Assembly: GCA_021791495.1 (NCBI GenBank)
Contig: JAJYWN010000005.1
Coordinates: 39,366-103,365, forward strand
Length of the DNA: 64,000 nucleotides
Direction: 5' to 3'
From: Bacillota bacterium
GTDB taxonomy: Bacteria; Bacillota; Sulfobacillia; JAJYWN01
The position numbers were made by a program, and so were the translations under genes. Shown here piece by piece: positions 1 through 64,000 of the stretch (positions within the stretch are counted from its first letter, which is position 1; each line of letters opens with the position of its first letter). The notes under the pieces were generated by a model that did not search any database, was not told where the DNA came from, and saw only the letters and a list, made by a program, of their open reading frames with translations.

Positions 1-80
1 GGCGTTGCCGGCGCGGCGGGGGGGGGGCCGGGGGGGGGGGGGGGGGGGGGCGGGGGGGGGGGGGCGGGCGCGGCGCGGCG
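1..80. repeat. Poly-G low-complexity stretch at window edge
   Basis: The first 80 bases are almost entirely G with a few C, including runs of more than ten G. No coding logic or regulatory structure is visible. It looks like an assembly-edge or sequencing artefact rather than biology, although a genuine G-rich tract cannot be excluded. ORF-track entry 5..187, built on poly-Gly, should not be trusted. Confidence 0.6.
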
Positions 81-168
81 ACGGCCACGGTGACGAACAC
101 CGGAGGGCGACTTCGGCAAGGAACGGGCCCGCCGTTGCCGAACTCTACCGGCGAGGTGACGTGGAGAT

Positions 169-1587
169 ATGCCGGACCCCATCTTAGTAGTGGACTACAG
201 CCCGAGCTGGCCAGCCGCTTTTGAGGCCCTCCGGAGCCGGGCGGCGCGGGCCCTGGGTGACTTGGCGCTGGCCATCGTGCACGTGGGCAGCACGTCGGTG
301 CCGGGGCTGGCCGCCAAACCTGTCATCGATCTGGAAGTAGTGGTGAAAAGCCGGGATGATGTGCCGGCAGCCATCCGTCAGCTGGCTACTTTGGGGTACG
401 TTCACGAAGGGGATCAGGGAATTCCGGGACGCGAATCGTTCCGCTGGCCGGCGGGCGAACCGCGCCATCACCTGTACCTCGAAGCCGCCGGGGCACCGCC
501 GCTCCGCCGGCACCTTGCTTTCCGGGATTACCTCCGGACCCACCCGGAGACCGCGGCGGAGTATGACCGGCTGAAGAGAGGCCTGGCCCGGCAGTTTGAG
601 CACGACCGGTCGGCCTACACGGACGCCAAGACCGAGTTCGTCACCAAGGTCCTGGGCGTGGCCGAAGCTGAGGCCGGACAGGCTTCGCGGGCCACTGAAC
701 ATGCCATCCAGGGCCTCGCCCGGGGATTCACCGGACGCCTGGGAGTCTGGGCTCACCACCTGGAGAGTGGCCAGGAACTGACGATCGGCGCCGACGCTTC
801 CTTCGATACAGCCAGCGTCATCAAGCTGGCAGTAATGTACGAGGTGTTCCGCCAGGTCGAGGCGGGCGCCATCAGTCTGGATGATCCCATGGTGCTGGAC
901 CGCGGGAACATGGTCCCGGGGTCCGGCATTCTGAAAGACCTGGATGAGGGCCACCGACTGTCGCTCCGTGAAGCCCTCACCCTGATGCTGGTGGTCAGCG
1001 ATAACTCCGCCACCAACCTGTGCATCGACCGGGTAGGCGGATGGGATGTGGTAAACGCCTCCATGGACACGCTGGGGTTAGCCCGAACGAGGCTGCATAA
1101 GAAGGTCTTCCTGCCCAGTCCCAAGGCTTCGGGCCCGGGCTTGGGGGCCACCACCCCGCGTGAGATGGGTTCGCTGCTCCTGCGCATCGCCCAGCACGAG
1201 GTCCTCACGCCCGCCTCCTGTGACCAGGCCTTGACTATCCTGGGGCGGCAACAATTCAAGGACATGTTAGCGCGGGACATCGATGAGTGGACGCGGCCTG
1301 ACCCAGGGCCGGACGCCGCTTCCCGCACTGCAAACGCCGACACCGCTGCGTCCAGCATCGCCGCCAGTGCGACCTTCATCCCGCGGCCCTACCGGCTGGC
1401 GAACAAAGGCGGTTGGGTCAAGGGGGTGCGTAACGAGGTCGGCCTGTTCACCACGCCCCGCGGCCGGTACGTGATCTCGGTCTTCACCAACGATTCGCAA
1501 GACCCGCGCTTCAACCCTACGAACGAGGGCGTGCTTCTGGTGGGCCGTGTCTCTCGGCTGGTGTACGATCTCTGGGGGAGGGTCTAG
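169..1587 (+). CDS. GrpB-family domain fused to class A beta-lactamase-like serine hydrolase
   Basis: The 472-residue protein has two parts. Residues 1-165 match the GrpB/UPF0157 nucleotidyltransferase-like family, with the signature GSTSVPGLAAKPVIDLE at about 40-56. Residues 180-472 match the penicillin-recognising serine hydrolase fold, with SVIK at 216-219, SDN at 277-279, a TTPREM segment at 328-333, and KGG at 413-415 in place of KTG. I see no ExxxN omega-loop motif (Glu166 equivalent), so true beta-lactamase activity is doubtful. There is no signal peptide or membrane segment, so the hydrolase domain would be cytoplasmic, which is unusual. A GAGGTGA Shine-Dalgarno lies 9 bases before the ATG. 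A GNAT gene follows with a 1-base gap, so the two are probably co-transcribed. The substrate is unknown. Confidence 0.85.
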   Translation: MPDPILVVDYSPSWPAAFEALRSRAARALGDLALAIVHVGSTSVPGLAAKPVIDLEVVVKSRDDVPAAIRQLATLGYVHEGDQGIPGRESFRWPAGEPRHHLYLEAAGAPPLRRHLAFRDYLRTHPETAAEYDRLKRGLARQFEHDRSAYTDAKTEFVTKVLGVAEAEAGQASRATEHAIQGLARGFTGRLGVWAHHLESGQELTIGADASFDTASVIKLAVMYEVFRQVEAGAISLDDPMVLDRGNMVPGSGILKDLDEGHRLSLREALTLMLVVSDNSATNLCIDRVGGWDVVNASMDTLGLARTRLHKKVFLPSPKASGPGLGATTPREMGSLLLRIAQHEVLTPASCDQALTILGRQQFKDMLARDIDEWTRPDPGPDAASRTANADTAASSIAASATFIPRPYRLANKGGWVKGVRNEVGLFTTPRGRYVISVFTNDSQDPRFNPTNEGVLLVGRVSRLVYDLWGRV

Positions 1588-1588
1588 G

Positions 1589-2206
1589 ATGGTTGAGCCT
1601 TCAGCGGATCACCGGTTGCCGCCCGGCCAAGGCGGACGGGCTGTTCTGGTCCGCCCTACTCTCCTTGAAGACGCCGCGGCCGTCGCTGGTCTCTTGAACA
1701 AGCTGGCCGAGAAGGCCCACGCCGACCACCCGGTTACGACCGCCCGCGTCGAGACCTACCTCCGGCATTGCGAGAGCCACACCGACATGTACGTCAATTA
1801 CGTGGCCGAAACGGCGGCCAGTGCCGACGAAGATGGCATCGCCCGCGGGGACGGCACCGGTGGCGGGGACGGCATTCTTGGTGGCTCCCGCCACGGAGCC
1901 GACGCCGCCGCCATCCGATTAACCGTAATAGGTTTCCTGTCGGCGGTCTTCTACGAGACACCCTTTCATGACAAGGGCACGTGCCTCATCAACGAGCTCA
2001 TCGTGGACGCCGACCGGCGGGGTGCCGGGGTGGGCCGCGCCTTGGTCGAAACGGCCAAGGCGGAGGCCCGGCGCCGCGGGATGGACGAGATCGAGGTCGG
2101 GACAGAGAAAACAAACCTCGCCGCCCAGCGCTTCTACCAGCGCGTGGGATTCGACGAGGAGTTCGTCCTGCTGAGCCAGGACTTCCACAAGCAAGAAGAG
2201 CCCTAA
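1589..2206 (+). CDS. GNAT-family N-acetyltransferase
   Basis: The start is set at the ATG one base after the upstream stop because a GGGGGAGGG ribosome site precedes it. The upstream start in the ORF track would overlap the previous gene. The 205-residue product has the acetyl-CoA binding motif A RRGAGVGRAL at about 145, followed by the typical NLAAQRFYQRVGF segment near the C-terminus. A Gly/Asp-rich insert of about 30 residues (GIARGDGTGGGDGILGG region) interrupts the N-terminal half and is probably a disordered loop. The substrate cannot be inferred. Pairing with the GrpB-hydrolase fusion suggests small-molecule or antibiotic modification, but that is only inference. The stop codon overlaps the convergent racemase stop. 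Confidence 0.85.
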   Translation: MVEPSADHRLPPGQGGRAVLVRPTLLEDAAAVAGLLNKLAEKAHADHPVTTARVETYLRHCESHTDMYVNYVAETAASADEDGIARGDGTGGGDGILGGSRHGADAAAIRLTVIGFLSAVFYETPFHDKGTCLINELIVDADRRGAGVGRALVETAKAEARRRGMDEIEVGTEKTNLAAQRFYQRVGFDEEFVLLSQDFHKQEEP

Positions 2207-2916
2207 GCCAAGGCTTCCCGCACCGCCGCCAGAGCCAGGCATTGAGTGGGGTCCACCACCGGGACCGAGAGGTCGCCGTTCTTCAAGACGATAGGGACCT
2301 CCGTGCACCCACCGATGACCGCCCCGGCGCCCCTGGTGACCAGGCGCTCTCCCACTTCCAGCATGATGTTGTGGGGTCCCTCGTACCGGCCGGCCTTGAC
2401 GTCATAGATGGCACTCATGACCATCTGGGCGTCCCGGTCGTCCGGAATCAGGACCTCGATGCCGTAAGACCGGAACGCGGCCTCGTAAAGGCCCACCTTA
2501 TACGTCCCGGTGCTGGCCAGGAGGCCCACGGTCCGCACGCCCGGATGCTTTTCCACCACGTACCTGGCGGTTTCCTCCATGATGTGGAGGATGGGGATGG
2601 AGACCGCCTTGGCCACACGGTCGCGGAAGTAATGGGCGGTGTTGCAGGGGATGACGATGAGATCCGCCCCAGCCCGCTCCAACACCTGAGCGCCCTGGAT
2701 CATCAGCGTCGTGGGGTCTTCCCCCTGGCCGAAGATGTGGGCGGTCCGGTCGGGGATGGCCGGGTTGTTGTCGATGACGATGCGCAGGTGCTCCTGGTCT
2801 TTGGTGGCCGGGGTCGCCTTGATGATCTTCAGAAACAAGTCGGCAGTGGCCTCCGGGCCCATGCCGCCCAAGATACCCACGGTCTTGCGCTTCTTTGTGG
2901 AGTTGTTTTCTATCAT
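2203..2916 (-). CDS. Aspartate/glutamate racemase family protein
   Basis: A 237-residue member of the cofactor-independent Asp/Glu (hydantoin) racemase superfamily. It has the N-terminal GILGGMGPEAT loop and both catalytic cysteine motifs, IPCNTAH (about 90) and GGCTE (about 203). These are the two-base proton-transfer residues of the family. The length is usual for aspartate racemase/YgeA-type enzymes and lacks the features of MurI. A GGAGG site lies 9 bases before the ATG. The gene stands between convergent GNAT and ileS with no obvious operon partner. D-amino acid supply for peptidoglycan or spores is plausible. Amino-acid specificity cannot be read from sequence. Confidence 0.88.
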   Translation of the reverse strand: MIENNSTKKRKTVGILGGMGPEATADLFLKIIKATPATKDQEHLRIVIDNNPAIPDRTAHIFGQGEDPTTLMIQGAQVLERAGADLIVIPCNTAHYFRDRVAKAVSIPILHIMEETARYVVEKHPGVRTVGLLASTGTYKVGLYEAAFRSYGIEVLIPDDRDAQMVMSAIYDVKAGRYEGPHNIMLEVGERLVTRGAGAVIGGCTEVPIVLKNGDLSVPVVDPTQCLALAAVREALA

Positions 2917-2964
2917 GATGGTGGGCCTCCGGTGTCTGGTTCTACGACCTGGCCGGTCACCCGG

Positions 2965-5796
2965 CTATTCGCCGGCCGCCAACGCCTCGGCGCATTTCCG
3001 GCACAGGGTCGGGTGCTGGGCCGAGTGGCCAACAGTCTCCGAATACGTCCAGCAACGCTCGCACTTGACTCCTGACGCCCTGGTCACCCCGACGGCCAGG
3101 CCGGATATGGTCTCACTGCGCAGGCTTTGCAGCAGGTCGGCCGGAAGCGAGTCCGCCAGATGAACGTGGGACACGATGAAAATCTCCGGCAACGCCTCCG
3201 CGTACTGTGTCACGAGCCCCTTCAACTCCTCCGGGACCACCAGATACACGTCGGCTTCCAGGGATGTCCCGATTTTCTTGTCGCCGCGGGCCAACTCCAG
3301 CGCCTTCAGCACCTCTCCGCGGACATCGAGTAGCTTTGCCCAGCGGCCCTCGAGTTCTTCATTGCGCCACTCGGGGTCCGCTTCGGGCCACAAGGCCGTC
3401 TGCACGGTGTCGGCCGTCCCATTGACCCCATCCGGTGCAGCCTCCGCCCCCCGCCGCCCCGGAACCATCCCCCAGATCTCCTCGGAGGTGAAGGTGAGTA
3501 CGGGCGAGATGACGCGCACCAGCGCTTGGAGGACCTCATAGAGCACCGTCTGGGCCGCCCGCCGCCTGGCCGACTTGGCCGGCGAGGTGTAGAGACGGTC
3601 CTTCAGCACGTCCAGATAGAAGTTGCTCATGTCCGTGACACAGAAGGTGTGGACATCGTGGTATACGAGATGGAAGTCATAGTTATCGTAGGCCTGGCCG
3701 CACCGCTCGATGAGCCCGGCCAACCGTCCCAGCGCCCAACGGTCCAGTTCCTCCATCTGGCTCACCGGCACGCTGTCGGTCCCGGGGTCGAAGTCGTACA
3801 GGTTCCCCAGCAGATACCGGGCGGTGTTCCTGATCTTCCGATATATCTCGGCCAACTGCTTCAGGATATCGTCGGACAACCGGATGTCGGCCTTGTAGTC
3901 CGACGAACTCACCCAGAGCCGCAGGATATCGGCGCCGTACTGCTTGATGACCTTCTCCGGGAAGATCACGTTGCCCAAGGACTTGGACATCTTCCGCCCT
4001 TCCCCATCCACCACGAACCCGTGGGTCAGGCATGCCTTATAGGGCGAGCCCCCCAGCGCCGCCACGCCCGTCAAGAGCGACGACTGGAACCATCCGCGGT
4101 GCTGGTCGCTGCCTTCGAGGTAAAGGTCGGAAGGCCAGGTCAGTTCGGGCCGGCTCCGTAGCACCGCCGCGTGGGTGCTCCCAGAATCGAACCAGACGTC
4201 CATGATGTCTTTCTCTTTCCGGAATTCGGTGTGGCCGCAGTGCGGGCACTTGAAACCGGATGGCAGGATTTCCGCCGCTTCCTTCCGCCACCAGGCATCC
4301 GAACCTTCCTTCCCGAACAGCCCGGCCACGGCCTCGATGCTTTCCGGCGTGATGACCGGCTCCCCGCAGTCCAAGCAGTAGAAAACGGGGATGGGCACGC
4401 CCCAGACCCTCTGGCGCGAGATGCACCAGTCGGCCCGGTCACGTACCATGTTCGCGATTCGCTCCTCGCCCCAGGTCGGGATCCACTGGACTTTCTCGAT
4501 GGCCTCCAGCGCCGCCTGACGGAACCCTTCCACCGAGGCGAACCACTGGGTCGTGGCCCGGAAGATGACCGGGCTCTTACACCGCCAGCAATGGGCGTAC
4601 TGATGCTGGATGAAGGCCAGCTTCAGCAGATTCCCCGACTCGTCCAAAGCCTTAGCGATGACCTTATTGCCGTCCTCGTAGAAGATACCGGCGAAGGGCC
4701 CGGCTTCGTCGGTGAACCGGCCCTTGTCGTCTATGGGGGTGATGATGGGCAGGCCGTACTGCACCCCGGTCGCGAAGTCTTCCTGTCCGTGTCCGGGTGC
4801 CGTGTGGACACACCCGGTGCCGTCCTCGGCGGTTACATAATCGCCCAATACCACCAGGGAATCGCGGTCGAAGATGGGCGCCAGGGCGTGCAATGGGTGG
4901 CGGCAGACCACACCCTGGAGATCGCTGCCCTTCCACTGCCCCACCACCGCCTGGGCCGTTAGACTCAGGTCGCGCAGGACCGTCGGGGCCAGTTCGGCCG
5001 CCATCAAGAGATTGCCCTTCTCGGTCTTCACCAGCTGGTAGGCGAACTCCGGGTTCAGGGCGATGCCGGTGTTCCCCGGCATGGTCCAGGGCGTGGTGGT
5101 CCAGATGAGAACGTAGGTGTCCTGCTCTGGAAGCTTGCCGCGCCCGTCCCTAACGGGGAAACGCACATAGATGGACGGCGAGCGTACGTCGCTATACTCG
5201 ATCTCCGCTTCGGCCAGAGCTGTCTCGCAGGACGGGCACCAATAGACAGCCTTCTTCCCCCGGTAGATGAACCCGCGCCGGGCCATCTCGCCGAAGATGC
5301 GGATCTCCGTGGCCTCGAACTCGGGCTTCAGGGTCATGTAAGGGTTTTCCCAGTCTCCGCGTACGCCAAGGCGACGGAACTCCTCGCGCTGGATATCCCG
5401 GTATTTCAGGGCGTAGTCCCGGCACTGCTGGCGGAGGGTCAGGGGGTCCACTTTCGAGCGGTCGATCCCGAGGATCTTGATCGCGGCGTGCTCAATGGGC
5501 AGACCGTGGGTATCCCACCCCGGCACGTACGGAGTATCGAAGCCTCGTAACGTCTTGTATTTATTGACGATATCCTTCAGGACCTTATTCAGCGCCGTCC
5601 CCATATGGATGTCACCATTGGCATAGGGCGGTCCATCATGAAGGATGAACTTCGACGCCCCCTGACGCGAGGCCCGCACCTTCTCGTAGATGCGCATCTC
5701 CTCCCACGCCTTCAGCATGGGCGGTTCTCTCTCCGGCAGGTTCGCCCGCATCGGAAAATCGGTGCGGGGCAGGTTCAAGGTGTCTCCGTAGCTCAA
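2965..5796 (-). CDS. ileS: Isoleucyl-tRNA synthetase
   Basis: A 943-residue class I aminoacyl-tRNA synthetase. The HIGH-type motif is in PYANGDIHMG near residue 58, KMSKSLGN is near 600, and a zinc knuckle CERCWTY...LCRKC closes the C-terminus, as in the common bacterial IleRS type. The CP1 editing domain lies between the two motifs. A Gly/Ala/Asp insert (GRRGAEAAPDGVNG) sits in the C-terminal third. The start is TTG, preceded by GGAGGG at 6 bases, and it overlaps the yggU stop as TTGA, so translation is probably coupled. This is the last gene of the sepF-yggT-divIVA-yggU-ileS run, the same neighbourhood as in Bacillus. No T-box leader is visible directly upstream. Confidence 0.97.
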   Translation of the reverse strand: MSYGDTLNLPRTDFPMRANLPEREPPMLKAWEEMRIYEKVRASRQGASKFILHDGPPYANGDIHMGTALNKVLKDIVNKYKTLRGFDTPYVPGWDTHGLPIEHAAIKILGIDRSKVDPLTLRQQCRDYALKYRDIQREEFRRLGVRGDWENPYMTLKPEFEATEIRIFGEMARRGFIYRGKKAVYWCPSCETALAEAEIEYSDVRSPSIYVRFPVRDGRGKLPEQDTYVLIWTTTPWTMPGNTGIALNPEFAYQLVKTEKGNLLMAAELAPTVLRDLSLTAQAVVGQWKGSDLQGVVCRHPLHALAPIFDRDSLVVLGDYVTAEDGTGCVHTAPGHGQEDFATGVQYGLPIITPIDDKGRFTDEAGPFAGIFYEDGNKVIAKALDESGNLLKLAFIQHQYAHCWRCKSPVIFRATTQWFASVEGFRQAALEAIEKVQWIPTWGEERIANMVRDRADWCISRQRVWGVPIPVFYCLDCGEPVITPESIEAVAGLFGKEGSDAWWRKEAAEILPSGFKCPHCGHTEFRKEKDIMDVWFDSGSTHAAVLRSRPELTWPSDLYLEGSDQHRGWFQSSLLTGVAALGGSPYKACLTHGFVVDGEGRKMSKSLGNVIFPEKVIKQYGADILRLWVSSSDYKADIRLSDDILKQLAEIYRKIRNTARYLLGNLYDFDPGTDSVPVSQMEELDRWALGRLAGLIERCGQAYDNYDFHLVYHDVHTFCVTDMSNFYLDVLKDRLYTSPAKSARRRAAQTVLYEVLQALVRVISPVLTFTSEEIWGMVPGRRGAEAAPDGVNGTADTVQTALWPEADPEWRNEELEGRWAKLLDVRGEVLKALELARGDKKIGTSLEADVYLVVPEELKGLVTQYAEALPEIFIVSHVHLADSLPADLLQSLRSETISGLAVGVTRASGVKCERCWTYSETVGHSAQHPTLCRKCAEALAAGE

Positions 5797-6158
5797 CGTT
5801 CTCCCTCCGACAGGAGCCGCGCCGCCACTTGGGGCGGCTCCAGACCTTCGATGAGGACGGTCTTATGGCGCCCAGTCTCCCCTGACAGGAGCCGCACCGC
5901 GCCACGCCCGATCCCCAGTTTCCCCGCTAGATACAAGACGAGGGCCCGATTGGCCTCGCCCTCAACCGGAGGCGCTGTTAGCTTCACTTTCAGCTCCCCC
6001 GCTTCCACTCCCGCCACCTGGTTACGAGACGAGCGTGGTTGGACTCTTAGCTTTATCACCGTGCCGTCCCGGTAGGCGGCGAAAGGCGATTGGCTGCTAT
6101 TCGTCGCCCTGCGCCCCCAGGCCTTCGTCGGAGGCACTGTCGCCGCCCCCGGCCTCAC
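5793..6158 (-). CDS. UPF0235 (YggU/DUF167) family protein
   Basis: A small protein with the family core VIKLRVQPRSSRNQVAG followed by LKVKLTAPPVEGEANRALV, typical of UPF0235. The function of the family is not established. The annotated GTG start overlaps divIVA by about 60 bases. The conserved domain begins only near the divIVA stop, so the true start may be an internal GTG (residue 8 or 34), and the N-terminal residues should be treated with caution. The stop overlaps the TTG start of ileS, indicating coupling within the divIVA-ileS transcript. Confidence 0.8.
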   Translation of the reverse strand: MRPGAATVPPTKAWGRRATNSSQSPFAAYRDGTVIKLRVQPRSSRNQVAGVEAGELKVKLTAPPVEGEANRALVLYLAGKLGIGRGAVRLLSGETGRHKTVLIEGLEPPQVAARLLSEGER

Positions 6159-6648
6159 TCGGAGCGCCGCCGGTGGGTACGCTCGGCGCGGTCTGCTCCT
6201 CTGGGAGGGTATCGTCCTCCAGGGCGTCCATCTGCGCCCGGAGCATACCCCGGAGTTTGGCCCGGAAGAGGCTGGCCTGGCGGACGGACTCCTCCAGCGC
6301 CCGCCGGCTGTCTTCCACCTTGCGCTCGGCCGAAAGGATGATCTCCTTGGCCCGCTGTTCGGCTTCCCGGACGATCAGTTCGGCCTCCCGGCGGGCGTTC
6401 TCCCTGACTTCATCGGCGGTCTTCTGAGCCACCACCATGGTCCGGTTCAAAGTATCTTCGATGTTCCGGTAGCGTTCCAACTCCTCCTGAGCCTTCTCCA
6501 ATTGCTCCTGAAGAGATGCGGTCTGCTTGATGTGGGACTCGAATTCCCGGACGACTTCGTCCAGGAAGTCATCGACCTCGGTCTCCTTGTAACCTCGGAA
6601 ACCTTTCGAGAACTCCTTATTATGAATGTCCATCGGGGTCAGGGCCAT
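6097..6648 (-). CDS. divIVA: Cell-division initiation protein DivIVA
   Basis: A 183-residue protein beginning MALTPMDIHNKEF with the FRGYKETEVDDFLDEV segment, the membrane-binding N-terminal module of DivIVA/GpsB proteins. A long coiled coil follows (about residues 35-135, rich in Glu, Arg and Ala), then a Pro/Gly-rich tail. DivIVA binds negatively curved membrane at poles and septa and guides division and, in spore formers, chromosome anchoring. A GGAGGTG site lies 7 bases before the ATG. It sits between yggT and yggU-ileS. The usual ylmH gene is absent upstream, and a palindromic repeat region occupies that gap. Confidence 0.95.
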   Translation of the reverse strand: MALTPMDIHNKEFSKGFRGYKETEVDDFLDEVVREFESHIKQTASLQEQLEKAQEELERYRNIEDTLNRTMVVAQKTADEVRENARREAELIVREAEQRAKEIILSAERKVEDSRRALEESVRQASLFRAKLRGMLRAQMDALEDDTLPEEQTAPSVPTGGAPSEAGGGDSASDEGLGAQGDE

Positions 6649-6668
6649 TTATCGCACCTCCGTTTATG

Positions 6669-6751
6669 ATGGGGGCCGACCCTCCGCCGCCCCGAACGCT
6701 CCGTCGGGCTAAGCCCGACTGCGCTGGCGGCTGCAGGACCCCGGCCCCCAT
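6669..6751. repeat. Nested palindromic repeat element, copy 1
   Basis: An 83-base element bounded by the inverted ends ATGGGGGCCG and CGGCCCCCAT. Inside, CCGCCGCC is matched by GGCGGC further on. The centre is a perfect hairpin, GTCGGGCT-A-AGCCCGAC. The nested symmetry suggests a cruciform or folded RNA. It lies in the yggT-divIVA gap and resembles copy 2 just downstream and the half copy between ruvB and ruvA. It has no coding potential. Confidence 0.75.
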
Positions 6752-6765
6752 ACCCCCTTGTCCTA

Positions 6766-6868
6766 ATGGGGGCCGCTTGAACTTGGCGGGGGCGGCACTC
6801 TCCGCCGCCTGAACGCGCCGCCAGGCGAAGCCTGGCTATGCCGGCGGCTACGAGTCTCCGGCCCCCGT
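6766..6868. repeat. Nested palindromic repeat element, copy 2
   Basis: A 103-base element with the same ends (ATGGGGGCCG and CGGCCCCCGT) as copy 1, the same CCGCCGCC..GAACGC block, and its own central hairpin GCCAGGC-GAA-GCCTGGC. The first half matches the sequence at 58519-58572 with about three mismatches over roughly 53 bases. After it, a fragment CGCCTCTAACGCTCCGTCGG (6883-6902) looks like a third partial copy. These repeats fill the 267-base yggT-divIVA gap. Confidence 0.75.
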
Positions 6869-6915
6869 CCCCCCTGAGACGCCGCCTCTAACGCTCCGTC
6901 GGACCGGGCCCGGGC

Positions 6916-7197
6916 TCATATCGCTCTTAAGAGGACCCACATGACCAGGCGCCTCACCAGATCCAGGAGCAGGATGGCGATGAGTGGGGTGAAGTCCAAT
7001 CCCGCCACCGTCATGGAACCGAACCTCCGGATTGGCTCGACGACCGGATCGGTGATCGAGGCCAGGAACCGGTTGATGCGGTAGAATTGCCTCCGGTATT
7101 GGTAGCTCGGCGTGAACCAGGACAGCAGCGCCCGGATGATGATCGCCCAGGTCAGTATGCTGAAGAACAGGTCTATGACGCGCGCCAGGTAAAGCAT
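6916..7197 (-). CDS. YggT family membrane protein
   Basis: A 93-residue membrane protein with two hydrophobic segments (about residues 1-22 and 68-88) and the family signature WFTPSYQYRRQFYRINRFLASITDPVVEPIRRF between them. In Bacillus and cyanobacteria the orthologue (YlmG/YggT) sits beside sepF and affects division or envelope organisation; the biochemical role is unknown. It is 22 bases from sepF and probably in the same transcript. The ATG start has a GGGAG site upstream. Confidence 0.9.
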   Translation of the reverse strand: MLYLARVIDLFFSILTWAIIIRALLSWFTPSYQYRRQFYRINRFLASITDPVVEPIRRFGSMTVAGLDFTPLIAILLLDLVRRLVMWVLLRAI

Positions 7198-7219
7198 ATC
7201 CCGAGTCTCCCGTAGCCTC

Positions 7220-7861
7220 CTAAGGTTTAAGGAAGTCGCTGGTAGCCGCGACTTCAGCCCGGACGTCCACCGCGATGTCCACGCCCGAGGGCGCGGCCAT
7301 GAAGATGTTGCCGCCGATACGCTGGACCGTACCGCCCAGCACGTAGAGGGCCCCGGCCAGGAAGTCCATGAGCCGTCTGGCCGTATCCCGGTCCGTCTCC
7401 TCGACGTTCACGATGACGGCCTGGCCCGAACGCAGGCTGTCCGCGATAGAGGGGGCTTCGTCGAACGAACGCGGCTCCAGGACCATGACACGGAGGGCCT
7501 TGCCGGCGGCTGTGGCGGCCGCCGCCGCGGAGTGATCCATGCGGACCACCTGAGGACGGGTCCGCACGGACATTGGCACCGGCGACACCGCCGGAGCCGA
7601 GGTGGGCACCGTCTTCGGTTGTAACGACGGGCCGTACCCGCCCGTCTGGCCCAACTGCCCGGGGCCGTAGGAGGCCGGTTCCGGGTCAGAGATGGCCGAA
7701 GTACCGCCGTAAGTCCGGCGCAGCCGGTCGCCGCGTCCCTGTGGCCTCCGCTCAGGCGCCTGGTCTTCCACGCCGGTCGTTTCTTCCTCTTCCTCGTCCA
7801 CCACGTCTTGCTCGATTCCCACGAAATTGAGGACCTTCTCGAAGAAGCCCTTCTTGGCCAC
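7220..7861 (-). CDS. sepF: Cell division protein SepF
   Basis: A 213-residue protein. The N-terminus MAKKGFFEKVLNFVGI resembles the membrane-binding amphipathic helix of SepF. A disordered Gly/Pro/Gln-rich linker follows. The C-terminal domain (about 125-205) carries VMVLEPRSFDEAPSIADSLRSG and VDFLAGALYVLGG-like segments that form the ring-forming, FtsZ-binding fold. SepF tethers and bundles FtsZ at the septum and can replace FtsA, which is relevant because ftsA is absent from the nearby dcw block. The start is GTG after GGGGAGGGG. It is followed closely by yggT and preceded by yggS. Confidence 0.93.
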   Translation of the reverse strand: MAKKGFFEKVLNFVGIEQDVVDEEEEETTGVEDQAPERRPQGRGDRLRRTYGGTSAISDPEPASYGPGQLGQTGGYGPSLQPKTVPTSAPAVSPVPMSVRTRPQVVRMDHSAAAAATAAGKALRVMVLEPRSFDEAPSIADSLRSGQAVIVNVEETDRDTARRLMDFLAGALYVLGGTVQRIGGNIFMAAPSGVDIAVDVRAEVAATSDFLKP

Positions 7862-7923
7862 CTTGCAACCCCTCCCCTGTCCGCCTGTCGCGGCCCGCCT
7901 GCCGGCGAAGCCCTTTGGACCTT

Positions 7924-8652
7924 TCAGACCTTCTGCTGCCTCGAACCGAAAATGGCGGTCCCCACCCTCACAAGGGTGGCCCCCTCCTCCACAGCGACAG
8001 CGAAATCGCCGCTCATTCCCATCGACAAGTGTTTCATAGACACGCCTGGAAATCCTTCGCCCGCCACCTGCCGGGCCAGAGTCGCCAAACGGCGGAACAC
8101 CGGGCGCGCCTCCTCCGGGTCGGTCACCGCCGGGGCGATGGTCATCAGACCCTGGACCTTCACAAATGGGAGACCGGTCGCACCCCTCAGTACCCCGGGC
8201 AGGTCATCCTCCTCCATTCCGGACTTGGTGGCCTCTCTGGAGATGTTCAACTGCAGCAAGACAGGCATGGCCACCCCCGCCTTCCGCCCCAGCCGGTCAA
8301 TCACTTGAAGAAGCTCCAGACTGTCCACGGAATGGATAAGAGTCACCCTGCCTATCAGGTATTTTACTTTGTTGGCCTGGAGATGTCCAATAAAATGCCA
8401 GTAGATGCCAGTCCCGGCGCCCGCCTGGACACCACGGAGAGCCACGTACTTATCCCGGAACTCCTGGGCTTTATTCTCGCCGACGTCCCGGAGGCCCAGG
8501 GAAGCCGCCAGAGCCACAGTTTCCGCCGGTAAGGTCTTGGTAACGCCCACCAAGGTTACGTCCTCCGGGCGCCGGCCGGCCCGCACGGCGGCGGCTACCA
8601 CCTTTTGCCTAACCTTCTCCAGATTCGATGCCAAATCCTCACGGGAAATCAA
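7924..8652 (-). CDS. YggS/PLPBP family pyridoxal-phosphate homeostasis protein
   Basis: A 242-residue single-domain PLP-binding protein of the YggS/YlmE family, fold III. ENKAQEFRDKY and HFIGHLQANKVKYLIG are family signatures, and the PLP lysine is expected in VTLVGVTKTLPAE. The family lacks strong enzymatic activity and maintains PLP and amino-acid balance. The start is TTG overlapping the upstream stop as TTGA, so it is coupled to the HlyD-like gene. The position before sepF matches ylmE in Bacillus. Confidence 0.93.
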   Translation of the reverse strand: MISREDLASNLEKVRQKVVAAAVRAGRRPEDVTLVGVTKTLPAETVALAASLGLRDVGENKAQEFRDKYVALRGVQAGAGTGIYWHFIGHLQANKVKYLIGRVTLIHSVDSLELLQVIDRLGRKAGVAMPVLLQLNISREATKSGMEEDDLPGVLRGATGLPFVKVQGLMTIAPAVTDPEEARPVFRRLATLARQVAGEGFPGVSMKHLSMGMSGDFAVAVEEGATLVRVGTAIFGSRQQKV

Positions 8653-9902
8653 CGGATCCGCACACCTTTCTTTGGCACCAGCCAGGGATTGGTCACCACC
8701 TGGGCACCCACCGGAATCCCATCCACCACAGCCATGGTCGGATTAGCGGCCAGTACGGTGACGGGACGAAGAACGGTGAAGTCCCTTTCCACCACGAAAA
8801 CCCCGGTGCGGCCATCCCTGGTCACCAGGGCCGATTTAGGCACCCCGGGGCCTTCCGGGGACCGCCGGAAGACGGAGACCTTGGCTTGTCGTGTTACGTA
8901 AAGCTCGGGGTTGAAGTCGGATGTGGCGAAGAACACCACACCCATGCCGGTCTGATCGCGCTCCCCCACCGCCGATACCTGGGATTTCACCTCACCGGCA
9001 TCTCCCGTTCCGAAACGGACCGATACCTGCTCGCCAGGAGTGAATTCGGCCATGTCGCGGTCGGCCAAGACGACCGCGATCACGATCTTGGCCGTGTCCG
9101 TGACGCGGAAAAGACGTTGCCCTGGGTTCACCTTGTCACCGGCTTTGGCCTCCGAGTCTTTGGGCCTGGCGCCCAGGAGCTTCGAGGGCTCGGGGGGCGG
9201 TCCCGACGGCAGGGTCATGGCCTCCTCCAGGCCGTCGAACCTGTGGTTGAAGACGCCCGCTCCCGGTGCGGGGATTTCCAGGGCCGCCTTACGCAGCAGT
9301 TCGGCTGTGGCATCCCTTTCGCTGGACAGCACGGCTCGCTCATCTCTCAGGGTGGCGGCTTTGAAAGCCGTGGCCTTCCGGCTGCCGGCCGCCTCGGCTA
9401 CGCGCGCCAGGGTCCCGGTCTGCGATAGACCTCCCGACCCCCCCGCGCCACCGCTCGTACCGGTGGGAAGGGCCGCCGGAGTTGCCGTAGCGGTCACCAG
9501 GTCCTCCCGCCAGGCGGACACCCTGTCGTAGAGCTGGCGGTTCTGAGTGGTCAGTTCCGATTCCATCTGGGTCTGCTGAGCTTTGTTATCGTGGTCCCAA
9601 GTGGCCAGATCCCGGTCCAATTGGGCCAGGCGTTTCTCCAGTTCGGTCCGGGCCTGCGGGTTGACAACGCGCGCCACGGGCGTCCCGGCCCGCACGCGGT
9701 CTCCGTCCTGCACCAGCCATTCCACGGTGCCGCCGACGGGTGCGACCACCACGTCGTCCTTGCGCAGGACGAACCCTTGGCCGGACACGGTGCGTTCCAC
9801 GTGTTCGGCTTTCACCACCTGGGTCCTCAGCATGAAGCTGATGGCTGTCTGAATAGCTAGCTGGCCGTAATAGGCCAGCAGGAAGACGGCCAGGACGGCC
9901 AA
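8649..9902 (-). CDS. HlyD/membrane-fusion-type protein with uncertain start
   Basis: The product has an N-terminal membrane segment (LAVFLLAYYGQLAIQ), a biotinyl-lipoyl-like half (VVVAPVGGTVEWLVQDGDRV), a coiled-coil stretch, a second half (AGDKVNPGQRLFRVTDTAKIVIAVVLADRDM) and C-terminal beta domains. This is the architecture of HlyD/efflux adaptor proteins. Partner transporter genes are absent. The only canonical start codon in frame is the TTG used here, yet the frame stays open back to the upstream stop at 10071. That extra stretch encodes an Arg/Lys/Ser/Pro-rich basic segment typical of a cytoplasmic tail before a membrane helix. A strong AGGGGGAG site lies at 10065-10072, so a non-canonical start near 10060 is possible. 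Confidence 0.75.
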   Translation of the reverse strand: MAVLAVFLLAYYGQLAIQTAISFMLRTQVVKAEHVERTVSGQGFVLRKDDVVVAPVGGTVEWLVQDGDRVRAGTPVARVVNPQARTELEKRLAQLDRDLATWDHDNKAQQTQMESELTTQNRQLYDRVSAWREDLVTATATPAALPTGTSGGAGGSGGLSQTGTLARVAEAAGSRKATAFKAATLRDERAVLSSERDATAELLRKAALEIPAPGAGVFNHRFDGLEEAMTLPSGPPPEPSKLLGARPKDSEAKAGDKVNPGQRLFRVTDTAKIVIAVVLADRDMAEFTPGEQVSVRFGTGDAGEVKSQVSAVGERDQTGMGVVFFATSDFNPELYVTRQAKVSVFRRSPEGPGVPKSALVTRDGRTGVFVVERDFTVLRPVTVLAANPTMAVVDGIPVGAQVVTNPWLVPKKGVRIR

Positions 9903-10070
9903 GACGAACCTGGCCTTGATGCGCGGCGGACCCTTGCGCGGGGCGCGACCTCCCTGACCTGACCGTCCGGGGCGCGCCCGGCGCCGCGCCGGGGCCCGCC
10001 TGGACGAGGCATCTGAAGAGGAGTTCCGTCTTGTCGTTGCCTTTCTCTTGCCCGGCGTGCGGGTCTCCCC

Positions 10071-11255
10071 CTAAGTCCTGACCTCGGCCGCCAGACCGCG
10101 CACGGCCGCGACCAGTCTCTCGACTTCTTCCAAAGTGTTATAGAAATGAACTGAGGCTCGGAGGGCCATGGTCTGGCGCACGGACCGGATAAGGACTTTC
10201 TTCTCGTCCAACAGCCACTTGACCGCCGTCGAAAGTTTCTCCGGTTGGTCCAGTCCGGCGACGCTGAAAGCCACCAGCGCCCCCGACTCCGCCGCCGCCT
10301 CCGGAGTGAGGACCTTCACCCCGGAGATGCCCGCCAGCAGGCGTTTCAAGGCCGATGCCAGCGAAGAATCGTAGTTCACGATCCCGGCACGTCCGCCACC
10401 GGCCATCTCCAGGTACTCCAATGAATCCGAGAGGGCCGCGAAGTTCAGCCAACTGGTAGTGGACAGCTCAAACCGCCTGGCGTCTCCAGCCAGTTCGTAG
10501 GCGCCGTCCGGCCCGGTGATGGTCACGCCGCGGAAACCTGCCTGGGGCACCAGCGACACCTTGGCCATATCGGCCCGTACGTATAGGCCGGCGGTCCCTT
10601 CGGGGCCGAGCAGCCACTTGTAACCTGGGAAGGCATAGAAGTGGCAACCCACCTCGGCCAGGTCCACCTCAACCGATCCCGCGGCCTGGGCACCGTCGAC
10701 CACCAAGATTGCGCGCCGCGACGACAGGAGGTGACCGATGGCTTCGACCGGGAGTCGTCCGCCGGTGCAGTAGCTCACATGGCTGAGGCAGATGGCCTTG
10801 GTCCGCGGGGTGATGGCCTCTTCGATCTGTGCCGCCGTCACCGTTCCACCCCGCGACCGGACCACCACGGGTTTCACCCAGTACCGGCTCCGCAAGTAGT
10901 GCACGGCGGTGGTCACCGCCGCGTGCTCGATGTCGGTGGTGATAACTTCATCGTTGGGCTCCCAGGGGACGGACAGGAGGCCGGCGTTGACCCCGGCGGA
11001 CGTGCTCTCGACCAAGGCGATCTCGCCGCGGCGGGCGCCAAGGAATGATGCCAGCCGCTCCCGGCACTCAGCCGCCTTGACGTGGATGGTCTCACCTGCT
11101 CCGGGATAGGCCGGGCCTTGTCGCTGGTAGTCGGTGAGCATCTCCTGGTATTTCAGCACCACCGGCCAGGGCATGGGTCCGGCGGTACCGGTCTGGAGAT
11201 AGGCCACGGGACCGCCCACCGGCGGAAAATCGGTACGGATCTGGTCGACGTTCAA
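10071..11255 (-). CDS. Class V aminotransferase (cysteine desulfurase/isopenicillin N epimerase-like)
   Basis: A 394-residue fold I PLP enzyme. EHAAVTTAVHYL, VVDGAQAAGSVEVDL and the PLP-lysine segment FPGYKWLLGPEG are typical of class V aminotransferases. I see no conserved cysteine loop like that of SufS or IscS, so the substrate is open. The start is taken as TTG overlapping the pgeF stop (TTGA) with GGGAGG 8 bases before it; the ORF-track start would run into pgeF. The gene lies between pgeF and the HlyD-like gene, where Bacillus has pgeF directly followed by yggS, so these two genes look like an insertion into the ylm cluster. Confidence 0.85.
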   Translation of the reverse strand: MNVDQIRTDFPPVGGPVAYLQTGTAGPMPWPVVLKYQEMLTDYQRQGPAYPGAGETIHVKAAECRERLASFLGARRGEIALVESTSAGVNAGLLSVPWEPNDEVITTDIEHAAVTTAVHYLRSRYWVKPVVVRSRGGTVTAAQIEEAITPRTKAICLSHVSYCTGGRLPVEAIGHLLSSRRAILVVDGAQAAGSVEVDLAEVGCHFYAFPGYKWLLGPEGTAGLYVRADMAKVSLVPQAGFRGVTITGPDGAYELAGDARRFELSTTSWLNFAALSDSLEYLEMAGGGRAGIVNYDSSLASALKRLLAGISGVKVLTPEAAAESGALVAFSVAGLDQPEKLSTAVKWLLDEKKVLIRSVRQTMALRASVHFYNTLEEVERLVAAVRGLAAEVRT

Positions 11256-12196
11256 GGTCGGAGGCCTCCCATTCCACACCCGTTCTCCAAGATGGAAAGG
11301 AAAGCGAGCATCCTCCCCGTCCGCCCCTGGTCCCGGCGGTGCGAGAAGAAGACTCCGGGATGGCAGGCCGTGCAGAGAGGGCTCACCAGGATGTTGGCGC
11401 TGGGCACCCCCGCTTCCTCCAAGCGGACGCGATTCGCACGGCCTAAATCAAGCATCCAGTGCGGCTGCCCTTCCCGAGTGGGGGCGGGCCGAAAGGCGCC
11501 GGCCAGAAGCGGCGTCTCCTCCGGCTGGAAGGCGCGCCAGACGGCGTCGTCCACCTCGTAACAGCAGCCGCCGATGCCCGGGGATACGGCGGCGCGGACT
11601 TCTGACGGGACAGTACCGAAAGATTCACCCATAGCGTCCAGGGTCCGGGCGGCGATGTCGCTCGCCGTCCCGCGCCAGCCGGCATGCGACAGTCCCACCG
11701 CCCGGTGGACCGGGTCCACGAAGTATAACGCCAGACAGTCGGCGCAACCAATGGTCAAGGTCAGGCCCGGCGCGTCCGTGATGAGGCCGTCGGTGTCCGG
11801 TACCAAGCTGTTCGGGTCCAGGGCCCCACGCCCCGCCTCTGCCGTGCCGATGCGTGTCACGTGGCTCCCGTGCACCTGAAGGGCGCCCACGGCCCGGCCG
11901 GCGTCGAGCCCTGCCCCGTTGAACAGCCGGCGGCGGTTGGCAGCCACCGCGGGAAGGTCGTCACCCACGAAGAAGCCCAGATTCAGCGAAGCCCACGGTT
12001 CCCGGCTCTCCCCGCCCAAACGCGAGGAAAAACCGGCCCGCACCAGGCCGGTCTCCTCCAGGAAAGGGATGCGCAGGACGGTCAGGGGCGTCAGGTCACC
12101 GGCCGCGCCGGCCGGCGCCACACTCCAGCTGAACCCCGGTCCCGGGTCCGGGAGACCACTCCCAGGGCCGCCGGAGCCACCGCCCCCTAACCGCAT
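11252..12196 (-). CDS. pgeF: Peptidoglycan editing factor/multicopper-type purine nucleoside phosphorylase family
   Basis: A protein of the YfiH/YlmD (DUF152) family. The metal-ligand motifs are visible: a His in ALQVHGSHV, Cys in IGCADCLALYF, and His in GLSHAGWRGT, plus the IGGCCYEVDD segment. The family has been linked to purified purine nucleoside phosphorylase/adenosine deaminase activity and to correcting MurC mis-incorporation in peptidoglycan. The start is placed at an ATG that overlaps the nrdJ stop; no good Shine-Dalgarno is visible, so coupling with nrdJ is likely. The Gly/Pro-rich first 30 residues are not conserved. Confidence 0.9.
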   Translation of the reverse strand: MRLGGGGSGGPGSGLPDPGPGFSWSVAPAGAAGDLTPLTVLRIPFLEETGLVRAGFSSRLGGESREPWASLNLGFFVGDDLPAVAANRRRLFNGAGLDAGRAVGALQVHGSHVTRIGTAEAGRGALDPNSLVPDTDGLITDAPGLTLTIGCADCLALYFVDPVHRAVGLSHAGWRGTASDIAARTLDAMGESFGTVPSEVRAAVSPGIGGCCYEVDDAVWRAFQPEETPLLAGAFRPAPTREGQPHWMLDLGRANRVRLEEAGVPSANILVSPLCTACHPGVFFSHRRDQGRTGRMLAFLSILENGCGMGGLRP

Positions 12197-15100
12197 TTCG
12201 AATACCCGCACTTCAGGCAGTGGTAGCAACCGCCCTCGTGGACCATAATGCCGCCGCACCCTTTCTCGGGGCAGATGAGCACGCCTTTCGGGGTGCTCAG
12301 GTTTTTCAGCTCAAATCGGTTATACCCCTGAAGGTGTTTTTCTATGGCCTTCGCGATGGCATCGGGGCAGGAAAGCACTTTGGTCTCGGGGTCGACGATG
12401 CACCCCACGCACTTGATTCCCCGGACCTGCTCGATGACCTCCTCGGGGTCCATGCCGGCGCGCAACGCCACGCTGATCATCCGTCCCAGTGCCTCGGAGA
12501 AGGGCGAACATCCCTCTTCACCGGTGTTAATGAAGACCTCGCATATTCCATCTTCGTCCGAGTTTACGGTGACAAAAAGTTTGCCGCAACCGCCGATGCG
12601 GTACTTGCGGGTGATGCCGGTGGTCTCCTCCGGCCTGGGGCGTGGCCGCAGGCGGATGGTGGGGTAGGCTTGGGCGCCGTCCGCCTCCGCTCTGGCCGAC
12701 GCGGTAGCCGACGAAGCCGCGACAGCGGTTGCCGCGGCCGTCACCTCAGCTGTACCGGCCGCCTTGTCGATCTCTTCCCCGCCGCTTTCCCCCGGAGCAT
12801 TGCCCTTACCGGCTTTCGCTTCCCGTGCCGGTACGGACAGGACCTGCATGTCCCGGCTGCCGTCACGGTAGATGGTGACGCCCTTGCAGCCTTGGTGATA
12901 GGCCAGCCAGTAGATGGCCGACACGTCCTCGACCGAGGCGTCGTGGGGCAGGTTTACCGTCTTGGAGACGGCGTTATCCGTCCCGCGCTGGAAAGCAGCC
13001 TGAATGGCGATGTGCGCCTCGCCGGACACGTCGTGGGCCGTGGCGAACACCCGTTGCACGTCCTCGGGTACGCCGGCCACGCCCCGGCAGGTGCCGCGGG
13101 TGGCGACCTCCTCCATGATCTCCTTCGAGTAAAAGCCCCACTCCTTGGCGACCTGCTCGAACAGCGGGTTAAGTTCCACCAGCCGGTTATTGTCCAGGAC
13201 GTTCCGCACGAAGGCCAGGGCGAAGAGGGGCTCGATGCCCGAGCTGCACCCGGCGATGATGCTGATGGTCCCCGTGGGGGCGATGGTGGTGGTGGTGGCG
13301 TTACGAGTGGGCCGGCCGCCGGCAAAGACGCTCTTATCGAAGTTCGGGAAGCTCCCGCGTTCCACCGCCAGCTCGTTCGAGGCTACCCGGGCTTCGGAGC
13401 GGATGAAAGCCATGAGTTTCTCCGCCATCGCCGCGGCTTCGGGGGCGTCGTAGGGAATACCCAGCTCGATCAAGAGGTCGGCGAAGCCCATGACCCCCAG
13501 ACCGACCTTCCGGTTCCCCTTCACCATTTCGTCGATACGCTCCAAGGGGTAAAGGCTGGCATCGATGACGTTATCAAGGAAGTGGACCGCCTTCCGCGTG
13601 AGCTTGCCAAGGCGTTCCCAATCGACTTCAACCTTCCCGTCGGCAGCCTTCTTCGCCATGTGGGCCAGGTTGATGCTGCCCAGATTGCAGGCCTCGAAAG
13701 GAAGCAGAGGCTGTTCACCGCACGGGTTAGTACTCTCGATTTCGCCCAGCGCAGGCGTAGGGTTATGCCGGTTCATTTCGTCCAAGAAGATGATACCAGG
13801 CTCCCCGTTCTTCCAGGCCATTTGAATGATGAGGTCGAAGACCTCGCGGGCCTTGAGTTGACCGGTAACCTTCTTGTTCCTGGGGTTGATAAGGTCGTAT
13901 TCCGCGTCGGCTTCCACGGCCTTCATAAAAGCATCGGTGACGGCGACCGAGATGTTGAAGTTGGCGATGTCGGTGTTGTTCTGTTTGCAGGTGATGAACT
14001 CCATAATGTCGGGGTGGTCCACACGCAGAATGCCCATGTTGGCGCCCCGGCGGGTGTTATGGCTGACAAAGCCGTTGGCGATATAGGTGTTGTTGGCCGG
14101 CACCGAGAGGTCAAGAGTTAGCGACTCACCCTCTTCGATGGCCGCGACCTGGTCATAGAACTGGTCACTTCCAAGGAACTGGGCCAACTCGCTGTCGCGG
14201 ATGGCGGCATGCTTGTCCGCCAACTGCTGGAACCTTGATCTGGTCAGATGGCGAGGGGCGGCTCCGGCATAGGCCACAGCCAGAGCTTTCTCCTGGTTGG
14301 GGATGATGTCATTTGTTTCATAGTCCTTGTCCAGGCGGGCCTTGAGCTGCTCCCCGCGGGCCTCGTCAATAAAGCCGATCTCCGTCGCAAACCGTTCCAA
14401 TCCGGCATGAGTGATGACGCGGAGACGGTGAAGTGCCATGGGCCCGAAGGCACCTTGCCGCCTTTCCACCACAGACCGCCTGCTGGGGATGCCCACCGCC
14501 AGAAGTAACTGCTGCACATCATCGATGAGCCGACCCGACACTGAACTTAGGGACGGATAGCCTTCGTCGCTGACGGTCCCGTCGGCGGTGAACAGCCCCC
14601 GTAAGAACCCGCGGGCAAACGCCGCACCCATCCGGAAAGCCACGGTCGGCACCCTTGCCGACGCCGCCGAAGGTTTGTCCACGCCTAAGCCTTGAAGCCA
14701 GTTGACCAGCGTGGTGGAGCAGTAGAAGAAGTTGGCGCTACCTTCGTCGGGCTTCTTGTTGACCGTAGGGGTGAGACCGAACAACTCCGCCCCGGTCCCC
14801 ATGAGCCATTCGCGGACATCCGCCGGCCTGTCGCAGACCGTCATGATCAGCCGGCCCGTCTTTTTGCCGGTGTTGCACCAGTTGAGACTCCCGTCACCGA
14901 TGAAGTATCCTACGAATTCCCCCAGGCACTCGGAAGCTTCCCCGGGGAGCTTGACGGGCTTGGCCTTGAAATGGGGACGCTGCGCCAGAACGGGGAGCCT
15001 GCGATCAGCGGGCTCCACCAGATGGCCCTTTTGCAGCACCACCCAATCGCCGGTCTTCAGGTCGCCCACGTGACGCCACACGTAATGGCCGTCTTCGTTA

Positions 15101-15822
15101 ATGATGCGAAGGCGGTGTTCGGGCGTGGCAGTGACGTGATAGCCGTTGCGGGTGCGCACTGTCCGCACCTTGGAAACACCATGGTTGTAAAACTCGTCGG
15201 ACGGCCTCGGCCCATCGTCCGTGGCCACGGTCAGCGGCTCCGCGTGTCCATGCCAGGAATCGGCGGCGGCGTCGACCGGCCCCAACTCGCTGATGGGGAC
15301 CAACCCCCGGTCGGTGGAGACCAGGGTGTCGGGCGCCACGCATCCGCCCTGCTTAACGGCTTCTGTTGCGGCATTGTAAACCTTCAGGAACGAGATAGGC
15401 CCCGAGGCCACCCCTCCTGTCGACCGGACCTGATCGTTCTTTGGCCGCAGCCGGGAGAAAGAGAAACCGGTGCCGCCGCCCGATTGGTGGATGAGGGCGC
15501 TATACTTCAGGCTATCAAAGATGCTGTTCATTGAGTCTTCGATAGGCAGCACGAAACAAGCGGCGAGCTGCTGCAATTCACGGCCGGCGTTCATGAGGGT
15601 GGGTGAATTGGGTAGGAAGTCCAGGGAGGTCATCATCTCGTAGAACTCGGCGGCCAGCTTCTCCGTGGCCTTGGCCGTACGTCCGTACCTGTCGCGGTCT
15701 ACCTCCGCGATGTTCTTGGCCACCCGGCGAAACATGTCTTCCGGGGTCTCGATAGGTGTGCCGTTCTCTTTCGCCAGATACCGTTTCTCGAGAACGGTTA
15801 TGGCGTTCGGTGTCAACTCCAA
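12187..15822 (-). CDS. nrdJ: Adenosylcobalamin-dependent ribonucleotide reductase with intein
   Basis: Class II (vitamin B12-dependent) ribonucleoside reductase reducing ribonucleotides to deoxyribonucleotides. The exteins total about 782 residues. They contain LPNSPTLMNAG, the SGGGTGFSFSRLRP nucleotide region, STNPCGEQPLLP with active-site cysteine, and APTGTISIIAGCSSGIEP. The C-terminal TSCPD-type region (CEVFINTGEEGCSPFSEALG) and a zinc-ribbon-like tail CGGIMVHEGGCYHCLKCGYSKCG follow. The reading frame is interrupted by a 429-residue intein (separate entry). An Ala/Gly-rich linker of about 60 residues precedes the C-terminal domain. The start is taken as TTG with GGGAGGGG 6 bases upstream; the ATG in the ORF track at 15885 overlaps nrdR and has a weak site. 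It is co-transcribed with nrdR. Confidence 0.95.
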   Translation of the reverse strand: MELTPNAITVLEKRYLAKENGTPIETPEDMFRRVAKNIAEVDRDRYGRTAKATEKLAAEFYEMMTSLDFLPNSPTLMNAGRELQQLAACFVLPIEDSMNSIFDSLKYSALIHQSGGGTGFSFSRLRPKNDQVRSTGGVASGPISFLKVYNAATEAVKQGGCVAPDTLVSTDRGLVPISELGPVDAAADSWHGHAEPLTVATDDGPRPSDEFYNHGVSKVRTVRTRNGYHVTATPEHRLRIINEDGHYVWRHVGDLKTGDWVVLQKGHLVEPADRRLPVLAQRPHFKAKPVKLPGEASECLGEFVGYFIGDGSLNWCNTGKKTGRLIMTVCDRPADVREWLMGTGAELFGLTPTVNKKPDEGSANFFYCSTTLVNWLQGLGVDKPSAASARVPTVAFRMGAAFARGFLRGLFTADGTVSDEGYPSLSSVSGRLIDDVQQLLLAVGIPSRRSVVERRQGAFGPMALHRLRVITHAGLERFATEIGFIDEARGEQLKARLDKDYETNDIIPNQEKALAVAYAGAAPRHLTRSRFQQLADKHAAIRDSELAQFLGSDQFYDQVAAIEEGESLTLDLSVPANNTYIANGFVSHNTRRGANMGILRVDHPDIMEFITCKQNNTDIANFNISVAVTDAFMKAVEADAEYDLINPRNKKVTGQLKAREVFDLIIQMAWKNGEPGIIFLDEMNRHNPTPALGEIESTNPCGEQPLLPFEACNLGSINLAHMAKKAADGKVEVDWERLGKLTRKAVHFLDNVIDASLYPLERIDEMVKGNRKVGLGVMGFADLLIELGIPYDAPEAAAMAEKLMAFIRSEARVASNELAVERGSFPNFDKSVFAGGRPTRNATTTTIAPTGTISIIAGCSSGIEPLFALAFVRNVLDNNRLVELNPLFEQVAKEWGFYSKEIMEEVATRGTCRGVAGVPEDVQRVFATAHDVSGEAHIAIQAAFQRGTDNAVSKTVNLPHDASVEDVSAIYWLAYHQGCKGVTIYRDGSRDMQVLSVPAREAKAGKGNAPGESGGEEIDKAAGTAEVTAAATAVAASSATASARAEADGAQAYPTIRLRPRPRPEETTGITRKYRIGGCGKLFVTVNSDEDGICEVFINTGEEGCSPFSEALGRMISVALRAGMDPEEVIEQVRGIKCVGCIVDPETKVLSCPDAIAKAIEKHLQGYNRFELKNLSTPKGVLICPEKGCGGIMVHEGGCYHCLKCGYSKCG
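14056..15342 (-). mobile_element. Intein with LAGLIDADG homing endonuclease inside NrdJ
   Basis: An in-frame insertion of 429 codons between host sequences EAVKQGG and TRRGANMG. It starts with Cys (block A CVAPDTLVSTDRG), has block B TATPEHRL with the TxxH residues, and ends with block F/G LDLSVPANNTYIANGFVSHN followed by Thr as the +1 residue. All splicing residues (Cys1, His/Asn at the end, +1 Thr) are present. Two dodecapeptide motifs, EFVGYFIGDGSLN and FLRGLFTADGTVS, show a LAGLIDADG endonuclease with an acidic residue in each, so the element may still be mobile. The inserted site is a conserved RNR segment. Base composition is similar to the host gene. Confidence 0.95.
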
Positions 15823-15881
15823 ACTGGTCCCCTCCCTGGCTCTGCGCCCCAATCCGTCCCCTTGTCCGCCCCTCGTCCGCC

Positions 15882-16472
15882 TCATCCGTCTCCTCCGTCC
15901 GGTCTGCCCAGCCCGCTCGGACTCCGCTCCCCTTGCGCGCCCGGAGCGGGCCTGTCCACCTGATCTCCGCCCTTTTTCCCTCCGCCGCCGGCTCCGCTGC
16001 CCGTTTCGCCGCCGTCCACCCGCCGTTCCAGGAGGCCCACAACCTCTTCCATGAAACGGTTGATGTCCTTGAACTGCCGGTAGACCGAGGCGAACCGGAC
16101 GTAGGCCACCTCATCCAAGGCTGCCAAGCGCTCCATCACCATTTCGCCCACTTCACGGCTGGCCACCTCGCGGCGCAGGGAATTCCGCAGGTCCCGTTCG
16201 ATACCGTCTACCAGCCCCTCCAACGTCTCCAGGGCCACCGGCCGCTTCTCGCACGCCCGCAAGAGCCCGCCCAGGATCTTCTGGCGGTCGAACGGCTCGC
16301 GCCGCCCGTCCTTCTTTACGACGAAGAGGGGCATGTCCTCAATCTTCTCATAAGTAGTAAAGCGCCTTCCGCACCGCTCGCATTCGCGGCGGCGCCGGAT
16401 GGCGCTTCCTTCTTCGGACGGACGAGAGTCCAGGACCTTGGTTTCGTCATGACCACAAAACGGACAGCGCAA
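15882..16472 (-). CDS. nrdR: Transcriptional repressor NrdR
   Basis: The N-terminal zinc ribbon [27 protein letters not shown] is followed by an ATP-cone ([29 protein letters not shown]) that senses ATP/dATP. NrdR represses ribonucleotide reductase genes through NrdR boxes. The protein has 196 residues, about 40 more than usual, because of a Gly/Asp/Arg-rich C-terminal tail of low complexity. The start is TTG with GGGGGAGGGG about 7 bases upstream. It is the first gene of an nrdR-nrdJ unit whose promoter carries an NrdR box, implying autorepression together with nrdJ. Confidence 0.96.
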
Positions 16473-16516
16473 CCCTGACCCCTCCCCCGCAAGATCTCTG
16501 ATGAGTCCTACGCACG

Positions 16517-16546
16517 ATTATAGGACACAAGATATTGTGATGTCCA
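16517..16546 (-). promoter_or_regulatory. Sigma-A promoter of nrdR-nrdJ
   Basis: On the minus strand, TGGACA (16541-16546) and TATAAT (16517-16522) are separated by 18 bases. The -10 is perfect and the -35 differs from TTGACA at one base. The spacer contains the NrdR box. This is the best promoter match in the window and lies 45 bases before the nrdR start. Confidence 0.8.
16525..16540. promoter_or_regulatory. NrdR box within promoter spacer
   Basis: ACACAAGATATTGTGA is an imperfect palindrome (CACAA/TTGTG) closely matching the NrdR box consensus ACACWATATWTWGTGT. It fills the promoter spacer, so bound NrdR would block RNA polymerase. A second box, usually present at a helical spacing, is not clear; ACAAAAACTTGTGG at 16559-16572 is a weak candidate. 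Confidence 0.75.
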
Positions 16547-16567
16547 TAGGGGAGGGCTACAAAAACT

Positions 16568-16576
16568 TGTGGATAA
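16568..16576. promoter_or_regulatory. DnaA box upstream of nrdR promoter
   Basis: TGTGGATAA on the plus strand is TTATCCACA on the minus strand, a perfect DnaA box, ending one base before the ylmC stop codon and about 22 bases upstream of the nrd -35. DnaA control of ribonucleotide reductase genes is known in E. coli and Bacillus, so the position is suggestive. A single 9-mer can occur by chance. Confidence 0.5.
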
Positions 16577-16846
16577 CTACGGACGGCGACTGCGGGTCTC
16601 GGAAGGAGATGTGGGAATGTCGACAAGGATGACGTCTACGCCCACGCGGACGATCTTCTCCCAAGGGATGACGTAATCGGAGTCCGGCCGGCTGAAGAGG
16701 GCGAAGCCGCGCGCCTGCCCCGGCACAATGATGGCGGTGATGCGGCCGCCTTCCAGGTCGACCTCGATGTCCGTCATCTGGCCCAGCCGGCGGCCGTCAT
16801 TGACGTTGATGACATCCCGCACTCTCAGATCGGAGGTCTTAAACAA
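16577..16846 (-). CDS. YlmC/YmxH family PRC-barrel protein
   Basis: An 89-residue protein of the YlmC/YmxH sporulation-associated family: the DLRVRDVINVNDGRRLGQMTDIEVDLEGG stretch is the conserved PRC-barrel-like fold. The function is not defined. The start is placed at TTG (FKTSDLRVRD follows) since GGGGTGG lies 6 bases upstream and conservation begins there; the longer ORF-track start adds unconserved residues. A stable leader hairpin covers the ribosome site. It follows spoIIR in the sigG-spoIIR run, as ylmC follows sigG in Bacillus. Confidence 0.85.
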   Translation of the reverse strand: MFKTSDLRVRDVINVNDGRRLGQMTDIEVDLEGGRITAIIVPGQARGFALFSRPDSDYVIPWEKIVRVGVDVILVDIPTSPSETRSRRP

Positions 16847-16887
16847 GAAACACCACCCCTGCTTATGAATATGCAGGAGCGGTGTTC
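16847..16887 (-). promoter_or_regulatory. Leader hairpin covering the ylmC ribosome site
   Basis: On the minus strand GAACACCGCTCCTGC pairs with GCAGGGGTGGTGTTTC, with a 10-base AT-rich loop, immediately before the TTG start. The 3' arm contains the GGGGTGG Shine-Dalgarno. In this fold the ribosome site is sequestered, which would lower translation unless the upstream mRNA or ribosomes open it. Confidence 0.5.
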
Positions 16888-16950
16888 TTGGGACGGTCCG
16901 GCGCAATATCGCCAACCGCTATCGACAGGTCTGGACCACGGGCCGGCTGG

Positions 16951-17685
16951 CTAAGGCCGGGCTTCCTCCGCCTGGCGACCTAGTCCGGCCACACGGGCCA
17001 GGGCCTTGCCGAAAGCGGTCTTCTTCAGCCAGTCCAGGACCTGCCATTTGACCTCCACCGGCATCTCACGCATGGCGGCGGCGGTACTATCGTCGCCCTC
17101 GGCCAATAGGACGGCGCCGGAAGCGGCCCCGGACGGCCGCTCCACGTCCACTGCCAGGTCGACCAGGCAGAGCGGCGGAAACAGCACGCACCACCAGTTC
17201 TGCCCCTGTCCGTCACCCAGCACGACGCGCAGTGCATTGTAGCGCCCGGCGGGGAGGGTCAAGTCACCGTAAGTCCGGTCTGGAAAGTCGAAGATACCCA
17301 CCATCGCGGCAGCTCCGTAGGAATAGCCGTTCTTGGACAGTTCATCCCTGGCCAGGGCCTCGATCTGGCCCAGTTCAGCCTGAACGACCTCCAGTGCCTG
17401 GCGCGCGTCGGCCGCCGACCCCAGCTCGGCGCCCACATCGCGGAGGATGCGGTCACGTACCTTCAGCTTCACCGCCTGGTCTCCTGGGCCATCGGAGTTC
17501 GCGATGACGTGGAGCCTCACCAGGTTCTGGCCCTCGGCCCGGATGGCCGTGGTGCGGCGGGCCAGGCCGGTGGTATAGATGAAGGCCGCCAGCAGCAGGA
17601 TGGCTAGGCCGAAGAAGAGCAACTCCCGCCGGATGTCGACAGGTTCCTCGGACGTCTTCGCGTCCGGTCCACGATGCAGAGTCAA
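16951..17685 (-). CDS. spoIIR: Stage II sporulation protein R
   Basis: A 244-residue protein with one N-terminal membrane or signal segment (LLFFGLAILLLAAFIYTT) and the SpoIIR domain: VRLHVIANSDGPGDQAVKLKVRDRIL, then NWWCVLFPPLCLVD near the C-terminus. In Bacillus SpoIIR is made in the forespore under sigma-F, exported to the intermembrane space and triggers SpoIIGA to process pro-sigma-E. Here the gene lies 33 bases after sigG, and a sigma-F-type promoter precedes sigG, so both would be forespore expressed. The start is TTG with GGAGG about 10 bases before it. Confidence 0.93.
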   Translation of the reverse strand: MTLHRGPDAKTSEEPVDIRRELLFFGLAILLLAAFIYTTGLARRTTAIRAEGQNLVRLHVIANSDGPGDQAVKLKVRDRILRDVGAELGSAADARQALEVVQAELGQIEALARDELSKNGYSYGAAAMVGIFDFPDRTYGDLTLPAGRYNALRVVLGDGQGQNWWCVLFPPLCLVDLAVDVERPSGAASGAVLLAEGDDSTAAAMREMPVEVKWQVLDWLKKTAFGKALARVAGLGRQAEEARP

Positions 17686-17718
17686 GACCTTGTTGCCTCC
17701 TACAGACTTCCTATGACC

Positions 17719-18498
17719 TCACATGCTCTTGCGCATATGGGCCAGGGCCGCCTTCTCCAGGCGGGACACCTGGGCCTGGGAGATGCCGATCTCCTCGGCC
17801 ACCTCCATCTGCGTCTTGCCGTCGAAGAAGCGGAGGTTCAGGATGTGCCGTTCCCTATCGGACAGCTTCCTCATGGCTTCGCGGATGGAGATGCCCTCCA
17901 GCCAATTGGTTTCGTGGTTCTTCTCGTCGCCGATCTGGTCCATGACATAGATGGGGTCTCCACCGTCGTGGTAGATCGGGTCGAACAGCGAGATGGGCTC
18001 CTGGATCGCATCCAGGGCGAAAACGACTTCCTCGCGGGCGATCTTCAGCTCGTCGGAGATCTCCGTGACGCTGGGTTCGCGGGACAGCTTGTTGACCAGG
18101 GAATCCCGCACCTGAAGAGCCTTGTAGGCCACATCCCGCAGGGAGCGCGACACGCGGATGGGGTTATTGTCCCGGAGGTAACGGCGGATCTCACCGATGA
18201 TCATGGGAACCGCGTAGGTCGAGAACTTGACGTTCTGGGAGAGATCGAAGTTATCGATGGCCTTCATCAAACCAATGCATCCCACCTGGAACAGGTCGTC
18301 CACGTACTCGCCGCGGTTATTGAACCGCTGGATGACCGAAAGCACCAGGCGGAGGTTGCCGTTTACCAGTCTCTCGCGGGCCGAGCGATCGCCGGCCCCC
18401 GCCCGCATCTGCGTAAAAAGCTCGCGCATCTTGGCATTGGTCAGAACGGGAAGTTTGGAAGTGTTGACTCCGCAAATCTCAACCTTGTTGACCAGCAC
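17719..18498 (-). CDS. sigG: RNA polymerase sporulation sigma factor SigG
   Basis: A 259-residue sigma-70 family factor whose N-terminus NKVEICGVNTSKLPVL is nearly diagnostic for late-forespore sigma-G. Region 2 (DDLFQVGCIGLMKAIDNFDL), region 3 and the region 4 helix-turn-helix (TQMEVAEEIGISQAQVSRLEK) are intact. It directs forespore genes after engulfment. The start is GTG; a GGGGGGCC stretch provides a ribosome site. A sigma-F-like promoter lies 43-72 bases upstream. spoIIR and ylmC follow. Confidence 0.97.
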   Translation of the reverse strand: MLVNKVEICGVNTSKLPVLTNAKMRELFTQMRAGAGDRSARERLVNGNLRLVLSVIQRFNNRGEYVDDLFQVGCIGLMKAIDNFDLSQNVKFSTYAVPMIIGEIRRYLRDNNPIRVSRSLRDVAYKALQVRDSLVNKLSREPSVTEISDELKIAREEVVFALDAIQEPISLFDPIYHDGGDPIYVMDQIGDEKNHETNWLEGISIREAMRKLSDRERHILNLRFFDGKTQMEVAEEIGISQAQVSRLEKAALAHMRKSM

Positions 18499-18540
18499 CT
18501 GATCGGCCCCCCATGTTTACCAGCCGTTCTCGCAGCTTAG

Positions 18541-18570
18541 GATTATCCCCGCGTAACTGGCCCTTTATAC
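18541..18570 (-). promoter_or_regulatory. Sigma-F-type promoter of sigG-spoIIR
   Basis: On the minus strand GTATA (18566-18570), a 15-base spacer and GGGGATAATC (18541-18550) match the Bacillus sigma-F consensus GywTA-N15-GgnrAnAnTw at all but the last position. In Bacillus both sigG and spoIIR are sigma-F targets, which supports the call. Confidence 0.7.
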
Positions 18571-18677
18571 CGTTGCGGGCAGCCTGAATAGGAAGCTGCT
18601 TCCAAATTGGCGGCCGCCGCGGAGGGTGCTGCGGCTTACTTCATGAGCTACTTTGCGTCGTGAGGGGCAAAGCTAAA

Positions 18678-18697
18678 CTCCCAGGTTCACCTGGGAG
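18678..18697 (-). terminator. Hairpin after sigE, possible terminator
   Basis: CTCCCAGGT and ACCTGGGAG form a perfect 9-base inverted repeat with a minimal loop. On the minus strand it is followed by TTTAGCTTT, a weak U-rich tail. It lies between the sigE stop and the sigG promoter. The rest of 18499-18777 holds no gene that I can see. Confidence 0.5.
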
Positions 18698-18777
18698 TCG
18701 CGAGGAGTAGCGGCACACGTCGCGGGAGAGGTGAGTCTAGGGGATAGGCGCGTAGCTTCGGTCCTGCGCTCGCGATA

Positions 18778-19566
18778 CTACTCCATCTTCTTGATCTCGC
18801 GGTGCAGGCGTTTCAGAATGCGTTTCTCCAGCCTGGAAATGTAGGACTGGGAGATCCCGAGGGAATCGGCCACTTCCTTTTGCGTCTTCTCCGAACCGTC
18901 ACGCAACCCGAAGCGCAGTTCCATGATGCGACGCTCGCGCGGCGTCAGCCGGCCCATGGCCCGCTGGAGCAGCGACCTGTCTACCTCATCCTCCAAATTC
19001 CGGTACTCGTTCGAATCGTCGTGGAGGACGTCCGAGAGGAGCAGTTCGTTTCCGTCCCAATCCACGTTCAGGGGCTCGTCGATAGAGACCTCCATGCGGA
19101 GGCGGCTATTCCGGCGCAAGAACATCAGGATCTCGTTTTCAATGCACTTTGAGGCGTAGGTGGCCAGTTTGATGCGCTTATCCGGGTCGAAGGTGTTCAC
19201 CGCCTTGATCAGTCCGATGCTCCCGATGGACACCAGGTCTTCCAAGGGGATCCCCGTGTTCTCGAATTTGCGAGCGATATAGACCACGAGGCGGAGGTTG
19301 CGCTCAATGAGGACGCTGCGGACGGCGGCATCGCCGCCTTGCAGGCGCGACAGGAGGAAGACTTCCTCGTCCGTGGACAGCGGCGGCGGCAGGGCCTCGG
19401 AAGTACCGATGTAGGCCAGCCTGCCCTCCCACCCCAGCGCCGGGTCGGCGACAGCCGCGCCCAGCGCCAGGCGCAGGCGGACCCACGCCAGCTTCAACCA
19501 GAGTCTGGCCAGCACCCATCGCCTACGTATCGTGCGCACAGGCGAGGTCCACAGCACAGGCGTCAT
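18778..19566 (-). CDS. sigE: RNA polymerase sporulation sigma factor SigE (pro-sigma-E)
   Basis: A 262-residue sigma factor. The first 60 residues are hydrophobic/basic ([18 protein letters not shown]), matching the membrane-associated pro-sequence removed by SpoIIGA. The domain then contains [42 protein letters not shown] and a region 4 helix-turn-helix ([22 protein letters not shown]). It drives mother-cell gene expression. The ATG overlaps the spoIIGA stop, the classical spoIIG operon arrangement. Confidence 0.97.
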
Positions 19567-20477
19567 GCCACTTCCCCCTTTTCCCCGGCCAGCTCGGGCG
19601 GCAAGAGCGCCTGATAGGCGCCGGCCGGCGATAGCGCTCGGTTGTACAGGCAGACTACGGTCTTCTCACTGATCACCGGGGAACTGCGGCCCGCGCGGTA
19701 CACTTTCAGCCGGTCGGGCCGGAACCCGACCATGATGCCGGACGCTTTTCCCACCGTCGTGAAGGGGACCACCCGAAAACGCCTGGCCCACCCCTCCGCT
19801 CCCATCCCGCGGAAGGTTTCATCCGAGAATGCCGCCCCCTCCGGTTCGCGGCACAGGCTACGGATCTCCGGAGGCAGGAGATGCTGTACCGAATCGAGTT
19901 CCACTACCATTACGGGTGCGCCGGAAAAAGGGTCTGTCAACCTATTGCCCGTGTCCACCAACGCCTTTACCAAGACGGCCCGCCCTTCGACCTCGATCTC
20001 GGCGGTCAGGCACCAGGCCGCCGCGGCACGCCGCCGCCGGTACAAGCCCAACATGCCCAGCCCCAACCCGGCGACGCCCAGAGACCACGCCACCCACCCC
20101 CAGGGCAGCGGCGGGGTCAGCGCCCACCCGGTCGGCGCCGGCCGGTTCAGAAAAGCCATGGCCACCACAGCGCCGCCCAGCAGGGCCGCCCCGATCAGCA
20201 TGGCCAGGGACCCCAAAAGGAGGCGCCATGGTGACGCTGGGAAGTAGGCCACCAAGACTAGAACCGCCGCGCCGGCCATCCTGGCCACCGCCGAAGCGCC
20301 CAAGGAGGCCGGATGGAGAAGGGCCCACAGCGCGTAGATTCCTCCCAAGAGCCCGGCCAGGACGCAGCGCGCGGGGGCCGGGCGCATGCCGGCCAGTCTG
20401 CCGGCCATGACCAGGAGTACGAAATCCACCACCAAGTTCAGAAGGAGGAAAGCCTCGCCGTGGACGCGGGCCACCAA
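19563..20477 (-). CDS. spoIIGA: Pro-sigma-E processing protease SpoIIGA
   Basis: A 304-residue protein with five hydrophobic segments in its first 150 residues ([19 protein letters not shown] and others) and a C-terminal aspartic-protease-like domain with [20 protein letters not shown], where the D of DTGN is catalytic. It sits in the septal membrane and cleaves pro-sigma-E after activation by SpoIIR, encoded 2 kb downstream. The start is TTG. It overlaps sigE. A FtsZ terminator lies upstream, so spoIIGA has its own promoter in the 75-base gap, not identifiable by eye. Confidence 0.94.
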
Positions 20478-20518
20478 AGAGATACCCCCCGTCCTTCGAA
20501 CAGACCTATGCCTCGCCC

Positions 20519-20535
20519 GGTGGTCCTAGACCACC
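20519..20535. other. Short perfect hairpin before spoIIGA
   Basis: GGTGGTC-CTA-GACCACC is a perfect 7-base inverted repeat between the ftsZ terminator and the spoIIGA start. It may be an operator or part of a compound terminator. No strong sigma-A or 0A box was found beside it. Confidence 0.4.
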
Positions 20536-20546
20536 TTATCCCAATC

Positions 20547-20586
20547 CCATAATAAAAGACCCCGGCCGCAAAACGTGTCGGGGTCT
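20547..20586 (-). terminator. Rho-independent terminator of the ftsQ-ftsZ unit
   Basis: On the minus strand AGACCCCG pairs with CGGGGTCT across a loop of about 14 bases, followed by TTTATTAT. It lies 50 bases after the ftsZ stop and separates the division genes from spoIIGA. Confidence 0.8.
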
Positions 20587-20635
20587 GTAGCTGACGCCAA
20601 GCTTCGGCCTGCCTTTTCGGCCAGGCTTTTTGGGC

Positions 20636-21679
20636 CTACTTCTTCATCCAGGGCGGCACGTCCAACTCATCCAGCGAGAAAGGCTTTAGGTCCAAAGGAT
20701 CGCGGCCTCTTTCTTGCTTGCGGGTCTTCCCTTCGAAACCCGTGGCGATCACCGTCACACGAATCTCGTCGTGCAGGCTCTCGTCGATGACGGCTCCGAA
20801 GATGATGTTGGCATCCTGGTCGCAAGCCTTGGAGATGATTTCCGCCGCGTCGTTCACCTCGAAAAGGCCGAGATCCTCCCCGCCCGTGATATTCAGGATT
20901 AGGCCTTTGGCCCCCTCGATGGAAGACTCGAGGAGCGGGCCGGAGATGGCCAACCGCGCGGCTTCGACGGCCCGGTTCTCGCCCTTGGCGGTGCCGATAC
21001 CCATCAGCGCCGTTCCGGTTCCGGCCATGACCGCCTTGACGTCCCGGAGGTCCAGGTTAATCAGACCGGGCGTGGCGATCAGATCGGAAATACCCTGCAC
21101 TCCCTGGCGGAGGACGTCATCGGCCAAGCGGAAGGCCTCGACGATGGGGGTGCTGCGGTCGACCACCTGAAGCAGGCGGTCGTTGGGGATAGTGATGAGG
21201 GAATCGACCTTCTCTTTCAGAGTGGCCACACCCTGGTCGGCCTGGCCGTGGCGGCGACGCCCCTCGAATGTGAAAGGCCGTGTCACCACAGCCACCGTGA
21301 GGCATCCGCACTCTTTCGCGCACTCGGCCACCACCGGCGCCGCGCCGGTCCCCGTCCCGCCACCCATGCCGGCGGTGACGAAGACCATGTCGGCCCCTTG
21401 CAGGGCTTCGGTGATCTGCTCCCGGGACTCCTCCGCCGCCTGCCGGCCGACCTCGGGGTTTCCCCCTGCGCCCAAACCCTTCGTCAGGCGCTCGCCCAAC
21501 TGGATCTTGCGGCTGGCCAGCGACAGGTTAAGGGTCATCGCATCGGTGTTACAACAAACGAAATCGACCCCTTTGAGGCCGGAGGCGATCATGCGGTTGA
21601 CGGCGTTGCCGCCGCCGCCGCCCACTCCTACGACTTTGAGGATGGCTGACTTGGGTATGTCGAGATCTAGTTCCAACAT
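20636..21679 (-). CDS. ftsZ: Cell division GTPase FtsZ
   Basis: A 347-residue tubulin homologue. The GTP-binding segments [12 protein letters not shown] and the tubulin signature [12 protein letters not shown] are intact, and the T7 catalytic loop [11 protein letters not shown] is present. The short C-terminal peptide [11 protein letters not shown] is the conserved tail that binds SepF, FtsA and other partners. It forms the Z ring. The start is ATG after GGGGGGAGGGG. It is the last gene of the ftsQ-DUF881-sbp-ftsZ run and is followed by a terminator. No ftsA gene lies beside it. Confidence 0.98.
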
Positions 21680-21843
21680 CGGCGAGGCCCCTCCCCCCGT
21701 GGTGCGCTACCATTCACCGTGAGTTCTACCCCTTTTTTCCCTTTCCCTGCTGTATTACGGAAACTTGCCAAGGGAACGGAACGTCACGTGGGAACGAGCT
21801 AGAACGCCCTGTATCGATTACGGTTAACAGACTTGTGTCTCCT

Positions 21844-22248
21844 TCACTCCGGCTGGCTGCCCTCGACGTCCGCGCCGGTGCCGCGGGCCGAGCGCCTCCG
21901 GTCCAGCCAGGCACTGAGAGCCTGCCGGCGGATGGCGCCGAGGTTCTGGAAGACCCGGTAGCCCAGGGCGAAAATGGCCGCATAGTAAAGCTCCACACCC
22001 AGCCGGTCGCCAATGAAGGTCAGGAAGGCGGCCATCAGCATGTTGCCGAAGAAACCGGTGATGAACACCCAGGAATCAAAGGAGCCGTCGAGTGACGCCC
22101 GGAGGCCACCAAAAACGGAATCCAGAGCGGCCAGGATGGCGATGGAGAAGTAGCGGGCCAAGAGTGTCGGCAGAGTCACCGGCAGCGTGAACCCAAGAGC
22201 CAGTCCCGCCACCATAGCCACGGCGATCAGCCAGCTGCCCACGATCAT
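21844..22248 (-). CDS. sbp: Small basic protein (Sbp/DUF1290 family)
   Basis: A 134-residue membrane protein with three or four hydrophobic segments (SWLIAVAMVAGLALGF, ARYFSIAILAALDSVFGGLRA, FITGFFGNMLMAAFLTFIGDRLG, YYAAIFALGYRVF). The family is usually found between the DUF881 genes and ftsZ in Firmicutes and has no known biochemical function. The tail is Arg/Gly-rich. It overlaps DUF881 upstream by 4 bases, indicating coupling. A 164-base gap separates it from ftsZ with no clear promoter. Confidence 0.9.
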   Translation of the reverse strand: MIVGSWLIAVAMVAGLALGFTLPVTLPTLLARYFSIAILAALDSVFGGLRASLDGSFDSWVFITGFFGNMLMAAFLTFIGDRLGVELYYAAIFALGYRVFQNLGAIRRQALSAWLDRRRSARGTGADVEGSQPE

Positions 22249-22979
22249 TGCCCCCCAACCGGCTTGGCGTACTTGAACTGCAGGGAGCCTTTATAGGCCG
22301 GGATCGTAAGCGTGTTCTCGCGGCGCACTCTGGCCTCGATCCCCCAGACCGACAAAGACTCCAGGACCCCACCCCGCATGCGGAGCGCGTTCTCAAGGGT
22401 GGCCGAATCGCCAATGGCGAATATCTGAATGGGCGGAGCGATGCGCGTATTGTTCACGGAGATGGTGGGCCCGGCGCAGCGCACTTCCGTGGTGGCGATG
22501 ACCCGTTGCCCATTGATGGACATGGCCTCGGCTCCCGCCGCCGACAGCTCATTCAAGACTTTTAGGATGTCGTCGTCGTGCAGGAGGAAAGCGTTGGGGT
22601 CCTCGTTCTTCTGGCGGACCACCTTACTGTCGTCCAGCATGACACTGACTCCCGGACCGGTCACCGACGTGAGCCCCGCCACGATGCGTGTCTTGTCCAG
22701 CTCGTCCTTAACGGCGGCGGCGCTCTTTGAGCCTTGGTCGGCCGTGGTCAGCTTACTCCGCAGATCGTCCACTTCATCGCGAAGCTTGTCGCGTTCCGTT
22801 TCGGCGGATTTGAGCATCCCCGCCAGTTCCTGGGACCGGACCAGGTCGATGCGGTCCACGGTCCCGTGGGTCCGCAGTTGCAGGGCAAGCATCAGCCCCA
22901 GGACCAGGGCCGCTACAGCGATGGGCCCCTGCCGGGACCGGGGATTGGTACCCCCCACTCTGTCTGGCAACGATATCAC
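22245..22979 (-). CDS. DUF881 family protein
   Basis: A 244-residue bitopic protein. After a short cytoplasmic stretch there is one membrane segment (IAVAALVLGLMLALQL), a coiled coil (ELAGMLKSAETERDKLRDEVDDLRSKL), and the conserved DUF881 domain with GLTSVTGPGVSVMLDDS and VNELSAAGAEAMSINGQRV. The fold resembles an RNA-polymerase-associated or YlxW/YlxX type extracytoplasmic domain linked to division genes. The exact role is unknown. The start is GTG. It lies 4 bases from ftsQ, in the same unit. Confidence 0.9.
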   Translation of the reverse strand: MISLPDRVGGTNPRSRQGPIAVAALVLGLMLALQLRTHGTVDRIDLVRSQELAGMLKSAETERDKLRDEVDDLRSKLTTADQGSKSAAAVKDELDKTRIVAGLTSVTGPGVSVMLDDSKVVRQKNEDPNAFLLHDDDILKVLNELSAAGAEAMSINGQRVIATTEVRCAGPTISVNNTRIAPPIQIFAIGDSATLENALRMRGGVLESLSVWGIEARVRRENTLTIPAYKGSLQFKYAKPVGGQ

Positions 22980-22983
22980 CTCA

Positions 22984-23760
22984 TTAGCGTCCGCGCGGTT
23001 TCACGACAGGCTTGTCCCCGTAGCGCAGATCGATGTACTCCGGTACGATGTGGTTCTTCTCCAGATCGGCCAGAACGGCCGTCAGTGATCCCATCTTCGC
23101 GGTCAGTTCCGGGCCCGGACGGCCCACGTAGACCGGCACGCCGCCCTTCAGGTAGAGGAGGACCAGGCCACTCTTATCCACATGGACTTCTCCCACCTTC
23201 GCTGTCCAGTCGGGGCCGATGGCCTGCAACGCGGCGACGGCCAAAGCCATCTCGTCCGAGTTCAGCGTCACGCCCGGTCTCACGCTGTCCTCCACCGGCA
23301 CGCCGGTGACCATAGGCAAGCTTGAGGCAGTCAGGTTATCGCCCACGGCCAGGATCCGCCCCCGGGAGTCTACCGTCAAGATGGATGAACCCACGGGAAT
23401 TTGCGCCAAGGCCTTTCGCTCCGTCACCTTGACCTTCACTCGGTTCGGCCAGAGCCGTTGGATGTGTGCGTCCAGAATCAGCGGCACGGCCATGACGCCC
23501 GCCTCACCGGATGCCAGGTCCAGTTTCCAGACGTTCTCACCGGGCAGAAAGCCCGTGGCCTGAGTGATGTCGGAGGTGGACACCAGTGAATTGCCGGATA
23601 CTACAAAACCGGTCAATTTGAAGAACGAAGAGTTGAAGAAGACAAAAATGGTGATGAAAGCTAAGAGCGCCAACTGGGCGCTCAGGAACAACCGCCGGCG
23701 CAGCCGGTTCCGCCGGCCGACCGCTATCTTGCCCCGCTCAGGGTGGATCTGGGGCCGCAA
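22984..23760 (-). CDS. ftsQ: Cell division protein FtsQ/DivIB
   Basis: A 258-residue bitopic protein: a basic cytoplasmic tail, one membrane helix (LFLSAQLALLAFITIFVFF), the POTRA domain beginning FKLTGFVVSGNSLVSTSDI, and the FtsQ beta domain. It bridges early and late divisome parts with FtsL and the septal PBP. The start is TTG with AGGTGATC 8 bases before it. It is the first gene after a recognisable promoter (23807-23835). Confidence 0.93.
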   Translation of the reverse strand: MRPQIHPERGKIAVGRRNRLRRRLFLSAQLALLAFITIFVFFNSSFFKLTGFVVSGNSLVSTSDITQATGFLPGENVWKLDLASGEAGVMAVPLILDAHIQRLWPNRVKVKVTERKALAQIPVGSSILTVDSRGRILAVGDNLTASSLPMVTGVPVEDSVRPGVTLNSDEMALAVAALQAIGPDWTAKVGEVHVDKSGLVLLYLKGGVPVYVGRPGPELTAKMGSLTAVLADLEKNHIVPEYIDLRYGDKPVVKPRGR

Positions 23761-23806
23761 GATTCAGATCACCTACAACGGTGTTGGCGTGGTTTTTGCT
23801 CGACTA

Positions 23807-23835
23807 ATTCTACCACTGCGGGCCAGACCCAACAA
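23807..23835 (-). promoter_or_regulatory. Sigma-A promoter of the ftsQ-ftsZ unit
   Basis: On the minus strand TTGTTG (23830-23835), a 17-base spacer and TAGAAT (23807-23812). It lies in an AT-rich island between murA and ftsQ and would start transcription about 40 bases before ftsQ. Confidence 0.65.
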
Positions 23836-23841
23836 TATTAT

Positions 23842-23863
23842 GTTAATGCTATGGTTAATGCTA
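23842..23863. repeat. 10-bp direct repeat upstream of ftsQ promoter
   Basis: GTTAATGCTA occurs twice with a 12-base period (23842-23851 and 23854-23863), just upstream of the -35 of the ftsQ promoter. It is AT-rich in a GC-rich genome and placed like an activator or repressor site. No known regulator is recognised. Confidence 0.5.
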
Positions 23864-23878
23864 ATAGTTGTGTTGAAG

Positions 23879-25252
23879 CTATGGATGATCCCATGGGATG
23901 TCGCAGTTTTTCACTCGTTTGATGACCGCGCCCAGTCGGTTGAGTTTACTTTCCACGGCTTCATAACCACGGTCCACATGACCCACGCCCCTGATGCAGC
24001 TAATGCCTGGGGATGCCAGAGCCGCCAGGATCAGTGCGGCTCCGCCCCTCAGGTCGGGCACGACCACGTCGGACGGCTTCAGACTCGGCTGCCCTTCGAC
24101 CAGCAGGCGCCTCGCCTTCGGGAAATGCTCCATCACTGCCCCGAAAGACTGGAGTCCATCGGCAAAAGCAAAGCGGTTGGGAAACACCGTGTCCGTGATG
24201 AGGGACCGGCCGTTAGCCAGACACATCAGGGCTGTGAGAGCCGGCTGCAGGTCGGTCGCCAGATGGGGGTAGGGTCCGGTTTCAAAATCCACGGCCGAGG
24301 GGCGCCCCGTCATTCCCGCCCCGATGCGCGATTCATAGGGAGAGTTCTCCTCCCATATGCGGACGCCGGCGCTGTGTAGAATGCGCGATAGGGCTTCCAC
24401 GTGCTCGGGTATAGCGTTTTCCAGAAGGACTTCCCCGCCGGTGATGGCCGCCGCCACCATCAATGTGCCCGTCTCGATGCGGTCGGGAATGACGCGGTGC
24501 GTCGCCCCGTGGAGGCGTTCGACGCCGGTGATGATAATGCGCTCTGAGCCCGCGAACCTCACCTTGGCGCCCATGGCGTTGAGGAAGTTAGCCAGGTCCA
24601 CCACTTCGGGTTCCCGGGCGGCATTCAGGATGACGCTTTCCCCGCCGGCAAGAGTGGCGGCCATCATGATATTTTCGGTGGCACCCACGCTCGGGAACGG
24701 CAGGCTGATGGTGGCGCCATGGAGCTTCCTGGCCACGGCGTGGTAGTAGCTGATCTTTCCGTCCGGGTCGCTGGTACGGCCATCCACGTCAGGCCGTTCC
24801 AACTCCTCCCGGACGTCGATGCTCGCCCCCAGGGCCTTCAGCCCTTCCAGATGCCAGTCTATGGGCCGTTCACCCAGGGAACATCCGCCCGGCTGGGTTA
24901 CCGTCGTTTCGCCAAACCGGGCCAGAAGAGGTCCCAAAATGAAGATGGAGGAGCGCATTTCTTTCATCAGGTTTGGTGGGCTGGTGTTGGTGACCTTCTG
25001 CGCCAGGCGCACTTCCAGAGTCCGCAAGCCCGTGTGGAGATCACTGCCCTCGGTCACGGTCGCCCCGAAGTGCCTGAGGATGCTGGTCATGATCCGTTCG
25101 TCGGCCAGCCTGGGAACGTCCTCGATGACGCAGGTGTCCTCAGTAAGGATCGTCGCGGCGAGAATGGGCAGGACTGAGTTCTTAGCCCCGCCCACCCGAA
25201 CGACCCCTTCTAGCCTGTGGCCGCCCTCGATAAGAAAAGTGTCGCTGGACAA
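23879..25252 (-). CDS. murA: UDP-N-acetylglucosamine 1-carboxyvinyltransferase
   Basis: A 457-residue EPSP-synthase-fold enzyme that adds enolpyruvate to UDP-GlcNAc, the first step of peptidoglycan synthesis. GGAKNSVLPILAAT (Lys22, Asn23 equivalents) and PGGCSLGERPIDWH with the fosfomycin-target cysteine are present, as is the DRIETGTLMVAA segment. It is about 30 residues longer than usual because of an insert near 150 (ELERPDVDGRTSDPDGK) in the middle domain. The start is TTG with GGGGGAG 6 bases upstream. It occupies the place between murG and ftsQ where murC and murB are often found. Confidence 0.93.
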   Translation of the reverse strand: MSSDTFLIEGGHRLEGVVRVGGAKNSVLPILAATILTEDTCVIEDVPRLADERIMTSILRHFGATVTEGSDLHTGLRTLEVRLAQKVTNTSPPNLMKEMRSSIFILGPLLARFGETTVTQPGGCSLGERPIDWHLEGLKALGASIDVREELERPDVDGRTSDPDGKISYYHAVARKLHGATISLPFPSVGATENIMMAATLAGGESVILNAAREPEVVDLANFLNAMGAKVRFAGSERIIITGVERLHGATHRVIPDRIETGTLMVAAAITGGEVLLENAIPEHVEALSRILHSAGVRIWEENSPYESRIGAGMTGRPSAVDFETGPYPHLATDLQPALTALMCLANGRSLITDTVFPNRFAFADGLQSFGAVMEHFPKARRLLVEGQPSLKPSDVVVPDLRGGAALILAALASPGISCIRGVGHVDRGYEAVESKLNRLGAVIKRVKNCDIPWDHP

Positions 25253-25302
25253 GAGCTCTCCCCCGTCCCCCCGCGGTTACTGTTGTTTTGTGCCGCAGAT
25301 AA

Positions 25303-25345
25303 CAAGACCCCCGGCGTGCATACCATCGTACGCCGGGGGTTTATG
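25303..25345 (-). terminator. Terminator after murG
   Basis: CCCCCGGCGT (25308-25317) and ACGCCGGGGG (25330-25339) form a perfect 10-base stem with a 12-base loop. On the minus strand it is followed by TCTTGTTAT. It separates the mraZ-murG run from murA. Confidence 0.75.
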
Positions 25346-25442
25346 GATGGTTACACTAGGTAGCTGGGATAATGGTCACAGGGGAGGAACGCGGTCCGGC
25401 GGCGAGCAGGCCCGCCACAATTCTCTGAAATGGGTCGTTGTC

Positions 25443-26600
25443 CTAGTTCCTGCCTCCGAGCTTTCTGGGATAACGTTCCCTGCGGCCCTTCGGGTGGTCT
25501 GCCAAAGACACAATAAGGTCCACCAATCGGTCCGCGGCATCGGGCTGCCCCAGGGCACGGCTCTTGGCCGCCATCTCCACCAGCCGTCCCGGGGCGCCGA
25601 GGAGCGCGGTCACCTCCCGGCCGATCCGGTCGCCGCTGGCTTTGGCGTCGGGCACCACCAGCCCGCCTCCTCCTTTCGCCACCGCCTCCGCATTATAGTC
25701 TTGGTGGTGGTGGGTGGCTACGGGCGACGGGACGATGATAGCCGGCAGACCACGGGCGGTCACTTCCGCCAGGGTCGAACCGCCTGCCCGGCACAGGACG
25801 AGGTCCGCCGCCGCCAGGGCGTTCTCCACGCGGTACAAGAAAGGTTCCACGCGGATATTGGCCGGGAGTTCGGAGAAGCCCATGTCGGCCAGGTCCGCCG
25901 TGATCTTTGAGAAGTACGCCTTTCCAGTGCCCCAGACGAGTTGCCATTCGGGATGAGCAGCAAACAGGCGGACCAGGCTAAGGCCGGCCTGGTTCAGGGT
26001 GAGGGCTCCCCGGCTGCCGCCGAAAACCAGCAAGGTGGGCTTGTCATGGGAGAGCCCAAAGGCGGCCGCCCCGGCCTCTCTGGTCGCGGTGATGATCTCC
26101 TGGCGGACGGGGTTGTTCACCACTTCCACGCGGACGCCCTTGGGGAAATACCGCTTGGCGGTGGCGTAGGGAACGGTCACCACGGACATCCACCGCGACA
26201 GGGCGCGGACGGTCATACCCGGGAAAGCGTTGGCTTCCATGAGCAAGGTGGGCCGGCCGAGGAAAGCGGCCGCCATCATCACCGGACCCGACACGTACCC
26301 GCCGGTGCCTACCACAACGTCGGGCCGGAACCCACGCACCAAAGCTAAGGCCTGCAGCGACCCGCCGACCGCTTTCACCAGGCCGCGGGCCACAGCGACC
26401 GGCGACTTGCCGAAAAGGCCCTGCGCGGCGATGGTCTTGAACGGCAGGCCCCGCCGGGGGACCAGATCGGCCTCCAGACCTTCCCTGGTGCCCACATAGA
26501 GGAGATGGCTATCGGGGTATCGTTGCTTCAGGTGTTCAGCGACGGTCAGGGCCGGGTAGATGTGGCCACCCGTCCCGCCGCCCACGAACAGTACCCGCAG
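25443..26600 (-). CDS. murG: UDP-GlcNAc:lipid I transferase MurG
   Basis: A GT28-family enzyme that converts lipid I to lipid II on the inner membrane face. The glycine-rich loop GGGTGGHIYPALTVA, the second loop FGGSRGALTLNQA and the UDP-GlcNAc site LVLCRAGGSTLAEV are intact. The ORF-track start (GTG of GGGTGGH) would cut off the first beta strand. Reading five codons further upstream gives the expected LRVLFVGGGTGGH, starting at CTG with GAGGG about 11 bases before it. I favour this non-AUG start, with moderate confidence. It follows ftsW by 31 bases. Confidence 0.92.
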   Translation of the reverse strand: MRVLFVGGGTGGHIYPALTVAEHLKQRYPDSHLLYVGTREGLEADLVPRRGLPFKTIAAQGLFGKSPVAVARGLVKAVGGSLQALALVRGFRPDVVVGTGGYVSGPVMMAAAFLGRPTLLMEANAFPGMTVRALSRWMSVVTVPYATAKRYFPKGVRVEVVNNPVRQEIITATREAGAAAFGLSHDKPTLLVFGGSRGALTLNQAGLSLVRLFAAHPEWQLVWGTGKAYFSKITADLADMGFSELPANIRVEPFLYRVENALAAADLVLCRAGGSTLAEVTARGLPAIIVPSPVATHHHQDYNAEAVAKGGGGLVVPDAKASGDRIGREVTALLGAPGRLVEMAAKSRALGQPDAADRLVDLIVSLADHPKGRRERYPRKLGGRN

Positions 26601-26631
26601 TGCGGTGTGAGCCCTCGGTGACGTTTCCCCA

Positions 26632-27768
26632 TCACGCTCCCTTGGTGTACATCGAGATGTTCAGCAGGATGCCCACCGAAGCCAACGAGAAAAGCAGGGA
26701 CGACCCGCCATAGCTGAGGAACGGCAACGGGATTCCGGTAATGGGCAGGGTCGAGGTGACTACACCGACGTTGATCAGAGCCTGGATGGCGATCATCGTG
26801 GTGACGCCTGCCGCCAGCAGGGAGGAGAAAGTGTCCGGCGCCGTTACGGCGATGCGGTATCCCCTCCAGAAAAGGAGGAAGAACAGCAGCAAGGTAGTGG
26901 CGGCGCCGAGGAAACCCAGTTCCTCTCCCAAGACGGCGAAGATGAAATCGGTGTGCTGCTCGGGCAGGTAGAAGAACTTCTGCCGGCTTTGCCCCAGTCC
27001 CAATCCCAAAAGGCCGCCCGAACCCAGGGCGTACAGGGCCTGAATGATATGGAACCCTGAGTCCAGAGGGTCCTTCCACGGGTCCAGGAAGGCGAAGAAA
27101 CGCTCCCGCCGGTAGGGAGCGGAGAAGATGGCCCAGGCCAGGATGGGGACGGCGGAGAGGGCCAGTCCCACCAAGTGTTTCATCTGCGCCCCGGCGATGA
27201 AGATCATGGTGACCACAGTGCCCGCCAGGCTTACAGCCGTTCCCAGGTCGGGCTGTTTCAGGATGAGGCCAAAGGCCAGCCCCAGGAGCAAGAGGTTGGG
27301 CATCAGGCCACGCCAGAAGCTCTTGATGCGTTCGGGATCCCGTGAGAGGATGTAGGCCATGAACAAGACGATGCCGAGCTTGGCGGCTTCGGAGGGCTGG
27401 AACCCCAGGTTGCCGATGCCAATGCGGCGGCTGGCGCCATGCGAAATGACACCGAGCCCGGGGATGATCACGACGACCAGGGAGAGGAAGGTTACCACCA
27501 GCACCGGCCAGGCCAGACTGGAGAGGCGCCAGTAGTCGAAATTCATCATGGCCGCCATGGCACCCATGCCCAGAAGGGCCCAGATCAGTTGCTGCTGCAG
27601 GAAGTAGGCCGACCGTCCGTAGGTGAACTCGGCCTTCACGGAACTGGACGAATACACCATAACCAGCCCGATCGCCACCAGGGCGGTGGTGGCGAAGAAG
27701 AGCAGGAAATCGGGTGTGCGGCGGCGCGGCCGTCCCGCGATGGTCCGAAAGCTCCGGCGTTCGCTCAT
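26632..27768 (-). CDS. ftsW: Peptidoglycan polymerase FtsW/SpoVE (SEDS family)
   Basis: A 378-residue SEDS membrane protein with about ten hydrophobic segments. GIVLFMAYILSR, LILKQPDLGTAVSLAGT and the YLPEQHTDFIFAVLGEELGFLG loop are family hallmarks. SEDS proteins polymerise lipid II with a class B PBP; spoVD is encoded upstream in the same run, so it could act in division and in spore cortex. It lies between mraY and murG; murD, usually between mraY and ftsW, is absent (61-base gap). Confidence 0.95.
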   Translation of the reverse strand: MSERRSFRTIAGRPRRRTPDFLLFFATTALVAIGLVMVYSSSSVKAEFTYGRSAYFLQQQLIWALLGMGAMAAMMNFDYWRLSSLAWPVLVVTFLSLVVVIIPGLGVISHGASRRIGIGNLGFQPSEAAKLGIVLFMAYILSRDPERIKSFWRGLMPNLLLLGLAFGLILKQPDLGTAVSLAGTVVTMIFIAGAQMKHLVGLALSAVPILAWAIFSAPYRRERFFAFLDPWKDPLDSGFHIIQALYALGSGGLLGLGLGQSRQKFFYLPEQHTDFIFAVLGEELGFLGAATTLLLFFLLFWRGYRIAVTAPDTFSSLLAAGVTTMIAIQALINVGVVTSTLPITGIPLPFLSYGGSSLLFSLASVGILLNISMYTKGA

Positions 27769-27829
27769 TGGCCTTTCCCCCGCTCCTCCCGCTGCCCGCC
27801 GTCCTCACGATCCCCTGGGCGCCGGACGC

Positions 27830-28795
27830 CTAATGACCCAGCCCTCGTAAGCCCAGAAGCCCGAGGCCGGCGAGGACGGCCGCCACCATCCAGAACCTCC
27901 AAACGACCTGGGTCTCGCTCCATCCTACCAGCTCAAAGTGGTGGTGCAAAGGGGCCATCCGGAAGATGCGGCGGCCGGTTGACTTGAAACTGATGACTTG
28001 AAGCACCACAGACAGGGTTTCGATGACCAAGAGTCCCCCGACGATGACGAGAAGTAGCTCCGTCCCAGTCAGGACCGCCAAAGCCGCCAAAGCGCCGCCC
28101 AGCCCCATGGAACCCGTATCTCCCATGAAAACGCGGGCCGGGTGGTAGTTGAACCGCAGGAATCCGAGGCAACCACCGATGAGCGCCGCAGCCACTCCGG
28201 ACAGTGCCAACCGGCCTGTAGCTAAGGCCACCAGAGCGTACGCCAGCCCGATGACGACCATGGTCCCCGCCGCCAGTCCGTCCAGGCCGTCGGTCTCGTT
28301 GACCCCGTTGGTGGCGGACATGAAGACAATGATCACAGCCACTGGATAGAGGGCTCCGAGGTCGATGGCGCGGTCCGTGAACGGTATGGGCCAGACGGTG
28401 TCCTGTCCGAGCTTGAGGGCGGCCCAGGCCAGGGCGAGGCCGATGACGACTTGGACCAGCAGCTTCTGACGGGCCAATAGGCCCAAGGACCTCTTCTTTA
28501 CGACTTTCAGATAATCGTCGACAAACCCCAGGAGAGCCGAAACCACAGTCACACCCAGCACGACCAGGGCCGTGGGGCTGCTGAAACCGGCCGCCAGTGC
28601 CCCCACCAGCATGCCGCCGAAGATGAGCACCCCGCCCATGGTGGGCGTGCCCTGCTTGCCCAAGTGCCGGGCGGGCCCGTCCTCGCGAATGACCTGCCCC
28701 ACGTTCAGACGCCGGAGGACGGGGATGACCAGCGGGCCCAGGACCAGTGTGGTCCCGAGGGAGGCTATGAAGGCAAAGACAAGTGCGAGTTCCAA
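27830..28795 (-). CDS. mraY: Phospho-N-acetylmuramoyl-pentapeptide transferase
   Basis: A 321-residue polytopic membrane enzyme making lipid I from UDP-MurNAc-pentapeptide and undecaprenyl phosphate. HLGKQGTPTMGG, FVDDYLKVVKKRSLGL with the DD motif, the NETDGLDGLAAG nucleotide loop and the MAPLHHHFELVGWSE motif are all conserved. The start is TTG. It lies 12 bases after murF. Confidence 0.96.
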   Translation of the reverse strand: MELALVFAFIASLGTTLVLGPLVIPVLRRLNVGQVIREDGPARHLGKQGTPTMGGVLIFGGMLVGALAAGFSSPTALVVLGVTVVSALLGFVDDYLKVVKKRSLGLLARQKLLVQVVIGLALAWAALKLGQDTVWPIPFTDRAIDLGALYPVAVIIVFMSATNGVNETDGLDGLAAGTMVVIGLAYALVALATGRLALSGVAAALIGGCLGFLRFNYHPARVFMGDTGSMGLGGALAALAVLTGTELLLVIVGGLLVIETLSVVLQVISFKSTGRRIFRMAPLHHHFELVGWSETQVVWRFWMVAAVLAGLGLLGLRGLGH

Positions 28796-28807
28796 ACCGG
28801 TTCCCCC

Positions 28808-30376
28808 TTAGTGGGACGGCCCTTCCTTTCCAGTCAGAGCAGCAACCACTTTTTCCAGCGTCATCCCCCGTGACCCTTTTACCAGGATAGTGTCGCCATC
28901 CCGGAGAAGGTCGCGCAGGACGCCGATAGCCTCGGAATTACCGCGGTTCTGGACTACCCGCGCCGCCGGGAATCCGGCCCCTATTGCGGTTTGGGCCGCC
29001 CCGGCCGCCAGGTCGCCCACGGTCAGAAACCAGTCCGGCTGCCGCCTGGCGACGTCCCGCCCAACTTCCGCGTGGCCCTCGGCGGCGTGGGCGCCCAGCT
29101 CCAGCATGTTAGCGAAGACGAAGATGCGGCGCCCGCCCTTCCCAACCTCGTCCAGCACGGCCAGGGCCGCCAAGGTCGAGGCCGGACTGGCGTTATAGGT
29201 GTCGTCAATCACCGTATACCGACCGGTCCGGTGCACTTGCACCCGCTGGCCGGTGAGGGCAGGCCCCTCCAAAGAGCGGGCGATTTCTTCGATGCCCAAC
29301 CCGAAAGCCAGGCCGACGGCGGCCGCCGCCAGGGCATTGGCGACGTTATGCAGGCCGGGGATGGGGACCGTGCAGCGGGCCTCCCCCGCCGGGGTGACCA
29401 CCGTCAAGGAAAAACCCTGCTCTCCGTGGGAAACGGCGTCAACGCCCCGGACTTCGGGAACCACGGCCGACGCCGCCGGCGCGTCGCCGACGCCCCCGCC
29501 CGCTCCAGTCCCGTAGTAGATGACTCGCCTGCCGCCGGCATGCCGCGCCAGGCGCGGGGTCCAGGGGTCATCGGCGTTCAGCACTGCCACCCCGTCCGCC
29601 GGCAGGCTCTCCAGAAGCTCAGCCTTGGTGTCGGCGATAGCTTCCACCGAACCCAGCAGCTCAATGTGGGTGGGCCCCACATTGGTGATGGCACCCACTA
29701 CCGGATGGACGATGTCGCAGAGGTCGCGGATCTGCCCGGGGCCGCGCATGGCCATCTCGAACACGGCCACCTGATGGTCGGGCCGGGCCCGGAAGACAAT
29801 CAGGGGCAGACCTAGGTCGCTGTTGAGGTTGCCTTCGGATGCCAAGGTCGTAAAACGCCGTGAGAGGACGGCGGCCGTCAGGTCCTTGGTAGTGGTCTTC
29901 CCCACACTACCGGTGATACCAATAGCCCGGAAACCGAACTTCTTTCGGTGATAGGCCGCCAAGGCCCCCAGAGCGGACACCGTGTCGCGCACCAAGATCA
30001 CACTCTTGACGCCCAGGGCGCCCAGAACGCCCGGAGCATCGGGCGCATCCATCCCGTCCGGGGCCCCGTCCATCCCTAGCCGCGTCCCGCCTTCGCCGCC
30101 CGGCAGAGGCCAGCGCGAAATCAGGGCGGCCGCCGCGCCCGCCGCGAGAGATGGCAACACGAAAGAATGGCCGTCGACACGTTCCCCGACGATGGCCACG
30201 AAGAGGTCGCCGGGAGCGACCCGCCGGCTGTCCAAGGTCACACCGGTGACATAAGGGCTCCCGCCGGTGGCGCCGGACGCTTCCGCGCCCCCACTCACCA
30301 GCCGCCCCCCGGTGGCCTCGACTATCTCGCTGACGGAAAAGAGCCTCTCCCGCGGGAGAGGCACCGGTTTACCCAC
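28808..30376 (-). CDS. murF: UDP-MurNAc-tripeptide:D-Ala-D-Ala ligase
   Basis: A Mur ligase of 522 residues adding D-Ala-D-Ala to the UDP-MurNAc-tripeptide. The P-loop GITGSVGKTTTKD, FEMAMRGPGQI, TNVGPTHIELLGS and DDTYNASPAST identify MurF. Two low-complexity inserts (near 75-110, GMDGAPDGMDAPDAPG, and near 275-300) make it about 70 residues longer than usual. The start is GTG overlapping the murE stop (GTGGGTAA) with GGAGG 6 bases upstream; the ATG in the ORF track would overlap murE by about 50 bases. A perfect 20-base palindrome follows the start. Confidence 0.95.
   Translation of the reverse strand: MGKPVPLPRERLFSVSEIVEATGGRLVSGGAEASGATGGSPYVTGVTLDSRRVAPGDLFVAIVGERVDGHSFVLPSLAAGAAAALISRWPLPGGEGGTRLGMDGAPDGMDAPDAPGVLGALGVKSVILVRDTVSALGALAAYHRKKFGFRAIGITGSVGKTTTKDLTAAVLSRRFTTLASEGNLNSDLGLPLIVFRARPDHQVAVFEMAMRGPGQIRDLCDIVHPVVGAITNVGPTHIELLGSVEAIADTKAELLESLPADGVAVLNADDPWTPRLARHAGGRRVIYYGTGAGGGVGDAPAASAVVPEVRGVDAVSHGEQGFSLTVVTPAGEARCTVPIPGLHNVANALAAAAVGLAFGLGIEEIARSLEGPALTGQRVQVHRTGRYTVIDDTYNASPASTLAALAVLDEVGKGGRRIFVFANMLELGAHAAEGHAEVGRDVARRQPDWFLTVGDLAAGAAQTAIGAGFPAARVVQNRGNSEAIGVLRDLLRDGDTILVKGSRGMTLEKVVAALTGKEGPSH
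30343..30362. other. Perfect 20-bp palindrome near the murF start
   Basis: GCCTCTCCCGCGGGAGAGGC is fully self-complementary and lies 14-33 bases into murF. In mRNA it could only form a strained hairpin; as DNA it could be a protein or restriction target (it contains CCGCGG). It may reflect codon content only. Confidence 0.5.
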
Positions 30377-31862
30377 GCCTGACCTCCTGGCGGCTGCCGA
30401 GGGTCCTCGCCACGGCCTCACGGGCTACCTCGCGGTCGTCGAAGTGAATCCGGTACTTCCCGAAATCTTGGTAGGTTTCATGTCCCTTGCCGGCCAAAAG
30501 CAGGACGTCGCCGGGCCGGGCCAGGGCCACCGCCTTCTCGATGGCCCGGCGGCGGTCCGGTTCGACGAGGTATTCCTCGGGCGACCGTCCCGCCTCCAGG
30601 ACTCCCGGGACGATGTCCTGGATGATGGCTTCCGGATCCTCCGTCCGTGGGTTGTCGGATGTCAGGATCAGCACATCCGCCAACTGCCCAGCCACCCGAC
30701 CCATAGCTGGCCGTTTCATTCTATCCCGGTCTCCTCCGCAGCCGAAAGCTACGATTAGCCGCCCCTGGGTGAAACTCCTGGCGGTCTGGAGAGCATTTTT
30801 CAGGCTTTCCGCAGTGTGCGCATAGTCCACTAGGATAGCGTATTCCTGGCCGGCGTCCACCGTCTCGAAGCGGCCGGGCACTCCCGATACTGCTTCCAAG
30901 CCGTGCTTGATGTCGGACAGAGACGCTCCCAAGGCGATGCCGGCCGCAAACGCCGCCAGACTGTTGTAGACGTTGAACAGCCCCGTCAGCTTCAGGTTCA
31001 CCCAGATCTCGCCGGCGGGAGTGAGGGCAAGGTACGAGGCGCCGCCGGGGCGCACCGATATCTCGGCCGCCCGCACATCGGCGTTGGGTCCCAGACCGTA
31101 GGTGGTCACCGGTACGGTGCAGCACTCGATGTAGTAAGCCCCCGCGGGATCGTCCATGTTGATGATGGCCTTGGCGCCACTGGATAGCGCCCGGAAGAGC
31201 AGCCCCTTGGTCTCCCGGTATTCGTCCATCGTGTGGTGGAAGTCCAGGTGGTCGTGGCCCAAGTTCGTGAAAACGGCCAGGTCGAAGTCCACCCCGTGCA
31301 CCCGTTTCAGGGCCAGGGCGTGGGAAGAGACCTCCATCACCGCGGCTCGGTCGCCGTTATCGACCATGCGGCGCAAGAGTTCCTGCAGGTCCAGGGATTC
31401 GGGAGTCGTCCGCTGGATGGGCTCCGGGCGCCCGGCTACGATGTAGTTCACCGTACCCAGCAAACCCGTGGGCAGACCCGCCGCCTCTAGCACAGCCCGC
31501 ACCAGGTAGGTCGTGGTCGTCTTGCCCTTGGTCCCCGTCACGCCCACCGTCAGGAGCCGCCCCGAAGGATGACCGTAGAAGTAGTCGGCTGCCTCCGCCA
31601 GAGCCAGCCGTCCGTCGGGGACCACGATGGCCGGCGTCCCCGGAGGGACCTGATCGGCATTCTCGACGACCAGGGCGGCCGCGCCGGCATCGAGGGCAGC
31701 CGGAATATAACGATGTCCGTCGGTCACGGCGCCGGGATAGCAGAAAAAAGCATCGCCGGGTCTGATCACCCGGGAATCGTGGGCCAGACCGGTGATGGGA
31801 ACGTCGCCGGAAAAGAGGAGTTTCCCACCTGTAACCACACGAGCCAGGTCATGCAACCTCAA
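30369..31862 (-). CDS. murE: UDP-MurNAc-dipeptide:meso-DAP ligase
   Basis: A 497-residue Mur ligase. The P-loop GVTGTKGKTTTTYL, MEVSSHALALKRV, and FGCGGDRDRMKRPAMG are present. TSDNPRTEDP contains the DNPR motif associated with meso-diaminopimelate as substrate, so the cell wall is probably DAP-type. The start is placed at TTG (RLHDLARVV follows) with GGGGAG 6 bases before it, which aligns with typical MurE N-termini; an ATG at 31910 is an alternative. It lies between spoVD and murF with overlap to murF. Confidence 0.95.
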   Translation of the reverse strand: MRLHDLARVVTGGKLLFSGDVPITGLAHDSRVIRPGDAFFCYPGAVTDGHRYIPAALDAGAAALVVENADQVPPGTPAIVVPDGRLALAEAADYFYGHPSGRLLTVGVTGTKGKTTTTYLVRAVLEAAGLPTGLLGTVNYIVAGRPEPIQRTTPESLDLQELLRRMVDNGDRAAVMEVSSHALALKRVHGVDFDLAVFTNLGHDHLDFHHTMDEYRETKGLLFRALSSGAKAIINMDDPAGAYYIECCTVPVTTYGLGPNADVRAAEISVRPGGASYLALTPAGEIWVNLKLTGLFNVYNSLAAFAAGIALGASLSDIKHGLEAVSGVPGRFETVDAGQEYAILVDYAHTAESLKNALQTARSFTQGRLIVAFGCGGDRDRMKRPAMGRVAGQLADVLILTSDNPRTEDPEAIIQDIVPGVLEAGRSPEEYLVEPDRRRAIEKAVALARPGDVLLLAGKGHETYQDFGKYRIHFDDREVAREAVARTLGSRQEVRRG

Positions 31863-31976
31863 TGCCGCTCCCCGCCTTTTCACAAACCTGCCACAAGCTG
31901 GGCGTAGCATCATTGTACCCCGCGGCGCCCCTTGGCAGTCCCCTGCCGTCCGGCGCCACACCGACGGTCCGTACGC

Positions 31977-34085
31977 TCAGCGCGATCCGAACTGCACTTC
32001 CACGGTGCTGCCTTTTTTCACTTGGACGCCGGCCGGCGGGCTTTGGTTCGTCACCACACCGCTTCCTTTGGCCGCCATGCGCAGTCCCGCTTTGGACAGA
32101 GCGTCCGCCACCTCGCGCATAGTCAACCCTTTCAGAGGCGGCACCGTCGTCATCGAAGTGTCCCCCGGCGCCACCGGTTTTCCGAGGGTCAGGAGGACCA
32201 CGGTCCCCTTTTCCACGTTGGCTCCCGAGGCCGGCACTTGCGCCACCACTGCCTCGCCGCTGCCGGTGAAGCTGACCTGCAAGTTCGCTGCCTTCACCGT
32301 CGCCGACGCTTTGTCCGGCGAGAGGCCGATGACCGCCGGGACCGTAGAAACCTCGACCGCGGGCCGCTTGTCACGGACCGGGTCGAACTGCAGCGGGATG
32401 TCAAGGTAGCGGTACACGTCCTTCATGACCGCCTGGAAGACCGGAGCCGCGATGACGCCGCCGTAGGAGGAACCAACGGTTGGTTCATCGATACTGACCA
32501 GCATCACGACCTTGGGGTCGTTGGCCGGGGCGATGCCGACGAAGGAAGCCACGCTGGCGGTGTTAGACACCCGCCCGTCGACGACTTTCTGCGCCGTGCC
32601 CGTTTTCCCGGCGAACCGGTAGCCTGGCATGTATATGCTCCGGGCGGTCCCGGCGATGACCACTTGCTCCATCCCTTTTATTACATCGACAGTTGTCTGC
32701 TTGCTCAATACCTGTCGGACCACGGGCGGGTCGATTTTTTTCAGGATTTCGCCCGAGGGGGACCGGATTTCCCGGACCAGATGGGGCTGCATCATCACGC
32801 CGCTATTAGCGATGGTGGCGATGACGTTGACCATGGTGATGGGAGTGGTGGTCAGCGTCTGGCCGAAGGCCATGGCCCCCAGGTCCACCAGGGTGGCCTT
32901 GTTCTTCGGGGGGTAGATCCCCTTGGCCTCGCCGGGCAGGTCGATACCGGTCTTGCTGGTGACGTTGAAGAGATCGAGGTATTTGTAAAAGCGGTCCAGT
33001 CCCAGGCGGTTGACAGCGATCTGGGCGTGGGCAATGTTGCACGAGTTCTGGATGATCTCGTAGAAAGTCTCCGACCCGTGGACGGAAAGGTCGTGGAAGG
33101 TGTTTCCCAGGACGGTGAAGCCCTCTGGCCCGCAGTAGAAGCTGTCGGTGACGTGAACGACACCTTCCTCCAGTCCGGCCGAAGAGGTAAGAGGCTTGAA
33201 GATGGAGCCGGGGTTGTAGGTATCCGAGATGGCCCAGTCGCGCCGGTTTTCCTGGGGATAATCGGCGAAATGGTTGGGATCGTAGTCCGGGAAGGAGGCC
33301 AGGGCCAAAATCTCCCCTGTCTTCGGGTCCATGATGATGCCCGAAGCGTGTTTGGGCTTGGACTCCTCCATGACCTTCTGCAGTTCCCTCTCCAGGAAAT
33401 ACTGGATGTTCGAGTCGATGGTCAGGACGATGTCATTGCCCGGAGTGGCTTGGATGTACTGGTGGACCGCCCGCGGGATTTCCTCGCCGCGCGCATCGTA
33501 TTCGACCACGATCTTGCCGGGGACGCCTTTCAGTTCGCTATCGTACTGGAGTTCAATCCCGTCCAAGCCCTGGCTGTCAATGCCGGCGAAGCCCAGGACG
33601 TGTGAAGCCAGACTGCCGTTCGGGTAGAATCGCTGGCCTTCCTGGGTCATATCGATTCCACGCAGCTTCCCGCTCTTCATCAGCTCGCGGATCTGCTTGG
33701 ACTGGTCCTCCTCGATCTTGCGCTTTATCCAGACGAAGGCCTCTTTCTGGCCTAGCTTGGCGGCCAGCGAGGAAGCGTCCATTTTCAGGATGGGAGCGAG
33801 AAGGGCAGCCGTGGCCTGTGGGTCCTTGACCTGCGCTGGAATCGCGTAGACGGAGTCCACGTTCAGACTGATGGCCAGCTCTTTCAGGTTCCGATCGTAG
33901 ATCACTCCGCGCCGCGGCTCCACGGGCACATCCCGTGTCCTCAGGTCGAGGGCCTCCTGGCGCAGCTGGTTGCCATGCCAGAACTGGATGGTGGCCAGGC
34001 GGAACACGAGAAGGAACAGGAACAGCGAAGTTCCAAGGAATAAGAGCGCAGCTCGCTTGCGAAGTCCAATGCCGGGCGCCACCAA
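31977..34085 (-). CDS. spoVD: Class B penicillin-binding protein with two PASTA domains (SpoVD/FtsI type)
   Basis: A 702-residue transpeptidase. An N-terminal membrane helix (ALLFLGTSLFLFLLVFRLA) is followed by the dimerisation domain (EPRRGVIYDRNLKELA) and the transpeptidase domain with SIFK (NPGSIFKP), SCN (QNSCNIAH) and KTGT (FAGKTGTAQK). Two PASTA repeats fill the C-terminus (VPAVIGLSPDKA and VPPLKGLTMREVADAL). This layout matches SpoVD and clostridial FtsI, needed for septum or spore cortex synthesis with an SEDS partner (ftsW nearby). The start is TTG with GGGAGG 9 bases before it. Confidence 0.93.
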   Translation of the reverse strand: MVAPGIGLRKRAALLFLGTSLFLFLLVFRLATIQFWHGNQLRQEALDLRTRDVPVEPRRGVIYDRNLKELAISLNVDSVYAIPAQVKDPQATAALLAPILKMDASSLAAKLGQKEAFVWIKRKIEEDQSKQIRELMKSGKLRGIDMTQEGQRFYPNGSLASHVLGFAGIDSQGLDGIELQYDSELKGVPGKIVVEYDARGEEIPRAVHQYIQATPGNDIVLTIDSNIQYFLERELQKVMEESKPKHASGIIMDPKTGEILALASFPDYDPNHFADYPQENRRDWAISDTYNPGSIFKPLTSSAGLEEGVVHVTDSFYCGPEGFTVLGNTFHDLSVHGSETFYEIIQNSCNIAHAQIAVNRLGLDRFYKYLDLFNVTSKTGIDLPGEAKGIYPPKNKATLVDLGAMAFGQTLTTTPITMVNVIATIANSGVMMQPHLVREIRSPSGEILKKIDPPVVRQVLSKQTTVDVIKGMEQVVIAGTARSIYMPGYRFAGKTGTAQKVVDGRVSNTASVASFVGIAPANDPKVVMLVSIDEPTVGSSYGGVIAAPVFQAVMKDVYRYLDIPLQFDPVRDKRPAVEVSTVPAVIGLSPDKASATVKAANLQVSFTGSGEAVVAQVPASGANVEKGTVVLLTLGKPVAPGDTSMTTVPPLKGLTMREVADALSKAGLRMAAKGSGVVTNQSPPAGVQVKKGSTVEVQFGSR

Positions 34086-34154
34086 CGGAAACGTCCTCCC
34101 GCTTCCAGGGCGGCTGGACCAGAAGGAGCCGGGCCGGCAGCCGCACCAGGTTCT

Positions 34155-34724
34155 CTACCTGTTCGGACTAGCTTCAACCTGCTTGCCGAAAACGGTCAGG
34201 ACAGCCCTGGCGAGGGACGACAGAATTCCGCCTTTCGTCGGGACGGCCCGGGGGGCCGCTGCCACTTTCCGGGATAGATCCGCGACCGCCGTGGCGCCGG
34301 ACTGTTGTCCAGAGGCCAAGTTGCCGGCGGTGGCGCTCCCCGCCGGAGTGAACTCCGCCACTCGCTCCTTGGCCGGCACCAGCCCGAGCCCCTTGGCCGC
34401 CGCTTCCACCCTAGTCAACGACTCCAACTGCGATACCTGATAGCGGAGGTAGTCCGAGTCCCGCTGCGCGAGGGCCAGGTCCTTCTGGGCCGCCTCAACC
34501 TGGTAACCCAGGTTGGCCAGGGTCATCTGGCGGCTCGCCAACAGCAGACTCACGGCTACGACCACCATCCAGCAAACCATGTAACCCGCCCAGGCGCCTG
34601 GCCGCGCCACGGGGCGCGCCGACCGCCGGCGGGCGCGCTGACGGTATGATGGATGACCGGGCCGGGACACCGCCACCTCGCCGGAGGCCGTTCCGTACCG
34701 CATGGTTTCGTTCGGCAATATCAC
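34155..34724 (-). CDS. ftsL: Cell division protein FtsL-like
   Basis: A 189-residue bitopic protein: an Arg/Pro-rich cytoplasmic region, one membrane helix (YMVCWMVVVAVSLLLASR), then a leucine-zipper-like coiled coil (YQVEAAQKDLALAQRDSDYLRYQVSQLESLTRVEAAAKGLGL). This and the location between rsmH and the PBP gene identify it as FtsL. The C-terminal 70 residues are an Ala/Val-rich extension without known homology. The start is GTG with GGGAGGG about 10 bases before; a nearby ATG is an alternative. Confidence 0.85.
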   Translation of the reverse strand: MILPNETMRYGTASGEVAVSRPGHPSYRQRARRRSARPVARPGAWAGYMVCWMVVVAVSLLLASRQMTLANLGYQVEAAQKDLALAQRDSDYLRYQVSQLESLTRVEAAAKGLGLVPAKERVAEFTPAGSATAGNLASGQQSGATAVADLSRKVAAAPRAVPTKGGILSSLARAVLTVFGKQVEASPNR

Positions 34725-34760
34725 TGCTATTCGCCCTCCCTGGCACCTAGAACCCGCGCT

Positions 34761-35675
34761 CTAGGAGGCTTTTTCCGCTACCCGAAGTTTCGCGCTCCGG
34801 GAGCGGGGATTATTCTGGATTTCGGTTTGGGAGGCTTCGACCGGCCTCTTGGTCAAGATGATGACTTTGCCTTCCTGGTTCAGAGCCCGGAAGGTGTGCT
34901 TGGCAATGCGGTCTTCCAGTGAATGAAAACTGATGATGGCGATGCGCCCCGTGGGAGCCAGCCAGTCGACGGCGGTCCGGAAGGTGCGCTCCAAGGGGTC
35001 CAGTTCGTCGTTAACAGCGACGCGCAAAGATTGAAAGGTCCGGCGGGCCGGGTGCGGTCCCGTGCGCCGGGCCGAGGCGGGGATGGCCGCCTCGATGACC
35101 TTCACCAATTGCCCGGTGGTGCGAAGTGGGGCGCGGTCTCGCGCCTGAACGATGAATAAAGCGATGCGCGAGGCCCAGCGCTCTTCCCCGTAACGCCGGA
35201 TGATGCCGGTGAGTGCCTGCTCGGAATACTCGTTCACGATGGTCTCGGCGGTCAGTTCCTGGTCGGGGTCCATGCGCATGTCCAGGGGAGCTTCGGTTTC
35301 GTTGTAGGTGAAGCCGCGGGAAGCGTCGTCGAGGTGCCTGGAGGAAACGCCCAGGTCGAACAAGATGCGGTTCACCGCGGCCACGCTGAAACGGGTCAGT
35401 ACGTCGGCCAGAGCCGTGAAGTTGGCCCGGATCAGGTGCAGCCTGGGGCCTTCCCCGGCGAAGGCATCCTCCAACCTGCGGCCGGCGGAGGCCAAGGCCT
35501 CCGGGTCGCGGTCGATGCCGATGACTGTGCCGGTGGGTCCCAGACGACGTCCAACTTCCGCCGCATGTCCGGCCTCCCCGAGGGTGCAGTCCACGTAAAC
35601 CTCGCCCTTTTGGGGGTTCAGCAGGTGGAGCACCTCATCGGGGAGGACCGGGCGGTGACGGAATCCTTCCATCAT
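34761..35675 (-). CDS. rsmH: 16S rRNA m4C1402 methyltransferase
   Basis: A 304-residue SAM-dependent methyltransferase (MraW) acting on 16S rRNA C1402. The SAM-binding motif YVDCTLGEAGHAAEVGRR, the ILFDLGVSSRHLDDASRGFTY segment and the ISFHSLEDRIAKHTF motif are intact. The start is ATG (two in tandem), overlapping the mraZ stop by four bases, so the pair is coupled as in most bacteria. Confidence 0.97.
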   Translation of the reverse strand: MMEGFRHRPVLPDEVLHLLNPQKGEVYVDCTLGEAGHAAEVGRRLGPTGTVIGIDRDPEALASAGRRLEDAFAGEGPRLHLIRANFTALADVLTRFSVAAVNRILFDLGVSSRHLDDASRGFTYNETEAPLDMRMDPDQELTAETIVNEYSEQALTGIIRRYGEERWASRIALFIVQARDRAPLRTTGQLVKVIEAAIPASARRTGPHPARRTFQSLRVAVNDELDPLERTFRTAVDWLAPTGRIAIISFHSLEDRIAKHTFRALNQEGKVIILTKRPVEASQTEIQNNPRSRSAKLRVAEKAS

Positions 35676-36163
35676 CGGGGACCCTCGCCTTCCGTGGCAT
35701 CCTTGGAAACTCTGGAGCTCGTGCCGCGAGGTTGATCGAGGATCTTCTCGACCACCTCATTGAAGGAACTTTCGGCGTCATCGCGATAGGAATCCCAGCT
35801 CTCGACACTCCAGACTTCGGCCCTCGTGCCGACGCCGATGATCACGAGGTCGCGGGTGATGCCGGCGTACTCGAGCAGGTTGGCGGGGATGGTGACGCGT
35901 CCTTGCGTGTCGAACTCCCCGGCCACCGCGCCGGCATTGAGAAGCCTGGAGAATTTCCGGTAGTCGGAAGTGGCTATTGCGGCGGAAGGAAAACTCTCTT
36001 GCAGGCGAAACCACTCGTCCATGGGACAGATGTACAGGCAACGGTCGAGTCCGCGGGTGACTACGAACTGTTCACCAAGCAGCTCCCGAAACCGGGAAGG
36101 GATGATCAGTCTGTTCTTATTATCCAGTGAGTGCCGGAACTCACCCATGAACCCCAGTTGCAC
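35672..36163 (-). CDS. mraZ: Transcriptional regulator MraZ
   Basis: A 163-residue protein with the two AbrB-like SpoVT half domains and their signature motifs DNKNR (near 13) and DTQGR (near 84), which contact DNA. MraZ forms rings and binds repeats before its own operon. It is about 20 residues longer than usual because of a charged C-terminal tail. The start is GTG with GGGGGGG 7 bases upstream; an ATG five codons later is possible. It heads the dcw run, and paired AAAGTGG boxes lie 80-100 bases upstream. Confidence 0.94.
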   Translation of the reverse strand: MQLGFMGEFRHSLDNKNRLIIPSRFRELLGEQFVVTRGLDRCLYICPMDEWFRLQESFPSAAIATSDYRKFSRLLNAGAVAGEFDTQGRVTIPANLLEYAGITRDLVIIGVGTRAEVWSVESWDSYRDDAESSFNEVVEKILDQPRGTSSRVSKDATEGEGPR

Positions 36164-36244
36164 CTGTGCACCCCCCCTTCGTCGTGGAGTCGCCTCTACT
36201 CCGCTTCGCTGCGGGTCACGCCTCCTGCGCTCCCCCTAAGTCCA

Positions 36245-36261
36245 CCACTTTACACCACTTT
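36245..36261 (-). promoter_or_regulatory. Paired MraZ-type boxes
   Basis: AAAGTGG-TGT-AAAGTGG on the minus strand gives two identical heptamers with a 10-base period. This matches the AAAGTG[T/G]-N3 MraZ repeats described in Mollicutes. No other exact copies flank them. They lie in the 288-base 5-FCL-mraZ gap; no clear -35/-10 pair was found there. Confidence 0.6.
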
Positions 36262-36326
36262 CCTCCCCCGTCGCCTCCGATTTCGCTATGCCCGGAGGTA
36301 ATCCTTCTGCGTCCCAAACTTTTTTT

Positions 36327-36361
36327 GTAAATAATGAGACCGTCGCCTTTTCAGACGACGG
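36327..36361 (-). terminator. Terminator after 5-FCL gene
   Basis: On the minus strand CCGTCGTC-TGAAAA-GGCGACGG (one G:U pair) is followed by TCTCATTATTT. It lies about 90 bases after the stop of the upstream gene and precedes the mraZ control region. Confidence 0.65.
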
Positions 36362-36451
36362 CCAGCTACCGTGAGTATGGTGGCGGCGGGGAGGATGGTT
36401 TGGGACACTGCGGGACGGGTATGCGGCAGTGGTTGGTGACGCCGGTGGACG

Positions 36452-37054
36452 TCAGACCTTGGCTCGACCCCGGCAGTCTATGATCCTCTTCTCGGTGACT
36501 ACATAATCCACTCTGTGATCAAAAGCATCCTGGGGGAGCGCCGGGAAGACTTGGGCTTCATAGGCCGCCGCCACGCAGACGGCGGTGGCCGCCACCGTGG
36601 GCAGGAAACGATCGTAGTAGCCGCCCCCGTAGCCGATCCGGCGGCCCCCGGCATCGAAGGCCACTCCGGGGACCAGAATCAGGTCAAGGGAACTCGGTCG
36701 TACCGGCCGAAGGGCATCATACCGGGGCTCCAGGATGCCGTAAGCTCCCGGCGCCAGGTCTTTGGCGGGGTCTTTCACGAGGCTGGGCACCAGGGCTCCT
36801 TCGCTCTTGATGACCTTGGGAACGGTCACTTGCTTGCCGCCGGCGAGGGCCGCGGTGATGAGGTCCCACGTCTCCACCTCCGACCCGAAGGAAACGTACA
36901 ACATGACCGTGTGCGCCCTGGCGTATTCGGGCATGCCTTTCAGGGCGGCGGCGATAGATGTACTGAAAGCAGCCCTTTCAGCGGGTGGCAAGGCGTCCCG
37001 GCGGGAGAGGGCCACGGCCCGCAGTTCCTTTTTAGAAAGGGCCCCTTGGCTCAC
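36452..37054 (-). CDS. 5-formyltetrahydrofolate cyclo-ligase
   Basis: A 200-residue enzyme converting 5-formyl-THF to 5,10-methenyl-THF with ATP. KKELRAVALSRRDALP at the N-terminus, DLILVPGVAFDAGGRRIGYGGGYYDRFL near 150 and the flanking Lys/Arg residues are family signatures (YgfA/YqgN). The start is GTG overlapping the upstream ASCH-like stop as GTGA, so it is translated in tandem with it. Confidence 0.93.
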   Translation of the reverse strand: MSQGALSKKELRAVALSRRDALPPAERAAFSTSIAAALKGMPEYARAHTVMLYVSFGSEVETWDLITAALAGGKQVTVPKVIKSEGALVPSLVKDPAKDLAPGAYGILEPRYDALRPVRPSSLDLILVPGVAFDAGGRRIGYGGGYYDRFLPTVAATAVCVAAAYEAQVFPALPQDAFDHRVDYVVTEKRIIDCRGRAKV

Positions 37055-37401
37055 TCCTCCACCACCTCGGAGAAGTAGACCACACTTACCGTTTCTTCGG
37101 GAGAGACCGGCCGGCCGTAGACCTCTTTCAGGAAGGCCGCCACATCGGAGATGCTGCGCATATCCGGGTGCTCACCGGAGACGTCTTCGGCGGTGAGTTG
37201 GGACAAGGGCTTGACGATAACCCGGTCGATCACCGCCGTGAAGATCTTCTTACGTTGCTGGAACCGGCCTCCGTATGTGACCCACACCAGGTCGCCTTCG
37301 GAGTACTTGTGGGCCTTGTCCCCCAAGCGGATGGTGCATTTCTTCTGGCGCAGGACAAGATTGTGGTGATACACGGACGAGTAGAAGTTGAGCGCGCGCA
37401 T
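37051..37401 (-). CDS. ASCH/PUA-like domain protein
   Basis: A 116-residue protein, MRALNFYSSVYHHNLVLRQKKCTIRLGDKAHKYSEGD and so on. The KKCTIRLGD...GDLVWVTYG pattern resembles the ASCH (PUA-like) domain, proposed to bind RNA or modified bases. The start is placed at an ATG preceded by GGGGAGGCGAG; the longer 253-residue ORF in the track is a shadow of the region downstream of the amidase gene. It is coupled to the 5-FCL gene. The assignment is tentative and function is unknown. Confidence 0.7.
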   Translation of the reverse strand: MRALNFYSSVYHHNLVLRQKKCTIRLGDKAHKYSEGDLVWVTYGGRFQQRKKIFTAVIDRVIVKPLSQLTAEDVSGEHPDMRSISDVAAFLKEVYGRPVSPEETVSVVYFSEVVEE

Positions 37402-37473
37402 GTCTCTCGCCTCCCCTTCTCTATTATTCGTCTGGACCCGTCGCCATCCTCCGGACCAACCGGGTGATGCGTG

Positions 37474-37521
37474 GCGCGGCCAGAGCGGATCTCTCCGAGA
37501 GGAGGGCTGCCCTGGCCGCGC
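37474..37521. other. Nested hairpin after the amidase gene
   Basis: A perfect 10-base stem, GCGCGGCCAG and CTGGCCGCGC, encloses a smaller CTCTC-C-GAGAG hairpin. It lies 35 bases past the amidase stop. No T tract follows on the minus strand, so it may be a rho-independent terminator of unusual type, a transcript-stabilising structure or a cruciform. Confidence 0.55.
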
Positions 37522-37555
37522 GAAGACGTGCATTCGATAGACGAAAACGCGTTCT

Positions 37556-38647
37556 TTAGTGGGTGGCGAAGAAGTCGGTGATCCCTTTGAGAATCCCTTG
37601 GGCAACCAACTGCTGATAGCTGCCAGACCGGTCCTGGGCAGCGTCGGTCGGATTGGACAGGAAACCGGATTCCACCAGTACCGATGGCATGTCCGTGTAT
37701 TTAATGACGTAGAAGTTGGCGGTCTCGACCCCACGGTCCCGGGCCCCAGTGGACTCGATGACCGCATCTTGTATGTCTCTGGCCAAAGCCCCACTGGCAT
37801 CGCCCTTCTCATGGTAGAAGGTCATCGTTCCACGAGTGCCGGGGTCATCGTACAGGTTATTGTGAATGCTCACGAAAATGTCGGCGCCGCTCTGGTTGGC
37901 CAGAGCGGTTCTGGCCCTCAGATCCCCCGCGGCCGTTCCACTACCGGCGAAGACCATGGTCGTGCGGGTCATGATGACCTTGGCGCCGGCACTCTGGAGC
38001 AGGGCCCGAAGCTTGAGCCCCATGGCCAGCGTGTTGGTGGCTTCGTCGGACCCGTTGGCCGAGGCGCCGCTGCCGACCGGGCCGTGGCCCGGGTCCACTA
38101 CAATGACTTTCCCGGCCAGGGGGCGCGTGCGGTCGTAGCCGCCGCGCGAAGTGGACGAGCCGTTATCGGGGGTTTGGACGCCCGAACTACCCGAACCAGA
38201 CGATGGCTTGGTCGGTGGGGTGGGTACTGGATCTGGCGCGGGCGCGGGAGCCGGTGTGGGCGCCGGCGACGGGGTCGGCGGTGAGGCCGGAGTCGGATCC
38301 GGAGCCGGAGCCGGTGCCGGTGCTGGGACCGGAGTCCCGGCAGGAGCCGGCGGGGTCTGGCCGGCATCGGCCACGGCGGTAGCCGGGGCTGTCGCCGTCG
38401 GCGTCGTCACCGGAGAATTGGATGAGGCGGATGCGCCTTGTGAGGCAGTTTTCGGCGTACCGGCCGCGACCGCCCCGCGCCCCGTTTCCGCGCGACTGAG
38501 CTTGATGGCATAAGCTGGAACAGCGGTAAGCACGAGGAGCAAGACTAGCACGGGCAGAACATCAATGAAACGTAGCGATGGGCGCCGGCCATGTGGCCGC
38601 CGCAAAAGCTGCTGCCCCAAGGCCGAGCCGGAAGGCATCTTCGGCAA
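37556..38647 (-). CDS. N-acetylmuramoyl-L-alanine amidase (Amidase_3) with Pro-rich linker
   Basis: A 363-residue exported cell-wall hydrolase. An N-terminal membrane or signal segment (FIDVLPVLVLLLVLTAVPAYA) is followed by about 110 residues of Ala/Pro/Thr repeats (APAPAPAPDPTP) forming a wall-spanning linker. The zinc amidase domain begins KVIVVDPGHG and contains the Glu in SDEATNT, the His in SIHNN and the terminal Glu in VESGFLSN. It cleaves peptidoglycan between MurNAc and L-Ala. The start is TTG with GGGAGG 9 bases before. A sigma-A promoter is visible 110-140 bases upstream. Confidence 0.92.
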   Translation of the reverse strand: MPKMPSGSALGQQLLRRPHGRRPSLRFIDVLPVLVLLLVLTAVPAYAIKLSRAETGRGAVAAGTPKTASQGASASSNSPVTTPTATAPATAVADAGQTPPAPAGTPVPAPAPAPAPDPTPASPPTPSPAPTPAPAPAPDPVPTPPTKPSSGSGSSGVQTPDNGSSTSRGGYDRTRPLAGKVIVVDPGHGPVGSGASANGSDEATNTLAMGLKLRALLQSAGAKVIMTRTTMVFAGSGTAAGDLRARTALANQSGADIFVSIHNNLYDDPGTRGTMTFYHEKGDASGALARDIQDAVIESTGARDRGVETANFYVIKYTDMPSVLVESGFLSNPTDAAQDRSGSYQQLVAQGILKGITDFFATH

Positions 38648-38759
38648 GCTGGTCGTCCTCCCTAGAGTTTTAGTAGGCCCCCGGGATGTTGTCCCCTCAG
38701 GTGGGATGAGCGGAAGGTTTATCCGCCAGCACCTGTTCTGACAACTAAAGACCAGCTAG

Positions 38760-38788
38760 ATTATACTTCAGGATGATTCTGCGGTCAT
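38760..38788 (-). promoter_or_regulatory. Sigma-A promoter of the amidase gene
   Basis: On the minus strand ATGACC (38783-38788), 17 bases and TATAAT (38760-38765). The -10 is perfect. CAGAAT is repeated with an 11-base period around the -35. The transcript would have a leader of about 105 bases. Confidence 0.6.
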
Positions 38789-38832
38789 TCTGAGACCATA
38801 ACCAGTGCTGCTATTTTATGTTAACCCAATTT

Positions 38833-39930
38833 CTACCGTCCGTAAACGTCTTTCACCGCTTCCCAAACGCCCTGGTCTTCGAAACCCAGCCGCCACAGAG
38901 CCGCGCCCGACAGATTGTACTTCTTAGCCAGCGACAGCTTGGACTTGAGAGCCCGACCATCCTGAATCCAAACTGTCCTGGTTTCGCCGAAAGCCTGATA
39001 GCTGTAGTGGCTTTCCCCGCTCACCGGGTCGTAAGCCGGTGCGGTATTATAGCGGCCCGCCCGGCTGGTAGCTTCCCACATGGGCATCGACTCGGTCAGA
39101 CCCGTTTTCACGGAGGACGGCCAGTCGTAGGCAAAGAGGCCGTTGACCAGGACCAGTTTGCCACGGGGCACCTGGCGCAGGGCGTCCTTGATGTTGGCTT
39201 CTACCCAGCTCAGTGGAGCGATGGGTCCGGGGTCCCCGGCGGCATAGTGCCGGTCGAAAGCAAGGAGGAAGGCGTAGTCGGCCGCGTCGGCCACCACCCC
39301 ATAGTCCACCGCCGGGTCGGTGCCGGCCGGTGCATCCACTCGTGGGCGGACGGCGACCCCCAGCACGCGGTTCTCCGAATGCAGGCGGGCGGCCAGGTCA
39401 CGAATGAAGGTGGAAGTACTTGAAGCCGACTCTTTCGGAACTCCGGCGAAATCCATGACCACCCCGTAATAGCCTCTGGAGGCCGTCTCAGTGGTGATGC
39501 TGTCGATAGCCTTCTTGCGGCCGGCGGCCGTGGTGAGCCAAGGTCCGGTGAGACCCTTGACCTCCTTCTTTACGGTGACAGACAGTAAAGCTTTGATTCC
39601 GTTGTTCTTGGCAAAAGTGAGGATATCGCTATTCACCCCGGTGCCTTTGACGGCGCCGTCGGACTGCATCTCATACCAGCGAAAGGCCACAGTGTCCAGA
39701 TTAAAGCGGTGATCCTTCAGACTCGCCTCGGAGCTGGTAAAGAAGCCGCCGATGCCATTCTCGTAGAACCCGATAAGAGCCATCCCCGTCCCCTTGGCCA
39801 GCGGCTTCTGGGGTGCGGCGTTCCGGCGGCACCCGCCGGCGCAGCCACCGGACAAAACCCCCACCGCCAGGACGCTGGCGACCAGGGCGAACCAGCAGAT
39901 TCGAAAACTTGGACGGACTCTTCGGCGCAC
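38833..39930 (-). CDS. GH18-fold (YaaH/SleL-like) lipoprotein or secreted protein, catalytic Glu missing
   Basis: About 365 residues: an N-terminal export signal (RICWFALVASVLAVGVLSGGC, where the Cys could be a lipobox, weakly) and a TIM-barrel GH18 domain of the spore-hydrolase/YaaH type. Relatives carry DGVxIDFE at the active site; here it reads YGVVMDFAG, so both the first Asp and the catalytic Glu are replaced. The protein is probably not a glycosidase but may still bind glycans. The start is placed at GTG with GAGGAGGG 6-8 bases before; the ATG seven codons earlier lies inside the hairpin that ends the biotin-carrier transcript. Confidence 0.82.
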   Translation of the reverse strand: MRRRVRPSFRICWFALVASVLAVGVLSGGCAGGCRRNAAPQKPLAKGTGMALIGFYENGIGGFFTSSEASLKDHRFNLDTVAFRWYEMQSDGAVKGTGVNSDILTFAKNNGIKALLSVTVKKEVKGLTGPWLTTAAGRKKAIDSITTETASRGYYGVVMDFAGVPKESASSTSTFIRDLAARLHSENRVLGVAVRPRVDAPAGTDPAVDYGVVADAADYAFLLAFDRHYAAGDPGPIAPLSWVEANIKDALRQVPRGKLVLVNGLFAYDWPSSVKTGLTESMPMWEATSRAGRYNTAPAYDPVSGESHYSYQAFGETRTVWIQDGRALKSKLSLAKKYNLSGAALWRLGFEDQGVWEAVKDVYGR

Positions 39931-39935
39931 GAGAA

Positions 39936-39982
39936 AACCCTCCTCGCTCATCGGAGCTAGTATCCGGCGGGCGAAGAGGGTT
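39936..39982 (-). terminator. Terminator hairpin after the biotin-carrier gene, overlapping next gene's ribosome site
   Basis: AACCCTCTTCGC and GCGAGGAGGGTT (one mismatch) form a 12-base stem on the minus strand, followed by TTCTCG. It ends the decarboxylase transcript. The 3' arm contains the GAGGAGGG site of the GH18-like gene, so folding would hide that site. Confidence 0.6.
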
Positions 39983-40009
39983 TATGTCGGTGACAGCTGG
40001 AGACTGCAG

Positions 40010-40468
40010 CTATTCGATGGTGACCAGAGCGTCCCCCAAGTTCACTGTGGCGCCGCGATTGACATGAACAGCGGTGACGGTCCCGTCCACCGGAGCCACG
40101 ATTTCGTTGGCCATTTTCATGGCCTCCAGGACGACCACCACGTCGCCGGTCTTGACCGCCTGACCGGCGGTGACCCTGACGTCGAAGATGAGACCGGGCA
40201 GCGGGGCAGTGACCACTTCGCCGCGGCCGGCGGCGGGCTTAGGCGCGGGCGCGGCCTTGGAGGCCGGCACCGCGGCCACCGGTGCGGGAGTTGAGCGCGG
40301 GCCGGCCGGGGGCGGGGCGACGGCTTTGGCGGGAGCCGGCGGCGGGGCGACTCTCGGGCTCGGGGCTGGCGAGGACACGGCGCCGGACGCCGAAGACCGC
40401 CCCCCGGAGAGTTCCTCGACTTCAACCTCGAATGTTTCGCCGTTAACTGTTACCTTGAATCTCCGCAA
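40010..40468 (-). CDS. mmdC: Biotin carboxyl carrier subunit of methylmalonyl-CoA decarboxylase
   Basis: A 152-residue biotinyl-domain protein. The C-terminal domain carries the biotinylation motif EAMKMANEI, preceded by a long Ala/Pro-rich hinge typical of decarboxylase gamma subunits. It carries CO2 from the carboxyltransferase to the membrane beta subunit. The start is TTG. It lies 6 bases after OadG-like in the mmdA-oadG-biotin run. The gene symbol is assigned from position; sequence alone would also fit other biotin carriers. Confidence 0.88.
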   Translation of the reverse strand: MRRFKVTVNGETFEVEVEELSGGRSSASGAVSSPAPSPRVAPPPAPAKAVAPPPAGPRSTPAPVAAVPASKAAPAPKPAAGRGEVVTAPLPGLIFDVRVTAGQAVKTGDVVVVLEAMKMANEIVAPVDGTVTAVHVNRGATVNLGDALVTIE

Positions 40469-40474
40469 AGCGTC

Positions 40475-40942
40475 CTACCCCTTTCTCCTCGATAGCATTT
40501 CGCGCGAGCGCATGACGTCCATCCGTCCGGCCAAGGACCACGCCGAACCGGATGCGGCTCCGCCACCTTCCACCCGCCTGACGGACATAACCTCATAGGC
40601 TGCTCCGGACATGACCTCGCACAGGACGGCGCTGATGGCCGCCGCCTTCTCCAGCGAGATCCCGCCATCATCGTCGTTATCATCGTCGTCCACGACTCCC
40701 TTGACGCCCGGATCACCGGCAGAGCCGCCGGTCACCACTGGGGCCACCAAGACATCCGCTTCCCCAGGCACCAAATTCGGCGGCACCGGACCCGGCATGG
40801 CCAGCTTCCTCCGCAGCACAAACCCGGTCCCGCTCAGAGCCGACCGGGCCCAGTGCATGAGGAAAACCAGCAGAGCGAAGGTAGCGAAGACTACCAACAC
40901 CCCGACCAACGTTATCTGCAAACCCATTTGCCACGTACTCAC
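40475..40942 (-). CDS. OadG-like small membrane subunit of sodium-pump decarboxylase
   Basis: A 155-residue protein with one N-terminal membrane helix (LQITLVGVLVVFATFALLVFLMHW), a variable linker and a C-terminal helix AAAISAVLCEVMSGAAYEVMS, as in OadG/MmdD subunits that stabilise the decarboxylase complex. The Asp-rich linker DDDDNDDD and VEGGGAASGS are low complexity. The start is GTG. It lies between mmdA and the biotin carrier. Confidence 0.8.
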   Translation of the reverse strand: MSTWQMGLQITLVGVLVVFATFALLVFLMHWARSALSGTGFVLRRKLAMPGPVPPNLVPGEADVLVAPVVTGGSAGDPGVKGVVDDDDNDDDGGISLEKAAAISAVLCEVMSGAAYEVMSVRRVEGGGAASGSAWSLAGRMDVMRSREMLSRRKG

Positions 40943-40970
40943 TCTTGCGGTCCTCCCGTCATCCCAGAGA

Positions 40971-42521
40971 CTAGACCGGGATATTGCCGTGCTTCTTGGA
41001 CGGCCGGGATTCCCGTTTGGACGCCAGCGCTTCGAAGGAACGCACCAGCACCGGCCGGGTCTGGCGAGGGTCGATGACCTGATCGACGTAACCCCGACTG
41101 GCAGCCACGTAGGGATTGGCGAACTTGTCCCGGTACTCGTTGATCTTCATCTGGCGGTACTCCACCGGATTCTCGGCTTTCGAAATCTCGTCGCGGAAGA
41201 TGATGTTGGCCGCGCCCTCGGGCCCCATCACGGCGATCTCCGCCGTGGGCCAGGCGATGGTCTGGTCGGCCCCCAGGGCCTGGGCGCACATGGCCAGATA
41301 CGCCCCACCGTAGGCTTTCCGGAGGATGACGGTGACCTTGGGTACCGTGGCTTCGGAATAGGCGTAGAGGAGTTTGGCGCCGTGGCGGATGATGCCGCCG
41401 TATTCCTGAGCGGTCCCGGGCAGGTAACCCGGAGTATCAACCAGGGTCAGGATCTGAATGTTAAAGGCATCGCAGAACCGGATGAAACGCGCCGCCTTGT
41501 CGGCCGCGTTGATATCGATGCAGCCGGCCGCTTCCCGGGGTTGGTTCGCGATGATACCCACGGATCTGCCCGCCAGGCGGGCGAAACCGACCACCATGTT
41601 GGGGGCGAAGTAGGGCTGAACCTCGAAAAAGTCGGCGCCGTCCACGATCTTCACGATGACGTCACGCACATCGTAGGGCCGGTTAGGGTCCGCCGGCACC
41701 ACAGACACCAGGTCTTCATCAATCCGACCGGCCGGATCGCCCAAGTCCACCACCGGCGCGTCGTCCAGATTGTTCGCCGGGATGTAGGAGAGCAGCTTCT
41801 TGATGGAAGCGAAGCATTCGTCCTCATTCGCGGCGTAGAAGTGGGCGACCCCCGAGACCTGGTTATGGGTCATGGCACCGCCCAGGTCTTCCAGAGAGAC
41901 TTCCTCACCCGTGACGGCCTTGATGACCTGGGGTCCCGTAATAAACATCTGGCTGGTGCCCCCGACCATGAAGATGAAATCGGTCAGGGCCGGCGAATAG
42001 ACGGCACCGCCGGCGCAGGGACCCATGATGACGGAAATCTGCGGTATCACGCCCGAGTTCACCGTGTTCCGGAAGAAAATCTTCCCGAACCCGTCCAAGG
42101 CGTCCACGCCTTCCTGGATACGGGCGCCGCCCGAGTCGTTAATTCCGATGCAGGGGCACCCGGTCTTCGCCGCCAGTTCGAGTACCTTCACGATCTTGGC
42201 CGCATGCATCTGCCCCAGAGTGCCGCCGATGACCGTGAAGTCCTGGGAGTAGGCAAAGACCTGCCGGCCGTCCACGTTTCCGTAGCCGGTCACCACGCCG
42301 TCCGCGGGCCCCTCGGTCTCGGCCAAGCCGAAATCGGTGGACCGGTGGGTCACAAACCGGTCCAACTCGACGAACGAGCCAGAATCGAACAGCTTGTCCA
42401 ACCTCTCGCGGGCCGTAAGCTTGCCCGCTTCGTGCTGCCGGCCGACGCGCTTGGCGCCACCCATGGCCAGCACCTGGTCCGTCTTCTTCTGCAACAGAGC
42501 GAGCTTGTCGTCTTGGGGCAA
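40971..42521 (-). CDS. mmdA: Methylmalonyl-CoA decarboxylase/carboxyltransferase alpha subunit
   Basis: A 516-residue acyl-CoA carboxyltransferase of the PccB/MmdA family. INDSGGARIQEGVDAL, MGPCAGGAVYSPALTDF, VVGFARLAGRSVGIIANQP and the RKAYGGAYLAM segment form the CoA and carboxybiotin sites. It decarboxylates methylmalonyl-CoA to propionyl-CoA or runs in reverse. The start is set at TTG with AGAGGTG 8 bases upstream; the 626-residue ORF in the track runs antisense-like through mce and is wrong at its N-terminus. It lies just after mce. Confidence 0.95.
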   Translation of the reverse strand: MPQDDKLALLQKKTDQVLAMGGAKRVGRQHEAGKLTARERLDKLFDSGSFVELDRFVTHRSTDFGLAETEGPADGVVTGYGNVDGRQVFAYSQDFTVIGGTLGQMHAAKIVKVLELAAKTGCPCIGINDSGGARIQEGVDALDGFGKIFFRNTVNSGVIPQISVIMGPCAGGAVYSPALTDFIFMVGGTSQMFITGPQVIKAVTGEEVSLEDLGGAMTHNQVSGVAHFYAANEDECFASIKKLLSYIPANNLDDAPVVDLGDPAGRIDEDLVSVVPADPNRPYDVRDVIVKIVDGADFFEVQPYFAPNMVVGFARLAGRSVGIIANQPREAAGCIDINAADKAARFIRFCDAFNIQILTLVDTPGYLPGTAQEYGGIIRHGAKLLYAYSEATVPKVTVILRKAYGGAYLAMCAQALGADQTIAWPTAEIAVMGPEGAANIIFRDEISKAENPVEYRQMKINEYRDKFANPYVAASRGYVDQVIDPRQTRPVLVRSFEALASKRESRPSKKHGNIPV

Positions 42522-42609
42522 CTCTATAACACCTCTGTCTCTCCTGTACTGCCGAGGTTGCGGCCTTCGCGAACCGTCCTGTTCGCTAGTGTTCCACCCA
42601 TACTCTCCT

Positions 42610-43008
42610 TCAGCGCTGGCATAGCTCGTAGAGCACGCCGAAGCTGGACTTGGGGTGCACGAAGGCGATCCTGGCGCCGCCGGCCCCCTGGCGCGGTGTC
42701 GCGTCGATGAGCCGGACCCCCGTCGCCGCCAATTGAGCCAAAGCGGCCTCGATGTCATCCACCAGGAATGCCACGTGGTGGAGGCCCTCGCCCCGGCTCT
42801 CAATGGACTTGGCGACCGGGCTTTCCGGATCGGTGGGCTCCAAGAGTTCAATGCGCGTGTCCCCCACCGGGATCATGGCCACCTTCACCCTCTGATCGGG
42901 GACTTCCTCCACATGGGCCACCGCCAGTCCGGCGGCGTCCCGGTAGAAAGCCAGCGCGGCCTCAAGGCTGCGCACGGCGATGCCCAGATGGTCCACCTTC
43001 TTCAGCAT
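42610..43008 (-). CDS. mce: Methylmalonyl-CoA epimerase
   Basis: A 132-residue glyoxalase-fold protein. VDHLGIAVRSLEAALAFYRD, TRIELLEPTDPESPVAKSIESRGEGLHHVAF and the closing FGVLYELCQR are the epimerase signature with the metal-binding His and Glu. It interconverts (R)- and (S)-methylmalonyl-CoA, needed to join mutase and decarboxylase. It lies directly (1 base) after the B12-binding subunit gene. Confidence 0.95.
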   Translation of the reverse strand: MLKKVDHLGIAVRSLEAALAFYRDAAGLAVAHVEEVPDQRVKVAMIPVGDTRIELLEPTDPESPVAKSIESRGEGLHHVAFLVDDIEAALAQLAATGVRLIDATPRQGAGGARIAFVHPKSSFGVLYELCQR

Positions 43009-43446
43009 CTATGCCCCTCCCCCTGAAAGCCGGCGCCGGATGAACTCCACCACCGCACCGGTGGGCGTGCCTGGAGTGAAAACTTCCGTGATCCCCGCCT
43101 CTTTCAGCGAGGTGATGTCTTTCTCCGGGATGACCCCGCCGCCCAGCACCAGCACATCCCCCATCCCCTTTTCGCGCAGCAGTTCGACCACGCGGGGGAA
43201 CAGGTGCCGGTGGGCGCCGGACAGGCTGGACAAACCGACCACCTGCACATCTTCCTGCAACGCCGCTTCGGCGATCTGCTCGGGCGTCTGGCGAAGGCCG
43301 GTGTAGATGACCTCCATCCCGGCGTCTCGCAGAGCCCGGGCGATTACTTTCGCACCGCGGTCGTGCCCGTCCAAGCCGGGCTTGGCGATGAGCACGCGGA
43401 TTTTCGCTTCGAGACCCACGCTGTCGGGCATGGAATGCACCCTCAC
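43009..43446 (-). CDS. mcmA2: Methylmalonyl-CoA mutase B12-binding subunit
   Basis: A 145-residue Rossmann-like cobalamin-binding domain with [18 protein letters not shown] (the DxHxxG motif), [13 protein letters not shown] and [11 protein letters not shown], the residues that hold the lower-ligand tail of adenosylcobalamin. It pairs with the large subunit encoded immediately upstream in a split mutase. The start is GTG. Confidence 0.95.
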
Positions 43447-43470
43447 CTTTGGAATTCGGAACGTGGCGCT

Positions 43471-45150
43471 CTAGAACGCCACGGCGGACCGGTATTCGCC
43501 GAAGACCCCTCGGAGGACGTCGATGATCTCCCCCAGGGTCGCGTAGGCACGCACTGCCCGCAGGATGGCCGGCATGACGTTCCCGCCACCCGCGGCCGTA
43601 TCTTTCAGAGCGGCCAGGGCCGCCGACGTCTGGGCGCTGTCGCGCCGCAGCCTTAACTCCGTCAGGCGCGCGCGCTGGCGCGCTTCCACCGCCGGGTCCA
43701 CTTCGAGGAGGTCGAAGGGGACCTGCGTCTCCGTCTGGAACCGGTTAACCCCCACCACCGTGCGCCGCCCGTCCTCAATCTCTTTCTGATAGCGGTAAGC
43801 GCTGTCCTGGATCTCGTTCTGGATGAACCCGCGCTCGATAGCGGCCACGGCCCCGCCCATGGCGTCTATCTTCTCGATATACTCGCGGGCCTTCGCCTCG
43901 ATCTGGGACGTCAGATACTCCACCAGATAGGAGCCCGCCAGCGGGTCCACCGAATCGGCCACGCCGCTCTCGTAAGCCACGATCTGCTGCGTACGCAGGG
44001 CGATGCGCACCGAGTCCTCAGACGGTAAGGCCAGAGCTTCGTCGCGCGAGTTCGTGTGGAGGGACTGCGTCCCGCCCAGAACAGCGGCCAGAGCCTGCAG
44101 CGCCACCCGCACCACATTGTTCTCCGGCTGTTGGGCCGTGAGGGTGGAGCCGGCGGTTTGAGTGTGGAAGCGGAGCATCCACGAGCGCGGGTTCCTGGCC
44201 CCGAAACGTTCCTTCATGAGGCGCGCCCACAGGCGGCGGGCGGCGCGGAATTTGGCCACTTCCTCGAAAAAGTCCATATGGGAGTTGAAGAAGAACGCCA
44301 GACGCGGACCGAAGGAGTCCACATCAAGGCCGGCGTCGCGCCCCGCCTGCACATAGGCGATGGCGTTGGCCAGGGTGAAAGCCACTTCCTGGGCGGCGGT
44401 GCACCCAGCCTCGCGCATGTGGTAACCGCTGATACTGATGCTGTTCCAGTTCGGCAACTCCCCGGCGCAATAGGCAAAGATGTCGGTGATGAGCCTCATG
44501 GACTGGCGCGGCGGGAAAATGTAGGTGCCGCGCGCCGCATATTCCTTCAGAATATCGTTCTGGATGGTCCCGTCCAGCGCTTTCACGTCCACACCCTGCT
44601 TTTCGGCCACCGCGATGTACATGGCGAGCAGGACCGCGGCCGGAGCGTTGATGGTCATGGACGTGCTGACCTTGTTCAAGGGGATACCGGCGAACAACGT
44701 TTCCATGTCTTCCAGGGAACTGATGGCCACCCCAACCCGGCCCACTTCCCCGTAGGCCATAGGGTGGTCGGAATCGTAACCGATCTGGGTGGGCAGGTCG
44801 AAGGCTACCGACAGGCCGGTCTGGCCTTGCTGCAGGAGGTACTTGTACCTGCGGTTGCTCTCCTCGGCGTCGCCGAACCCGGCGTATTGGCGCATGGTCC
44901 AAGCCCGCCCCCGGTACATGGTGGGTTGGACTCCGCGCGTGAAAGGATACTCCCCGGGAAAGCCGAGATCGCGCGCGTAATCTAGTTCGGGCGCGTCCAG
45001 GGGCGTGGCCGACCGCGGGACCGGGATACCCGATGCCGTGGAATATTCCTTCCGCTGCTCGGGGAACCGGGCCAGTGTTTTCGCCGCCGGGCCGGTTTCC
45101 CACGCTTCCTTCTGCTTCGCCAGTGAGGCCAGCTTCTCTTTATCGTACAT
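43471..45150 (-). CDS. mcmA1: Methylmalonyl-CoA mutase large subunit
   Basis: A 559-residue TIM-barrel subunit. The N-terminus [18 protein letters not shown] is typical of split mutases. [23 protein letters not shown] forms the substrate channel, and the [28 protein letters not shown] segment is strongly conserved. It isomerises succinyl-CoA and methylmalonyl-CoA using a radical from adenosylcobalamin. No meaB chaperone gene lies nearby. The Shine-Dalgarno is weak (GGGGGTCGAG), and an imperfect 10-base repeat TGCCCACTCG flanks the leader. Confidence 0.96.
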
Positions 45151-45233
45151 CTGCCCACTCGACCCCCGGATTAGGCGCGTTCAGCCAAGTACTATTGCCC
45201 ACTCGGCGCGCTTTTTCCTTCTCTCACCAAACA

Positions 45234-45276
45234 GCCGCCGGCGGGGGAGGCCTTCATCGGCGGCCCCGCCGGCGGC
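45234..45276 (-). terminator. GC-rich hairpin after gdhA
   Basis: GCCGCCGGCGGGG and CCCCGCCGGCGGC form a perfect 13-base stem with a 17-base loop. On the minus strand TGTTTGG follows, a weak U tail. It lies 24 bases past the gdhA stop and probably ends that transcript or reduces readthrough into the mutase genes. Confidence 0.65.
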
Positions 45277-45299
45277 GTGAGATGCTCGGGAACAGGGAC

Positions 45300-46553
<1,254 letters not shown>

Positions 46554-46668
46554 TTCAATGCTCCTCCTTCGGCTGTGTCTGGAGTGTCAAATCCAAACAA
46601 GGACCGTGCAACGTTAGTCATTTCACCGCCAGAACTGTTCCTTCCGCAACACCCCTTCCGGCATCCCT

Positions 46669-47226
46669 CTAGACACGGGACGCTTCCGCCTGAGCCGCGG
46701 AGAAACCGGCTGCCAATGCGCGCCGGTTCAGGTCCTCAGTGCCTTTCGGGACCCTGGCCAGGACGGCTTTCTCCAAACTCTCCCTGCTGACCACGCCGGT
46801 AACGGCGCAGAGAAAACCAAGGGCGACGATATTGGCCACGATCTCCCGCCCGAGGTCGCGGGCCAGCCCGGTAATAGGGCCCCCGCGTACGTGGCTGGCT
46901 TGGAAACTCGGGGTGCCACCGGCCGTCACGTTCGTGGAATCGATGACAATGATGCCGTCGTCCTTCAGGCTGGGGGCGTACTTGTCGTAGGCTTCCTGGT
47001 TCATGGCCAAAAGGACGTCGGGCCGCTCGACTTTCGGATAGTCGATCTCGCCATCGGCGATAATCACTTCGGCCTTGGAAGCTCCGCCCCTTGACTCCGG
47101 GCCATACGACTGGGACTGCACCGCGTTGGCGCCGTCATAGATCGCGGCGGCTTCGGCCAGGATGATGCCGGCGAGGATGATGCCCTGTCCACCCTCTCCC
47201 GAAAGCCTGACTTCTGTCCGTCTCAT
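46669..47226 (-). CDS. korC: 2-oxoglutarate:ferredoxin oxidoreductase gamma subunit
   Basis: A 185-residue protein of the 2-oxoacid:acceptor oxidoreductase gamma family: GEGGQGIILAGIILAEAAAIYDGANAVQSQSYGPESRGGASKAEVI near the N-terminus and DLLLAMNQEAYDKYAP after. It completes the four-subunit enzyme with KorA, KorB and KorD. The ATG overlaps the korB stop (ATGA), so it is coupled. Confidence 0.93.
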   Translation of the reverse strand: MRRTEVRLSGEGGQGIILAGIILAEAAAIYDGANAVQSQSYGPESRGGASKAEVIIADGEIDYPKVERPDVLLAMNQEAYDKYAPSLKDDGIIVIDSTNVTAGGTPSFQASHVRGGPITGLARDLGREIVANIVALGFLCAVTGVVSRESLEKAVLARVPKGTEDLNRRALAAGFSAAQAEASRV

Positions 47227-48047
47227 CGTGACTCTCCTTGCCGGCCAAGCCTGCCGATCAACTGGGCGTAGACTTCGGTGTACTCGGGTACAGTCTGGTT
47301 CACGAACTCCCCAGTGACGATCTTGTCCTCACGCTCGGCCGGCTCCATGTCTTTCGCCTGTTCGATGCTGATGGAATTCCGCTTCTGCCACTCCAGCATG
47401 GCCGGGGCGGCTCCCAGACGGTTGCGCCGGCCATAGTAGGTCGGGCATTGGGAGACGGCCTCGATGAAGGAGAAACCCTTGTGGGCCAAGCCGCGTCCGA
47501 TGTACGTCGTCAGTTGCCGGACATGGTAGGCCGTGGACCGGGCGACGTAGGTGGCCCCGGCCGCCGACGCCAAGGCACACAAGTCGAAGGGACGTTCCAG
47601 GTTCCCATAAGGAGCCGTAGTGGCGAACCGGGACGTGGGGGTCATGGGCGAATACTGCCCGCTGGTCATCCCGTAGACGCTGTTATTGAAGACCACGGTG
47701 GTGATGTCGATGTTGCGCCGGGCGGCGTGGATCAGGTGGTTCCCGCCGATGGCCGCGGTGTCGCCATCGCCCGTGAGCACGACGATCTTCATGTCGGGGC
47801 GGACCATCTTCAGCCCGGTGGCGAAAGGCAGCGCCCGGCCATGGGTGGTGTGCAAGGTGCAAAAGTCGACGTAACCGGTGGCCCGCGACGCGCAACCGAT
47901 ACCGGATATCACGGCCACGTTGTTCTGGTCCAAACCGGCGATATCGATGGCGCGGAGGACAGCCCCCAGGATGATGCCGTGGCCGCAGCCCGGGCACCAA
48001 ATGTGGGGCATGTAGTATTCTCTGAGATAGCGGTGAATGTCTCCCAT
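47223..48047 (-). CDS. korB: 2-oxoglutarate:ferredoxin oxidoreductase beta subunit
   Basis: A 274-residue thiamine-diphosphate subunit. IWCPGCGHGIILGAVLRAID, VISGIGCASRATGYVDF, and VLTGDGDTAAIGGNHLIHAARRNIDITTVVFNNSVYGMTSGQ carry the TPP/Mg site. It oxidises 2-oxoglutarate to succinyl-CoA with reduced ferredoxin. The start is taken as ATG with GGAGGAGG 5 bases before; the TTG six codons upstream overlaps korA and is an alternative. Confidence 0.95.
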   Translation of the reverse strand: MGDIHRYLREYYMPHIWCPGCGHGIILGAVLRAIDIAGLDQNNVAVISGIGCASRATGYVDFCTLHTTHGRALPFATGLKMVRPDMKIVVLTGDGDTAAIGGNHLIHAARRNIDITTVVFNNSVYGMTSGQYSPMTPTSRFATTAPYGNLERPFDLCALASAAGATYVARSTAYHVRQLTTYIGRGLAHKGFSFIEAVSQCPTYYGRRNRLGAAPAMLEWQKRNSISIEQAKDMEPAEREDKIVTGEFVNQTVPEYTEVYAQLIGRLGRQGESR

Positions 48048-48061
48048 GGCGGCCTCCTCCG

Positions 48062-49258
48062 TCAAACCTTGCGGCCGGTCAGCCGCAACAGAGCGTCAAG
48101 CACTTCGGACGGGCGCATCAGTTCGCCGCCTACCCGGCCGTACTGCTGTACCGGGCAGTGCCCCGCCGCCGCTCGTTCGACTTCCAAGGAAAGCTGCCCC
48201 AGGTTCAACTCGACCACCAGGATACCCTTCACCTTGGCCGCCAGCGACGCCACCGCCTGGAAGGGGAAAGGCCAGATGGTCGTGGGCCGGAATAAGCCGG
48301 CGGCCACACCCATCTCGCGTGCCAGGCGCACCGCCCGCAGGGCGCTGCGGGCCGCCCCGCCGTAGCTGACGACCAGGTACTCGGCGTCGTCCACCAGCTC
48401 GTTTCGGTTCAGTTCGAGCTGGGGTGCGGCTTTTTCCACCTTTCGGCTCAGCCGGCGCACCAGGAATTCGGCCTCGGGACCGGGGCCGATGGGAAGGCCA
48501 TTTTTCCCGTGGGTCAGGCCCGTGACGTGATAGCGGTATCCCGTGCCGAAATCCGCCATCTCCGGGACGTACGCATCATCACCGGCAGGCGCGCCTGGCG
48601 GAGGACCATACGCGATATACTCCCCGGGCGGGACCGACGGGCGCGGACGGTCCACGACCCGGACCTCTCCCGGAGAGGGCAAGGCCACTTTCTCGCGCAT
48701 GTGGGCCACCACTTCGTCCATCAACAGGATGACCGGCGTCCGCAGAGCCTCAGCGGTATTGAAAGCCTTCACCGTCAGTTCAAAGACTTCCGAAACCGTG
48801 GAGGGACAGAAGGCGACGGCCGGGTGGTCCCCGTGGGTGCCCCATCGGGCCTGCATCACATCGCCCTGGGCCGGTGCGGTGGGCAGCCCGCTACTGGGGC
48901 CACCCCGCTGGGCGTCTACGATCACGCACGGGATTTCCGTGAAAGCGGCGAAGCCCAGGTTCTCCTGTTTCAGTGAGAACCCGGGACCGCTGGTAGCCGT
49001 CATGGCCTTGGCTCCGCCCAGAGAAGCGCCGATGACGGCGGCCATGCTGGCGATCTCGTCTTCCATCTGGATGAACCGCCCGCCGTGGCGCGGGAGCATC
49101 TCCGACATGAGTTCGGCGATTTCGGTGGAAGGAGTGATCGGATAGCCGGCGAAGAAGCGGCACCCGGCGGCGATGGCGCCTTCGGCGCAAGCTTCGTTTC
49201 CCTGCAGGAGCCGCGACCGTCCGGTAGCGGCGGAGGTTGGCTCGGGTACGGCGCTCAC
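48062..49258 (-). CDS. korA: 2-oxoglutarate:ferredoxin oxidoreductase alpha subunit
   Basis: A 398-residue subunit. GNEACAEGAIAAGCRFFAGYPITPSTEIAELMSEMLP, MEDEIASMAAVIGASLGGAKAMTATSGPGFSLKQENLGFA and QRGGPSSGLPTAPAQGDVMQARWGTHGDHP are typical of KorA and relatives acting on 2-oxoglutarate rather than pyruvate. The start is GTG overlapping the korD stop (GTGA). Confidence 0.95.
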   Translation of the reverse strand: MSAVPEPTSAATGRSRLLQGNEACAEGAIAAGCRFFAGYPITPSTEIAELMSEMLPRHGGRFIQMEDEIASMAAVIGASLGGAKAMTATSGPGFSLKQENLGFAAFTEIPCVIVDAQRGGPSSGLPTAPAQGDVMQARWGTHGDHPAVAFCPSTVSEVFELTVKAFNTAEALRTPVILLMDEVVAHMREKVALPSPGEVRVVDRPRPSVPPGEYIAYGPPPGAPAGDDAYVPEMADFGTGYRYHVTGLTHGKNGLPIGPGPEAEFLVRRLSRKVEKAAPQLELNRNELVDDAEYLVVSYGGAARSALRAVRLAREMGVAAGLFRPTTIWPFPFQAVASLAAKVKGILVVELNLGQLSLEVERAAAGHCPVQQYGRVGGELMRPSEVLDALLRLTGRKV

Positions 49259-49515
49259 CGCGACCCGCCCCCTTTCTGGGCGACAGAAGTCGAAGTCGCG
49301 GACAACCCTTTCGCACGCCGCCTGGTCAGAGTGATGGCGAAATCAGGGCACAGGAGCTCGCAATTTTCGCAGAGGATGCAGGCTTCGGGCTTAACGACAC
49401 TGGCCTTACCTGCCGCGTTCCTGGCCAGAACCTTTTTCGGGCAGTAGTTGATGCAGATATCGCAACCTTTGCACCATGCTTCGTTGACGACGACAGGTGC
49501 CTTATCCTCGGGCAA
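49255..49515 (-). CDS. korD: 2-oxoglutarate:ferredoxin oxidoreductase delta subunit (4Fe-4S)
   Basis: An 86-residue ferredoxin-like subunit with two [4Fe-4S] motifs, CKGCDICINYCPKKV and CILCENCELLCPDFA. It passes electrons from the TPP centre to ferredoxin. The start is placed at TTG with GGGGGA 9 bases upstream since the longer ORF adds unconserved residues. It is the first gene of the korDABC unit and follows a strong promoter. Confidence 0.9.
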   Translation of the reverse strand: MPEDKAPVVVNEAWCKGCDICINYCPKKVLARNAAGKASVVKPEACILCENCELLCPDFAITLTRRRAKGLSATSTSVAQKGGGSR

Positions 49516-49589
49516 TCCGGGCTTCCCCCTTACGGGCCTTGTACATGAACAGGCAGCGAAATGGACCCGTGGCCCCGTTCCACGCGTCC

Positions 49590-49619
49590 ATTCTACCGCC
49601 TGTGAGGTCACATAATCAA
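49590..49619 (-). promoter_or_regulatory. Sigma-A promoter of korDABC with palindromic operator
   Basis: On the minus strand TTGATT (49614-49619), 18 bases and TAGAAT (49590-49595). The spacer contains TGTGACCTCACA (49601-49612), a palindrome except at its two central bases, which could bind a repressor. The half sites resemble those of CRP/FNR and Rex but the centre is too short for either. Confidence 0.65.
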
Positions 49620-49716
49620 GATAGCAGTGGCAAGTTGGCCTATTTCACGACAACCAAGTGACGGTCCTTGTCACACCGCGTCGGACTTTCGACCTTTGCC
49701 CTCTTCCTCACCGCGC

Positions 49717-49995
49717 TTATTCCCTGACGCCGATGACGCCCGACTTAGCCATGTCCACTTCCACCTTATCGGCGATGCGCACGCGCAGGTGGTCGTCGAA
49801 GATCTCGGCGATGGTGCCGTACATCCCGCCCGCGGTCACGACCCGGTCGCCCTTCTTCAAGGCGGCCAGCATCTCCCGGCGCTTCTTGTCGGCCTGCTGC
49901 TGCGGGCGGATCAGGAAGAAATAAAACACCGCGAACAGGAGAATGAGTGGTAAGAACTGCGCTATCTGTTTTTCCAAGAGACTTGCCCCCTCCAT
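49717..49995 (-). CDS. yajC: Preprotein translocase subunit YajC
   Basis: A 92-residue bitopic protein: an N-terminal membrane helix (QFLPLILLFAVFYFFLIRPQQ) followed by KKRREMLAALKKGDRVVTAGGMYGTI, a highly conserved segment. It associates with SecDF in the export channel. Its location after tgt and queA is common in bacteria. A GTGAC/GTCAC hairpin follows its stop and may weakly end transcription. Confidence 0.95.
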   Translation of the reverse strand: MEGASLLEKQIAQFLPLILLFAVFYFFLIRPQQQADKKRREMLAALKKGDRVVTAGGMYGTIAEIFDDHLRVRIADKVEVDMAKSGVIGVRE

Positions 49996-50050
49996 CTGCG
50001 ACCGCCGCGCCGGCCCGGAAGGCCGCCGGCGCTCTCTTCGATTTCTCGTT

Positions 50051-52379
<2,329 letters not shown>

Positions 52380-52415
52380 ATCCCAACCCCAGGGTCGGAT
52401 CGCCTTTACTGACCG

Positions 52416-53825
52416 TTAAGGGGCTACCGGCCAGTTTCCGACCTTTACCCCTTGATAGTAGTACTGGATGATGTCACGATAGCTTTTCCCCTGCTGGGCG
52501 AGGGTATTCGCCCCGTACTGGGAGAGACCCAGCCCGTGGCCCCACCCGTGCCCGTCGATCTCCACCGAGGCCGGCACTAGCTGGCTGGACGCCACGGTAA
52601 ACTGGTCGGGGCGGTACAGGCTGCCGTCGATGCCAAGGGCGTAGGCGCTGCCAACTTTGGTATCCACCACGTTACCGCCGGCGCCGATGGCCGACACCGC
52701 CCCGCCGTGGGCCAGGTCCGTGGACAGGCTGTCCCAGTGGGCGTCCAGCGGTTTGAACTCGATGAGGGTGCTGTTTAATCCCAGTGCCCGCCGCAGGTCT
52801 TCCGACCGGATATCCGCGGTCCCGTTGGTCCCTGTAACCCGTGCCGAACTCCAACGACCGGAGACACCTTTCTGACCGGCGTGCTCGATGCGGTAAACGT
52901 TCCCGACGTTGACGCCTTTGGCCGCCAGGGCGGCGGTCACCTGGGCCATGGTGAAAGTGGACTGCCAAGTGAACTTGGGCGAGTTCTGGTCGAAGTCGGG
53001 AACGCCCTTGATATAGGGCAAGGCGAAGCTCCAGACGATCTCACTGTTCTCGGTGTAGCCCCCGGAGGCAGAGTGGAAATAGGCGGCGATGACCTGGCCG
53101 TTGTACAGCGCCACCTGGCTCTTCGTCTGGTCCACGGCAGCGGTGGCCCGCGGGTCCTCGGCATTCACGCCTCCGTAGACCTGAGATTCGTCGGTGTTGA
53201 CCAGATCGTAGCCGAGGCTGGTGGACTTGCTGTTCAGCTTCGAGTAAATGGCATAAGAACGCGCCGCCACAGCCTGCGCCTTCAAGGCTTCCGGCGGCCA
53301 GTTCGCGGGCATTTCACGGGGGACGACCCCGTAGACGTACAGCTCTACGGAAAGACTGTTGATCAGGGCCAAGGCCCCTTCCGATTCCTTGCGCACTTCA
53401 AGGGTGCCCCGATAGCGCGCCGTCCCGCCGACGGTGAGGAACTGGTCGGGGGTGGCGGTGGCCGGCTGGGCCAGGACCAGTGGTCCGGCAAAAAACCCGG
53501 GTTCGGGCACCGGTTGGCCTGAAGTGGAGGTGATGGCCACTCCGGCGGAGGCCGGGGCGAACTGCCAGGACAGGCCGGGCTTGGCTGTGCCGATGACCTT
53601 ACCCGTGGACAGGTCGGTGATGGTGAAGCCGGCCGGTGAGGCGATACTGATCGAAGTCCGGCCACGCAAGACGGCCACACGGATGAGGTCGTTGCCGGCG
53701 GCGCTGCTCCGGGCGGACGTTAGAGCCGTCACGACCAGGGCCACTACCAAAGTCAGGGCCGCCGCCACACGTTTGGGTCGAAAAAGGGTGCGTAGACTCG
53801 TGGAAGGGTCCTCCTTCGCCAACAT
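52416..53825 (-). CDS. spoIID: SpoIID/LytB-domain lytic transglycosylase
   Basis: A protein of about 469 residues with one N-terminal membrane anchor (VAAALTLVVALVVTALTSA) and the SpoIID domain: YVYGVVPREMPANWPPEALKAQAVAARSYAIY (with the catalytic Glu in PPEALKAQ), VDQTKSQVALYNGQVIAAYFHSASGGYTENSEIVW and the C-terminal DGHGWGHGLGLSQYGA. SpoIID-type enzymes open stem-stripped glycan strands during engulfment. Several paralogues occur in spore formers, so the exact role is uncertain. An ATG at 53825 is preferred over the GTG at 53891, which lacks a ribosome site. Confidence 0.88.
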   Translation of the reverse strand: MLAKEDPSTSLRTLFRPKRVAAALTLVVALVVTALTSARSSAAGNDLIRVAVLRGRTSISIASPAGFTITDLSTGKVIGTAKPGLSWQFAPASAGVAITSTSGQPVPEPGFFAGPLVLAQPATATPDQFLTVGGTARYRGTLEVRKESEGALALINSLSVELYVYGVVPREMPANWPPEALKAQAVAARSYAIYSKLNSKSTSLGYDLVNTDESQVYGGVNAEDPRATAAVDQTKSQVALYNGQVIAAYFHSASGGYTENSEIVWSFALPYIKGVPDFDQNSPKFTWQSTFTMAQVTAALAAKGVNVGNVYRIEHAGQKGVSGRWSSARVTGTNGTADIRSEDLRRALGLNSTLIEFKPLDAHWDSLSTDLAHGGAVSAIGAGGNVVDTKVGSAYALGIDGSLYRPDQFTVASSQLVPASVEIDGHGWGHGLGLSQYGANTLAQQGKSYRDIIQYYYQGVKVGNWPVAP

Positions 53826-53924
53826 CTGACACGGACTTCGCCACCTGGCCGGATTAGACCTGCTACGCCCAAGAATCAGGGATGGCGGCACCTAAGGTGT
53901 GAAGGCGCTGCGCGGGAATGCGAA

Positions 53925-53945
53925 GGGCGAGCGCAAGGCTCGCCC
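53925..53945 (-). terminator. Hairpin between rsgI and spoIID
   Basis: GGGCGAGC-GCAAG-GCTCGCCC is a perfect 8-base stem with a 5-base loop, followed on the minus strand by TTCGCATTCCC. It probably ends the sigI-rsgI transcript, though its U tail is weak. The rest of 53892-54081 has no gene. Confidence 0.5.
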
Positions 53946-54047
53946 CGCTTCCCTTCCCGTATTGTCTTCGGTTTCCGCCGCCTGCCGTGACGGCCGAGCG
54001 TCCTTGCTCGGTTCTCCGCCGGGGCCGGTTTGCCGGCGTCACCTCTT

Positions 54048-54091
54048 GCCAGTGCCCTGCCAGTGTCGTGCCAGTGTCGTGCTAGTGTCCC
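54048..54091. repeat. Four tandem 11-bp repeats overlapping the rsgI stop
   Basis: GCCAGTGCCCT, GCCAGTGTCGT, GCCAGTGTCGT and GCTAGTGTCCC stand head to tail. The fourth contains the rsgI stop codon, where CTA on the plus strand replaces CCA. The tract could be slippage-prone and alter the C-terminal end of RsgI. Confidence 0.7.
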
Positions 54092-55629
54092 TTGCCTTGC
54101 CCTCGATCCTCTTTCTTGTTGTCCTCTTTCCTGCTATCGGGTCTATCGCTCTTGGTACGGTCGTTCTCCTTGCCCACGTTGCCGGTGTCCTTACCTGGTT
54201 TGGTCCCTTTGGCCGGCCCCGAACTGATCCACTTCTCCTTGGCTTTCGAACCGCTTCCTTCGGTGGTGTCTCCCACCCCGGGCCTGGTTTCCGGAAGGGG
54301 GGCGTAGCCGGACCTGCCTGCCCGGCTCTCGCCCTGATCCCAGCGTCCGTCCCCGACCGCCTGGCCCCTGCCGGCCGGCGGGCCGACCCCGGGCAGACCG
54401 GGCGCCACGTTGGGCGGCTTACCAGGTGGAGCCCCCGTCTTGGTGCCGGTACCGGGCGCCGAGCTTACTTCTGGTGGCCGGGTCGGGCCGGCGGGTGTCG
54501 TGGGCGATCCAGACTGACCCCCGCTCATGCCCACGGTCGAGCCTTTGCCGGGCGTCTCGCCACCAGGGTTCGAGCCCTTGTCTTTGTCCTCATCACCCTC
54601 GGGCTTAGTCGAGCCCGCCGGTTTGGGAGACTTCCCCGCGTCCTTGCCCTGCGCGGGCACCGTCCCCTGACTGCCCTTATCCTTATTGCCGGACGCGTCC
54701 TTGCTCTTGTCTTGGTCCTTGTCTTGACCCTTGTCCTTGTCCTTTTCGGACCTGTCCCGGAACTCCTGGACCAAGGGGTGGAAATCCTTGACCTGGGCGG
54801 CCTTTCCGACCACCTCGCCCACCTGGCCCCCCGCGTTCTTGATGGCCTGGGTCACGCTCCCGGACTTCAGGTCGTCCACGGACACCCGCAGGTTCTCTCC
54901 CTGGGCCGCCAGGAGGATGGCGAACTTGCCTTGAGAAAGGCCCTCGTTGTGGGCTTCCTCACGTGTTTCCGCGTCCACCTTCAGGCCCTGCACGGCGTTG
55001 GTCTTGTTCGCTTTGGCGAGGGTCGCCTCCACGCTGGCTTTCGTGTCGGCCAGGGCCTTTTCGGCCACCGCGGTTTCCGGCGTCGCCACTCTAGTCTGGG
55101 TAGTCTGCGCACTCACGGTCGCCGAAGGCGCCGGGGACGTCGTGATGATGACCAAGCCGTCAGGAGTCCCGAGGTACCCGGCGTCCACGGCCATCTCGAC
55201 CAACTGCGACACTACCTTGTGAACAGGCCCGGAGAATGACCGGCCCTGGATCAGTTTGGCCGCATCGTCGTTCAGAGCGGTCACAGACGAAGTGCGCCCG
55301 CGGGCATCCATTCCCACTTCGAAACTGGGGTTGATATCCACACTTAGATACGCCACCGTGGCCAGCGGGCGGTTGTAGATGCGTCCAGCTACCGGCATAC
55401 CGACAGCCACCAGCGCCACCAGGAGAGCCAGGGCGGCCACGGCCGGTCTGGCCGACAGCCAGTTGCGCCAGGCGCCGCGGGCCGCCATCGAGTGGTCGAG
55501 TCTGACCTCCTGACCCACCACCCAGTGCGCCCCATCGGGGACGGCGGCGGCCCGGAACTCCCCGCCCGGACACAGCAGGGTGGCTCTACCCTTTTTGATT
55601 TCGAGGACCAGCCCTCTACGACTGTCCAA
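54082..55629 (-). CDS. rsgI: Anti-sigma-I factor RsgI with long disordered tail
   Basis: A 515-residue transmembrane protein. The N-terminal RsgI domain (MDSRRGLVLEIKKGRATLLCPGGEFRAA) binds SigI in the cytoplasm. After the membrane helix (VAALALLVALVAVGMPVAG) comes a conserved juxtamembrane domain with VAYLSVDINPSFEVGMDARG, including the Asn-Pro pair described as an autoproteolytic site in clostridial RsgI. The C-terminal 250 residues are low complexity, Lys/Asp then Pro/Gly-rich (KDKGQDKDQDKSKD), without a carbohydrate-binding domain. The signal it senses is unknown. TTG start; sigI lies 18 bases upstream. Confidence 0.88.
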   Translation of the reverse strand: MDSRRGLVLEIKKGRATLLCPGGEFRAAAVPDGAHWVVGQEVRLDHSMAARGAWRNWLSARPAVAALALLVALVAVGMPVAGRIYNRPLATVAYLSVDINPSFEVGMDARGRTSSVTALNDDAAKLIQGRSFSGPVHKVVSQLVEMAVDAGYLGTPDGLVIITTSPAPSATVSAQTTQTRVATPETAVAEKALADTKASVEATLAKANKTNAVQGLKVDAETREEAHNEGLSQGKFAILLAAQGENLRVSVDDLKSGSVTQAIKNAGGQVGEVVGKAAQVKDFHPLVQEFRDRSEKDKDKGQDKDQDKSKDASGNKDKGSQGTVPAQGKDAGKSPKPAGSTKPEGDEDKDKGSNPGGETPGKGSTVGMSGGQSGSPTTPAGPTRPPEVSSAPGTGTKTGAPPGKPPNVAPGLPGVGPPAGRGQAVGDGRWDQGESRAGRSGYAPLPETRPGVGDTTEGSGSKAKEKWISSGPAKGTKPGKDTGNVGKENDRTKSDRPDSRKEDNKKEDRGQGKGH

Positions 55630-55647
55630 GTGTCCCGTCTCCTCTGT

Positions 55648-56391
55648 CTACTTCAGCACATATTCCCGGAGGTACTCAAAGTCGTCGATCAGGATCAGGA
55701 CCACGGCGATGATGTACTTGCGCTGACGCTCCAAGGTCTTCCGGCTGACGTCGACCTCTTCGCTCAAGAGCTTGAGCGGCAACTCCTTCTTGGACTTCAA
55801 GTACTTCACCAGTTCACCGCTGCCCGCCACCAAACGAGCGGCGGCAATGGCCCGACGCCTGGCGTCTTCATGCCTGGGACTGGACCGGACCAGGTCATCC
55901 AGGCCGATGCCGTAGTTCGCCAGCACTCCACAGTATCGGAGAATCTCTTCCCGCCGGGCTTCCGTCTCCGAGGCGGCTTCAAAAGCCTCCACGGCTTGGG
56001 CCGCTTCAAGGGGGTTGATGACCGAACCTTCTTCGTTCTCCTCCTCGAAGCTGGTCAACGGGACTTCGCGGCGCCGCCGGTTCGCTTCACGCCGGAAGAA
56101 GTCTATCAGACGACGCTTTATGACTGTCTCGGCGAAAGCCAGGAAAGCCACATTGCGCTCCGGTTCGAAGCTATCAACTGCTTCGTTCAAAGCCGATAGC
56201 GCCACACTGAACTCGTCGTCGACGTCCGGATCGATACGCCGACCCGCCGCCTGTGCCGCGACGCGCAAAGCGAACGGGGTGAAGGCACGTATCAGCCGCT
56301 CCCGCGACTCATCGCTCCCTGCCCGCGCTTCCCGAACGAGTTCATCCGGGGTTTTCTTGTTGGGTTTTTCCTTCGTCCAGAGAAAACCCAC
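55648..56391 (-). CDS. sigI: RNA polymerase sigma factor SigI
   Basis: A 247-residue SigI. The N-terminal region 2 (RERLIRAFTPFALRVAAQAAGRRIDPDVDDEFSVALSALNEAVDSFEPERN and FLAFAETVIKRRLIDFFRRE) is conserved, and the C-terminal domain (YLKSKKELPLKLLSEEVDVSRKTLERQRKYIIAVVLILIDDFEYLREYV) replaces region 4. Pairing with rsgI downstream is diagnostic. In Bacillus it is heat-inducible, and in cellulolytic clostridia it controls polysaccharide enzymes. The start is GTG. An ACCCC..CGAA pair upstream has the wrong spacing for an autoregulated promoter. Confidence 0.93.
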   Translation of the reverse strand: MGFLWTKEKPNKKTPDELVREARAGSDESRERLIRAFTPFALRVAAQAAGRRIDPDVDDEFSVALSALNEAVDSFEPERNVAFLAFAETVIKRRLIDFFRREANRRRREVPLTSFEEENEEGSVINPLEAAQAVEAFEAASETEARREEILRYCGVLANYGIGLDDLVRSSPRHEDARRRAIAAARLVAGSGELVKYLKSKKELPLKLLSEEVDVSRKTLERQRKYIIAVVLILIDDFEYLREYVLK

Positions 56392-56527
56392 TTCGCCACC
56401 CCAGTCACCTAATAGTTCGAGGGACGGTCAATGTTTCTAGGGGTAACACACCAGGGCCGCCACAACGTTCCGATGCATAGCTGGTGAGAAAGCTAGTTTC
56501 TCCCTGGTTTGGTTGGCATCCTGCCAG

Positions 56528-56746
56528 CTACCTGCGGAAAAGAATTGACAAAAGGACGGTGAGGAGAACGCTCAGCAAAATGCTGGTGGCCAGCGGAAAG
56601 TAGAAGGTGACTGGACCACGGCGGATGAGGATGTCGCCGGGGAGCCGGCCGATGCCGGTGAAACGGCCGCCAATAGTGAACAGAAGGCCGAGGGCTATCA
56701 GGACCAGCCCCATGATGATGAGCAAACGACCGAAGGACGTTCCCAC
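56528..56746 (-). CDS. DUF2905 family membrane protein
   Basis: A 72-residue protein with two membrane helices (LLIIMGLVLIALGLLFTIGG and LATSILLSVLLTVLLSILF) and the conserved RLPGDILIRRGPVTFYFPL segment between them. Function unknown. The real start is GTG with GGAGG 10 bases before; the 242-residue ORF in the track overlaps queH and is wrong. It lies after queH in the ruv region, a common Firmicute position. Confidence 0.88.
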   Translation of the reverse strand: MGTSFGRLLIIMGLVLIALGLLFTIGGRFTGIGRLPGDILIRRGPVTFYFPLATSILLSVLLTVLLSILFRR

Positions 56747-56762
56747 CCTGGCCCGGCCTCCC

Positions 56763-57380
56763 TCACAACATTGGCCTGACGGGAGGGTCCATTCCCGCTC
56801 GGGCCCTTGCCTCGCCCCGGCGCCGCTCTTCGCGGGCCGCCCGCCGGGCGCGGCTCTCTTCGAGACTGTACGTGCACCCACAGTAATTCTGCCGGTATAA
56901 CCCCAGTTCTCTCGACCGGTTGATACTCTCCCGGTACCAGGGGCGGAAATCACGGAAGAGAAAGGGCACGCCGGCTGCCCGTCCCGCCTCCTCCCCCACC
57001 CGCAAGAGCCACTCCTGGTCTTGGTACGGGCTGATGAGGAGCGTGGTGGTGAAGGCCTGCGCCCCCAGGCGCCGCGCCTCGGCCGCCACCGCCCCCAGAC
57101 GGACGGCATAGCAGTGGCGGCAGCGGTATCCCTGGCGTAGGTCCGGTTCCGGGCCCAGGGCGGCGAGATACCGGTCGGGCTCGTACCTTTCCTCCACCCG
57201 CAGGGGCATGCCGCTGGCCTCGGCGTACCGACGCAGGTTCTCCAGACGCCGGCCATACTCTTCCTCCGGGTGGATATTGGGGTTGGTGTAAAAACCGGTC
57301 ACCGCATGGCCCTCACCAGCCAGGACGGGAAAGACTCCGCTGGCGCAGGGGCCGCAGCAACAGTGAAGAAGTAGGCGCAA
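56763..57380 (-). CDS. queH: Epoxyqueuosine reductase QueH (DUF208)
   Basis: A 205-residue Fe-S protein. LLLHCCCGPCASGVFPVL, GYRCRHCYAVRL and QNYCGCTYSL carry the conserved cysteine pairs of QueH, which reduces epoxyqueuosine in tRNA without cobalamin (unlike QueG). With queA and tgt nearby it completes the last steps of queuosine synthesis in this region. The start is TTG. It follows ruvB. Confidence 0.93.
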   Translation of the reverse strand: MRLLLHCCCGPCASGVFPVLAGEGHAVTGFYTNPNIHPEEEYGRRLENLRRYAEASGMPLRVEERYEPDRYLAALGPEPDLRQGYRCRHCYAVRLGAVAAEARRLGAQAFTTTLLISPYQDQEWLLRVGEEAGRAAGVPFLFRDFRPWYRESINRSRELGLYRQNYCGCTYSLEESRARRAAREERRRGEARARAGMDPPVRPML

Positions 57381-57382
57381 GT

Positions 57383-58477
57383 CTATCCCTCGAAGAGGCG
57401 CGGCTGTCTTCCGTCCCGCGCGGCCGAGCCCGGGGCCGGTGACGACGAGGCAGAGGTCGCCGCGCCATTGGCGGCTGCTTCGACAGTCAGCCCAAGGTGA
57501 CTGGCGGCCGCGCCGGTGGTCATCCGCCCGCGCGGAGTCCGCTGGAGAAAACCGATCTGGATGAGAAAAGGTTCGTATACGTCCTCGATGGTCTCCACTT
57601 CCTCGGCAATCGCGGCCGCCAGAGTCTCGACCCCCACCGGCCCCCCCTTGAACTTCTCGACTATCATGCTCAGCATCTTCCGGTCTATCTCGTCCAATCC
57701 CAAGGGGTCGACGCGGAACAGGCCGAGGGCCTGGTCGGCCACGTCGCGGGTAACGCGTCCGCCGGCCCGCACTTGGGCAAAGTCGCGGACCCGCTTCAGC
57801 AGGCGGTTGGCAATGCGCGGCGTACCACGGGAGCGCCGGGCGATCTCCTGGGCGCCGTGGGGGTCCACGTCGATGTTGAGGATACGGGCGGACCGGTTGA
57901 TGATGGCGACCAGTTCATCCACGGCATAGAAATCCAGGCGGTTGATGACCCCAAACCGGTCGCGGAGGGGCGAGGTCAGAAGTCCGGCGCGGGTGGTGGC
58001 TCCGATCAACGTGAAGCGAGGGAGGTCCAGGCGCAGCGAACGGGCGGCCGGCCCCTTCCCGATGATAATATCCAGGGCGAAGTCCTCCATCGCCGGATAC
58101 AGGACTTCCTCCACCGTACGGGAAAGGCGGTGAATCTCATCGATGAACAGGACGTCGCCTTCGGCCAGGTTGGTCAGGATGGCGGCCAGATCCCCAGGCC
58201 GCTCCACCGCCGGTCCGGACGTGGAGTGAATGTTGACCCCGAGTTCGTTCGCGATGACGTGGGCCAGGGTGGTCTTGCCCAGACCCGGAGGGCCATAGAG
58301 CAGCACATGGTCCAAGGGCTCGGACCGCTCCTTGGCCGCGGAGATGAAAATGCCAAGCGTCTCCTTGATGTGGGTCTGCCCTGTGTACTCTTCGAGGCTG
58401 CGCGGGCGCAGTGACAGATCCAAGGCGCGGTCGTCGTCGCGCTTTTTCGGGGAAACGATTCTCTCTTCTGACTCCAT
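57383..58477 (-). CDS. ruvB: Holliday junction DNA helicase RuvB
   Basis: A 364-residue AAA+ motor. [21 protein letters not shown] (Walker A), [25 protein letters not shown] (Walker B), the sensor [17 protein letters not shown] and the winged-helix end [14 protein letters not shown] are intact. A Ser/Ala/Pro-rich tail follows. It drives branch migration with RuvA. A truncated repeat copy lies in the 96-base gap to ruvA. Confidence 0.97.
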
Positions 58478-58518
58478 CGGTCAACCCCAATCCCGACCGT
58501 GACCCGGTCGCCAGCTCA

Positions 58519-58574
58519 TAATGGGGGCCGCTTGAACTTGGTGGGGGCCGCACTCTCCGCCGCCCGAACGCCTC
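58519..58574. repeat. Half copy of the nested palindromic repeat
   Basis: Between ruvB and ruvA the sequence ATGGGGGCCGCTTGAACTTG...GTGGGGGCCGCACTCTCCGCCGCCCGAACGC matches the first half of copy 2 at 6766-6868 with about three mismatches in 53 bases. The second half is missing; ruvA's stop codon abuts the end. No coding capacity. Confidence 0.75.
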
Positions 58575-59257
58575 TAAAGTTTGCGAAGCGACCGGCGGAC
58601 GAGTTCGCCGGCGTCAGCGCCGCGTGAGGCCCCGCCAGTGCCGCCCGCACCGGCCGCTCCGGCCGGCCCGTCACCTGTCGCCGCTCCGGCCGCCGCTTCC
58701 TTGGCGGCCTCCTGACCGGACTTCTCCACGGCCTTGGCCGCTTCGGCGCGGTTATAACCCAGAGCAACCAAGGCTTCCACGGCCTCGGCGACGGGGTCGG
58801 CCGGCACGAATTCCTTCGAGGGGACTCCGAACTTCTCCGCCGTGCCTTCCCAAAGCTGCCCAACTTTCTCCTTTAGCTCCATCACCAGCCGCTGGGCCGT
58901 CTTCTTCCCCACGCCGGGCAGCTTGGTGAGAGAGGTAACGTCTTCGTACAGGATGGCGCGGAGGAAGTCGCGGGGGCCGGCGCCGGAGAGGACTCCTAAA
59001 GCGACCTTCGGCCCGACGCCTTGCACCGTCTGAAGCAACTCGAAGAGATCGCGCTCCTCGGCGGTCAGAAAACCGTAGAGGGCGACGCCGTCTTCCTTCA
59101 CGTGATAATGGGTGAACAGCCGGACGTGGGAGCCGGTGTCGCTCAGTTTCGAGCGGGTGGAAAGCGGGATGTAGACCTTGTAACCAAGCCCTCCGGCTTC
59201 CACCACTACGTGGTCGAGGCCCAGATGAATCAGTTCACCGCTGACCGAGGCGATCAT
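58574..59257 (-). CDS. ruvA: Holliday junction branch-migration protein RuvA
   Basis: A 227-residue protein. MIASVSGELIHLGLDHVVVEAGGLGYKVYIPL, LFELLQTVQGVGPKVALGVLSG and the two helix-hairpin-helix motifs (LPGVGKKTAQRLVMELKEKV) bind the junction. It is slightly longer than usual due to an Ala/Gly-rich linker before the C-terminal RuvB-binding domain. The start is ATG overlapping the ruvC stop (ATGA), with GGAGGTGG 7 bases upstream; the ORF-track start is 60 bases too early. Confidence 0.96.
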   Translation of the reverse strand: MIASVSGELIHLGLDHVVVEAGGLGYKVYIPLSTRSKLSDTGSHVRLFTHYHVKEDGVALYGFLTAEERDLFELLQTVQGVGPKVALGVLSGAGPRDFLRAILYEDVTSLTKLPGVGKKTAQRLVMELKEKVGQLWEGTAEKFGVPSKEFVPADPVAEAVEALVALGYNRAEAAKAVEKSGQEAAKEAAAGAATGDGPAGAAGAGGTGGASRGADAGELVRRSLRKL

Positions 59258-59766
59258 ATCCGCCCACCTCCTCCTCTGGTAACGGCAGCCGCGAACTCGA
59301 CCGGCGTATTCAGACAACAGATGGCGATGGCCAAGGCATCGGCGGCATCGTCCGGTTCGGGCGTCTCGCGCAACCCCAGGATGGTTTTCACCATGAACTG
59401 GATCTGTTCTTTATCGGCCTTGCCGTATCCGGTGACCGCCAGCTTCACCTCGCCGGGGGTGAACTCGCGCACGGGGAGGCCCGCCTCCGCGGCGGCCAAA
59501 AGGGCCACCCCGCGGGCCTGACCCACGGCGATGGCCGTGGTGACGTTGCGGCTAAAGAACAGCTTCTCTACGGAGACGACTTCGGGGGAGTGGGTACGGA
59601 TGATTTGACGGAGGTTCTCCGCCAGATAGAGGAGGCGTTCCGCCGGGCTGGCCTTGGCTGGCGGTGTGAGACACCCGTGGGCCACCCAGGCCGCGCGGGT
59701 GCCTTTCGACGTGACCAGGCCGTATCCCAGCCGGGCCGTGCCCGGGTCCACCCCCATCACCAGCAA
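59254..59766 (-). CDS. ruvC: Holliday junction resolvase RuvC
   Basis: A 170-residue RNase H-fold nuclease. The acidic catalytic residues lie in GVDPGTARLGYG, VVSVEKLFFSRN, and EPDDAADALAIAICC. It cuts four-way junctions with RuvAB. The start could be TTG (59766) or the ATG three codons later; an in-frame TAG lies directly before the TTG. Confidence 0.96.
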   Translation of the reverse strand: MLVMGVDPGTARLGYGLVTSKGTRAAWVAHGCLTPPAKASPAERLLYLAENLRQIIRTHSPEVVSVEKLFFSRNVTTAIAVGQARGVALLAAAEAGLPVREFTPGEVKLAVTGYGKADKEQIQFMVKTILGLRETPEPDDAADALAIAICCLNTPVEFAAAVTRGGGGRI

Positions 59767-60086
59767 CTACCGCCCGCCCCCCTCGTCTGCGGCAGCGCCT
59801 CTTTGTGGCGCCTTCCCGCGGCGCCGTTCCTTGGCACCCTTGTCCTCGGCCCGCTTTCGCGTCCTCGGCCCGCTCCCGTGGCGTATTCAACGGGGGCGGG
59901 ACATTTCCTTTCCTGGAAAGAAGAAGGCCACCTACAGACTAGCTTCGGCTCGTCGACCCGTCCGCATCAGGCGGTGACGGGGTGGTGACAGTTGGCTGGC
60001 CGGGGCTGTGGGAACACGAGTGATGATGTGCTCTAGACCAGCGGATTTACACCGGCCCAATGTACGTTCGGCCTGGTCGCCGACAG
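59767..60086. other. 320-base gap between bofC and ruvC with no gene
   Basis: No convincing gene or consensus promoter. It holds a 14-base direct repeat, GTCCTCGGCCCGCT, at 59842-59855 and 59861-59874 (19-base period), and a small CTTTCC-T-GGAAAG hairpin at 59907-59919. The 112-residue minus-strand ORF across the ruvC start is Arg/Gly-rich with no family resemblance and is treated as a shadow. Confidence 0.6.
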
Positions 60087-60773
60087 CTAGTCGCTGAGGC
60101 CCTCCAGGAGTGCGAAGAGCTCCTCGTCTCCTTCCACCGCCACGCCGGCGGTGAGCCGTTCCTTGTCCTCCTGCCGGAGTTGATCGACCCGCACACCAGT
60201 AGGGTAGTCCACCATCAGGTGGGGCGGCTTGCCGTAGAATACCACCACCTCACCGTCTGTGATGGTGATGTAGCGGTACCGCGCCATGTCGGGGCACAGG
60301 GAGTCCACGGTCCTGGTGAGGATGACGTAGTCCTTCGAGAATAGAGTGACCTCATAGTCGGCTACGGCGGCCTTGAGAGCTTTCAGGTCCCTGCCGACGA
60401 AGGGGGCGGGGTTGGAGTCCTGCTCTTCCTGGCAGCCGCAGCTGCTATACACGACCCGGTAGGTCAGGCGTGTCTCCGGGCCCACGACCACGCCGGGGGC
60501 CGAGTTCACCCCGGAACCCGCTACGCCATCGCCTGTCACCGGCAGGGTCGCGTCCCATGCCGAAAGTGCCGGTTCGGATGATCCGGACGGCGTTTCCGAG
60601 CCCGGTCCGGGTTGGCCGGAGCCAGGGGGCTCGGCCGGAGCGAGGCCCAGGTACGGGCCAAGCCCGCCTCCCAGGGCCACGGCCGCGGCGAAACCTACCG
60701 TGAAAATGGCCCCCAAGAGGAGGACGAATCGCCTCCGCCGCAAGGCCAGGCGCCGCCGGCCCCACATCCACAT
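60087..60773 (-). CDS. bofC: BofC-like sporulation protein
   Basis: A 228-residue secreted protein: N-terminal signal or anchor (FVLLLGAIFTVGFAAAVAL), a variable Gly/Ser/Pro region of about 60 residues, then a conserved C-terminal domain (TYRVVYSSCGCQEEQ, RYRYITITDGEVVVFYGKPPHLMVDYPTGVRVDQLRQEDKERLTAG) that resembles BofC. In Bacillus BofC inhibits SpoIVB protease and delays sigma-K activation, and its gene lies before ruvA. The neighbourhood matches here. No sigma-F box was found upstream. Confidence 0.78.
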   Translation of the reverse strand: MWMWGRRRLALRRRRFVLLLGAIFTVGFAAAVALGGGLGPYLGLAPAEPPGSGQPGPGSETPSGSSEPALSAWDATLPVTGDGVAGSGVNSAPGVVVGPETRLTYRVVYSSCGCQEEQDSNPAPFVGRDLKALKAAVADYEVTLFSKDYVILTRTVDSLCPDMARYRYITITDGEVVVFYGKPPHLMVDYPTGVRVDQLRQEDKERLTAGVAVEGDEELFALLEGLSD

Positions 60774-60874
60774 CTTGCCACCCCCTAACCAGAACTGCCT
60801 ACGTTTTCCAGTAGGTTGTCCGGCGAAGGGTGGGCTTATGTGTGAGAATGGGGTGAGAACGGGACAAGATACGA

Positions 60875-60898
60875 AGCCGCGGGGCGCGGCCCGCGGCT
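60875..60898 (-). terminator. Hairpin after yebC
   Basis: AGCCGCGGG and CCCGCGGCT (9-base stem, 6-base loop) lie between yebC and bofC, followed on the minus strand by TTCGTATCTTGTC. It probably acts as a terminator for the nadE-yebC transcript. Confidence 0.55.
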
Positions 60899-60965
60899 AT
60901 CCTAGTAGTTGGCTCGGCTAACGCGGCAACCTGGTTGGGTCACCCAATGCGGAGACCCGGTCGGG

Positions 60966-61694
60966 CTATTCCTTGACCTCCAGGTTCGAGTAGACGTTCT
61001 GGACGTCATCGTTCTCCTCCAGGGCTTCCAGGAGGCGGATGGCCTTTTCGGCCTGTTCCTCGTCCAGTTCCACCATGGTGGTGGGGATCTTGGTCACCTC
61101 GGCCGACTCGATCTTGAGGCCGGCCTTTACCAGCGCCTGTTTGACCCTATCCAGGTCCTCGGCGGCGGTAGTCACTGAGTACGTGTCGTCCTTCTTCAAG
61201 TCCTCGGCGCCGGCGTCCAGGGCCAGGAGCATGATGTCGTCTTCCGACCTCCTGTTCTCCGCCTCGTCCAGCAGGATCAGGCCTTTCTTATGGAACATCC
61301 AGCCCACACAACCGGTCTCGCCCAAGTTCCCGCCGTGCCGGTCGAAGATGTACCGGACGTCGGCGGCGGTACGCTTCCGGTTCGGGGTCATGGCATCGAC
61401 CACCACCGCCACGCCGCCGGGCCCGTACCCTTCGTAGGTGAGTTCCTCGTAATTGCCTTCGCCAGCGCCGCTGGCCCGCTCGATAGCGCGCTTAATGTTT
61501 TCCATGGGCATATTGATGGCCCGGGCCGCTTCCACGGCCATCCGGAGACGTAAGTTGGCTTCGATGGTAGGTGTCCCGCCCTGCCGGACGGCGACGATGA
61601 TTTCCCTGGCGGCCCGGCTGAAGGCCTTGCCCCTGGCCGCATCGGTCTTAGCTTTCTGTCTCTTGATCTGAGCCCATTTTGAATGGCCGGACAT
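60966..61694 (-). CDS. yebC: YebC/TACO1 family translation/transcription regulator
   Basis: A 242-residue protein, MSGHSKWAQIKRQKAKTDAARGKAFSRAAREIIVAVRQGG, with GYGPGGVAVVVDAMTPNRKRTAADVRYIFDRHGGNLGETGCVGWMF, all hallmark segments. YebC proteins help ribosomes through proline stretches and have been called transcription factors. ATG start. It lies 44 bases after nadE. Confidence 0.96.
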   Translation of the reverse strand: MSGHSKWAQIKRQKAKTDAARGKAFSRAAREIIVAVRQGGTPTIEANLRLRMAVEAARAINMPMENIKRAIERASGAGEGNYEELTYEGYGPGGVAVVVDAMTPNRKRTAADVRYIFDRHGGNLGETGCVGWMFHKKGLILLDEAENRRSEDDIMLLALDAGAEDLKKDDTYSVTTAAEDLDRVKQALVKAGLKIESAEVTKIPTTMVELDEEQAEKAIRLLEALEENDDVQNVYSNLEVKE

Positions 61695-61737
61695 GTTCGG
61701 ATTCCCCTTCCCTGTTTGGCGGGATCCCCTCTAACAC

Positions 61738-62484
61738 TTATAAGGCGTGCCAATCGGGGACCGGGGGAGGTTTCCGCTTGTGGTCGCTGGCGCGGTTCAT
61801 AGCCTGGATCCGCTCCACCACCGCGGCGGGACCCTCGCCCGTCAGGATATACCGGTCCAGGGCTTCGTAGGTGATGCCCATTTCGCTCTCATCGGTCTGA
61901 CCGGGCCAGAGCCCGGCCGTGGGCGCCTTCACGATGATGCGCTCGGGCACCCCGAGCACCGCCGCCACCGCCCGGACCTGAGCCTTTACCAAGTGCCCGA
62001 TGGGTAACAGGTCGCAGCCGCCGTCGCCGTATTTCGTGAAGTAGCCCACCGTCAGTTCACTGCGATTTCCCGTCCCGGACACCAGGGCGTTCCGGCGATT
62101 GGCGTGGAGATAAAGGGTAGCCATGCGCAGGCGGGCTTTGAGATTGGCCGAAGCGAGGTCTCTGGAACCCTGACTGTCGCCCAAGGCCGCCTGGCTCACC
62201 AGAAGATCGAAGACCGGGGACAGATCGATCTCTTTCGCGTTCAGGCCCAGGGACCGCGCCACCAGGTGGGCATCGTCGATGTCCACTCTCTGGCTGTGAC
62301 ACGGCATGATGATGGCAAGGTTGGCGCCGGGGGCGGCCCGCTCGGTCAAGGCTCCGACGACAGCTGAGTCGATCCCACCGGAAAGACCGTAGACGAACCC
62401 CTGGGCCCGCGCTTCCCCGAGCCGGTCACGCAGCCAGGATACTAACCGTTCGATTTCCGCCACGGCGTCCAAACCGAAAGTCAA
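61738..62484 (-). CDS. nadE: NH3-dependent NAD+ synthetase
   Basis: A 248-residue PP-loop enzyme. GLSGGIDSAVVGAL (PP loop), SGTGNRSELTVGYFTKYGDGGCDLLPIGHLVK and APTAGLWPGQTDESEMGITYEALDRYIL match the ammonia-dependent NadE. It amidates deamido-NAD. The start is TTG overlapping the MoaD-like stop as TTGA, so the two are translationally coupled. Confidence 0.95.
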   Translation of the reverse strand: MTFGLDAVAEIERLVSWLRDRLGEARAQGFVYGLSGGIDSAVVGALTERAAPGANLAIIMPCHSQRVDIDDAHLVARSLGLNAKEIDLSPVFDLLVSQAALGDSQGSRDLASANLKARLRMATLYLHANRRNALVSGTGNRSELTVGYFTKYGDGGCDLLPIGHLVKAQVRAVAAVLGVPERIIVKAPTAGLWPGQTDESEMGITYEALDRYILTGEGPAAVVERIQAMNRASDHKRKPPPVPDWHAL

Positions 62485-62771
62485 CCTCCGATCAAAGGGA
62501 CCATGACCACCACTTCGTCACCGTCGGCGACCGGGGTAGCCAGACCTTGCAGGAACCGGATGTCCCTACCGTTCAGGCGGGCCACCAGCCCGGTGGACAG
62601 GCGCCATCCTGCCATCGCCGGCGGACCCGAGGAGGTGGCCACTCCCGCTTCGACCAGCACGCGTGGGCCCCGGCCGCCAAGGTTCCGCAAGGCGTCAAGA
62701 ACGCTTGTCCCATCTACAAATGCGACCGCCGGCCGGCCGCCCAGACCTACCACTGTGACTTTGACGGGCAC
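62481..62771 (-). CDS. MoaD/ThiS-like beta-grasp protein
   Basis: A 96-residue ubiquitin-fold protein ending VADGDEVVVMVPLIGG, with the terminal Gly-Gly of sulfur-carrier proteins. GTSVLDALRNLGG and LVARLNGRDIR fit the fold. The role (molybdopterin, thiamin, tungsten cofactor or a tRNA thiolation carrier) cannot be decided. It directly precedes and overlaps nadE; no activating E1-like enzyme is in the window. Confidence 0.8.
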   Translation of the reverse strand: MPVKVTVVGLGGRPAVAFVDGTSVLDALRNLGGRGPRVLVEAGVATSSGPPAMAGWRLSTGLVARLNGRDIRFLQGLATPVADGDEVVVMVPLIGG

Positions 62772-62852
62772 GGGATAATCCCTTCCCCATGCGAGTTGTC
62801 CGCCCCTTGAGTATATGTGAGGTCGGGATGGACCGTCAAACTGGCCGAAAAG

Positions 62853-63521
62853 TCAGGGGCCCGCCGGTTGCCGGAAAAGGCCGCCGCCCATTCCCTGGAT
62901 TTGGATGTACGTCGACGGCACATCGCCGACCAGCACGGCTTCAGTCAGGGGCACTTGCGTGGCCACTTCCATGTCCGACCCGGCCAGCGGGATCAGCACG
63001 CGAAGGCGTACCTTTATTTCCAACCACAGCGAGTGCCTGGTCTGATTTATCCCGGCACTCTCGAATTTATCAATAATGGAGGTCCAGGCGCTGCCTATCT
63101 GCTGAAAGCGAATGGGAATGTGCGGCCCGGCCGCGGCGAAGATGAAGCTCCCCAAGGCTTGCCCCAAGGGGACGCGAATGGTGCTTTGTTCCAGACCATC
63201 GATGGTCTGCTGAACTTTCAAGGTACTTTCCGCCGTCAAACTGTTGACAGCGCCGGTGTTCGGTTGCATCATCACAATGCGCCCGGTCGAGTCGGTCTGG
63301 ATGAAGATCAGGTCGCGATAGTTGATTCCGGCCGAGACCACATCGCGGATAGCTTCGGCGATGGCTGTTGAGGCGGCGGCGTGGACTCTGATTTCCGCGG
63401 CAGTCAGAAAGACGGGCCGGATCGCCCGTTCCAGGATGTAAAAGGAGGCCAGGAGAAGGCCCAAGAGGACGATGGCGTAGATTCGCAGGCGCGGGACGGT
63501 GCGTTTACGGTATACCCTCAT
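62853..63521 (-). CDS. yunB: Sporulation protein YunB
   Basis: A 222-residue protein with one N-terminal membrane helix (IYAIVLLGLLLASFYILERAI) and the YunB domain: AAASTAIAEAIRDVV, DLIFIQTDSTGRIVMMQPNTGAVNSL, VPLGQALGSFIFAAAGPHIPIRFQQIG and the C-terminal EVATQVPLTEAVLVGDVPSTY. In Bacillus it is a sigma-E-controlled forespore-membrane sporulation protein of unknown biochemistry. The start is placed at ATG with GGAGG about 9 bases upstream. Confidence 0.9.
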   Translation of the reverse strand: MRVYRKRTVPRLRIYAIVLLGLLLASFYILERAIRPVFLTAAEIRVHAAASTAIAEAIRDVVSAGINYRDLIFIQTDSTGRIVMMQPNTGAVNSLTAESTLKVQQTIDGLEQSTIRVPLGQALGSFIFAAAGPHIPIRFQQIGSAWTSIIDKFESAGINQTRHSLWLEIKVRLRVLIPLAGSDMEVATQVPLTEAVLVGDVPSTYIQIQGMGGGLFRQPAGP

Positions 63522-63790
63522 CCGCCCCACTCCTCCCTTGGAGAACCATCCTATGCTATGCCTGGTTTGGGAAGAAGTTTAAGATAGGCCATGGAACAGC
63601 GTGGCACATTCACCGTCTAAATGGAGTGGCTAACACAATGTGGCCCACGTCCCAGAAGGGTCTAGAACCGGACGGGCAGGATATTGTTCAGTACGAAAGA
63701 AAATATCAGCTACCATCCGGATTCGACCCCAGATAAGACGGCAAAATTCGACCTGTTTCATTCAGCAGAACACACGAGGGGGAAAGCCTT

Positions 63791-64000
63791 TTGAGTCCAG
63801 CCGCAAAAGATCCCCGGCGGCGATTGAGGCCCCTGCCGAAAAGTCTACACATAACTGATTGGAAGCGCGCCGTCCTGGTCGCCGTGATCTCGGTCTGCGT
63901 GCTTGGCTTCGGTATAGTCAGCGGGGTCGTCATCGCCAGCCTTCGTTCGATGCCGAACCTTGAGACGCTCACGCCCAAGCCCTCGGCCTCCACGCTCATC
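63791..64000 (+). CDS. Class A penicillin-binding protein, N-terminal fragment (cut by window end)
   Basis: A gene starting at TTG with GAGGGGG 8 bases upstream and running off the window after 70 codons. A basic tail precedes a membrane helix (AVLVAVISVCVLGFGIVSG), then SLRSMPNLETLTPKPSASTLI, which resembles the start of the transglycosylase domain of PBP1-type enzymes. It is divergent from yunB, with a 260-base gap that shows no clear promoter. The ORF track lacks it because of the TTG start and truncation. Confidence 0.8.
   Translation, partial: MSPAAKDPRRRLRPLPKSLHITDWKRAVLVAVISVCVLGFGIVSGVVIASLRSMPNLETLTPKPSASTLI

Follow-up and report, generated by a model that had tools for sequence, protein, structure and literature searches.

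The 267-nt gap between yggT and divIVA is filled by two tandem elements and a fragment of a third, which belong to a newly described family of palindromic repeats, probably mobile. The feature is probably a non-autonomous, MITE-like repeat. Its 30 dispersed sites, its entry into gaps that are short in relatives, and two in-frame insertions argue for this reading, while a 22:4 bias toward the coding strand, which plain insertion in random orientation does not predict, argues against it, as do the absence of a target-site duplication, the absence of an autonomous copy with matching ends, and Y1 transposases with no flanking repeat. In the proposed mechanism, a putative transposase acting in trans would recognise the hairpin, and pairing would be kept because of this recognition. 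Arrays would grow by local duplication, and copies would persist where their cost is low, both in operon gaps that are not translated and in tolerant protein loops. In the operon gaps the hairpin is predicted to fold on itself, with access to the next ribosome-binding site unchanged from that without the hairpin.

The repeat unit and its hairpin

The window, meaning the whole stretch of 64,000 nt that was analysed, holds the copies listed in Table 1. Gene calling relied on a codon model that had been trained on this window, and names came from NCBIfam or from sequence inspection. All copies in the window lie on the minus strand, which is the coding strand of yggT, divIVA, ruvA, and ruvB. Unit 1 is the 3' unit of the array and adjoins divIVA, whose start lies about 12 nt beyond the array end. 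The tandem pair and the remote half copy described in the sequence-only reading are all present, although the half copy is slightly longer than claimed, with 94% identity over 53 nt (58519-58571, E=4e-18) and 93% over 56 nt.

Table 1. Repeat units in the window and the genes that border the yggT-divIVA array
Feature	Position	Strand	Evidence
Full repeat unit 1, 98 nt hairpin	6660..6757	-	CM match 99.4 bits (C35:46025-46122); fold z=-4.2
Full repeat unit 2, 98 nt hairpin	6777..6874	-	CM match 96.4 bits (C35:46142-46239)
Degenerate fragment of a third unit	6880..6912	-	82% to unit 1 over 33 nt (repeat search)
Half copy between ruvA and ruvB: 3' half of the unit and duplicated 3' end	58516..58577	-	
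divIVA, downstream of the array	6097..6648	-	ORF call; name from the sequence-only reading and sequence
yggT, upstream of the array	6916..7197	-	ORF call

The unit of about 98 nt has the form GGGGGYRTGGGGGCCGGGGTCC...GCCGCC AGCGCA GCCGGGC TTN GCCCGGC GGAGCGTTCA GGCGGC...GGCCMCCACCAAGTTCAA. It forms a single long GC-rich hairpin of five helices with imperfect inverted ends, GTGGGGGCC / GGCCMCCAC, and this outer helix is paired in 93% of cells. The tandem copies had been thought to carry different central hairpins; they share a single hairpin whose two arms have changed in a compensatory way, GTCGGGC/GCCCGAC in one copy and GCCAGGC/GCCTGGC in the other. Likewise, ATGGGGGCCG of copy 2, taken earlier for an inverted outer end, is the duplicated 3' end of the unit and not part of the outer stem. 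This duplicated end follows unit 2 downstream as TAATGGGGGCCGCTTGAACTTGG on the plus strand (ca. 6765-6787). A duplicated CGGCCCCCACCAAGTTC tail ends several arrays (6765-6787 and 58519-58541 in the window; also L006, L002, and L009) and is possibly the footprint of an insertion or duplication mechanism.

Across 41 copies, 96.3% of pair cells hold standard pairs. Double compensatory changes occur at 10 stem pairs, and they occupy 26 cells where shuffles give 4.3, a level that none of 500 shuffles reaches; the cells are tallied per copy, and some of the changes are shared through descent. Controls with slid partners have double changes at 2-4 pairs, against 10 in the true pairing. Because the double changes exceed both shuffles and slid controls, the pairing is under selection or maintained by templated repair, with a folded form in RNA or in DNA alike compatible. 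The test for compensatory changes that had been proposed earlier thus shows that the pairing is kept.

The unit is not coding, since its frames are open no more often than expected (20, 20, and 30 of 39 copies, against 62% in shuffled copies) and lengths differ by 1-nt indels between copies. It is also not an intrinsic terminator, as no U-tract lies 3' of the hairpin. A known RNA family was rejected as well, with no Rfam match in the window above the gathering threshold.

Family size and distribution

The genome-wide covariance search called for in the sequence-only reading reveals a larger family than noted there. BLAST was followed by a covariance model (R1) built from 27 copies and applied to the 4.2 Mb host genome, a 97% complete draft assembly. 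The model gives 51 matches at E<=1e-3, and 48 of these, all full-length, fall at E<1e-10, which places the repeat well beyond chance. With two BLAST partials added, and given that copies at two overlapping contig pairs were counted twice, the total comes to about 51 distinct copies, distributed over 30 sites.

The arrays contain 1-4 units, arranged head to tail within every site. Units share 93% identity within an array (median 98%) and 86% between arrays. As units of one array are more alike than those of different arrays, the arrays probably grow by local duplication. They also break the assembly: the contig ends C41/C31 (115 nt) and C25/C17 (87 nt) overlap exactly inside arrays, and joining these two pairs through the repeat restores hutH-hutU and infB-rbfA.

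The covariance model finds no copy in the 60 nearest genomes, in the rest of the class (153 other genomes), or in the phylum (398 others), samples that overlap and in which the nearest relative belongs to the same order and another family. A single exact degenerate pattern, to which diverged copies would be invisible, gives no match in GTDB and viral contigs. The phage search gives none either, and a phage origin was rejected on the zero counts in phages and viral contigs. Among plasmids there is a single match, weak and partial (E=5e-3), within a type VI secretion gene; it is probably due to chance, and a plasmid origin was rejected. By IleS, the closest named genomes, at about 61% identity, are MAGs of Clostridia/Bacillota. 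At present sampling, and as far as sequence searches tell, the family is lineage-specific and confined to one genome, in agreement with the earlier suggestion.

Insertion sites and orientation

Copies fill short operon gaps, among them infB-rbfA, nusA-rnpM, rpsL-rpsG, rpsB-tsf, atpA-atpG, and hutH-hutU; other sites include tilS-ftsH, yggT-divIVA, and positions upstream of smc, prfB, tuf, and glyQ. Placement between genes, noted earlier for the two sites in the window, is not exclusive, as copies also lie within the aspS and gpmI reading frames. In aspS, two units add 192 nt, or 64 codons, in frame. The AspRS matches in the PDB do not align over the corresponding residues 379-440, and three order-mates and one class-mate show short natural loop variation only at this position. 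In gpmI, one unit lies in frame on the opposite strand and contributes about 33 codons without a stop. Residues 235-277 are absent from PDB homologues, and the extra loop extends a short way beyond the repeat unit; the clean comparison here consists of the PDB sequences and relatives L163 and L166, the other two of four relatives being aligned in the wrong frame. The enzymes with these in-frame insertions are aspartyl-tRNA synthetase and phosphoglycerate mutase.

The yggT-divIVA gap measures 267 nt here and 9-134 nt in 10 relatives where the genes are adjacent. aspS, gpmI, and yggT-divIVA thus all lack the insert in relatives, a comparison made by protein alignments and gap lengths in relatives outside the host's family. 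These filled and empty sites identify the unit as an insertion rather than an ancestral regulator.

At 22 of the 26 intergenic sites with a clear direction the repeat has the orientation of the coding strand (p=0.0005). The four opposed sites are rplL-rpoB, dapA-rnj, rpsE-rpmD, and the end of dnaE, and their distance to the next start codon is greater (median 206 vs 19 nt; p=0.017; n=4, post hoc). Occlusion of the Shine-Dalgarno sequence was rejected as the cause of the bias: accessibility of SD and start, predicted in silico at 17 sites, is 0.44 with the array, 0.46 with it flipped, and 0.46 with it deleted. Because these values are nearly equal, the hairpin is predicted to fold on itself and spare the neighbouring SD, and such a self-folding hairpin, as modelled, fits the tolerance of copies near ribosome-binding sites.

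The bias could arise from the replication strand, from transcription-coupled insertion, or from selection on mRNA. Nearly all regions with copies have their genes on one strand, so these three sources are not separable here. The operons with rplL-rpoB, rpsE-rpmD, and rpsL-rpsG are normally same-strand neighbours; antisense copies at the first two and a sense copy at the third weakly contradict a strict replication rule. A tentative proposal is that the bias reflects insertion coupled to transcription or replication on a folded single strand, or else domestication of the hairpin as an insulated operon spacer. If true, either source would give palindromic repeats a route of their own into operons. 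The family is a clean test case of whether the transcribed orientation is preferred by mechanism or by selection.

The orientation bias also bears on an alternative in which the repeat is a domesticated intra-operon RNA element, a transcribed hairpin that adjusts mRNA processing or stability and is kept in coding orientation by selection. The strong covariation and the location of sites in operons of translation and energy genes are consistent with it, and ERIC provides a precedent with orientation-dependent effects on mRNA (PMC2229807). This explanation is nevertheless unlikely. The genes flanking copies have unrelated functions, all relatives searched lack the repeat, no change in ribosome-binding site accessibility is predicted, and no U-tract follows the hairpin. 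The copies within the coding sequence of aspS and gpmI also count against it, since insertion inside protein-coding genes favours a mobile element over an RNA regulator. The earlier description, "a miniature non-coding element or a structured RNA family", is borne out in its first half, as the repeat is miniature, non-coding, and dispersed; the second half is supported by the kept pairing, but not by the lack of a single gene class, the absence from relatives, or the insertions into protein genes.

Two further sites have unusual contexts. The copy ahead of the glyQ start (C30, L016 1380-1640) directly follows an apparent T-box antiterminator/terminator (AGGGTGGAACCGCG ... TTTTTTT). Another copy, flanked by two convergent genes (C18, L063 2033-2129), appears to supply the stop codons of both: TGA comes from its 5' end, and TAG, read on the opposite strand, from its 3' end.

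Relation to known repeat systems

Frequent in-frame insertion of palindromic repeats is best known from Rickettsia. The RPEs are palindromes of about 100-150 bp with a long stem-loop, lineage-specific and located both between genes and in frame in housekeeping genes, and nearly half of those in R. conorii are intragenic (PMC2229807, PMC10969869). The repeat described here shares the palindrome, the long stem-loop, the restriction to one lineage, and in-frame insertion in essential genes (aspS and gpmI). It differs in belonging to another phylum, in its GC-rich sequence and head-to-tail arrays, in having no conserved peptide frame, and in its intragenic copies at only 2 of 30 sites; the comparison is one of described features. 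As a probably mobile repeat, it adds a well-defined palindromic family to the Clostridia/Bacillota side of the tree.

The MITEs ERIC, RUP, and Correia are about 100-130 bp long and dispersed, with inverted ends and a hairpin if transcribed (PMC2229807). The present repeat is of comparable size, has inverted ends, is dispersed, and forms a hairpin. Unlike them, it has no TA target duplication, and no common flanking word occurs at its boundaries across sites. It also differs in the lack of a found autonomous IS with matching ends: in the 97% complete draft the end patterns occur only at the copies and as scattered unpaired matches.

REP/REPIN sequences are extragenic palindromes, many of which lie in co-directional gaps (PMC3733652), and the present repeat is likewise palindromic, dispersed, and found in such gaps. 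A REP/REPIN-type element would be mobilised by a RAYT, a Y1 tyrosine transposase, and Y1_Tnp genes are present in the host genome. This origin is highly improbable, as the unit is longer (~98 nt rather than 20-40 bp), has the ends AGGGGG and AAGTTC with neither GTAG nor CGTC, occurs in head-to-tail arrays only, and is not linked to a RAYT. The IS605-type Y1 transposase copies (C44, C51, C60, and C73) adjoin tnpB-like genes and are mostly broken or at contig ends. None of these four Y1_Tnp loci examined has a flanking repeat; the copies are unrelated to the repeat, and mobilisation by a RAYT was rejected.

MIRUs form head-to-tail arrays. They are short, apparently mobile units of operon gaps (PMC12548453). 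The repeat resembles them in its arrays, its coding orientation, its operon gaps, and its closeness to stop and start codons, and departs from them in having a strong covarying hairpin in place of a coupled internal ORF. A MIRU-type unit, in which a small internal ORF couples translation of the flanking genes, is scarcely credible and was rejected, as no frame is open clearly above the level of shuffled copies and 1-nt indels separate the copies. The MITE-like repeat may thus be compared, by analogy, with Rickettsia RPEs and mycobacterial MIRUs.

Remnants of the family also occur. A solo 21-nt 3' end at C41:22565 (L157 1060-1085), in a gap of two co-directional genes and just before AGGAGG, probably arose by deletion or by incomplete insertion. 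Contig C40 begins inside a repeat unit and holds a further remnant.
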